From IMG/VR virus record IMGVR_UViG_3300017751_000102, positions 1 through 32,637 of that record: a stretch of DNA of 32,637 nucleotides. One strand, written 5' to 3'. Positions 1-32,637 of this stretch are shown here, one piece after another; the first letter of the stretch is position 1; the number at the start of each line of letters is the position of its first letter. The notes below the pieces were generated by a model. It ran no database searches. It was not told the DNA's origin and worked only from the letters and a program-made list of their open reading frames with translations. The DNA comes from a virus. The position numbers were made by a program, and so were the translations under genes.

Positions 1-1
1 A

Positions 2-130
2 CCTAAAAGCAAAAGCGAACGCCGTTTCAGCATTAAGGGGCTTTCACAACGCGCCCGCGCCGGCCAAACGTTGCAAATTTGGTTGGATCCGAACCGAATA
101 TCAAGACAAATCAGAATTGAAATTTACTAA
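2..130 (+). CDS. C-terminal end of an unidentified protein (5' truncated)
   Basis: An open frame enters from the left edge and stops with TAA at 128-130, giving about 42 residues that end in RISRQIRIEIY. The main support is position: a Rho-independent terminator begins 5 bases after the stop, as expected at the end of a real transcription unit. The tail is basic and has the feel of a C-terminal beta strand, but I recognise no family. A second frame (3) also stays open here, but it runs through the terminator hairpin, so frame 2 is preferred. Confidence 0.4.
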   Translation, partial: PKSKSERRFSIKGLSQRARAGQTLQIWLDPNRISRQIRIEIY

Positions 131-135
131 GAATT

Positions 136-158
136 GCCCCTTAATTGGGGCTTTTTTT
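136..158 (+). terminator. Rho-independent terminator
   Basis: A perfect 5-bp stem GCCCC/GGGGC (136-140 with 147-151) encloses the loop TTAATT and is followed directly by seven T (152-158). It closes the truncated gene ending at 130 and isolates the three-gene cluster starting at 266. Confidence 0.8.
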
Positions 159-265
159 ATGTCCACCAATTGGGGGTTGTAAGTTAAAGCAATTCGTTTA
201 TTATCCCAAACATGGGCCGCGCCTTTGCGTCCCTGCTACACAACCAAACCAAAGGAACAAATCAA

Positions 266-745
266 ATGGCTAAATATTACACCTTATTTATTTTCGACAA
301 AGAGGCCGGCGCATGGGCGGATGAATTTGGCGATTATTCCCGCGCAAACGTTCAAGAGGAAAGCGACTGCACCTATTGGGATTTGCCAAAGATATTCAAA
401 AAAATAATCGCATGGGATGACGAAAAACAAAACGCCGGCGAATTCATCTATAACAAAAATAGAGAATTGAACGGCGAAACAATCGAACAACCGACCGACG
501 TTTTTGTTTTAATGGACGACGGATATTTTGTATCTGCCGCGCCGCGTTGGAACCGCGAAACGTTTGAAGGCGTGACCGTTTCCGAATTCGCAGCGAAGGC
601 GTTGACCTTCACAAGTAAAGAACAAGCCGGCGAATGGTTGCAAAGGGTTCGCGCCAAACAACGCGACGTGTGGAATATTCCCGCATTTGCTAGGGCGCGC
701 GCAACCGTCCGCAAAATTAACTTGAACCAATTGAAGGGGGCTTGA
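266..745 (+). CDS. Hypothetical phage protein (159 aa), MAKYYTLFIF type
   Basis: An upstream in-frame ATG at 212 exists, but AAAGGAA (251-257) lies at the right distance before ATG 266, so the shorter start is chosen. The protein opens MAKYYTLFIFDKEAGAW then EFGDYSR, a pattern I associate with small uncharacterised proteins in phages of Alphaproteobacteria, in which a short beta strand is followed by an FGDYxR turn. The C-terminus is helical and basic (AKQRDVW...RARATVRK). No catalytic motif or membrane segment is visible. It heads a three-gene cluster with the genes at 748 and 1011: its stop at 743-745 sits inside the next gene's leader. Function unknown. Confidence 0.75.
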   Translation: MAKYYTLFIFDKEAGAWADEFGDYSRANVQEESDCTYWDLPKIFKKIIAWDDEKQNAGEFIYNKNRELNGETIEQPTDVFVLMDDGYFVSAAPRWNRETFEGVTVSEFAAKALTFTSKEQAGEWLQRVRAKQRDVWNIPAFARARATVRKINLNQLKGA

Positions 746-759
746 TCATGGCAAATTTT
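732..759 (+). repeat. 28-bp direct repeat, copy 1 (translation-initiation region)
   Basis: This 28-bp segment recurs exactly at 995-1022, 263 bp downstream. It contains the last codons and TGA of the upstream gene, the Shine-Dalgarno AAGGGGG, the BclI-like TGATCA and the start ATGGCAAATTTT of the next gene. The two following genes do not otherwise look alike, so the repeat is a shared initiation cassette and not a simple gene duplication. Confidence 0.9.
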
Positions 760-1008
760 ATCGCCTTGGCAGGCACAATGGAGAACGCGATCGCATGGAA
801 GGCGACGCCGGATAAATTCATATTCGCGCAAGATTGCCTTGACGCCGAAGGCTTTGAGGAAACGCTAACGGACAACCCCGACGAGGTAGAAGCCGCGGTT
901 GAATTACTTGAGGCGGTTTTTGAGGGGCTTTTGACGGCCGAGGCAAAATATACCGCGATCCGCAAACAAGCGATGCAACGTCGCGCAAACGAAGTGAAGG
1001 GGGCTTGA
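748..1008 (+). CDS. Hypothetical acidic protein (86 aa)
   Basis: ATG at 748 follows AAGGGGG (734-740) by 7 bases. A TTG at 742 is also in frame but has no properly placed ribosome site. The product opens MANFIALAGTMENAIAWK and is mostly helical with an acidic centre (DAEGFEETL, DEVEAAVELLEAVFEG) and a basic C-terminus (KQAMQRRANEVKGA). No known domain was recognised. It shares its first four residues (MANF) and its C-terminal KGA with its neighbours because of the 28-bp repeat that spans each junction. It is co-transcribed with 266-745 and 1011-1376. Confidence 0.7.
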   Translation: MANFIALAGTMENAIAWKATPDKFIFAQDCLDAEGFEETLTDNPDEVEAAVELLEAVFEGLLTAEAKYTAIRKQAMQRRANEVKGA

Positions 1009-1022
1009 TCATGGCAAATTTT
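995..1022 (+). repeat. 28-bp direct repeat, copy 2 (translation-initiation region)
   Basis: Exact second copy of 732-759. It covers the last codons and stop of the 748-1008 gene and the ribosome site plus first four codons of the 1011-1376 gene. Confidence 0.9.
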
Positions 1023-1376
1023 CAAACGCCAACAAACGCGAAACGGGTTCAAAAAATGTTGGATATTTTGGACCTATTGGAGCACTCGCGCCAATCAAAT
1101 CGCGCAGGCAAACCGGCGATGCAGGACATGCTCGGGCCGCTCACGTTGCGCATTTGGGAATTGATAGGGCAGGACGCCCGAACGCAATCCCACGCGATCA
1201 CAGCCGCGGATCCGATCGACCCACAACCCAAACAACCGGCGGCGGGCAATTGGTCCGTCAAAGATATGACCGGCGTGGATATCAGAGACGTTGCGGCGGA
1301 CGCGCCTTTGCGCCATTTGTCCTATGCCATGGCCGTTTATATCAATCGCATCGACGACGTGATCGACCACCAATAA
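1011..1376 (+). CDS. Hypothetical protein (121 aa)
   Basis: The ATG at 1011 is preceded by AAGGGGG (997-1003), the same leader as the previous gene. The sequence opens MANFQTPTNAKRVQKMLDIL and continues with a predicted helix and a Pro/Gln linker (DPIDPQPKQPAAGNW) near residues 65-80. It ends in a helical DAPLRHLSYAMAVYINRIDDV segment. I recognise no family. It is the last gene of the cluster, with a terminator 25 bases after the stop. Confidence 0.7.
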   Translation: MANFQTPTNAKRVQKMLDILDLLEHSRQSNRAGKPAMQDMLGPLTLRIWELIGQDARTQSHAITAADPIDPQPKQPAAGNWSVKDMTGVDIRDVAADAPLRHLSYAMAVYINRIDDVIDHQ

Positions 1377-1400
1377 CCGCCCACAAATCACGATTGATTG

Positions 1401-1426
1401 CCCCGCCTTGTGCGGGGTTTTCTTTT
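1401..1426 (+). terminator. Rho-independent terminator
   Basis: A 6-bp GC stem CCCCGC/GCGGGG (1401-1406 with 1412-1417) with a 5-base loop is followed by TTTTCTTTT. It ends the three-gene cluster 266-1376. Confidence 0.85.
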
Positions 1427-2118
1427 GCCTAATCGCTTTGCGCCTTTGCGTGACCGATCGCGAACAATGCCGCACGATAAAGCCCCCAAACAACGCCGCA
1501 CAACGTCGCTTGTGATCGCCGGCACCTAGGATAGCGGACGCGGACGAAAGCCCCTTTAAATCGCCCCACAACGCCGCGCGTGATCGATCGACACACAACC
1601 TGCCCGCGATCGACGCAGCAGAACGCGCCAAATGGTACACGCAACGACGACGCGCACCGCCTTAACGAATTCGTCACCGCTATTTTTTTGCGCGTTAATC
1701 GGCTCAAATTTGCGATCGCTTGGCGTTCCCATAAGATAAAGTTATGCGGCCGGCTTTGGATTTATTGCGTTTTTTCTTTTCTTTTATCCGCGTTTTTTCC
1801 GTGACCTCTAAAACAATTGCTTTATTGGCTACGATTGATCCAAACCCCTTATTTATATGGCTTTTGGGTGGCGATCGGGAGCGATAGGGGGCCGGCGGGT
1901 GCCATGGGGGGGTGGGTACGTTATCGTATACAACACTGACCAGAGATGGGAAAATGGGTACTGTAAACTAGCGGGGTGTTTGGGTGCGTCTGGGGGCGGT
2001 GGGACTAAAAGTGTCAACTTCGAGGACTGCTTTTGTACATTTCGGGGGCTAGTATTTACAATATTGTCTACCCACGGTCTTCCTAGGCACTATATCCACT
2101 AGTTATGTACACTAATAG
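1427..2118. other. Gene-free spacer, 692 bp
   Basis: No convincing gene on either strand: short open frames exist but lack ribosome sites and have unusual compositions. Visible structure includes seven GATCG words between 1456 and 1877, one of them inside the octamer GCGATCGC (1712-1719). There is a pyrimidine-rich run around 1770-1800, a near-match to a DnaA box (TTATCCGCG, 1785-1793), then a strongly G-rich segment on the + strand from 1866. The stretch separates a terminated upstream cluster from a promoter-led downstream block. That is compatible with an origin, a packaging or terminal region, or an integration or assembly junction. None of these can be proven from sequence alone. Confidence 0.5.
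1877..1916 (+). other. Canonical G-quadruplex motif
   Basis: Four or five G runs of three or more bases (1877-1879, 1887-1891, 1897-1899, 1906-1912, 1914-1916) are separated by loops of 7, 5, 6 and 1 bases. This satisfies the standard G3+N1-7 rule on the + strand. It sits in the largest non-coding region of the window. Confidence 0.7.
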
Positions 2119-2147
2119 TTGACATGAGGCTGTTAGACATATAGATT
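2119..2147 (+). promoter_or_regulatory. Sigma70-type promoter
   Basis: A perfect -35 box TTGACA (2119-2124), a 17-bp spacer and a -10 box TAGATT (2142-2147, four of six consensus bases). Transcription would start near 2154, about 35 bases before the ATG at 2189. Confidence 0.6.
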
Positions 2148-2188
2148 TAACGGAATGGAGTGGTCGCCATCGTGTAGGATTTAAACAC

Positions 2189-2539
2189 ATGACCGATAAC
2201 GGGCATACTATTAAGATTAACGTCGATGTAGACATCGAAAATGACATTGAAATGGATTCTCATGGCGTACTGAACGTCGTTACGCTGGTCTATGAAGATG
2301 TTGACGATGATCCCATTGAGGTTCGGACCCCATTCACTGAGATTATTACCGGCGTCCTAGAGTATTACTCGGATGATCTTACCCGTGAAGGGTATGGTGA
2401 GATGTATCGCCTAGGGCATGCTCTGCGCGGTGCTTCTGAGCGGGTATTAGAGGTCGCTGAGAGGCATGAAGACCTAGTTAACGGAGAAGGCACCTACCCC
2501 GAGTCCTATCTGGATGAAGGGGATGTGGATGCCCTATGA
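2189..2539 (+). CDS. Hypothetical acidic protein (116 aa)
   Basis: AGGA at 2175-2178 lies 9 bases upstream of the ATG, and a promoter lies at 2119. The protein is very acidic throughout, opening MTDNGHTIKINVDVDIENDI with alternating hydrophobic and acidic residues (likely beta strands). A helical middle follows (LGHALRGASERVLEVAER), then an acidic tail. Strong negative charge is a feature of DNA-mimic and anti-restriction proteins, but charge alone does not establish that role. It overlaps the start of the nuclease gene at 2529 by 11 bases, suggesting coupled translation. Function unknown. Confidence 0.7.
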   Translation: MTDNGHTIKINVDVDIENDIEMDSHGVLNVVTLVYEDVDDDPIEVRTPFTEIITGVLEYYSDDLTREGYGEMYRLGHALRGASERVLEVAERHEDLVNGEGTYPESYLDEGDVDAL

Positions 2540-2930
2540 TGATAGTCCTACAAATAGCACTACTAAGGGGCGGATAGGGGAATACTTCGTTGCGTACTTG
2601 CTCGAACGTGAGGGTATAGAATGCACGATTGTAGATCGTCGTGGTACTGACATCTTTTGTCGTCGCCCTGATGATAGTCTGTTCACTCTGGAGGTTAAGA
2701 CTGCCTCGAAGCCCATCTATCCTTCCGCAGCATCTAAAACACCACGCGCAAACTACGACATTAAGCGGACTAAGGCAGATTGGTATGCTTTCGTTGATCT
2801 CAGCACCCAGTTGGTGGTCTTCAAGCCTAGGTCCGAAGTCGATCAGTATGCCAATAGGAAATACTATTTGGATGCCGGCGATTTTAGCCCCTTTGAAATG
2901 CAAAAAACCCTCCAACAAGTGAAGGGCTAG
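2529..2930 (+). CDS. PD-(D/E)XK superfamily nuclease (133 aa)
   Basis: The fold signature is clear: helix GRIGEYFVAYLL with Glu18, then RRGTD with Asp41, then TLEVKT with Glu55 and Lys57. This is the canonical E...D...ExK metal-dependent active site. A following KADWYAFVDL strand is typical of small Holliday-junction-resolvase-like and PDDEXK endonuclease families. Three in-frame ATGs are available (2514, 2523, 2529); AAGGGG at 2517-2522 sits 6 bases before ATG 2529 and decides the start. It overlaps the acidic gene upstream. In a phage this could resolve recombination intermediates, degrade host DNA or debranch DNA before packaging. The sequence does not distinguish these. Confidence 0.8.
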   Translation: MPYDDSPTNSTTKGRIGEYFVAYLLEREGIECTIVDRRGTDIFCRRPDDSLFTLEVKTASKPIYPSAASKTPRANYDIKRTKADWYAFVDLSTQLVVFKPRSEVDQYANRKYYLDAGDFSPFEMQKTLQQVKG

Positions 2931-2956
2931 GCAGTAGGTTTTATATATAGGACCAC

Positions 2957-2993
2957 TCAGGAACGTATCCTGATTTTAGCATGGATATGCTAA
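2957..2993 (+). terminator. Two consecutive hairpins, the first terminator-like
   Basis: Hairpin 1 is a perfect TCAGGA/TCCTGA stem (2957-2962 with 2968-2973) with loop ACGTA and a TTTT tail, a weak terminator for the nuclease gene. Hairpin 2 is a perfect TTAGCAT/ATGCTAA stem (2976-2982 with 2987-2993) with loop GGAT. It lies 18 bp upstream of the -35 box at 3012, where an operator could sit. Confidence 0.5.
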
Positions 2994-3011
2994 TCTGGCA
3001 ACCCCTAACTG

Positions 3012-3041
3012 TTGACTTTACTCCGTACACTAAGATATAAT
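3012..3041 (+). promoter_or_regulatory. Strong sigma70-type promoter
   Basis: -35 TTGACT (3012-3017), 18-bp spacer, perfect -10 TATAAT (3036-3041). The predicted start near 3048 leaves a leader of only about 13 bases before ATG 3061, so the message is nearly leaderless. Confidence 0.8.
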
Positions 3042-3060
3042 AATTTTATTGGGTCAGGTA

Positions 3061-3336
3061 ATGACTAAGAAGAACACAATCTTCCAAGACAAATACTCCA
3101 TAAACCTTCACTACATTCGGGCCGCTATAGAAGCCCACACTGGACAACGCCTCAAACTAGAGCGGGTCCGAGAATTGCTGGTTGAAGAGGGGTTAATAAC
3201 AAAATCGCAGGCTGAGAGAAACGCACAGACGTTCACCGGCTACTCGGATTTCTTTAGTGACAATACTGAGGAGAGAACCCGAGAGGATAACGGAGTGGTA
3301 AAGGACATTGTCCGAACCCTCAAGCACAACAGGTGA
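3061..3336 (+). CDS. Hypothetical protein (91 aa)
   Basis: First gene after the promoter at 3012. ATG 3061 is chosen. A TTG at 3049 would fall at or before the predicted transcript start. The only ribosome-site-like element is GGTCAGG immediately upstream, so initiation is weak or leaderless-like. The protein opens MTKKNTIFQDKYSINLHYIR and is rich in charged helical segments: a helix with a basic turn (RLKLERVRELLVEEGLITKSQAE) that could form a small DNA-binding fold, then an acidic and basic tail. No family recognised. The next gene starts 3 bases after its stop. Confidence 0.7.
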   Translation: MTKKNTIFQDKYSINLHYIRAAIEAHTGQRLKLERVRELLVEEGLITKSQAERNAQTFTGYSDFFSDNTEERTREDNGVVKDIVRTLKHNR

Positions 3337-3339
3337 TAA

Positions 3340-3519
3340 ATGAAAATGAACGCAAAGTATAAGTCCGCAAAAGTCGAAAAGTCCAATTGTGGTGCGTCTG
3401 TTAAGGCCGCGCAGGGTGGTTACATGGCTGTTAGTGGCAATGGCATCGATGTCAATAAAATTAAAGACCCGAAGGCGGGCTACTCCAAGGGTGGCTACGC
3501 AAATAAGAAAAAGAAGTAG
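3340..3519 (+). CDS. Small lysine/glycine-rich basic protein (59 aa)
   Basis: ATG at 3340 with AGGTG (3331-3335) a few bases upstream, stop TAG at 3517-3519. The product opens MKMNAKYKSAKVEK, has a Gly/Ala-containing middle (AAQGGYMAVSGNGIDVNK) and ends GYSKGGYANKKKK. Two GGY turns and a poly-Lys tail suggest a small nucleic-acid- or virion-associated protein, similar in style to the lysine-rich protein at 4913. It is under 60 residues and easily missed, but it fills the space exactly between its neighbours. Confidence 0.65.
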   Translation: MKMNAKYKSAKVEKSNCGASVKAAQGGYMAVSGNGIDVNKIKDPKAGYSKGGYANKKKK

Positions 3520-3717
3520 TTGCTGTATGCCGCCATCATAGTTTTGTGCGCCAGTTCTGACATAAATACCTGTCATATCATAAAGCACCCCTCCACGTTT
3601 ACCGACATAGAAATATGTGAGGCTGTTCTCGAAGGTGGGGTGAAAGAGCATATGAAATATGCGGCTACTTACCGTAACGCTTTCTGCATTAAAGTATCTG
3701 TTGGAGAGCCAGCGTAG
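3520..3717 (+). CDS. Small Cys-containing protein with N-terminal hydrophobic segment (65 aa, TTG start)
   Basis: The frame begins with TTG at 3520, directly after the TAG of the previous gene, and no better start exists in frame. The product opens LYAAIIVLCASSDINTC, a short hydrophobic stretch like a signal peptide or small membrane anchor, and has four cysteines (10, 18, 33, 56) spaced as two possible pairs. A small exported or periplasmic phage protein is plausible. The weak start (AAGAAG only 3 bases upstream) implies coupling to the gene before it. It ends one base before the hydroxylase start at 3719. Confidence 0.5.
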   Translation: MLYAAIIVLCASSDINTCHIIKHPSTFTDIEICEAVLEGGVKEHMKYAATYRNAFCIKVSVGEPA

Positions 3718-3718
3718 T

Positions 3719-4399
3719 ATGGCTTTGATAGAAAGACTATTTAATAGCGATCTGTTTGACTTATTGACTATGCGTCTCTGTGATCTCCTGGTTAAGAACG
3801 GCAAGTACCCGTACAAGCCTTTTCTGAACGACGAACTTAAAGATCACGCCGGAGTATGCGAGTTACTAGATAATTTTGATCACGTTCGAGATGAATTACT
3901 CGAAGCAAGCCGCGGCTCAAGGTCCATACAAGGCGATCTGTTTTTCGAAGACGATATAACAGATGATGGGCTATGGGACCGCGTCTATTTAAAGTGGTAC
4001 TCAAAACCTTTTAAAGATGCTCTTGCGTCCTGCCCCAAGACGGTAGGCATAATAGAGCGTCACAAAGATATTAGACTAGCAATGGTTTCTATTTTGAAGC
4101 CGCATGCGGTAATCAAGCCTCACTCTGGCCCATGGGCGGGATCTTACAGATGTTTGCTAGGCATCAAGACCCCAAACAGTCCCGAATGCGCAATTACAGT
4201 GGCGGGTCACGCGGCGTGGTGGAAAGATGGCGAAGCAATGTTCTTTGACGATACGTTCGAGCATTCTGTCATCAACAACACCGAAGATTATCGTATTGTT
4301 CTCTTTCTAGACATTGAGCGGCCCATGAAGACGCGATTTTACGCGGCCTTGCGTTGGGTTTTAAACAGGACTGTTACGCTAATTACCCGAAGAGACTAG
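3719..4399 (+). CDS. Aspartyl/asparaginyl beta-hydroxylase-like Fe(II)/2-oxoglutarate oxygenase (226 aa)
   Basis: The C-terminal half matches the Asp/Asn hydroxylase family (PF05118; also LpxO). Visible elements are KPHSGPWAGSYR (His135, Arg144), a WWKDGEAMFFDD strand, FEHSVINN (His182), then YRIVLFLDIERP (Arg192 contacts the co-substrate in relatives). Family members use a two-histidine iron site, and both histidines are present. They hydroxylate Asp/Asn side chains or lipid A acyl chains, so a phage copy could modify host envelope lipid or a virion protein. The substrate cannot be read from sequence. A C-terminal hydrophobic stretch (YAALRWVLNRTVTLI, 208-222) may touch the membrane. ATG 3719 is preferred over 3659 because the upstream gene ends at 3717. 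Confidence 0.85.
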   Translation: MALIERLFNSDLFDLLTMRLCDLLVKNGKYPYKPFLNDELKDHAGVCELLDNFDHVRDELLEASRGSRSIQGDLFFEDDITDDGLWDRVYLKWYSKPFKDALASCPKTVGIIERHKDIRLAMVSILKPHAVIKPHSGPWAGSYRCLLGIKTPNSPECAITVAGHAAWWKDGEAMFFDDTFEHSVINNTEDYRIVLFLDIERPMKTRFYAALRWVLNRTVTLITRRD

Positions 4400-4415
4400 C
4401 GGGTATTCCTACTTA

Positions 4416-4448
4416 GCAGATCTGCCTACGCTTAGTGGATGTTATAAT
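4416..4448 (+). promoter_or_regulatory. Extended -10 promoter with overlapping palindrome
   Basis: TGTTATAAT (4440-4448) is a perfect extended -10 element. No good -35 exists at the expected place (4420-4425), and that place falls inside the perfect 10-bp palindrome GCAGATCTGC (4416-4425), a candidate operator or activator site. It would drive the DUF1127 gene and the block that follows. Confidence 0.6.
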
Positions 4449-4481
4449 GCCTCTTGTTAATACCATAGCAAGGAGTGTATA

Positions 4482-4658
4482 ATGAAATTATGGTTCAAAC
4501 GTTTATTCGTAAAATTCTGTGAATATCAACAAAAACGCGCAGACTACATGCTTTTACAAATGATGACCGAAAAACAACTTCGGGATATCGGCATTACGCG
4601 CGGAGAAGTGAGGGCCACTATCTATGGCTACGACCAAGGATGTAAAACGGACGCCTAG
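4482..4658 (+). CDS. DUF1127 family small protein (58 aa)
   Basis: ATG 4482 follows AAGGAG (4470-4475) by 6 bases, stop TAG at 4656-4658. Residues 31-49 read KQLRDIGITRGEVRATIYG, the diagnostic DUF1127 core (L-x-DIG-[IL]-[ST]-R-x-[ED]-[IV]). The N-terminus is basic and aromatic (MKLWFKRLFVKF). In Alphaproteobacteria, DUF1127 proteins of about 45-70 residues have been linked to RNA binding, RNA turnover, and stress or phosphate responses, so a phage copy could steer host RNA metabolism (inference). It has its own extended -10 promoter and overlaps the next gene by 35 bases in a different frame. Confidence 0.8.
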   Translation: MKLWFKRLFVKFCEYQQKRADYMLLQMMTEKQLRDIGITRGEVRATIYGYDQGCKTDA

Positions 4659-4908
4659 CGGTCGTCTAGATTATCGGGGCGAAACATTCTCTGGCTACAA
4701 TAAGCCAAAGCGTACCCCTAAGGCATCCAAAAAATTTGCGGTTCTTGCCAAGAAAGATAACGAGATCAAACTCGTTCGCTTTGGGGACCAGAATATGGAA
4801 ATCAAGGCAGATAGCCCCGAACGGCGTAAGTCTTTCCGTGCGCGTCACAACTGTGACACGGCGAAGGACAAATTTTCTGCGCGGTATTGGTCATGCAAGA
4901 AGTGGTAA
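4624..4908 (+). CDS. Conserved small phage protein with RARHNC...YWSC signature (94 aa)
   Basis: The C-terminal half reads VRFGDQNMEI, then RRKSFRARHNC, then ARYWSCKKW at the end. I recall this signature from small proteins or domains in many marine and large phages, without an agreed function, though some are annotated as head-related or DUF5872-like. His75, Cys77 and Cys91 could bind a metal, with an aromatic end at Trp89 and Trp94. The N-terminus is basic and flexible (KPKRTPKASKK). AGGG at 4611-4614 lies 9 bases before the ATG, inside the DUF1127 gene, so the two are translationally entangled. Confidence 0.7.
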   Translation: MATTKDVKRTPSGRLDYRGETFSGYNKPKRTPKASKKFAVLAKKDNEIKLVRFGDQNMEIKADSPERRKSFRARHNCDTAKDKFSARYWSCKKW

Positions 4909-4912
4909 AACA

Positions 4913-5053
4913 ATGTCTTTAGTAGATAACATTAACAAACGTAAAAAAGCCGGCACCAGCCGCTCGAAGAAAAAAACAACGGTTAGTAATAAATCTTACG
5001 CCGAAATGAAGGCTGGGCATCCTAACAGCAAAAAGAAAAAAACAAAAAAATAA
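4913..5053 (+). CDS. Lysine-rich mini-protein (46 aa)
   Basis: A longer frame opens at 4736 but overlaps the preceding gene deeply. ATG 4913, four bases after that gene's stop, gives a compact product that opens MSLVDNINKRKKAGTSRSKK and ends in KKKKTKK. A central SNKSYAEMKAGHPNSK segment is a motif I associate with tiny lysine-rich phage proteins. The charge suggests DNA or RNA binding or packaging with the genome. The ribosome site is weak (AAGTGG), pointing to translational coupling. Confidence 0.6.
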   Translation: MSLVDNINKRKKAGTSRSKKKTTVSNKSYAEMKAGHPNSKKKKTKK

Positions 5054-5086
5054 TAGGGTGTCTTTTACCTATGGGGGGTAGGGCAA

Positions 5087-5554
5087 ATGATAGACCCATT
5101 GACGGCGCTGGCAGCAGCGTCGGCTGCGGTTTCGCAATTTAAAAATCTAGTTAATGCAGGTAGGGATGGGACACAGGCTCTTGCAAAGTTTGCAGGTTCT
5201 TGGGCCGATATTAACGAGGCGGAACGCCGCGCGAAAAATCCTAACTTCGTTGATCGATTTAGTGGTTCCCTAGAGGAACGAGCCGCCACGGCGTTCAGTG
5301 CCAAAAGGCGGGCTATGGAGATCAAAAAAGAGTTAGAATCAACCATTAGTTTTGTATATGGACCCTCTGGTTTGCGAGAATATAAAGATACCCTCAGACA
5401 GATGAGGGAACAGAAAAAACGGACCGAATACCGTAAGGCAGAGACGGCGGGTAAGATCATAGATGGTATCTTGTGCGTCATCGTTATGAGCATTGCTATC
5501 GGATTATGTGGCGCATTTATCTACGGATTAGGTGTATACAAGGGTAGATGGTAA
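5087..5554 (+). CDS. Conserved phage membrane protein with C-terminal transmembrane helix (155 aa)
   Basis: A strong ribosome site region (GGGGGGTAGGG, 5072-5082) precedes ATG 5087. The N-terminus is Ala-rich and helical (MIDPLTALAAASAAVSQFK), followed by FAGSWADINEAERRAKNP and a long charged helix to residue 120. One transmembrane helix spans about 124-150 (IIDGILCVIVMSIAIGLCGA...), ending in a short basic tail YKGRW. Similar proteins sit upstream of the terminase genes in marine phages as uncharacterised conserved proteins. A holin-like or membrane-anchoring role is possible but unproven. The next gene's ATG follows the stop with no gap. Confidence 0.7.
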   Translation: MIDPLTALAAASAAVSQFKNLVNAGRDGTQALAKFAGSWADINEAERRAKNPNFVDRFSGSLEERAATAFSAKRRAMEIKKELESTISFVYGPSGLREYKDTLRQMREQKKRTEYRKAETAGKIIDGILCVIVMSIAIGLCGAFIYGLGVYKGRW

Positions 5555-5827
5555 ATGACCGACGAACACCGCTTTGACAGGCTGGAAGAAAAGATTGACC
5601 GGCTGTCTGAGGCCGTCGTGTCTTTAGCAAGGATTGAGGAACGTATGATTACGCTCTTTAATCGTATGGACAAAAGTGACAAATCGGCAGATCGCTTGGA
5701 AGGGCGGGTAGGAAAACTCGAAGACATTTCTTCCGGCCGCGGCCACGTCATTCGTTTCTTTGAGCGTATTTTCTGGATCGTTTTAACCGCCTCAGTAGGG
5801 GCCGTATTTTGGATATTCCGCCCATGA
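5555..5827 (+). CDS. Coiled-coil plus C-terminal membrane-helix protein, XhlA/holin-like (90 aa)
   Basis: The first 60 residues are an amphipathic coiled coil (RFDRLEEKIDRLSEAVVSLA, EERMITLFNRMDK, RLEGRVGKLED). A single transmembrane helix follows at about 70-88 (RIFWIVLTASVGAVFWIF). This N-in coiled-coil plus C-terminal helix layout is that of XhlA-type haemolysin or holin-associated proteins in phage lysis cassettes. It is far from the lysozyme and spanins (24780-25952), so a lysis role is tentative. It starts immediately after the preceding stop and overlaps the small terminase start by ATGA. Confidence 0.6.
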   Translation: MTDEHRFDRLEEKIDRLSEAVVSLARIEERMITLFNRMDKSDKSADRLEGRVGKLEDISSGRGHVIRFFERIFWIVLTASVGAVFWIFRP

Positions 5828-6225
5828 CTAAAGAAACAAAAGAGTACACTGAAAAGCAACTGGCTTTTTTGGACGCGCTTTCTGGGCCTGCCCGAGGGAA
5901 TATACGCGAGGCGATGAACCTTGCGGGGTACTCTAGCCAGACCAAGCAGGCAGAAGTCGTAGGAAAACTACGCGAAGAAATTATGGAACGCGCCACAATG
6001 ATACTTGCAATGAACGCTCCTAAAGCGGCCTTTGGTATTATTGGTGTTCTAGACGATCCAAGCGCGATGGGTGCGCGTAATTCCGTGTCGGCTGCACGGG
6101 AAATCTTGGATCGCACGGGGATCGTGAAAAAAGAGCAAGTCGAAGTCAAGGGGCCAGAGGGGGGTATCTTTATCATGCCACCAAAACAGGTAACCAATGA
6201 CGAACCAGACGACAACTTGGCCTAA
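5824..6225 (+). CDS. terS: Terminase small subunit (133 aa)
   Basis: Recognises the packaging site on concatemeric DNA and loads the large terminase. The N-terminal segment EKQLAFLDALSGPARGNIRE followed by AMNLAGYSS is the helix-turn-helix typical of small terminases (about residues 9-38). A helical oligomerisation region follows (KLREEIMERATMILAMNAPK) and a conserved SAAREILDRTGIVKKEQVEVK end. Length fits the family. Its position directly before the ATPase gene supports the call. It starts by ATGA overlap with the gene upstream and overlaps TerL by 29 bases. An alternative TTG start at 5809 is rejected. Confidence 0.8.
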   Translation: MTKETKEYTEKQLAFLDALSGPARGNIREAMNLAGYSSQTKQAEVVGKLREEIMERATMILAMNAPKAAFGIIGVLDDPSAMGARNSVSAAREILDRTGIVKKEQVEVKGPEGGIFIMPPKQVTNDEPDDNLA

Positions 6226-8071
6226 CAAAAAACGAGTTAATCCTACTGCTAAAGTAGCCATAGGCTACATTCCTAGCACGGATGATCCGTTAATACTTGT
6301 CCCAGACCCAGATCAGGTAGTGTTTCTCGAAGAAGCGTTCACCTATCTGGATAGTGGTCATTCTCTGAGGAAAACTGCCGAATGGGTAGCCTCTAAGTTA
6401 GGTCGTAGCGTATCCCATCAGGCACTGTCGAATATATGGAAGAGCCACCGCAAAGGTTCTGACAAGACTGTGCGAGTCAAAGAACTCGAAAAAGCAAAGC
6501 GGAAACGCAAACCTAAGACAAAACAAGAAAAAGAAGAGGCCGCTCTTAGGACACAACTGGCGCAGGCCCGACGACGTTTAACTTTGACAGAGAAGAAAGT
6601 TAAGCAGCGCATTCAGGACGACGAAAATCCTGTATCTTTTTCTGACAGTCTAAACTTCGATGCACAACCGGAACAGGCTGAAGTTATATTTAAGCCAAAT
6701 GCGGGTCCGCAAACGGAGTTTTTAGCCGCGAGTGAGCGTGAAGTCCTATATGGTGGAAGCGCCGGCGGTGGAAAAACTATGGCCCTGATCGCAGACCCGA
6801 TGAGGTACTTTTCTAACGCTAATTTCAATGGGTTAATACTACGGCGTACCACCGACGAACTTCGTGAGATCATCTGGAAAACGCAGGAACTTTACCCAAA
6901 AGCATTTGCTGGGGCTAAGTGGCAAGAAAAGAAATCACAATGGGTGTTCCCAAGCGGTGCTAGGCTATGGCTTACCTACCTCGAACGCGACCAAGACGTG
7001 TTACGTTATCAGGGGCAAGCCTTCTCTTACATTGCCTTCGATGAGTTGACGCAACACCCCACAAGTTTCGCCCTAGATTATATGCGGAGTCGCTTGAGAA
7101 CCACGGATCCTACGCTTCCAACGTTCATTCGCGCGACGACAAATCCGGGTGGCCCAGGCCATCAATGGGTTCGGCGCATGTTTATTGAACCCGCTCCCGC
7201 TAACCAAGCATTCGCAGCAACTGACCTAGAAACAGGTCTTCCTATGGTATATCCAGAGGGTAGCCCAAAAGCAGGACAGCCTCTATTTCATCGTAGATTT
7301 ATTCCTGCCAGCCTGCATGATAACCCCTATTTAGCGAAAGACGGGCAGTACGAAGCGAACCTACTATCCCTACCAGAGATGCAACGCCGACAACTTCTTG
7401 AAGGTGATTGGTCAATCGCTGAAGGTGCAGCATTCTCTGAGTTTAGGGAAAAAGACCACGTCATAGAACCCTTTGATATACCCCCTGAGTGGAGGCGTTT
7501 TAGGAGTTGTGACTATGGGTACTCTAGTTACTCGGCTGTTCATTGGTTCGCTATTGACCCCGCGTATGAAACTTTGATATGCTATAGGGAGTTGTACTTA
7601 ACTAAGCACACTGGTAGAGACTTAGCAAAAGCGGTAATGCAAGCCGAAGTAGGTGACGATATAGCCTACGGAATATTAGATTCATCTTGTTGGCATAACC
7701 GAGGTCAGATAGGCCCATCTATTGCAGAAGAAATGGTTTCTATGGGTTGTCGATGGCGACCTTCCGATAGATCCGCAGGAGCGCGGGTGGCCGGAAAAAA
7801 TAGGCTACATGAAGTATTAAAAATAGATGAAGATAGTGGCAAGGCTGGTTTGGTATTTTTCAACAATTGCCGGCAGATAATCTCAGATCTACCCACAATT
7901 CCATCTGATCCCAAAGGTACGGACGACATCGATCCAAGATACCAAAGCGATCACACATACGACTCCGTTAGATACGCAGTAATGTCGCGGCCTCGCTCTA
8001 AATCAATCTTTGAGGAATTTGGAACAACTACACAAAGTTGGACACCCTCAGACTCAGTATTCGGATATTAA
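6197..8071 (+). CDS. terL: Terminase large subunit, ATPase-nuclease (624 aa)
   Basis: The DNA packaging motor. Walker A is GGSAGGGKT (186-194), Walker B YIAFDE (278-283), and the coupling motif is near RATTNPGG (312-319). The RNase H-like nuclease acidic residues are Asp439 (CDYGY), Asp495 (GILDSSCW) and Asp589 (HTYDSVRY). Unusually, about 160 residues precede the ATPase. Residues 41-87 (EEAFTYLDSGHSLRKTAEWV and following) look like the resolvase-type recombinase helix-turn-helix, followed by a very basic coiled coil (KAKRKRKPKTKQEKEEAALR). The start ATG 6197 has AGG 6 bases upstream and overlaps terS, so the extension is part of the gene as annotated. Confidence 0.95.
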   Translation: MTNQTTTWPNKKRVNPTAKVAIGYIPSTDDPLILVPDPDQVVFLEEAFTYLDSGHSLRKTAEWVASKLGRSVSHQALSNIWKSHRKGSDKTVRVKELEKAKRKRKPKTKQEKEEAALRTQLAQARRRLTLTEKKVKQRIQDDENPVSFSDSLNFDAQPEQAEVIFKPNAGPQTEFLAASEREVLYGGSAGGGKTMALIADPMRYFSNANFNGLILRRTTDELREIIWKTQELYPKAFAGAKWQEKKSQWVFPSGARLWLTYLERDQDVLRYQGQAFSYIAFDELTQHPTSFALDYMRSRLRTTDPTLPTFIRATTNPGGPGHQWVRRMFIEPAPANQAFAATDLETGLPMVYPEGSPKAGQPLFHRRFIPASLHDNPYLAKDGQYEANLLSLPEMQRRQLLEGDWSIAEGAAFSEFREKDHVIEPFDIPPEWRRFRSCDYGYSSYSAVHWFAIDPAYETLICYRELYLTKHTGRDLAKAVMQAEVGDDIAYGILDSSCWHNRGQIGPSIAEEMVSMGCRWRPSDRSAGARVAGKNRLHEVLKIDEDSGKAGLVFFNNCRQIISDLPTIPSDPKGTDDIDPRYQSDHTYDSVRYAVMSRPRSKSIFEEFGTTTQSWTPSDSVFGY

Positions 8072-8074
8072 TAC

Positions 8075-10168
8075 ATGGCCCTAGTACCTAGACCAGAAGA
8101 ACTAAATCTTGATTCCACGGACGATCCAATTCTGTACGCAGAAGAGGGAAGTAACGTAGACCAAGAAAACCGTGAACTGTCTGAGTTAGTATCTTGGGTA
8201 GAGAGCCGCTTTACGCGGTCTAAAACTGCTAGGTCAGAAGACGAAGACCGCTGGTTAATGAACTACCGCAACTATCGCGGTATATACGGACCCGAGGTGC
8301 AATTCACCGAAAAGGAAAAGTCTAAGGCTTTTGTTAAAATCACCAAGACTAAGGTTTTGGCAGCATATGCCCAAATGACTGACGTTTTGTTTGCTGGCGG
8401 GAAGTTTCCAATAGGTGTTGAGGCAACTACAATTCCTAACAGTGTTGCAGATGCTATCCACATTGCTGGCACCCCCAAGGAAGGCGCTCCGGAAAAGAAA
8501 CGCTCTACCACCGTATCTAGGAAAGAACTTCTTGGACCCTACCAAGCGGCCCTATCAGAGTATGCTGATGAGGTGAAAGAAGGCGTAGGCAAGAACCAAG
8601 GCGATATTACCTTTGAGCCTGCCAAATTGGCTGCGCAAAAAATGGAAAAGCGCATCCACGACCAACTAGAAGAGAGCGAAGCAAGTAAGCATCTACGCTC
8701 TATGGCTTTCGAGATGGCTCTTTTTGGAACGGGGATCATCAAGGGTCCGTTTGCGCACAACAAAGAGTATCCGCGGTGGAACGCAGAAGGTGAATACGAC
8801 CCTCTATTCGAGACTATAGCAAAAGTAGAGCATTGCTCCGTATGGGACTTCTACCCTGATCCGGAAGCCCGTTCTATGAGCGAAGCAGACTATGTCGTGC
8901 ATCGTCATCGCATGTCCCGCAGCCAACTGCGCGGCCTTAAACGCCGTCCAATGTTCCGAGAAGAGTCTATCGATATAGCAATTGAGTACGGACCAAACTA
9001 CCAAGAAGAATATTGGGAGAATGTACTGGAAGACAGTGCATCCCGTGGCGATACCGAGCGTTTTGAAGTGCTTGAATTCTGGGGATACATGGACCCTGAG
9101 ATTGCCGAAGAGGCCGGTCTAGATCTCCCTGAAAACTTGAGTGAAAATGGAGAGGTTCAAGTGAATGCTTGGATCTGTAATGGCCAAACCTTACGTCTTG
9201 TAATAAACCCCTTTGTTCCCGCCCGTATCCCGTATCACGCAGCGCCTTATGAGGCTAACCCGTATTCATTCTTTGGGGTTGGTATTGCAGAGAATATGCA
9301 CGATACCCAGTTGCTATGTAACGGGTTTATGAGGATGGCGGTGGACAATGCTGCCCTGTCCGGCAACCTGCTTATTGAAATTGATGAAACCAATTTGGTC
9401 CCAGGACAATCAATGGATGTGTACCCAGGAAAAGTGTTCCGGAGACAGGCGGGTGCCCCAGGACAGAGCATTTTTTCGACTAAGTTTCAGAACGTTAGCC
9501 AAGAATTGCTTATGATGTTTGATAAGTCGCGCCAACTTGCGGATGAAAGCACAGGTATGCCGTCTTACTCTCACGGACAGACCGGTATTATGTCTACGGG
9601 ACGTACCGCGTCAGGAATGAGTATGCTCATGGGGGCTGCGGCACAAAGTATTAAATCTGTTGTCAAAAATATTGACGATTACATGTTAGGCCCGCTCGGA
9701 AGATCCATGTTTGCCTTTAATATGCAATTCCGTTTCGACCCTGATACAAACGGCGACCTAGAGGTTGTTTCAAAGGGTACAGAAAGCCTGATGCGTAATG
9801 AAGTTCGCTCTCAGCGGCTCTTACAATTCATGCAGATGTCCGCCAATCCAGTTATGGCACCATTTGTAAAATTTGATTACATTCTCCGAGAGATCGCAAC
9901 GTCAATGGACCTTGACGAAGAAAAAATATTAAACGATCCGAGAGAAGCGGCGTTACAGGCTAAGATGATGGCACAGTTTGCCGCAGCAATGCCACAAGAG
10001 GCACCGCAGCCGGCCCCACAGGGGGGCGCACCAAATCCACAAGACCCGACGGGTAATGGTGGCGGTGTTATAGCGGCAGGAGCCGCCCCAGAACCTAGTG
10101 CAGCGGGTTTCTCGGGAGCGGGTGGGGGAGCAAACGGGGGTCAACCAGAGCAACCACCACAAGGCTAA
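8075..10168 (+). CDS. Portal protein (697 aa)
   Basis: Forms the dodecameric ring through which DNA enters and leaves the head. It follows TerL by 3 bases. The N-terminal part contains DEDRWLMNYRNYRGIYGP and TKTKVLAAYAQMTDVLFAGG, typical of large podovirus portals. A central region carries WDFYPDPEARSMSEADYVVH and later AENMHDTQLLCNGFMRMAVDN. Length is in the podoviral range of about 500-750. The last 60 residues are Pro/Gly/Gln-rich and probably disordered (QEAPQPAPQGGAPNP, then GGG runs). The ATG lies in TAATACATG, a junction repeated at the next gene. Confidence 0.88.
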   Translation: MALVPRPEELNLDSTDDPILYAEEGSNVDQENRELSELVSWVESRFTRSKTARSEDEDRWLMNYRNYRGIYGPEVQFTEKEKSKAFVKITKTKVLAAYAQMTDVLFAGGKFPIGVEATTIPNSVADAIHIAGTPKEGAPEKKRSTTVSRKELLGPYQAALSEYADEVKEGVGKNQGDITFEPAKLAAQKMEKRIHDQLEESEASKHLRSMAFEMALFGTGIIKGPFAHNKEYPRWNAEGEYDPLFETIAKVEHCSVWDFYPDPEARSMSEADYVVHRHRMSRSQLRGLKRRPMFREESIDIAIEYGPNYQEEYWENVLEDSASRGDTERFEVLEFWGYMDPEIAEEAGLDLPENLSENGEVQVNAWICNGQTLRLVINPFVPARIPYHAAPYEANPYSFFGVGIAENMHDTQLLCNGFMRMAVDNAALSGNLLIEIDETNLVPGQSMDVYPGKVFRRQAGAPGQSIFSTKFQNVSQELLMMFDKSRQLADESTGMPSYSHGQTGIMSTGRTASGMSMLMGAAAQSIKSVVKNIDDYMLGPLGRSMFAFNMQFRFDPDTNGDLEVVSKGTESLMRNEVRSQRLLQFMQMSANPVMAPFVKFDYILREIATSMDLDEEKILNDPREAALQAKMMAQFAAAMPQEAPQPAPQGGAPNPQDPTGNGGGVIAAGAAPEPSAAGFSGAGGGANGGQPEQPPQG

Positions 10169-10171
10169 TAC

Positions 10172-10399
10172 ATGTTAAAATCACAGGCCCGTAAGGCGCT
10201 AATTTTCGTAAATAGTACGGAAGTATATTCGTCTTTTCTGGGAGTAGTATCAGATAAGATAGAAGACCACCGCAATAATCTAGAAAAGACGAAAGATGCG
10301 GGGCGTATTAGTGAGATACAAGGTGCAATTTCTGAATTGCGCAGGCTACTACACCTCAGAGAAGAAGTTATTGAGGGGTCCGAAAATGGCTCAGAGTAA
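10172..10399 (+). CDS. Small helical protein next to portal (75 aa)
   Basis: Starts 3 bases after the portal stop in the same TAATACATG context. The sequence is helical with coiled-coil character (SDKIEDHRNNLEKTKDAGRI, then EIQGAISELRRLLHLREEVI). Small proteins of this type are found between portal and scaffold genes in marine phages and may be minor virion or assembly factors. No domain recognised. It overlaps the oxygenase gene by 14 bases. Confidence 0.65.
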   Translation: MLKSQARKALIFVNSTEVYSSFLGVVSDKIEDHRNNLEKTKDAGRISEIQGAISELRRLLHLREEVIEGSENGSE

Positions 10400-11075
10400 C
10401 CTCTTACACTTCATGCCTCTGTCTGTTTATTCCGCAAAAGCCGGTTTATCGGAAACTGAGCGAGAACAGATTGTAGAAAGCATTGATGCTTCTGTGTCGT
10501 CCAAGGATGAAACTAACGAGACTAGCACTTGGACAGGCGACGTGCATGGTTTCCATGAGTTGCATAATCACCCCGTATACCAGCGCCTGTTTGGTCTTAT
10601 TGGGGACCATGTTCGTAGATACATAGATCAACTTAATATCAACACTCAGACGTTCGATTACTACTACACTAGATCCTGGGCATCCCGACAGACTAAGGGA
10701 CGACAGATTGATTATCACCGCCACGAACAATCACACTTTAGCGTGGTGTATTACCCAAAAGTCCCAACTAACTCAGGGGCGTTTTGCTTGGCTACGGATA
10801 ATCATCAAAACGAAATTGTAGAGGGTATGTTTAGGCATGAGTACTACGATAAAGGGATTATTAAAACGGGTGCCTCGCACACAATGGCAGAGATACCTCT
10901 TGATGTGACCGACGACGATTTACTCATATTCCCATCTAAAACAGCCCATAGAACCGGCGTTAGCGATACTGACAAGCCTCGCTATTCTATTGCCAGCGAC
11001 CTGTTGTGCGTACTCCGAGACGCAGACAGTTTCGAGATTGGCCTACCCCCAATACATACATGGAAAAAAGCCTAA
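10386..11075 (+). CDS. 2-oxoglutarate/Fe(II)-dependent oxygenase (229 aa)
   Basis: ATG 10386 has GAGGGG 7 bases upstream; a TTG at 10296 is rejected as it overlaps too far. The double-stranded beta-helix signature is visible: IDYHRHEQSHFSVVYYP (His111, His113), a SGAFCLATDN turn, then LLIFPSKTAHRTGV (His188) and KPRYSIASDLL (Arg199). This is the order of the small phage and bacterial oxygenase family with HxH...LIFPSxxxH...R. Substrate unknown. Its place between portal and a virion hydrolase suggests modification of a virion or host protein. It is the second such enzyme here and not similar in detail to the hydroxylase at 3719. Confidence 0.8.
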   Translation: MAQSNLLHFMPLSVYSAKAGLSETEREQIVESIDASVSSKDETNETSTWTGDVHGFHELHNHPVYQRLFGLIGDHVRRYIDQLNINTQTFDYYYTRSWASRQTKGRQIDYHRHEQSHFSVVYYPKVPTNSGAFCLATDNHQNEIVEGMFRHEYYDKGIIKTGASHTMAEIPLDVTDDDLLIFPSKTAHRTGVSDTDKPRYSIASDLLCVLRDADSFEIGLPPIHTWKKA

Positions 11076-11076
11076 C

Positions 11077-12447
11077 ATGGATACTTCACCGCGACCAAAA
11101 GCGAGACCCAAGACAGTAATATCTGGAAAAGATCTTGAGCGCATTGAGCGAGTAGTTTGGGGTGAAGCGAATACAGAGGGGACCGCAGGCCGTGACGCTG
11201 TTAGAGGCGTTATACTTAATCGTCTAGCCTCAGATCGTTTTGGCAATACAATCCAAGAAGTACTGAACGATGAATTTGAGCCGGTGCAGAAGTACGCAAG
11301 CGCAGACAAAATTCCAGTTCCAGAGGACGATCTCCAAAGGGGACTAAACGAGTTTGCCGACTACATACAATTGGGCGAAGATCCTACGGACGGCCGTACC
11401 TTTTTTCAAAACTCTAAGATTACCAAATCCCGTGGCACACAGTTTTCTGGCCCAGACCCAAAAGTTATTGGGAAGCATACTTTTTACCGCGGGTACGGGG
11501 ACCAAGAGCCGGTATATGACACGGACTTTTCCCACAACATTAGCATTGACTACAGCGTGGATAATGACAAGGAGCCTTACGAAGTGGCACAATTTTCAGC
11601 CGGTGGCGCACTTTCGAAGTTGCGCAGTAAAGAAGAAAAAAAAGAGGCGGCAACCGCCCAAAAAATGTCTGTAGAAGAAACCCGTAAAGTTGCGGGTGAC
11701 CGAGATTTTGATGCGGCAAAAGTTACGGCAACTCGTCGTGATTTGTACGACGAAACAAATGAAATTATTAGTACCCCCCAAGAGCGAAAGCGAATTGATT
11801 CAGCGCGTACTAGCCGTCTTCCTGAAATGGATGATCAAGAAAATCCTAAAACTGCAAAATTGCCCGACACCGAAGAGGTTAAAGGCAACGGCCTAGATCT
11901 TCTCAGCATGAGCCACGGTGGGATGGCATCCGCAGGCATGATGGCTCCATCTGGGGTGATTGGTTACGACCCTGTTTCAGGTAACCCTATTCCCGTTGGT
12001 TCTACCGCGCAGAATGTACGGGACGATATACCGGCGGCTCTATCTGAAGGGGAGTTTGTTCTGCCCGCAGATGTCGTCACATGGCATGGCCTCAAGCACA
12101 TTATGGGCATGTATAACGAGGCCCGAGTTGGTCTAATGGCAATGGCCTCTGTAGGCCAAATAAAAGGAGTACAAGATGAAAACGGACCTGATGATGGAAC
12201 AGTATGCGGATGTGGTAAAACAGACTGCGAATATTGTTCTGGAATGGACAAAGACGACTATGGAAGCGCAGACGAAGATCGCGGAGACGGTCAAGACGTT
12301 GACGAACCTACCGTCGAAGTAGTCGAAGAAGAATATCCTCTTTCGGCAGAGGATTCAGAAGGTGTTGAGGCATACCCAACCGAAGAGAGCGGTCAATACA
12401 CAGTCGGGGATGAACAGGTTTTACTGATTTTCCAAAACCCTAAGTAG
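11077..12447 (+). CDS. SleB-type cell wall hydrolase fused to a virion domain (456 aa)
   Basis: Residues 16-140 match the Hydrolase_2/SleB family: IERVVWGEANTEG with catalytic Glu30, a GVILNRL helix, then FFQNSKIT and IGKHTFYRGY. These enzymes cleave peptidoglycan glycan strands. A linker of about 130 residues follows. Residues 278-365 form a second conserved phage domain (SHGGMA, YDPVSGNPIPVGS, then DDIPAALSEGEFVLPADVV and TWHG), recurrent in marine phage structural proteins. A Cys cluster CGCGKTDCEYC (377-387) and a very acidic tail end the protein. Lying in the head module, it is likely a virion-associated lysin that opens the wall at infection, not the late endolysin. Confidence 0.8.
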   Translation: MDTSPRPKARPKTVISGKDLERIERVVWGEANTEGTAGRDAVRGVILNRLASDRFGNTIQEVLNDEFEPVQKYASADKIPVPEDDLQRGLNEFADYIQLGEDPTDGRTFFQNSKITKSRGTQFSGPDPKVIGKHTFYRGYGDQEPVYDTDFSHNISIDYSVDNDKEPYEVAQFSAGGALSKLRSKEEKKEAATAQKMSVEETRKVAGDRDFDAAKVTATRRDLYDETNEIISTPQERKRIDSARTSRLPEMDDQENPKTAKLPDTEEVKGNGLDLLSMSHGGMASAGMMAPSGVIGYDPVSGNPIPVGSTAQNVRDDIPAALSEGEFVLPADVVTWHGLKHIMGMYNEARVGLMAMASVGQIKGVQDENGPDDGTVCGCGKTDCEYCSGMDKDDYGSADEDRGDGQDVDEPTVEVVEEEYPLSAEDSEGVEAYPTEESGQYTVGDEQVLLIFQNPK

Positions 12448-12450
12448 GGA

Positions 12451-12485
12451 GTTTTTGGGCCACCCTGCGCGGCCCCCGAAAACAT
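12451..12485 (+). promoter_or_regulatory. Hairpin before the scaffold gene
   Basis: GTTTTTGGGCC (12451-12461) can pair with GGCCC-ccg-AAAAC (12471-12483) around a 9-base loop with a 3-base bulge. It could attenuate or process the transcript between the hydrolase and scaffold genes. No T-run follows on the + strand, so it is not a simple terminator in that direction. Confidence 0.35.
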
Positions 12486-12500
12486 ATGAGAACACTTAAA

Positions 12501-13271
12501 ATGGCTAAATATAGTAGCAACCAAACGGAAAGTCTTGAGCAAGAACTAAATCAAACTCAAGGACAGGCTCCGCAAATCCCCGTGGCAAATGACACTGAAG
12601 AGACTTCCTTTAAAAAACGATACGGAGATCTTCGCCGGCATATGCAAGGCCTTCAGTCTCAGAAAGACGAAGAGATTGATCGCCTAAAGGATCAACTAGA
12701 ATCCGCTACCAAACAACAAATCCGCTTCCCAAAAACAGACGCGGAGATTGATGAATGGAGTAATCGATACCCCGAAGTCAGTAAAATTATTGATACAATT
12801 GCCCGTAAGCGCGCCAATGAGGCGCTCGAAATAGGTGAAAAGAAGATCCAGAAATTGGAGAAACTTGAGTATCAAATTCATAGGGAAAAAGCCGAAAACG
12901 AACTAAAGGGCATGCACCCAGACTTTGATCGTATTCGTTCATCAAAAGAGTTTCACGATTGGGTGTCTGAGCAACCTTCTTGGGTTCAGGACGCCTTATA
13001 CAAAAATAGTACAGATGCCCGCGCGGCTTCCCGTGCGATCGATCTCTTTAAGCAAGACAAAGGGATAACGACTAAGAAGGCATCCCCTACTTCCGCTGCA
13101 CAATCTGTAGGAAGAACTTCTACTTCCGCACCTAGCGGGGGACGTGCAAAATTCTCAGAGAGCGTTGTGTCTAATATGACAGACGCGGAATATGAGAAAA
13201 ACGAAGATGCAATTATGGACGCAATGCGTAAAGGCCAGTTCACATATGATCTGTCCGGCGCAGCACGATAA
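12501..13271 (+). CDS. Head scaffolding protein (256 aa)
   Basis: Guides procapsid assembly and is then removed. It sits directly before the capsid gene. The sequence is Gln/Glu/Lys-rich and helical (QDEE-type coiled coils: SQKDEEIDRLKDQLESATK, EKKIQKLEKLEYQIHREKAE) with a central EWSNRYPEVSKII module. The C-terminal FSESVVSNMTDAEYEKNEDA followed by IMDAMRKGQFTYDLSG is characteristic of podoviral scaffolds. Start is uncertain: ATG 12486 is in frame 15 bases earlier, and neither start has a clear ribosome site. MAKYSSNQ is the more natural N-terminus. Confidence 0.8.
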   Translation: MAKYSSNQTESLEQELNQTQGQAPQIPVANDTEETSFKKRYGDLRRHMQGLQSQKDEEIDRLKDQLESATKQQIRFPKTDAEIDEWSNRYPEVSKIIDTIARKRANEALEIGEKKIQKLEKLEYQIHREKAENELKGMHPDFDRIRSSKEFHDWVSEQPSWVQDALYKNSTDARAASRAIDLFKQDKGITTKKASPTSAAQSVGRTSTSAPSGGRAKFSESVVSNMTDAEYEKNEDAIMDAMRKGQFTYDLSGAAR

Positions 13272-13281
13272 TTGCCTATTG

Positions 13282-13342
13282 TAGAAACCATTAGTTGCGT
13301 GTTATAATTACTCCTATAGTACCTATTTTCTAATGGTTTCTA
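13282..13342. promoter_or_regulatory. Extended -10 promoter inside a 13-bp perfect inverted repeat
   Basis: TGTTATAAT (13300-13308) is a perfect extended -10 element, identical to that at 4440. It is bracketed by TAGAAACCATTAG (13282-13294) and its exact reverse complement (13330-13342), 35 bases apart. Read-through RNA would fold this into a 13-bp stem. RNA initiated near 13315 would contain only the right arm. The promoter serves the major capsid gene at 13596. Confidence 0.65.
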
Positions 13343-13595
13343 TGGTCCTCTGGACCTTGAGATGTTGAGGCCGCATTAGCCTACCCCCAACAATCTTACT
13401 CACCCCACAGAAGATTTGACAATAAGTTTACCAGAGTCAATCGGCCCTGTGACTACACATGAAAAATGGGCGTATCCTATTTTACTGAGTGTCATAGCAC
13501 CCCTTTGAACTACTGCCCTTAATTCGTCGCCTTCTGGTTTTAGCAAAACCGCAATTCCTGCGGTCCTTGTCAACGCCATTGAAGGAGAACTTAAT
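13343..13595 (+). other. Long structured leader of the capsid gene, no gene seen
   Basis: A 324-bp gap separates scaffold and capsid genes in an otherwise packed genome, and no open frame in it has a ribosome site. It carries perfect small hairpins: GGTCC-TCT-GGACC (13344-13356), AGGC/GCCT (13368-13382), GGTTTT-AGC-AAAACC (13536-13550) and CCGCA-ATTCC-TGCGG (13549-13563, sharing two bases with the previous one). A strong AAGGAG (13582-13587) ends it, 8 bases before the ATG. The leader may stabilise or regulate the most abundant late mRNA, or encode an RNA. Confidence 0.5.
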
Positions 13596-14642
13596 ATGGC
13601 ATTTCCAAAAGCATCCGGTTACGGCAACTTGCCAAATGGCTCGTTTTCGGCCGTAATTTATTCCAAAAAAGTCCAACTTGCTCTTCGCAAGGAATCCATC
13701 TGTGAAGCGATCACAAATACGGATTATATGGGCGAAATCAGTAACATGGGCGATTCAGTTCGCATCGTCAAAGAGCCAACGGTAGACGTGGTGGACTATA
13801 AGCGCGGCACAGCAATGAGTTCGCAAAATCTTGTAGATGAAGACTTTTCTCTCATCGTCTCTGAAGCCAATGCGTTTCAATTCCAAGTCGATGACATTGA
13901 GTCAAAACACTCACACGTCAATTTTATCGACTTAGCCACTGATAATGCTGCATATAATCTGAAAGATGCGTTCGACAAGAACGTATTGGGTTACATGACA
14001 GGCCATGAGTGGAATGGTTCCGCATGGGTTGCGCGCACCGCTCCGGCTGGTGACAAAGCAGACGCCGCTGCCGACGCAGATGAGTTGCTTGCAGGCAACA
14101 AACTTCATGCCGGCGACTTCGGTGGTACTGATGATAACTCCATTCCTCTCGCCGCTGGCGGTGGTACAGGCGTTGTGTCTCCATTGGCTTTGCTTAACCG
14201 CATGGCACGTCGCATGGATCAAGCAAACGTACCTACAGAGGATCGTTATTTTGTAGCAGATCCAGTGTTTTACGAACTGTTGCAAGACGAAAACAGCAAA
14301 CTGATTTCTAATGATTACGCTGGAAATCAAGACGCTGGCGACATTCTTCGTAATGGTCGTGTAGTTGCAGGCCTCATCCGTGGCTTCAAACTCTACAAGT
14401 CTAACAACCTGCCGTACCTCGGTACAGGTGCAGGCACAACAGACGCCGATGGTAGCACAACTAACATGGGCATGGTCTTGGGCGGTCACATGGCAGCATG
14501 TGCAACAGCACAGCAAATCTCCAAAACGGAAGCATTCCGTTCACCGGATACCTTTGCAGACGTTGTTCGTGGTCTCAACCTCTTCGGTCGCAAGATTCTG
14601 CGCCCCGAGTCTTTGATGGTTGCGTCTTACAACGTTGCCTAA
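13596..14642 (+). CDS. Major capsid protein (348 aa)
   Basis: Main head shell protein, expected to have the HK97 fold. It has the strongest ribosome site in the window (AAGGAG) and its own promoter and terminator. It opens MAFPKASGYGNLPNGSFSAV and includes VRIVKEPTVDVVDYKRGTAM, a DRYFVADPVFYELLQDENSK segment, then GFKLYKSNNLPYLG and a C-terminal GLNLFGRKILRPESLMVASY. The last is a common ending of podoviral capsid proteins. Length and position after scaffold fit. Codons are cleaner and more uniform than in neighbours, as expected for a highly expressed gene. Confidence 0.9.
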   Translation: MAFPKASGYGNLPNGSFSAVIYSKKVQLALRKESICEAITNTDYMGEISNMGDSVRIVKEPTVDVVDYKRGTAMSSQNLVDEDFSLIVSEANAFQFQVDDIESKHSHVNFIDLATDNAAYNLKDAFDKNVLGYMTGHEWNGSAWVARTAPAGDKADAAADADELLAGNKLHAGDFGGTDDNSIPLAAGGGTGVVSPLALLNRMARRMDQANVPTEDRYFVADPVFYELLQDENSKLISNDYAGNQDAGDILRNGRVVAGLIRGFKLYKSNNLPYLGTGAGTTDADGSTTNMGMVLGGHMAACATAQQISKTEAFRSPDTFADVVRGLNLFGRKILRPESLMVASYNVA

Positions 14643-14655
14643 ATCGTACAAAAGC

Positions 14656-14688
14656 GGGGCTGGCTTCGGCTGGCCCCCCTCTTAGTTT
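14656..14688 (+). terminator. Terminator-like hairpin with UUCG tetraloop
   Basis: GGGGCTGGC and GCTGGCCCC (14656-14664 with 14669-14677) form a 9-bp stem with two G-U pairs closed by C(TTCG)G, an extra-stable tetraloop. The downstream run CTCTTAGTTTT is only moderately T-rich, so it may act as a partial terminator or as 3'-end protection of capsid mRNA. Confidence 0.7.
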
Positions 14689-14700
14689 TAGGATACTTTC

Positions 14701-15393
14701 ATGCCCGCTACCTTTCTAGATCTATGCAATCAGGTGTTACGCCGGTTGAATGAAGTTGAACTGTCCGCTTCGGGGTTCGAAGGTGCTAGGGGTGTTCAGG
14801 CTTTAGTTAAAGACGCTGTAAAGGCTTCTATTGCTTCGATTGGCCAGAGTGAGTTCGAGTGGCCGTTCAACGCCGCAGAACACTCCGAGACATTGGTAAT
14901 AGGACGTGTCGATTATGATTGGCCAGAATTCTTTAAAGTAGTCGATTACGAGTCATTTCAAGTTATTGAGAATAACGGTGATGGCACTAACGATTATAAA
15001 AAACTTACTTATATTGACCGTGATGAGTACTACAAAAAGTACCGTGACGATGATAACAGCGCAGGCACTGCGGGCCGAGGAAAACCCATCTTCGTTTTCC
15101 CTACACACGGCAGCGGTTTTGGGGTCTCCCCGTCTCCTAGCAAAGCATACCTGATCCGCTTTAGATACTTTCTTAATTACGCAGATTTGAATGCGTATAA
15201 CGACGAAACTCGCATACCCTCTTCTTTTACTAGTGTCGTCGTAGATGGCGCTCTGATGCACATGTACATGTTCAAAGATAACGTTGAGGCAGCGCAGATT
15301 GCTAAAATGATATTTGATCAGGGTCTAAAGAATTTACAGACGCTGTACATTAACAATTACGAATATATCTCCGATACACGGAAAGCCTACTAA
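14701..15393 (+). CDS. Head-tail adaptor / tail tube protein A-like (230 aa)
   Basis: Follows the capsid gene, the usual place of the T7 gp11-like or P22 gp4-like connector that sits below the portal. It opens MPATFLDLCNQVLRRLNEVE and continues with a helical ALVKDAVKASIASIGQSE and the aromatic FEWPFNAAEH. A beta-rich middle (RVDYDWPEFFKVVDYE) and a helical end (DNVEAAQIAKMIFDQGLKNL) follow, the general adaptor pattern. TAGGA lies 8 bases before the ATG. Overlaps the next gene as TAATG. Confidence 0.65.
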   Translation: MPATFLDLCNQVLRRLNEVELSASGFEGARGVQALVKDAVKASIASIGQSEFEWPFNAAEHSETLVIGRVDYDWPEFFKVVDYESFQVIENNGDGTNDYKKLTYIDRDEYYKKYRDDDNSAGTAGRGKPIFVFPTHGSGFGVSPSPSKAYLIRFRYFLNYADLNAYNDETRIPSSFTSVVVDGALMHMYMFKDNVEAAQIAKMIFDQGLKNLQTLYINNYEYISDTRKAY

Positions 15394-17036
15394 TGGCAGA
15401 TCGCATTGAGTCCTACAAAGTTATTTCTCAAGGTGGATTAAACTCTAATGAAAATCACCTCGACTTAGCGGAGAACCTCCCAGGTTCTGCAACCCGCCTA
15501 GTTAATTATGAGGTGAGTTTGTATGGCGGATACCGTCGTATAAACGGATACGAACGTTTAGATGCCGATTATCCAGAAGTAGGTGGTGATGATGCAGAGG
15601 GGAAAGTACTCTGCGTTGCTGTATTTAGAGACGATAACTTTGATAAATCAATCATCATATCAGCCCGCAAAGACACCGGCGCTGACACATATTCTATATA
15701 CCGATACCTAGAACTCGTAGGGTGGGTAAAGTACACAACCGCACCTACACGGGCAACCACAGACGGCGTATTTCGTACTGTAGAGACTATCCGGTTTGTG
15801 TCATTTAACTTCGGTGACGGGAATAAAATCGCATTTGTAGATGGGGTTAATCCTGCGCTTGTATTCGACGGAACAGATTGGGCTGAAATTACTGTAGGCG
15901 GCACGGGTACTGCCGAAAGTGCCGGCGGTGACCAAATCGTTTCTAGACCTAGCCTAGTTGACGTATTTGAAAATCACCTGTTTGTCGGGGGCGACGTGGG
16001 GTCTCAGGCTGTAATTGTACACTCTGCCCCAGAAGACCCGTACAACTGGACTGCGGCGGCGGGCGCAGGACAACTCAATGTTGGTTTCGACGTGGTACAG
16101 TTTAAGCCATTCAGAGACAATTTGTTTGTGTTCGGTAGCAACGCTATTAAGCGAGTATCGGCAGAACTGACGGCAGGATTCGTACTGGATCAGGTCACGT
16201 CGAATGTTGGTTGTATTGCCGCAAACTCAGTTCTAGAAATTGGTGGTGATCTAGTCTTTCTAGCACCTGATGGCATACGTCCGGTGGCCGGAACTGCAAA
16301 AATCGGTGATGTAGAATTGGAGACTATTTCTAAGTCTATCCAATCTATTCTTGTAGATCTCCCAGTAGACTACGATCTAGACAAACTTCTTACGGGCGTC
16401 GTTATTAGGACTAAATCGCAACTACGGTATTTTGTAGGCGATGACACCTTACAGCAACTAGACAGCATGGGTATCATTGGTGGGTTGCGTACATCTGACC
16501 AAAAACTGGGTTGGGAGTTTGGAGAACTTTTAGGGATACGCTCATCCTGTGCAACGTCCGGATATATTGGTCGGAGCGAGTTTGTTCTCCACGGGGATTA
16601 CAACGGAATAGTTTATCGACAAGAAGTCGGGAACACTTTCGATGGTAACGGAATTCTAGGTATATACTCCACTCCTTACTACGATTTTGGCGACACAGAA
16701 GTCCGTAAAATACTTCGTAAAATTAACACGTTTGTGCGGTCAGAAGGCCCACTCACGATGAACGTCTCAGTCCAGTACGATTGGAACGACACATCCACCG
16801 CGAAGCCCCCCTCATACGCACAGTCCAGTGAGGGCGCTCCCGTTATCTTTAACGGACGTAACATTGTTTACGGCGGAACTAACGTAAAATACGGCGGTAA
16901 TGAAAAACCCATCATGGTCACGGATGTTCAGGGGTCCGGCTACGCGACGAAAGTTACCTATGTGACCATAGGTGAAAACTTTCCACACAGTATTCAGGGA
17001 ATTGTTTTTGAATTCTCTGTAGCAGGGAGACGATAA
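15393..17036 (+). CDS. Tail nozzle / stabilisation-like protein (547 aa)
   Basis: Beta-rich protein after the adaptor, the position and size of podoviral nozzle proteins (P22 gp10, T7 gp12). The N-terminus contains SQGGLNSNENHLDLAENLPG then NYEVSLYGGYRRINGYE, a repeated opening of this group. Later segments such as NHLFVGGDVGSQAVIVHSAP, FKPFRDNLFVFGSNAIKRVS and EIGGDLVFLAPDGIRPVAG have the blade-like regularity of a beta-propeller. It likely forms the hexameric tail tip to which fibres attach. Overlaps its neighbour upstream as TAATG and abuts the fibre gene with no gap. Confidence 0.7.
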   Translation: MADRIESYKVISQGGLNSNENHLDLAENLPGSATRLVNYEVSLYGGYRRINGYERLDADYPEVGGDDAEGKVLCVAVFRDDNFDKSIIISARKDTGADTYSIYRYLELVGWVKYTTAPTRATTDGVFRTVETIRFVSFNFGDGNKIAFVDGVNPALVFDGTDWAEITVGGTGTAESAGGDQIVSRPSLVDVFENHLFVGGDVGSQAVIVHSAPEDPYNWTAAAGAGQLNVGFDVVQFKPFRDNLFVFGSNAIKRVSAELTAGFVLDQVTSNVGCIAANSVLEIGGDLVFLAPDGIRPVAGTAKIGDVELETISKSIQSILVDLPVDYDLDKLLTGVVIRTKSQLRYFVGDDTLQQLDSMGIIGGLRTSDQKLGWEFGELLGIRSSCATSGYIGRSEFVLHGDYNGIVYRQEVGNTFDGNGILGIYSTPYYDFGDTEVRKILRKINTFVRSEGPLTMNVSVQYDWNDTSTAKPPSYAQSSEGAPVIFNGRNIVYGGTNVKYGGNEKPIMVTDVQGSGYATKVTYVTIGENFPHSIQGIVFEFSVAGRR

Positions 17037-18275
17037 ATGGCGGGATATACACGACAGTCCGTAGCGGATATTGTTAATGGCGAGAATATTACAGCGCCAC
17101 CAATTAACGCAGAATTAAACCAAGTCCAACTAGCCTTTTCTGGTGATCAGGGACACACACACGACGGGTCTGTGGGCAGCGGCCCAAAGATCGAACTTAC
17201 CACGTCTATTAATGGTTACCTGCCCGCAGTTAACGGTGGTGTAGGCGGTCTTAATAATGTAGACACTGTAATTAATCCGACAGAATTAGACGACGCAAAC
17301 TCGGGGTATTCCCGAGGATCCATCTGGCTAAACAACGCTACAAATCGTGTATTTGTTTGCATGGATCAAACAGTCGGATCGGCTATTTGGCACGAAATTG
17401 CCTCCGTGTCTCCGCAGTCTACTTGGTCTCCACAAATAACGGGTACAGTAGATTTAGGCTCGACAGACAAAGCCTTCCGTGATATATTCCTTACAGGATC
17501 AATTAGTGCTTCGGCGTTCGATGGTATAGTCGGTTCTGTCACTCCCGCAAATGTAACAGGTACTACAATAACCGCTACTACAGGGTTTGTAGGTGACTTA
17601 CAGGGTAGCATAACAGGTAACGTTGTAGGCGACTTTACTGGTGACATTTATTCCTCTGATGGCCTAGCCAAAGTACTTGAAAATGGCACAGACGGCACAG
17701 ACGCAAACTTTGTTGGATCTGTAACAGGCGACCTAACAGGGGACGTCACATCCACAGGGACTTCTACATTCGGTGCAGTGACTGCTACCAGCCTAACGGC
17801 AACCGATGTCACCGCTACGTTCGCCGGCGATCTGACCGGAAATGTGACGGGCGACCTAGTAGGTAATGTCAGCGGTAATTTAGTCGGAGACGTAGTAGGA
17901 AATCTTACGGGCAACACTACCGGATCCCATACAGGGCCGGTGGATGCAAGTAACACCCGAGTATCAAACGTAGCAGATCCGGTAGACCCCTCAGATGCTT
18001 TGAGCCTGTCATACTTCAACGCAATTCTTAGCGAGTCCGAGGATGGCATCCAAGCAGACCTAGACGCGGCAATTGTCGCTCGGGACACCACTCAGGGGTA
18101 CATGGTCACCACTCTTGGGTATCGAAACGAAACAGAGCAATTCCGAGATGAGGCCGAAGCGGCACGGGATTCGGCACAACTAAGCGAAAACATCGCGGTA
18201 CAGAAGGCAGGGGAAATTTCCAACTTGTACGACTCTTCTCAGTACGCGCAACGCCTGATTGGGAGTTTGATTTAA
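17037..18275 (+). CDS. Tail fibre protein with glycine pseudo-repeats (412 aa)
   Basis: Residues 1-55 (MAGYTRQSVADIVNGENIT, then GHTHDGSVGSGPKIELT) look like a conserved tail-attachment head. A WLNNATNRVFVCMD segment and a STDKAFRDIFLTGSISAS motif, common in phage fibres, follow. Residues 185-300 are a shaft of short G-[DN]-[LVF]-x-G units such as GDLTGNVTGDLVGNVSG, suited to a trimeric beta-helix. Residues 330-395 form a charged coiled coil (RNETEQFRDEAEAARDSAQL). No receptor-binding tip is evident, so it probably carries other receptor-binding subunits, consistent with the genes downstream. Confidence 0.8.
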   Translation: MAGYTRQSVADIVNGENITAPPINAELNQVQLAFSGDQGHTHDGSVGSGPKIELTTSINGYLPAVNGGVGGLNNVDTVINPTELDDANSGYSRGSIWLNNATNRVFVCMDQTVGSAIWHEIASVSPQSTWSPQITGTVDLGSTDKAFRDIFLTGSISASAFDGIVGSVTPANVTGTTITATTGFVGDLQGSITGNVVGDFTGDIYSSDGLAKVLENGTDGTDANFVGSVTGDLTGDVTSTGTSTFGAVTATSLTATDVTATFAGDLTGNVTGDLVGNVSGNLVGDVVGNLTGNTTGSHTGPVDASNTRVSNVADPVDPSDALSLSYFNAILSESEDGIQADLDAAIVARDTTQGYMVTTLGYRNETEQFRDEAEAARDSAQLSENIAVQKAGEISNLYDSSQYAQRLIGSLI

Positions 18276-18276
18276 A

Positions 18277-18693
18277 ATGGCAGATAAAACACTCGCATAC
18301 TGGAACCTAAAGCAATCTACAGCCGTAAAGGCACTGACAACGCTATCCGGTATGCTCGACAGTCCAACAACACGCGACGTGATCGTAGTTGTTAAGGCAC
18401 TAGAGATTATGGACGATGAAGCCAAGGTCTCTGGCTACGACGAACTGGTAGAGAAACTCGTTGGAGCGGCTTCTACTGTAATGGATTCGTCTCTTGCAGA
18501 TGATGACATGATGTACGTTGTCCGCGCGATCTCCTACGGACGTGTCCCCTTTGGGTCCGAAGCGTGGTGGAAAATTAGACACAAAGACTCAGAAAATATC
18601 GATTGGCACGGTCAAGTCCAAGTCGGTGAAAGAACCCTAGAGGCATTTGGGGACACCATTTTAGAAACATTTTATGCAGAGGAAACTACCTAA
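18277..18693 (+). CDS. Hypothetical protein in tail module (138 aa)
   Basis: Opens MADKTLAYWNLKQSTAVKAL and is mainly helical with an acidic middle (ALEIMDDEAKVSGYDELVEK, SSLADDDMMYVVRAI), then AWWKIRHKDSENIDWHGQVQ near the end. GGGAG (18261-18265) is its ribosome site, and it overlaps the next gene as TAATG. A chaperone or minor tail component is plausible from position only; no domain recognised. Confidence 0.65.
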   Translation: MADKTLAYWNLKQSTAVKALTTLSGMLDSPTTRDVIVVVKALEIMDDEAKVSGYDELVEKLVGAASTVMDSSLADDDMMYVVRAISYGRVPFGSEAWWKIRHKDSENIDWHGQVQVGERTLEAFGDTILETFYAEETT

Positions 18694-19679
18694 TGGCTAC
18701 GGTTAATTACGATGTCACTGTTGGGGCTTACGCTGAAGGTAACCGTTACCAAATCGACGGTGCTAAGACCCCCAATCTATTTTTAGTTCGCGGAAACACA
18801 TACATTTTTGATGTGTCTGACGCTACAAACGCAACACACACAATGGGCTTTGCCACCGCCGCTGACGCAGCGGGTTCGACAGAGTATACCTCGGGTGTAA
18901 CAAGTTCAGGTACAGCGGGTTCCGCAGGGGCTACGGTCACTTTTGTAGTGCCTTCAGACGCCGCAGAAACTCTGTTCTATTACTGTACAGCACACTCTTC
19001 TATGTCTGCTAACGCGGCAATATTCGTGTCCGGCGTAGAAATCACACCTATCTCTGACAAGTCCGCAGTTGCAGATATCACAGTCACAGATTTCTCTGCC
19101 AACACCAGTATCTTCACAAACACCTTGGCGCGCGAAATCCCATCTAAAATTGATTCAATCGCAAGCGACTTCAAAACACATATCAATGATAATTTCGCTG
19201 ATGTAGTTGTGGGTGATGTTAATGCCTTCATCGACGGTCTTGAGACATACCTCAATGGCACTGTGGTAGCGGCTATCAACACCGCCATAGAGTCAATTCG
19301 CACTGATGGAACTAAGTTCGCTGGCGACATTGCTAAAGAGCAAACTGAATTTGAAGGTGGATTTGAAGCACGTTTCCAAGGCCTTGAAGATGGCCTGAGT
19401 ACTTATGTAGGCGATGAAGCCTCTTACACAAAAGCACAAATCGACACCACTTTGTTTACCGGTGCTATCTCTTCCACAAACATTTCGCATGATTCCGATG
19501 GTCGCCTCTCTTCCATCAAAGCGAATGGAAAACTGATCTGGAACATTACATACGACAGCGATGGTTTTTTAGAAGGTTTCCGCGAAAGTGTGGATATTGG
19601 AGGGTTGCCCGTCACTAAAGTATATAACGTCATCACAGACGCAGACGGTTTGATCGAAGCAATTGAAGACATCTCATAA
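18693..19679 (+). CDS. Tail protein with cupredoxin-like copper domain (328 aa)
   Basis: Residues 1-113 form a cupredoxin-like domain: NLFLVRGNTYIFDVSD, ATHTMGF with His49, a SSGTAGSAGATVTFVVPS strand pair, then LFYYCTAHSSM with Cys98, His101 and Met104. His, Cys, His, Met with C-x2-H-x2-M spacing is a complete type-1 copper ligand set (amicyanin-like spacing). The middle (115-260) is helical. The C-terminus carries three DxDG segments (HDSDGRLSSI, YDSDGFLEGF, TDADGLIEAI) resembling repeated calcium-binding or beta-hairpin units. It sits between fibre genes, so a virion surface role is likely. Relatives of this domain occur in marine phage tail proteins to my knowledge; copper binding itself is not shown. 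Confidence 0.72.
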   Translation: MATVNYDVTVGAYAEGNRYQIDGAKTPNLFLVRGNTYIFDVSDATNATHTMGFATAADAAGSTEYTSGVTSSGTAGSAGATVTFVVPSDAAETLFYYCTAHSSMSANAAIFVSGVEITPISDKSAVADITVTDFSANTSIFTNTLAREIPSKIDSIASDFKTHINDNFADVVVGDVNAFIDGLETYLNGTVVAAINTAIESIRTDGTKFAGDIAKEQTEFEGGFEARFQGLEDGLSTYVGDEASYTKAQIDTTLFTGAISSTNISHDSDGRLSSIKANGKLIWNITYDSDGFLEGFRESVDIGGLPVTKVYNVITDADGLIEAIEDIS

Positions 19680-19696
19680 AATAGGAGTACCCTGTT

Positions 19697-20590
19697 ATGG
19701 ATCTTTATCTCCTTAACGAACTGAACAAATTGGAGGCAGGTGGAGCGGGTTCTTCAGGGGCTTCCTCTGGAAGCATGTTTCTTCCCCCCGACTTAGATGG
19801 TACAACCCCAAATGATGTCGGGTCATGGCCTATAATTACCCGCGCATCTGACCGCAACCAAACTGATAACTGGGGTTGGACTAGTGGAAGCCCGTATGAT
19901 TCTTTTTATACCTACGGCGGGAATAACGATAAGGATGCCGAACACGGCGTTCTTGACTGTCTTCACGCGGGGTATACTGAAAACAATAAATTAGATAACT
20001 GGACTACTGGTACTGAACCCGCACTAGCGTACAGCCTAGATGGCGCTCATGTAGGCACACAGACACACTATTCGACTAAGTGGTCTGGCGCAGACTACGG
20101 CCCCTTTCGGACCAGCATAATGTGGCTTCGCAATATGTCGGGGAGTACAATTAACTCCGCGCAGGTATGGGGGAGATATTCCTCTCAATACCAATCAGGT
20201 CACGATGGTGCCTCTATATGGATAGGAAAACCCAATAGTGCCGCAAAGGGCAGCGTTTCTAGTATGAATTGGACTAGAGACTCATATACAGGCAATGCTC
20301 AAGAATGGAACGGTTCCGTTTCTATGAGTTCTGTCACAAATGGTATGACTATCTGCGTTTTGGGCATGAATACTATGTATTATCATCAGGATTCATCCAA
20401 CGTAGCCTCATGGCAAGACACCAACATTTTTTATAATCTACAAACCCTTTGGAACCAAGGATTTCGTCCTGATTATAATATGTACAAGACCAGCCTTCTT
20501 GCCAGAGATGGTGAGTGGAACAGTTTTCAGTACTCTAATCGGGTTAAACATCTGTATACGATGTGCGCCTATGAATATCCCGAAACTTGA
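19697..20590 (+). CDS. Tail receptor-binding-like protein, paralogue 1 (297 aa)
   Basis: First of three tandem related genes. The N-terminal MDLYLLNELNKLEAGG helix is shared with the next two and probably docks on the tail, followed by a Gly/Ser hinge. The body is rich in Trp, Tyr, Asn and Ser. The shared core lies at residues 134-180 (YGPFRTSIMWLRN, then YQSGHDGASIWIGKPN). A later strand pair (GMTICVLGMNTMYYHQD) is also conserved in position. Aromatic, polar surfaces of this kind suit carbohydrate binding. TAGGAG precedes the ATG. Confidence 0.7.
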   Translation: MDLYLLNELNKLEAGGAGSSGASSGSMFLPPDLDGTTPNDVGSWPIITRASDRNQTDNWGWTSGSPYDSFYTYGGNNDKDAEHGVLDCLHAGYTENNKLDNWTTGTEPALAYSLDGAHVGTQTHYSTKWSGADYGPFRTSIMWLRNMSGSTINSAQVWGRYSSQYQSGHDGASIWIGKPNSAAKGSVSSMNWTRDSYTGNAQEWNGSVSMSSVTNGMTICVLGMNTMYYHQDSSNVASWQDTNIFYNLQTLWNQGFRPDYNMYKTSLLARDGEWNSFQYSNRVKHLYTMCAYEYPET

Positions 20591-20605
20591 TAAGGAGACA
20601 GTTTA

Positions 20606-21532
20606 ATGGATACGGACCTATTTTTACTAAACAAACTGTCTAAGTTAAAGGATGGCAATTCAGGCGGCGGCGGCGGGGTGGCTGGGGGATACTTAATTTC
20701 CCCTAAAGACCCTTCTACCAACAACTATCATGTAAGGAAGAAGCCTTTCTATACCGTGTATTCCACCAATACTAGGTACGCATATGACGGGCAGGAGTGG
20801 GCGAGTAGTAACGCACAGGGTAGTTTCTCTACAGCCGCCCAGTATGGCGCTAGCGACCGAAGGGCAATCTTCTTCGCAGGTCGTGAAGAAATGGATAGGT
20901 CTCGTGATGACAAGATCTACAACCACACGCATGGTGGTCGCTCTCGGCACAACACATCTCAGAAATTGCAGGGGTCATTACGCCATCACTGCGGCATAAA
21001 CCAAATGCAGCACATAGGCCGTTGGCACGATAACTACGGTTCTTTTGGTACTAGGCTTCTTTTCTTACGAAATCCTACTGATAGCAACGTATCTGCCAAT
21101 CTGTACTGGCAACATAGTACCCGCTATACTCACTCACATGATGGCAGTTGTTTAATTGAATACACCCCAAACAATACTGCGTACTCAAATGTGTCAGGGG
21201 TCGCTCATAGCACAATTTGGAGTTACACCTCAGATAATTGGCACGGTCAGAGCGATGTACAAATTACCCTGACTCCAGGCCAAACTAGAGCCTTTGCTCT
21301 TTGTACCAACTTTATGTACTACACCAACACAAATAATGGGTATCTTATTTGGGAAACTAACTCCTTTCATAGGACTAACGATACGTTGGATAGCGGTCTG
21401 GAAATAGACTTAAAAGCAACCCAGCATTACTTATGTAATCGCCAACCAAATTATACTGGCTCTGACAGTGGTAATCAGGACTTAATTACATTTTGGAAGT
21501 CTTTGGGTGAAGCATTTGGAGATAATGAATAA
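20606..21532 (+). CDS. Tail receptor-binding-like protein, paralogue 2 (308 aa)
   Basis: Second paralogue. It has the same N-terminal plan (MDTDLFLLNKLSKLKDG, Gly-rich hinge GGGGG) and the core at 144-190 (YGSFGTRLLFLRNP, then THSHDGSCLIEYTPNN). A conserved late segment (GQTRAFALCTNFMYYTNTN) and an ending LGEAFGDNE resemble paralogue 3 (CGEIFGD). Residues 90-140 are unusually His/Arg-rich (NHTHGGRSRHN, LRHHCG), a possible metal or acidic-sugar site. AAGGAG precedes the ATG; the stop overlaps the next start as TAATG. Confidence 0.7.
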   Translation: MDTDLFLLNKLSKLKDGNSGGGGGVAGGYLISPKDPSTNNYHVRKKPFYTVYSTNTRYAYDGQEWASSNAQGSFSTAAQYGASDRRAIFFAGREEMDRSRDDKIYNHTHGGRSRHNTSQKLQGSLRHHCGINQMQHIGRWHDNYGSFGTRLLFLRNPTDSNVSANLYWQHSTRYTHSHDGSCLIEYTPNNTAYSNVSGVAHSTIWSYTSDNWHGQSDVQITLTPGQTRAFALCTNFMYYTNTNNGYLIWETNSFHRTNDTLDSGLEIDLKATQHYLCNRQPNYTGSDSGNQDLITFWKSLGEAFGDNE

Positions 21533-22458
21533 TGGACCTCTATATACTCAACGAAATACAAAAAATGAAAAGTGGAGGCGCTCCAACGGGTGATGCTACA
21601 AGTTCTCCTGGTATTTATCCTACAGAAATGCCTACTGAGACTGAAGCCTCTCAGACCATCGTTTCCATTAGCGGAATACAGGACAGATACTACCATCAGT
21701 CTTATGATTGGAACACCAACCACCCCTCTTCGGGACAAGGTTGGCACGCCTATGACAGTGATTGGAGAACCACAGAAAGTAAGTGGCGCATACCAAATGG
21801 CATGGGATTCCATAGTTTTGGCGGTCACGGTAGGGAAAACGGAAACTTTACTAAGTCATGTCGTACCCACTACGCAACTAGAGGGACTGTCGGTCCTATG
21901 CACATGCAGTTGTCGTCAGGGCGTAATTCTAATGACTATTCGCCCCACTGTACCAACATGATGTTTGTGCGTAACACAACTGCGTCAGATATCACAAAGA
22001 ATGTGCATTTCTACTACACAAATTACTGGCAAAATGGGTACGAGGGTGGCACCCTGATCGCGTACACTCCAAACCATATTAACTACTCACAAGCCACACG
22101 ACAGAATAGTAATTGGGATGTTAGGTGGAACACCTCAAGCGGCGGCGGCAATCACACCCACGACAGCGCTTCTGTAACTTTTCCCGCAAATAAAACTGTC
22201 GCTCTTATGCACACTAATACCCTTTCTTATTGGGATGCCTTCTCCTACCATACACAGCATAGGAACTCATGTTATTTCAGTCATTTGCATACTATTTTTG
22301 ATGGTACAGGTCAGTTGGTCTGTGACTTACAGATGTCTCAGGTATATGAGCAAGCCAGAATTCCAGAGTTTGTTAATGAAAATTACAACCAAAACGAGAG
22401 TTTCTTTCGTTTTTACAATAAATGCGGCGAAATATTTGGTGACAGAACCCCCGCTTAA
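21532..22458 (+). CDS. Tail receptor-binding-like protein, paralogue 3 (308 aa)
   Basis: Third paralogue. N-terminal MDLYILNEIQKMKSGG, core at 136-181 (YSPHCTNMMFVRNT, then WQNGYEGGTLIAYTPN), later ASVTFPANKTVALMHTNTLS, and the ending CGEIFGDRTPA. The regions between these motifs differ strongly from the other two copies, as expected for receptor-binding proteins under diversifying pressure. Many His, Trp and Tyr residues are present. It overlaps paralogue 2 as TAATG, so the three are co-translated. Confidence 0.7.
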   Translation: MDLYILNEIQKMKSGGAPTGDATSSPGIYPTEMPTETEASQTIVSISGIQDRYYHQSYDWNTNHPSSGQGWHAYDSDWRTTESKWRIPNGMGFHSFGGHGRENGNFTKSCRTHYATRGTVGPMHMQLSSGRNSNDYSPHCTNMMFVRNTTASDITKNVHFYYTNYWQNGYEGGTLIAYTPNHINYSQATRQNSNWDVRWNTSSGGGNHTHDSASVTFPANKTVALMHTNTLSYWDAFSYHTQHRNSCYFSHLHTIFDGTGQLVCDLQMSQVYEQARIPEFVNENYNQNESFFRFYNKCGEIFGDRTPA

Positions 22459-22477
22459 AAATAATTAGGAGAATAAA

Positions 22478-22882
22478 ATGTTATACTTGATTACAATGGG
22501 TGACGATCAAAAATCTCAGTCCGTTAAAAATATCGATGAAGCCCCAGAAGAACTAGCCACTGGACAAGTTGTGTATGACTCTGGTGAAGAGCCTGTAGAC
22601 ATTATGCGGTTTATGGAAAATTCAGATGGCGATATCGTGCCTATGACGGCAGAGGATCGTGACGCAGAAATCGCTGCGATGGCTATCCCAGCCGCTGCAC
22701 AGCGCAACCGTAGGTTACGGGATCAACTCCTACTGGATTCCGATTGGACACAGGTAGTTGACACGCCACTGAGCGATACCGCAAAAGCCGCATGGGCTAC
22801 CTATCGAACCGCTCTGCGCGACATGCCAGATCACACAGAATGGCCTATGGTAGACGAAAACGATTGGCCTACGGCTCCGTAA
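22478..22882 (+). CDS. Phage tail assembly chaperone (134 aa)
   Basis: The C-terminal half reads RNRRLRDQLLLDSDWTQVVD, then TPLSDTAKAAWATYRTALRD and WP..P, the signature of the tail fibre assembly chaperone family (Phage_tail_APC). Such proteins help fibres fold or attach and lie just after fibre genes, as here. The N-terminal part is acidic and likely specific to this fibre set. Strong ribosome site AGGAGA upstream. Confidence 0.8.
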   Translation: MLYLITMGDDQKSQSVKNIDEAPEELATGQVVYDSGEEPVDIMRFMENSDGDIVPMTAEDRDAEIAAMAIPAAAQRNRRLRDQLLLDSDWTQVVDTPLSDTAKAAWATYRTALRDMPDHTEWPMVDENDWPTAP

Positions 22883-22909
22883 ATACTTGTGGGGGAGTGG
22901 CAAGACACC

Positions 22910-22939
22910 TTGAAGACTACCTTAATTATGGGCTATAAT
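22910..22939 (+). promoter_or_regulatory. Sigma70-type promoter
   Basis: -35 TTGAAG (22910-22915), 18-bp spacer, perfect -10 TATAAT (22934-22939). The predicted start near 22946 lies about 19 bases before the acyltransferase ATG, with AAGGAA (22953-22958) as ribosome site. It gives the acyltransferase and lysis block separate expression from the fibres. Confidence 0.8.
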
Positions 22940-22964
22940 TAGTCATGTAACTAAGGAAATCGTC

Positions 22965-23396
22965 ATGCCAATCTCCCCCCAAGAAGTGCTAGACGGCTTA
23001 TACCTCTTTTCTCATACTGAATTCTCAAACGAAGTATCTGTATCAGAATTTTGTGCCGACTACGTCAATCCGCTTACTACGGGACATGCTGTTCTATACT
23101 ATGCGGAAAAGGCCAATGGCCTTAAAACCCCCGCAGGATTAACAACGTGGTGTTGGTTCACCGACGAAGAGGCCGAAGCCTTTAAGCGTGGGGAATTTAA
23201 TCCCTCATTGGAAGACTACTCTAGGGAAAGTGGGGACCAGTTGTGGGGCATATGGATGCTGGCACCCTTTGGTCATCTTAGGCCTGTTTGGAAGCAGATG
23301 AGCGACCATTGCCAGAAACTATACGGACCCCAAAAAGTACACTGGCTCCGAGTTAATAAAGACACCACAGATAAAATCCATAAAGGCAGGATGTAA
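22965..23396 (+). CDS. HlyC-like toxin-activating lysine acyltransferase (143 aa)
   Basis: Matches the HlyC/RTX-activating acyltransferase pattern (PF02794) along its length: an early LFSHTEF with His17, a GHAVLYYAEKANGLKTPAGL strand pair, TWCWFTDEEAEAF, EDYSRESGDQLW with Asp91, the hallmark WMLAPFG (97-103), then VHWLRVNKDTTDKIHKGR. His17 and Asp91 are close to the catalytic His and Asp of HlyC (about 23 and 92). HlyC transfers fatty acyl groups from acyl-carrier protein to lysines of RTX toxins. No RTX toxin is seen nearby, so the substrate here may be a virion protein such as the fibres or the next gene product (inference). Length is slightly short of HlyC (about 170). Confidence 0.8.
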   Translation: MPISPQEVLDGLYLFSHTEFSNEVSVSEFCADYVNPLTTGHAVLYYAEKANGLKTPAGLTTWCWFTDEEAEAFKRGEFNPSLEDYSRESGDQLWGIWMLAPFGHLRPVWKQMSDHCQKLYGPQKVHWLRVNKDTTDKIHKGRM

Positions 23397-23397
23397 A

Positions 23398-24747
23398 ATG
23401 AGTAAGAAAAAATCAACTACCGTACAAACGGGGTTAGGCGACCAACAGTACGACACTATTACTTCCAATCAGCAAAGTATTGCAGGAAGTATAGACACAG
23501 GGTTTAATAACGCCGCCGCCGTGGGGGCTGACCTACAGGCTGGCCAAGGTACTATAACTAGCAACCAGCAACAGTTGTCGGATGGCCAAGGTACTATTAT
23601 TGGAAATCAGGAAGCCCTAAGTACTGGACAGTCCAATATTTCTGCCCAGATCGCTTCTATACCGCAGACAAGTGTGGTTACCCAGACCGTAGATACATCC
23701 GGCATCGAAAACCGAATTGGTACTCTTGAAGGAACCACTCAGGGCGGGTTCGATAATATGGGCGGTCGGTTTGATACTGTGGACGCCTCTTTGGCGGGAA
23801 TCTCACAGGACACCGCAGGCCTTGGATCTAAAGTAGATGATCTTTCAGGAACAGTTACTACTGGTTTCGAAGGTGTTAACGAAGGCATGGCAGCAAATGC
23901 CACGGCCGCACAAGAAGACCGCACCGCATTGCAGGAAGCAGTACTAAGTGGTCAGGTCTCAATGACAGACCTAATTAATCAGTACGGAAACGCTGGCGCA
24001 TTATATTATGAGCAATTGGCCCAAGGCCAAGCCCAAATGATTGAACAACAAGCCGGCATGCAAACCGGACTTTCCGAATTCCGTGAGGACTTTGGGGACT
24101 ATTCTGGACAGATGGCCGGTGCGGTAGGCGATCTAGGCGATCAAGTTGTAGGCGGGTTTGATGCTGTACGTTCGGGACAAAGCGGTCTATCTTCCGCAGT
24201 ATCCGGTGTAAAAGATACAGTACAAAATACTGCACAGGCTGCAACAAGCGTTGCAAACGCGCAGCAACAACAGAGTGGCAACGTAGAAATTGACTATGCG
24301 AGAATTGCTAAAGAAGTAGCAACCGGCGCTAATACACAGTCAACAGACTCGTACAACAATGGCGGCATGTTCGCAGACAAACTAGACTCCATTCGTAACC
24401 TGATTTCTACACAGGGCGGTCAGATGGATGCTCGGATGCGCGACCAGTATACAAAACTTGCAAACTCATTTGATAGCCAAGGCCGTCTTCTTACGTCACA
24501 AATGGACGACAATGGAAACACTATGGCCCGCGCTATTGATCAACAGGGTAACCTTTTGATGGCGGCATTTGATCAATCTGGTCGGCGCATCATGCAGGAC
24601 AGCCTCAACATTAATAGAATGATGGCTATGTTTGATCAGTCAAGCCGTTTCCGCGCGGGATCTAATTATAATATGGGTCGTCTGTCACCAGCACAGCGCG
24701 GCGGTAATGGGATGATGTCACCGTACACTATGACATTTGATCAGTAA
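23398..24747 (+). CDS. Gln/Gly-rich repetitive virion-like protein (449 aa)
   Basis: Starts 2 bases after the acyltransferase stop. The N-terminal half is made of imperfect repeats around QGTITSNQQQLSDGQGTII, and a 15-bp DNA repeat lies at 23541-23555 and 23583-23597. The middle contains helical GFDNMGGRFDTVDASLAGIS segments. The end has repeated FDSQGRLL, IDQQGNLL and FDQSGRRI units. Overall it is a long low-complexity coiled-coil or beta-repeat rod, like ejected or internal virion proteins. It contains several lysines near the N-terminus (MSKKKSTTV). No enzyme motif seen. Confidence 0.65.
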   Translation: MSKKKSTTVQTGLGDQQYDTITSNQQSIAGSIDTGFNNAAAVGADLQAGQGTITSNQQQLSDGQGTIIGNQEALSTGQSNISAQIASIPQTSVVTQTVDTSGIENRIGTLEGTTQGGFDNMGGRFDTVDASLAGISQDTAGLGSKVDDLSGTVTTGFEGVNEGMAANATAAQEDRTALQEAVLSGQVSMTDLINQYGNAGALYYEQLAQGQAQMIEQQAGMQTGLSEFREDFGDYSGQMAGAVGDLGDQVVGGFDAVRSGQSGLSSAVSGVKDTVQNTAQAATSVANAQQQQSGNVEIDYARIAKEVATGANTQSTDSYNNGGMFADKLDSIRNLISTQGGQMDARMRDQYTKLANSFDSQGRLLTSQMDDNGNTMARAIDQQGNLLMAAFDQSGRRIMQDSLNINRMMAMFDQSSRFRAGSNYNMGRLSPAQRGGNGMMSPYTMTFDQ

Positions 24748-24779
24748 TCTTTCGGGGGGGTCACTCGGAAGGAATTTTT

Positions 24780-25508
24780 ATGCATCCTAAGTCTACATCA
24801 CAGACAGGCATTAACTTAATTAAGTCATTCGAAGGCCTTCATAAGGTTGGAGAAGACGGCATGATACACTCATATCGGTGCGTGGCCGGCCGCTGGACTA
24901 TCGGGTATGGTAGTTGCAAGGGCGTCCGATCTGGGCAGCGTATTACTGTAGAAGAGGCTGAACAAAAACTTCGTGAAGACCTACAATGGTGCGAAGCGGT
25001 AGTTAAGCGCAACGTCGAAGTGCCTCTTACCCAGAACCAGTACGACGGTCTAGTGTCACTAATTTTCAACATAGGTGGCCCTAACTTTCAGTCTAGCACC
25101 TTGTTAAAACGCCTGAATCGTGGTTTATACCATGAAGTACCTGAACAGATTATGCGCTGGAACAAAGCCCGCGTATCAGGTGTACTACAAGTAGTTCGAG
25201 GGCTTACCCGCCGCCGTACTGCGGAAGCCGCACTATTTAGTATGGATGCTGACTTACCGTCGAATGGTGGGGATTTACCCCCTCAGAAGGTAGAGCAAGC
25301 CGCGCCAAAGTCCCTTAAAAAAAGTAAGACTATGGCCGGTGTGGGGGTGGCAGGCGCAGCCACTGTAGCCAATGAAATCTCAGGTCAGTTACAAGGTTTA
25401 GTCTCTTACAGCGAAAACCTAAAAGTCATTTTCTTAGTAGTAGCCTTGGCCGGCATTTGTCTCGCAGGCTATGCAAGATTTAAAGATCACTCCGAGGGTG
25501 AACGGTAA
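24780..25508 (+). CDS. GH24 phage lysozyme (endolysin) with C-terminal membrane helix (242 aa)
   Basis: Residues 11-150 are a T4/P1-type lysozyme: Glu18 in IKSFEGL, Cys34 in SYRCVAGRW, Thr40 in TIGYGSCKG. This is the Glu...(Asp/Cys)-x5-Thr active-site pattern with Cys in place of Asp, as in some phage lysozymes, but with a longer gap between Glu and Cys. NQYDGLVSLIFNIG and GLTRRRTAEAALF are further family marks. Residues 160-213 are a linker. Residues 214-232 form a transmembrane helix (LKVIFLVVALAGICLAGYA) with a charged tail. It breaks the wall at lysis. AAGGA precedes the ATG. The next gene overlaps as TAATG. Confidence 0.9.
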   Translation: MHPKSTSQTGINLIKSFEGLHKVGEDGMIHSYRCVAGRWTIGYGSCKGVRSGQRITVEEAEQKLREDLQWCEAVVKRNVEVPLTQNQYDGLVSLIFNIGGPNFQSSTLLKRLNRGLYHEVPEQIMRWNKARVSGVLQVVRGLTRRRTAEAALFSMDADLPSNGGDLPPQKVEQAAPKSLKKSKTMAGVGVAGAATVANEISGQLQGLVSYSENLKVIFLVVALAGICLAGYARFKDHSEGER

Positions 25509-25765
25509 TGTTCGGTTTCCTTACAGGAAAACTTAAAACCTACATAATTGGCTCACTAGCCGTATTACTTCCCATTATTTACGTTTTAGGGCGTCGGGAC
25601 CAAAAGCAGATCCAAAGGTCTGATGCCCTAGAAGACGCCTTAGAGTTGGAAGCCGATCGCGCTGAATTCTACAAGTCTATGGAGCAACACAAACATGATG
25701 CACGGGCCGGTAAAACTTCTAGCCGTGACGATATTGTTAAGCGGCTGCGCGGGACCGGTCTATAA
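25508..25765 (+). CDS. Inner-membrane spanin, Rz-like (85 aa)
   Basis: N-terminal transmembrane helix (TYIIGSLAVLLPIIYVLG, 11-28), then a periplasmic coiled coil (DALEDALELEADRAEFYKSM) and a basic end. This is the layout of i-spanins, which with the outer-membrane partner fuse the envelope in the last step of lysis. It follows the lysozyme with a TAATG overlap, and the partner gene is embedded out of frame in its 3' end. Confidence 0.85.
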   Translation: MFGFLTGKLKTYIIGSLAVLLPIIYVLGRRDQKQIQRSDALEDALELEADRAEFYKSMEQHKHDARAGKTSSRDDIVKRLRGTGL

Positions 25766-25952
25766 GACAGACCTAGAAGTATACTGTCCGCCACTAACAA
25801 GTTATTCACAAGAATTTAATAAAAAACTAGCCGAAGAGGTCATGTCTCTACCAAACGAGGGTTCTGCCTTAGAGCGTGTAGTTTCTGACTATTCAGAACT
25901 TAGAGACACTATTCGAGCATGTAACATAGAACGGGATAAACGGAATGGCTAA
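25695..25952 (+). CDS. Outer-membrane spanin lipoprotein, Rz1-like (85 aa)
   Basis: Signal MMHGPVKLLAVTILLSGC with lipobox LSGC; Cys18 is the lipidated residue. The gene begins inside the Rz frame and extends past it, the typical overlapping o-spanin arrangement. The mature part contains Pro and a helical EFNKKLAEEVMSLPN segment. Start could be either of two adjacent ATGs (25695 or 25698). Confidence 0.85.
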   Translation: MMHGPVKLLAVTILLSGCAGPVYKTDLEVYCPPLTSYSQEFNKKLAEEVMSLPNEGSALERVVSDYSELRDTIRACNIERDKRNG

Positions 25953-27858
25953 CGGCATTACTCAGGTCACGGCAAATACTGGAAGCACAAATGCCGCACC
26001 AGTTTCTAACACCCAGATAACAACCGGCGGTGTTACTGCTAATGAGGGAACCCAACAATTTCAGGATATGGCTAACGACGCAATCCCAGAGGGGTCGGGT
26101 GGTTCTGGAGTAGTAGGGAATGCCCTTGCGGTAGCCGCCGGCGCAGGCAGCATAAACAATAATAATAATGCTGGCCTGGAGTCCGCTGAAGGTATCGTAA
26201 ATGATCCTGCATCGTTCTTGACGCCCGAACTTACTCTATCAGGAAGCGTTCCCGTCATTGACCCTCAAAACGGTCTTATGGACGCCTCGGCTGACCAGTA
26301 TCAAATGCAGTCAGATGGTCTTAATGTTGATGTGTCAACCGCAGCAACAACCACTATGGACAGTATACCGGAGAACCAAGGCGCTCAGACGTATGACGCG
26401 GCTACCTCTGTGGAGAATGTAGAGGCAGCGCAGGGTACGGGCGCAACAGGTGAAGTATCTCAAGAGGCCATAGTCGAAGCAGAACAGTTTGACATGCAGG
26501 GTACTGCTACCGGCGTAAATGCAGACGGCACTAAAAACTATACTGGCGAGGCTTTGTCTCAATTTGCCAACCAAAACATTTCCTCAATGATCGACACGTC
26601 TACTGTTGCAGGTAAATTACTGGCCCAAGAGTTGGGCGCTGGGAACTACACAGACACTAAAGCGACAGTCCTCGGTCAATTAGACATTATTTCCGGCCAA
26701 TTCGAAGGGCCGAATGGAGAGCCAAAAATACCGTCGTGGGCGCAAGGCACGGCGCGAAATGTTGCGCGCATCACCGCCTTTAAGGGAATGACAGGGACAG
26801 CGGCCACCGCCGCCATGTCTACCGCGATCATGGAAGCCACGCTGCCTATTGCACAGCAAGAAGCGCAATTCTTTCAGACCATGACGGCTAAAAATCTAGA
26901 TAACAGGCAGCAAGCGACCATCAATAGGGCGAACGTTTTGTCTAAAATGGATCAGATGAATTTAGATTCCCGCATGCAGACTGCAATACAGAATTCTCAG
27001 AACTTTATGCAAATGGATATGGCTAACCTGACTAACGAACAGCAAATGTCTGTGGTCAACACCCAAGCCCGCGTACAGTCTATTCTCGAAGATGCTAAGT
27101 CTGAAAACGTAGCCCGTGCATTTGGGGCAGAGGCGGCTAATGAATTCACTAAATTTTATGATGAACTTGGCGCATCTATTTCTAAGTTTAATGTCGAACA
27201 GATGAACGGAATGGCGAAGTTTAATTCTGGTGAAATTAACGACAATTCGGAGTTTAACTCCACACTAGAAAACAACCGTGAACAGTATTACCGCAGCATG
27301 CAATATAACATTGATTTAGCCAATACAAAGTGGCGTCAAGATGTTACAATGAAAGAGACTGAGATGGCCTTTGAGGCCGCCGCCCTTGATGTAAAAAACC
27401 TGTTTGATATTACTACGGAGTCTATGAATCAACTCTGGGATAGGGCCGACGCCATCCTAGACTACTCATGGAAATCTGGAGAAAGTGCACTAGAGCGCGA
27501 GAACAAAATTGCTATAGCCCAATTGCAGCGCCCTAAGAGTGGTGGATTGCTAGGTTCCATAGGCAAAATACTTGGGGCCGCGGCCGGAACAGAAGCAGGG
27601 GCGCAGGCCATTGCTTCAGGAGTATCTTGGCTGGTGGGCTTTTCTGACGAACGCCTCAAAGAAAACGTAGTAAAATTTGGGACTTTGAAAAACGGTATCA
27701 GCGTTTACCGCTGGGATTGGACTGATGAAGGCAGGCGCATTGTGGGAGACCAACCTGCGTTCGGCGTTATTGCTCAAGAAGTACAGAACGTCGTTCCAGC
27801 GGCGGTGAATATGGGGTCGGATGGATACCTTCGGGTTAACTACGGGATGATCGTATAA
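25945..27858 (+). CDS. Virion protein with C-terminal S74 self-cleaving chaperone (637 aa)
   Basis: The last 71 residues (567-637) start SDERLKENVVKFG and end VNYGMIV, the peptidase S74 intramolecular chaperone. Ser567 and Lys572 are the expected catalytic dyad, cutting before Ser567 after trimerisation. The N-terminal 200 residues are Ala/Gly/Thr/Asn-rich, and the middle is helical with Gln/Met-rich segments (MDQMNLDSRMQTAIQNSQNF). The long helical middle is unlike a beta-helix tailspike and more like an ejection or tail needle protein. Near residue 545, Ala/Gly-rich IGKILGAAAGTEAGAQAIA could insert in membranes. Overlaps the o-spanin gene by 8 bases. Confidence 0.8.
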   Translation: MANGITQVTANTGSTNAAPVSNTQITTGGVTANEGTQQFQDMANDAIPEGSGGSGVVGNALAVAAGAGSINNNNNAGLESAEGIVNDPASFLTPELTLSGSVPVIDPQNGLMDASADQYQMQSDGLNVDVSTAATTTMDSIPENQGAQTYDAATSVENVEAAQGTGATGEVSQEAIVEAEQFDMQGTATGVNADGTKNYTGEALSQFANQNISSMIDTSTVAGKLLAQELGAGNYTDTKATVLGQLDIISGQFEGPNGEPKIPSWAQGTARNVARITAFKGMTGTAATAAMSTAIMEATLPIAQQEAQFFQTMTAKNLDNRQQATINRANVLSKMDQMNLDSRMQTAIQNSQNFMQMDMANLTNEQQMSVVNTQARVQSILEDAKSENVARAFGAEAANEFTKFYDELGASISKFNVEQMNGMAKFNSGEINDNSEFNSTLENNREQYYRSMQYNIDLANTKWRQDVTMKETEMAFEAAALDVKNLFDITTESMNQLWDRADAILDYSWKSGESALERENKIAIAQLQRPKSGGLLGSIGKILGAAAGTEAGAQAIASGVSWLVGFSDERLKENVVKFGTLKNGISVYRWDWTDEGRRIVGDQPAFGVIAQEVQNVVPAAVNMGSDGYLRVNYGMIV

Positions 27859-28031
27859 TGAAATTTGAAGATGCAATAGCCAAGTCAGTAGAAGCATTTC
27901 TGTCGGGCAAAACCCCAGATAATTTAGCCGGACTCAAAGAAGACGGTCTCAAGTACACACAAGAGTATTTTGACAACTTTGAAAAAGAGTTGGCATCAAC
28001 AAAATCTCGGGAGACTAAAGATGAAAAGTGA
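27858..28031 (+). CDS. Small helical protein (57 aa)
   Basis: ATG at 27858 overlaps the preceding stop as TAATG, stop TGA at 28029-28031. The product MKFEDAIAKSVEAFLSGKTP continues with LAGLKEDGLKYTQEYFDN and a charged end. It is a compact two-helix protein of a kind seen in this position in marine phage structural operons. No domain recognised. It overlaps the next gene by 11 bases. Confidence 0.65.
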   Translation: MKFEDAIAKSVEAFLSGKTPDNLAGLKEDGLKYTQEYFDNFEKELASTKSRETKDEK

Positions 28032-28575
28032 TGCTGCGCAAATGTTTGATGCCCCAATTGCGGGTGAAAACCTAACTAGTGACCCTAAAAACTACCCTTG
28101 GCACCGTCCCCCTGATCTGGTAGAGTATGATGACGTTGTTGATTACATGATCGGAAAGATCATGGAGCCAAAAACCCTGAACGGACTAATGACGTTTGTT
28201 GATTCAGGTTTCACAATTACCTCACTTATTTCTTATGCGATGCTATCGAATATCGGTAGGGGAAAATTTCAAATTGATGTGGCTATACTTGCAGCCGGAC
28301 CTTTAGCGCGATTGCTGCAAATCCTAGCAGAGGATGCCGGTTTGGATTACGTCATGGGCGTCGAAGAGGACTTCAAACGTATGTCCCCTGTCATGCTTAA
28401 ACTGGCTATGGAAGACGACGACATCATGCCCGACGACCCTTCCGAAGAAAACTCCGAGGAAAACCCTACCGAAGAGAGTGGCCTGATGGATGAATCCGTT
28501 CCTCTAGCCCCAGCAAGTGACGACGAACAAAACGCTATGCTTGGCTATGGCGATGAACAAGAAGAGGTTGTCTAA
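28021..28575 (+). CDS. Conserved structural-operon protein (184 aa)
   Basis: ATG 28021 has GGGAG 7 bases upstream; an ATG at 27970 would overlap the previous gene too far. The sequence includes SDPKNYPWHRPPDLVEYDDV, then DYMIGKIMEPKTLNGLMTFV and GRGKFQIDVAILAAGPLARL, hydrophobic stretches that may be buried helices. The C-terminal 50 residues are very acidic (MEDDDIMPDDPSEENSEEN). It is probably a small virion or assembly protein. No catalytic motif. Confidence 0.7.
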   Translation: MKSDAAQMFDAPIAGENLTSDPKNYPWHRPPDLVEYDDVVDYMIGKIMEPKTLNGLMTFVDSGFTITSLISYAMLSNIGRGKFQIDVAILAAGPLARLLQILAEDAGLDYVMGVEEDFKRMSPVMLKLAMEDDDIMPDDPSEENSEENPTEESGLMDESVPLAPASDDEQNAMLGYGDEQEEVV

Positions 28576-31391
28576 TGAGCGGTTTTGATGATTTTGCCGA
28601 TGGGTTTGCCGATGGTTTTGTCCCCGTATACCAACGACGCATGGCTGCGAAGGATAATTTAGAGAACGATTTGCTGCGAAGCAACATTTCTAGTTGGAAT
28701 AAAGAGAAAGACCTATATACCGCGCAAAAAGTTAAAGATGCTAAATTACTAGCGCAGGCTAACGGCATCCTAAATAGTGCAGGAACCTTGCCCGCGCATA
28801 TCCGCAAACAAGACGCCCTGTCTTTAATCACACAAGAGTTAACAACATACGAAGATGCTAAGTACGTTGCCGAGCGTTTTAGTGACGCCATCAATCGTGG
28901 AGCATTCGTAGGTGCGGGAACAGACCTAACAGGAGCGCCCGTAACCAACACGGTTGTTGATACTGAAATGGCCGCTATTCAGTTGTCCGGAGGTGCCGCA
29001 CAGCGAGGCGACTCTATCTCAGGAATGAACGAGCAATTTGCCGCGAACCTTAACTCTATGATGAGTGAATTGCCTGAAGATTTGGCGGGTCGTCTGACCG
29101 TGTATAGCGGGTATCGTAGCGCCGACATTCAGGCGGGTATCTTAGCAGACAACATGGGCAAGTATGGGTTTCAGCCCGCAGAAATTGAAGAGTGGAAGAC
29201 AGATGTTTCTAATCTAGGGGCGGTTGCCGCCGGACAGAAATGGGAGAGCCGCTTTGACCCCTCTGGCATCCGTAAGTTTGTTGCACTCCCAGGATCATCT
29301 AAACACCAATCCGGTGAAGCCGCCGATCTTAAATTGGACGGAAAACGCCTTGATCAGATTGACGAAGCAACCCGCGAACGCATACACCAGCACGCAGAGG
29401 CATACGGACTAACCTTCCGGATGGGGCATGAGCCATGGCAAGTTGAACTTGATCCAAACAATAGTAATAACGACCCAACTCCACAGACTACCTCGAATGA
29501 TGATGCTGACGACGAAGAGGTGGGCTTGGGTGGCCGCATCGTTAAGGGAATTGCAACTATTTTGGGTGTGGATCAGGACTACTATATTAATAATGCTAAA
29601 AATCGTTTCCTTAGTCATCTTGAAAGCACCGGTGAAGCAGAACTTTATGACCTTGTGAAATCAGGGGAGCGGTCTACCCCACCTGTAAGTGGAAATCTAT
29701 CATACGACACCCGCCTGATGTCTATGGAGGTGGTTAAGCCACCTGAACTTACTGGTGTGTCTAAAATAGAAGACGTAAATGCTATTAGGGCGCAAATTTT
29801 GGCCTTTGGCATCAGTACCACAGAGGGGTACGACGCAGCACTAAATGCACTAGAGACAAAATTCGAAGCGGGCTTACCAATGGGACTTACAGCCCTAGGC
29901 GATTTGGCAGGAAAAGATGAGGTTCTGCGTAACTTTCAAACTCTAGCAACCTTAGAGGCCAATGATAAAGATGCGTTTGCAGCCCTGCCACAAGGCTATG
30001 TGGAAGTAGTCCGAAACCTTAAAGGCGCATACGACGAAGTCCCTGATGGCGAAAAACTTACACGCACATACCTTGCAACAAACCACTTCAAACTATTTGA
30101 GGCGGCACAAAGCGGTGATGCGGCAGCGAAGGAAGCATTTGCTGTGTGGAAGGCTAGTACAATGCCGTCCATGTTGGCTGCGATTGAGGCCGCGAACCCA
30201 AGCGATCCAAAGGTAGCGGACCTTAATGAACTGTACTCACAACTCAATCTAGAACAGCGCGCAGCCAATCCAGACCAAGAAAGAATTAAAGAACTGAATC
30301 AGCAGATCGAAGCAAACCTTCAGGCAACACGCTCTGAAACCATGGTTAAAGGCGAAGAATCGACTAAGATCGTCGCAGTCAAGCCAGACGGTACTTGGGG
30401 TGAGATCGATGTCCGTACTAAGTTTAACGGCACCGACTACGACTATGTTGATGCAGACGGCGAAAAGTACGATCTGGGCAAGACAAGCGAAGACGGCGTA
30501 ACCTATCAAAAAGTTTCTGAAAAAGAGTGGCAAGAACATACTAAAATCTACAACGCTACCAGTACCGAGCGCAATAAATACAAGTCATACGCCACCACAC
30601 TTGTATCCTCTCTGCCTCTCGCGGCTCGGACGTACACAATTATTGATCAAAACCCTGAAGTCACACGCAGGGTCGTTGCGACAGCGCGTAGTGCAGTAGG
30701 CGCTATTAACGAGGTCGTAACAGGTATCAACCTACTGACCGAAGTGTTTAAAGAAGGCGGTGATAAGCAAATCACCATGGCAGACGCCGTCGGACAAGGC
30801 CTAGACACGTCACGACTAGAACAGATCTCGAAAGGACAAGGTCTAGAGACTATAAGTAGCCCCTTGTTGCGACAGCGGGCCATCTTCGAAGCCAATATGA
30901 TTCTGTTAACCTTCCAGATCGGTGGCCTAGAGGGGCAGCGCGGTAACGCCATGTCAAACAAAGACTTTGAGCGTCTGTCTGAAATCTTGAGTTCTACAGA
31001 CCCAGAAGTAACCAAGACACTTATGCGAAACTACTTTGGAGATAAAATCCAAAGGCTCAGAACTATGGAGACTACAGTATATGATACCAATTACGAGGGC
31101 GGCAGTGCCGCGGCGTGGGAGGAACGTACAGGTATTAGTTTCTTTAAGGAAGAAGATGGGGTTTCCCGCCTAGATAAGTTGATTGGTGACGATCAGAACA
31201 GTGTTATTAGCCAATCATACAATCTGTTTAATCCAGACAACAACACCACGACGATCTCTAAACCTCCGAACCAAGTACCCCAACGCAAGGTGGGTGACGT
31301 CTATAACGGGATGGAAATCACGGCAGTAGACGGCAATAAGATTACCGTTTTAGTTGGCGGAGTCCCAACAACATTCACAATTAAACAGTAG
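28575..31391 (+). CDS. Large virion protein with M15 (VanY-like) peptidase domain (938 aa)
   Basis: Residues 145-292 resemble D-Ala-D-Ala carboxypeptidase/M15 enzymes: LTVYSGYRS (Arg181), GSSKHQSGEAADLKL with zinc ligands His244 and Asp251, and GHEPWQVEL. In the last motif the usual third ligand His (PWHxE) is Gln289, encoded by CAA, so zinc binding may be weakened or lost. The N-terminus begins MSGFDDFADGFADGFVPVYQ with a short DFADGF repeat. The rest (300-938) is helical with charged repeats, a likely ejected internal protein. The last 60 residues form a beta-rich domain (NGMEITAVDGNKITVLVGGV). It may open peptidoglycan as the phage injects. Overlaps the upstream stop as TAATG. Confidence 0.75.
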   Translation: MSGFDDFADGFADGFVPVYQRRMAAKDNLENDLLRSNISSWNKEKDLYTAQKVKDAKLLAQANGILNSAGTLPAHIRKQDALSLITQELTTYEDAKYVAERFSDAINRGAFVGAGTDLTGAPVTNTVVDTEMAAIQLSGGAAQRGDSISGMNEQFAANLNSMMSELPEDLAGRLTVYSGYRSADIQAGILADNMGKYGFQPAEIEEWKTDVSNLGAVAAGQKWESRFDPSGIRKFVALPGSSKHQSGEAADLKLDGKRLDQIDEATRERIHQHAEAYGLTFRMGHEPWQVELDPNNSNNDPTPQTTSNDDADDEEVGLGGRIVKGIATILGVDQDYYINNAKNRFLSHLESTGEAELYDLVKSGERSTPPVSGNLSYDTRLMSMEVVKPPELTGVSKIEDVNAIRAQILAFGISTTEGYDAALNALETKFEAGLPMGLTALGDLAGKDEVLRNFQTLATLEANDKDAFAALPQGYVEVVRNLKGAYDEVPDGEKLTRTYLATNHFKLFEAAQSGDAAAKEAFAVWKASTMPSMLAAIEAANPSDPKVADLNELYSQLNLEQRAANPDQERIKELNQQIEANLQATRSETMVKGEESTKIVAVKPDGTWGEIDVRTKFNGTDYDYVDADGEKYDLGKTSEDGVTYQKVSEKEWQEHTKIYNATSTERNKYKSYATTLVSSLPLAARTYTIIDQNPEVTRRVVATARSAVGAINEVVTGINLLTEVFKEGGDKQITMADAVGQGLDTSRLEQISKGQGLETISSPLLRQRAIFEANMILLTFQIGGLEGQRGNAMSNKDFERLSEILSSTDPEVTKTLMRNYFGDKIQRLRTMETTVYDTNYEGGSAAAWEERTGISFFKEEDGVSRLDKLIGDDQNSVISQSYNLFNPDNNTTTISKPPNQVPQRKVGDVYNGMEITAVDGNKITVLVGGVPTTFTIKQ

Positions 31392-31402
31392 GAGCGCCTG
31401 CC

Positions 31403-32637
31403 ATGGGAACCATTACCCTTACAGGTCCGGATGGAAACGAACTAGACTTCGAGATCGAAGGTACGTTTCCTACACAGGACGAATTAGCGCGCTTCAATAC
31501 TGTGCTTGGTAATACACCTAAAGAAGATCCTGGGCCAGAGCCAGAGGCTATGTCCACGGCACCTTCACTGCCTGAACCATCTGTAGACAGCGCATCTTCT
31601 TTTCTTCTACCCGACGCGGTGCCAGACGACACCACACCGTCTCAGACTGCACCCGATATCAAACTACGCGCGGGTGGAAATGTAATAGAAGACCGCCCTG
31701 TAATTACAGAGCCTGAAAAGAAACCCTTTACGGGGACACGTTCCGCGGCAGAGGAAATTCTACCTACCGGTCCAGAGATCGACTACTCAGCGTCCATAAA
31801 CCGAATGGGATCAAATGATTCAGAGGTGGACGACGATACATCTTCCGCGGCTGTGTCCGCAGAACAACCTGCGCCTGAGTTTACTGAGCCAGATAAACTA
31901 CCGTCGTTTGAACCGTCCGAAGACAATCCTGTTATAGATACAAAACCGTCAGAACCTGTGCCTGAATTACCGGACCCGTCTTGGGATATGTATAATATCG
32001 CAGACGACCTTGGATCAAACCAACAAGAGCGTTTTGAGATTGCTCAAGAAATTTACCAGCAATATGAGAACCACCCGAGTTCAGAGAAGAATGCCATTGG
32101 CGAGTTAAGTTATAACGGTATCCGAGTAAACCGGCCAACCCCTACGGGTTTTACTGGTGTGGGTGTTGGTTTAAGTACCAAAATAACTAATGCCGCTAGT
32201 GACGGCGTCCGAAACTTCGGAATAACCGTGGCATTGCTGGCGGATATTGCGCGCGACAAGTGGTCGGACGAGGGACTAGACCCCGACGAAAGTTGGTCTT
32301 TGTGGCTCAGTGAAAATACGATGAAGTCAGACGCCGGAGATAAGTGGTATAACGCGCTTCTTAAAGGTGGTGTAGAACTAGGTGTAGGCTTTGGTACGGG
32401 TAAGGTTCTTGAAAAGACCGCAAGATATGGGGCTGGCAAGACCGCTGTAGGTCGTGCATTTTCTACTACGTCTAACGCAGTGCAAAGCGGGTTCGCTTCA
32501 ATTGCACCGGCGACGGCTAGAAACCTATCTACACTTAGCAAATTTGTTCGTGGTGAAGCCTACATGGCAGCGGGCTTAGATGCGGAATCAGGTACTCTGG
32601 TAACAGGTGATGGCCGCGCATTCGATTGGTTGCAGGG
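31403..32637 (+). CDS. Large Pro/acid-rich virion protein, 3' end beyond window (at least 411 aa)
   Basis: AGGAG (31390-31394) lies 8 bases before ATG 31403, and the frame stays open to the last base, so the stop is beyond the window. Residues 1-30 (MGTITLTGPDGNELDFEIEG) form a small beta domain. Residues 40-195 are Pro/Glu/Ser-rich and probably disordered. From about 195 the protein is folded (WDMYNIADDLGSNQQERFEI, then FTGVGVGLSTKITN and a Gly-rich GGVELGVGFGTGKVLEK). The Gly/Ala-rich hydrophobic stretches suit a large internal protein ejected through the envelope, as T7 gp16-like proteins do. Identity is inferred from size and position. Confidence 0.75.
   Translation, partial: MGTITLTGPDGNELDFEIEGTFPTQDELARFNTVLGNTPKEDPGPEPEAMSTAPSLPEPSVDSASSFLLPDAVPDDTTPSQTAPDIKLRAGGNVIEDRPVITEPEKKPFTGTRSAAEEILPTGPEIDYSASINRMGSNDSEVDDDTSSAAVSAEQPAPEFTEPDKLPSFEPSEDNPVIDTKPSEPVPELPDPSWDMYNIADDLGSNQQERFEIAQEIYQQYENHPSSEKNAIGELSYNGIRVNRPTPTGFTGVGVGLSTKITNAASDGVRNFGITVALLADIARDKWSDEGLDPDESWSLWLSENTMKSDAGDKWYNALLKGGVELGVGFGTGKVLEKTARYGAGKTAVGRAFSTTSNAVQSGFASIAPATARNLSTLSKFVRGEAYMAAGLDAESGTLVTGDGRAFDWLQ

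Follow-up and report, generated by a model that had tools for sequence, protein, structure and literature searches.

Genomic setting of three tandem genes

The DNA analysed here, hereafter the window, is the whole 32,637-nt stretch of the virus record IMGVR_UViG_3300017751_000102. Its terminase shares 67–70% identity with the terminases of Roseobacter phages CRP-3, CRP-235, CRP-212 and CRP-738, indicating that the window is a fragment of a marine HMO-2011-type podovirus. Three ORFs, A, B and C, were found exactly where a first-pass annotation of the sequence had placed them. The genes upstream of A match tail and tail-fibre families, and downstream of C lie genes for a tail-fibre assembly chaperone, an HlyC-type acyltransferase and a lysozyme. 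The features are as follows.

18693..19679, + strand: upstream tail protein (gp18693), similar to a T4-type connector (phrog_677, 3.5e-14); bounds the apparent cassette on the left and is a candidate docking site of the helices
19697..20590, + strand: gene A, 297 aa; predicted helix at residues 3–13, Gly/Ser linker at about 14–28, predicted beta-sandwich
19697..19735, + strand: predicted anchor helix of A, residues 1–13, MDLYLLNELNKLE; 100% identical within class A
20606..21532, + strand: gene B, 308 aa; paralogue of A and C
20606..20650, + strand: putative anchor helix of B, residues 1–15, MDTDLFLLNKLSKLK; 90% identical within class B; assigned from sequence, B being without a fold model
21532..22458, + strand: gene C, 308 aa; paralogue of A and B
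21532..21570, + strand: predicted anchor helix of C, residues 1–13, MDLYILNEIQKMK; 85% identical within class C
22478..22882, + strand: tail-fibre assembly chaperone (Phage_tail_APC, here APC; PF16778, 7.1e-15); diverges and appears to be exchanged with A, B and C
22965..23396, + strand: HlyC-type acyltransferase (PF02794, 6.3e-12); right edge of the apparent cassette

A neighbourhood of tail-fibre genes that includes an assembly chaperone is a setting expected of receptor-binding proteins, which is what the first-pass annotation had taken the three products to be. The tail or receptor-binding context of that proposal is supported, its hetero-oligomeric tip is a live option, and A, B and C very probably constitute a receptor-binding module of the tail.

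Homology, anchor helices and predicted fold

A tblastn search of the window record with A as query retrieved B (E 8.5e-17) and C (E 2e-8) and no fourth copy. Smith–Waterman z-scores among the three were 14–22 at full length, and still 7–14 standard deviations above shuffled sequences once the helix and linker (residues 1–32) had been removed, showing that the homology extends past the first 15 residues. The paralogy is thus well above chance. The core motif read earlier as [LV]RN...G[HY][DE]G...[KT]PN is present in A (LRN..GHDG..KPN) and C (VRN..GYEG..TPN); in B, SHDG replaces G[HY]DG. The remark that the proteins belong to no described family holds for Pfam, but the core of C (1.4e-8) and that of B (0.003) match phrog_16274, a family without an assigned function. 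The match covers only profile positions 283–417 of 453, consistent with a shared domain and short of full membership.

The members of phrog_16274 are WOcauB1 gp17 of Wolbachia phage WO and its relatives, in which the core domain was also detected by profile comparison (E 1.4e-21 to 1.4e-16). The homologous core spans about 100–125 residues, whereas the WO proteins are about 460–478 aa long, match in their C-terminal third only, and showed no match to the anchor helix. In tblastn searches of named phage records, weak Wolbachia phage WO matches, confirmed by profile, were obtained for the A protein of contig L017 and for the distant copy on contig L040, and nothing for C or for its counterpart on L016. 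L040 carries that single distant copy, which has no anchor helix, followed by an APC chaperone; with the WO core, it indicates that the domain occurs outside the three-gene arrangement. No family member was found in the whole records of CRP-3, CRP-212, CRP-235, CRP-738 and HMO-2011, and prokaryote genomes gave pattern matches but no relative. Two further arrangements were noted in passing. Downstream of the distant copy on L040, long ORFs at 9960–11471 and 12220–13770 share similar motifs (NPLPTF..., FYDFQW/YNDFQW) and by eye appear to be a tandem pair. In the corresponding region of HMO-2011 (L011, 6102–10917), five small tail-fibre genes, paralogues from a different family (30–41% identical), are interleaved with other genes, giving a further array of paralogues within a tail-fibre region.

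The N-terminal anchor helix and Gly/Ser linker that the first reading had described as common to the three proteins were seen in all of them. The helices of A, B and C read MDLYLLNELNKL, MDTDLFLLNKLSKL and MDLYILNEIQKM, respectively, that of B (MDxDLFLLNKL) being offset by two residues relative to A and C. Within-class identity of helix versus body was 100 versus 38% for A, 90 versus 37% for B and 85 versus 39% for C, so each class has kept its own anchor while the body changed. We also considered whether the helix is a general anchor carried by unrelated proteins. A degenerate DNA pattern searched against the viral collection returned the A/B/C family and just two further matches, neither of them a long open frame; with a less strict protein pattern, the loci examined yielded family members only.

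AlphaFold2 models of A and C, built with 18–19 family sequences, reached pLDDT values of 78.5 and 75.3, respectively. The two models predict the same order of elements: a helix at residues 3–13, then a disordered linker and a single strand, followed by a stretch of poor model quality, a beta-sandwich and helices at the C-terminus. For both, the best structural match was A0A6J7WNI8 (E 8.5e-20 and 2.4e-18 for the two models; query TM 0.66–0.72; 20–22% identity), the predicted structure of an uncharacterised protein of an uncultured Caudovirales phage. Unrelated folds past the first 15 residues had been named beforehand as the result that would speak against the first reading; A and C, folded separately, share both their element order and their best structural relative, an outcome in its favour. 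Comparison of the two models with the PDB gave no clear relative, the best Z score of 6.4 lying within the stated noise of the tool. The weak matches include many carbohydrate-binding modules, adhesins (yeast adhesins among them) and similar sandwiches; on the models, these are consistent with a binding function and fall short of demonstrating one. The receptor-binding protein of lactococcal phage 1358 was matched by Foldseek at E 4.7e-4 with a TM of only about 0.2. An enzymatic beta-helix tailspike was rejected as a candidate, since A and C are predicted to form a beta-sandwich with flanking helices and contain no long repetitive right-handed beta-helix.

Copy number, apparent exchange and variation among relatives

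Scans of viral contigs recovered relatives from five divergent lineages, the window included, together with fragments. Exactly three copies are present at every locus read across both ends, namely the window, L013, L016/L036 and L022/L035, the upstream end of the last being supplied by L054 through a 91-base overlap. L017 also has three copies, with C running off the contig end. In a tree of 21 members, the sequences fell into positional groups with support of 99/98 for A, 100/99 for B and 95/96 for C, and wherever more than one copy is present among these members the order is A-B-C. With the N-terminus removed, groups A (99/97) and B (100/99) were retained, and C became an unresolved fork that does not contradict the grouping. 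The stop codon of B overlaps the start codon of C (TAATG) in four of the five lineages, suggesting coupled translation. Judged from these three positional orthologue groups, held in one fixed order across five divergent lineages, the triplication is old.

Comparison of the window with L036 revealed an identity of 93% for gp18693, 35, 30 and 34% for A, B and C, 42% for APC and 82% for the HlyC-type acyltransferase; few parts of the region compared are as divergent as the cassette. Across all genome pairs, divergence was correlated between A and B (r 0.91), A and C (0.86) and B and C (0.91), and with the chaperone for B (0.92), A (0.75) and C (0.60). For the upstream neighbour gp18693, r was 0.02 with A and −0.01 with B. 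As they come from five to seven lineages and few, non-independent pairs, these correlations are descriptive and should not be read as probabilities. The simplest reading of the sequences is that A-B-C-APC is exchanged as one block, which looks uncoupled from its flanks. As a separate observation, the tail protein at 18693–19679 is 93% identical to L036 5180–6166 while neighbouring tail genes are 57–80% identical, a pattern suggestive of a recent exchange with its end at gene A.

Variation at a finer scale was examined in three contigs from other metagenomes that are 99.7–99.9% identical to the window. Two of these, L006 and L032, span gene A and carry the same nine amino-acid changes in A relative to the window (codons 54, 64, 68, 69, 164, 188, 200, 217 and 234), with one change in B and none in C; a tenth replacement in A, at codon 279, occurs in one of the two. 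The remaining differences are mostly synonymous. All nine changes map to predicted loops of the model (P = 2e-4). Nonsynonymous change in A exceeded the rate of synonymous change in the neighbouring genes, with P 0.001 by base and 0.013 by codon, in what is a single allele pair. A neutral test within gene A alone was not significant (P 0.20), so the case for an excess depends on comparing A with synonymous change in the genes on either side. The third near-identical contig (L026/L005) stops inside A at 20532 and gives next to no information on this gene, and a second allele pair, L039/L015, gave no strong repeat, having only three differences, two of them in A. Assembly error is an unlikely source of the differences in A, the same alternative codons being found in two contigs from different metagenomes. 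Retroelement-driven diversification found no support in the sequence examined: no RVT_1 match above the cut-off was obtained in the window fragment or in a 53.6-kb relative (G001), and no template repeat was found, gene A sequence occurring only once in the window. The best reading is that A is a fast-evolving contact subunit, to which diversification in these near-identical viruses is confined.

Proposed tail tip, alternatives and known systems

We propose that the products of A, B and C are co-adapted and together make up a single receptor-binding tip, carried on the tail of an HMO-2011-type podovirus, in which each is a subunit and A provides the contact surface; we assign this reading a probability of about 0.5. 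Virion location, receptor binding, the docking partner and a hetero-oligomeric, probably A:B:C, stoichiometry are what we infer here; that the three proteins form a single hetero-oligomer is an evenly balanced proposition. Docking on a conserved part of the tail would use the N-terminal helix specific to each class, together with the flexible Gly/Ser linker; the 18693–19679 protein and a bundle formed by the three helices are the candidates for this site. Each protein would present a beta-sandwich body. The APC chaperone encoded just downstream may aid folding or assembly. A would bear the fast-evolving contact surface with B and C as more constrained partners, and a large-scale change of specificity would proceed by replacement of A-B-C-APC as one block. 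A stricter form, combining an obligate A:B:C tip, a four-gene cassette swap and an arms race with the host that involves only one subunit, is put forward tentatively. If the proposal is correct, a variable contact subunit with two constrained partners would keep assembly intact while specificity changes, and a second, apparently unrelated three-paralogue tail tip would stand beside that of a virophage (see below). The locus offers three genes, one chaperone and one candidate dock as targets.

In the strongest alternative, each of A, B and C builds its own homo-oligomeric receptor-binding spike; the three spikes would have different roles, such as binding a first and a second receptor, share one anchor type and be co-inherited for the same host. 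Phage fibres are generally homotrimeric, one type of anchor helix is found in all three proteins, only A diversifies among near-identical viruses, and lock-step divergence is also expected if all three spikes adapt to one new host. Constant order and copy number across about 35% identity nonetheless fit an obligate complex slightly better, as do lock-step divergence with one chaperone and the B–C translational overlap, and the helices are class-specific and not interchangeable; we regard separate spikes as rather unlikely. It is improbable that the three are other virion proteins with carbohydrate-binding-like folds, such as head decorations, neck appendages or tail accessory proteins: the fold matches are weak and unspecific, and in Wolbachia phage WO the distant relative sits within a tail gene region that has no assigned function, but the site between tail-fibre genes and the APC chaperone is repeated in L040, and the cassette is highly divergent with loop-confined replacements in A. 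Least probable of all is the recent amplification and diversification into several host specificities envisaged in the first-pass annotation, which the tandem paralogues in a tail-fibre region might suggest but which is largely refuted by copies that group by position rather than by genome and by fully read loci with never more or fewer than three copies and no recent duplicate. What survives of that account is paralogy, a shared anchor helix and a tail context; the old orthologue groups, the fixed A-B-C order, divergence in step, apparent block exchange with the chaperone and diversification of A only do not support copies amplified to give several host specificities.

An arrangement of this kind has been described in the virophage DSLV2 (Aquatic Virophage 1), in which three consecutive tail genes form positional clades and the tail proteins were shown biochemically to form a heterotrimer, which attaches to Synechococcus cells (PMC12724248). 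A, B and C resemble that set in being three consecutive genes, each position with its own clade, conserved together, and in their probable role in receptor binding. The likeness is one of arrangement: the DSLV2 proteins have 196–247 aa and resemble the T4 gp37 needle tip, whereas A, B and C have 297–308 aa, with a predicted beta-sandwich and an N-terminal helix, and belong to a tailed phage in which such a complex is proposed. A T4 gp37-type needle fold was not among the PDB matches listed for the models of A and C, although such lists exclude nothing. By analogy, the three-gene heterotrimeric tail is already known from DSLV2, and the present case would be a variant of it in a tailed phage. 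No three-paralogue heteromeric tip of a tailed phage was found in the literature searched, which mostly did not extend to subscription papers. Adjacent receptor-binding genes whose products are held together through N-terminal docking parts also occur in multi-tailspike clusters such as TSP1–4 of Escherichia phage CBA120; those are enzymatic beta-helix tailspikes with large adaptor domains, whereas A, B and C have short helices and predicted beta-sandwich bodies.

Several other genes in the window were noted. The HlyC-type acyltransferase at 22965–23396 lies in a phage tail region, and a similar site in CRP-235 carries an annotated toxin-activating lysine-acyltransferase. Putative hydroxylases are encoded at 3659–4399 (aspartyl/asparaginyl beta-hydroxylase, PF05118) and at 10296–11075 (2OG-Fe(II) oxygenase, PF13759), the latter between portal and cell-wall hydrolase genes. 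The 938-aa product of 28575–31391 is a large virion-type protein containing a VanY-like D-Ala-D-Ala carboxypeptidase domain (PF02557, 5.4e-8).
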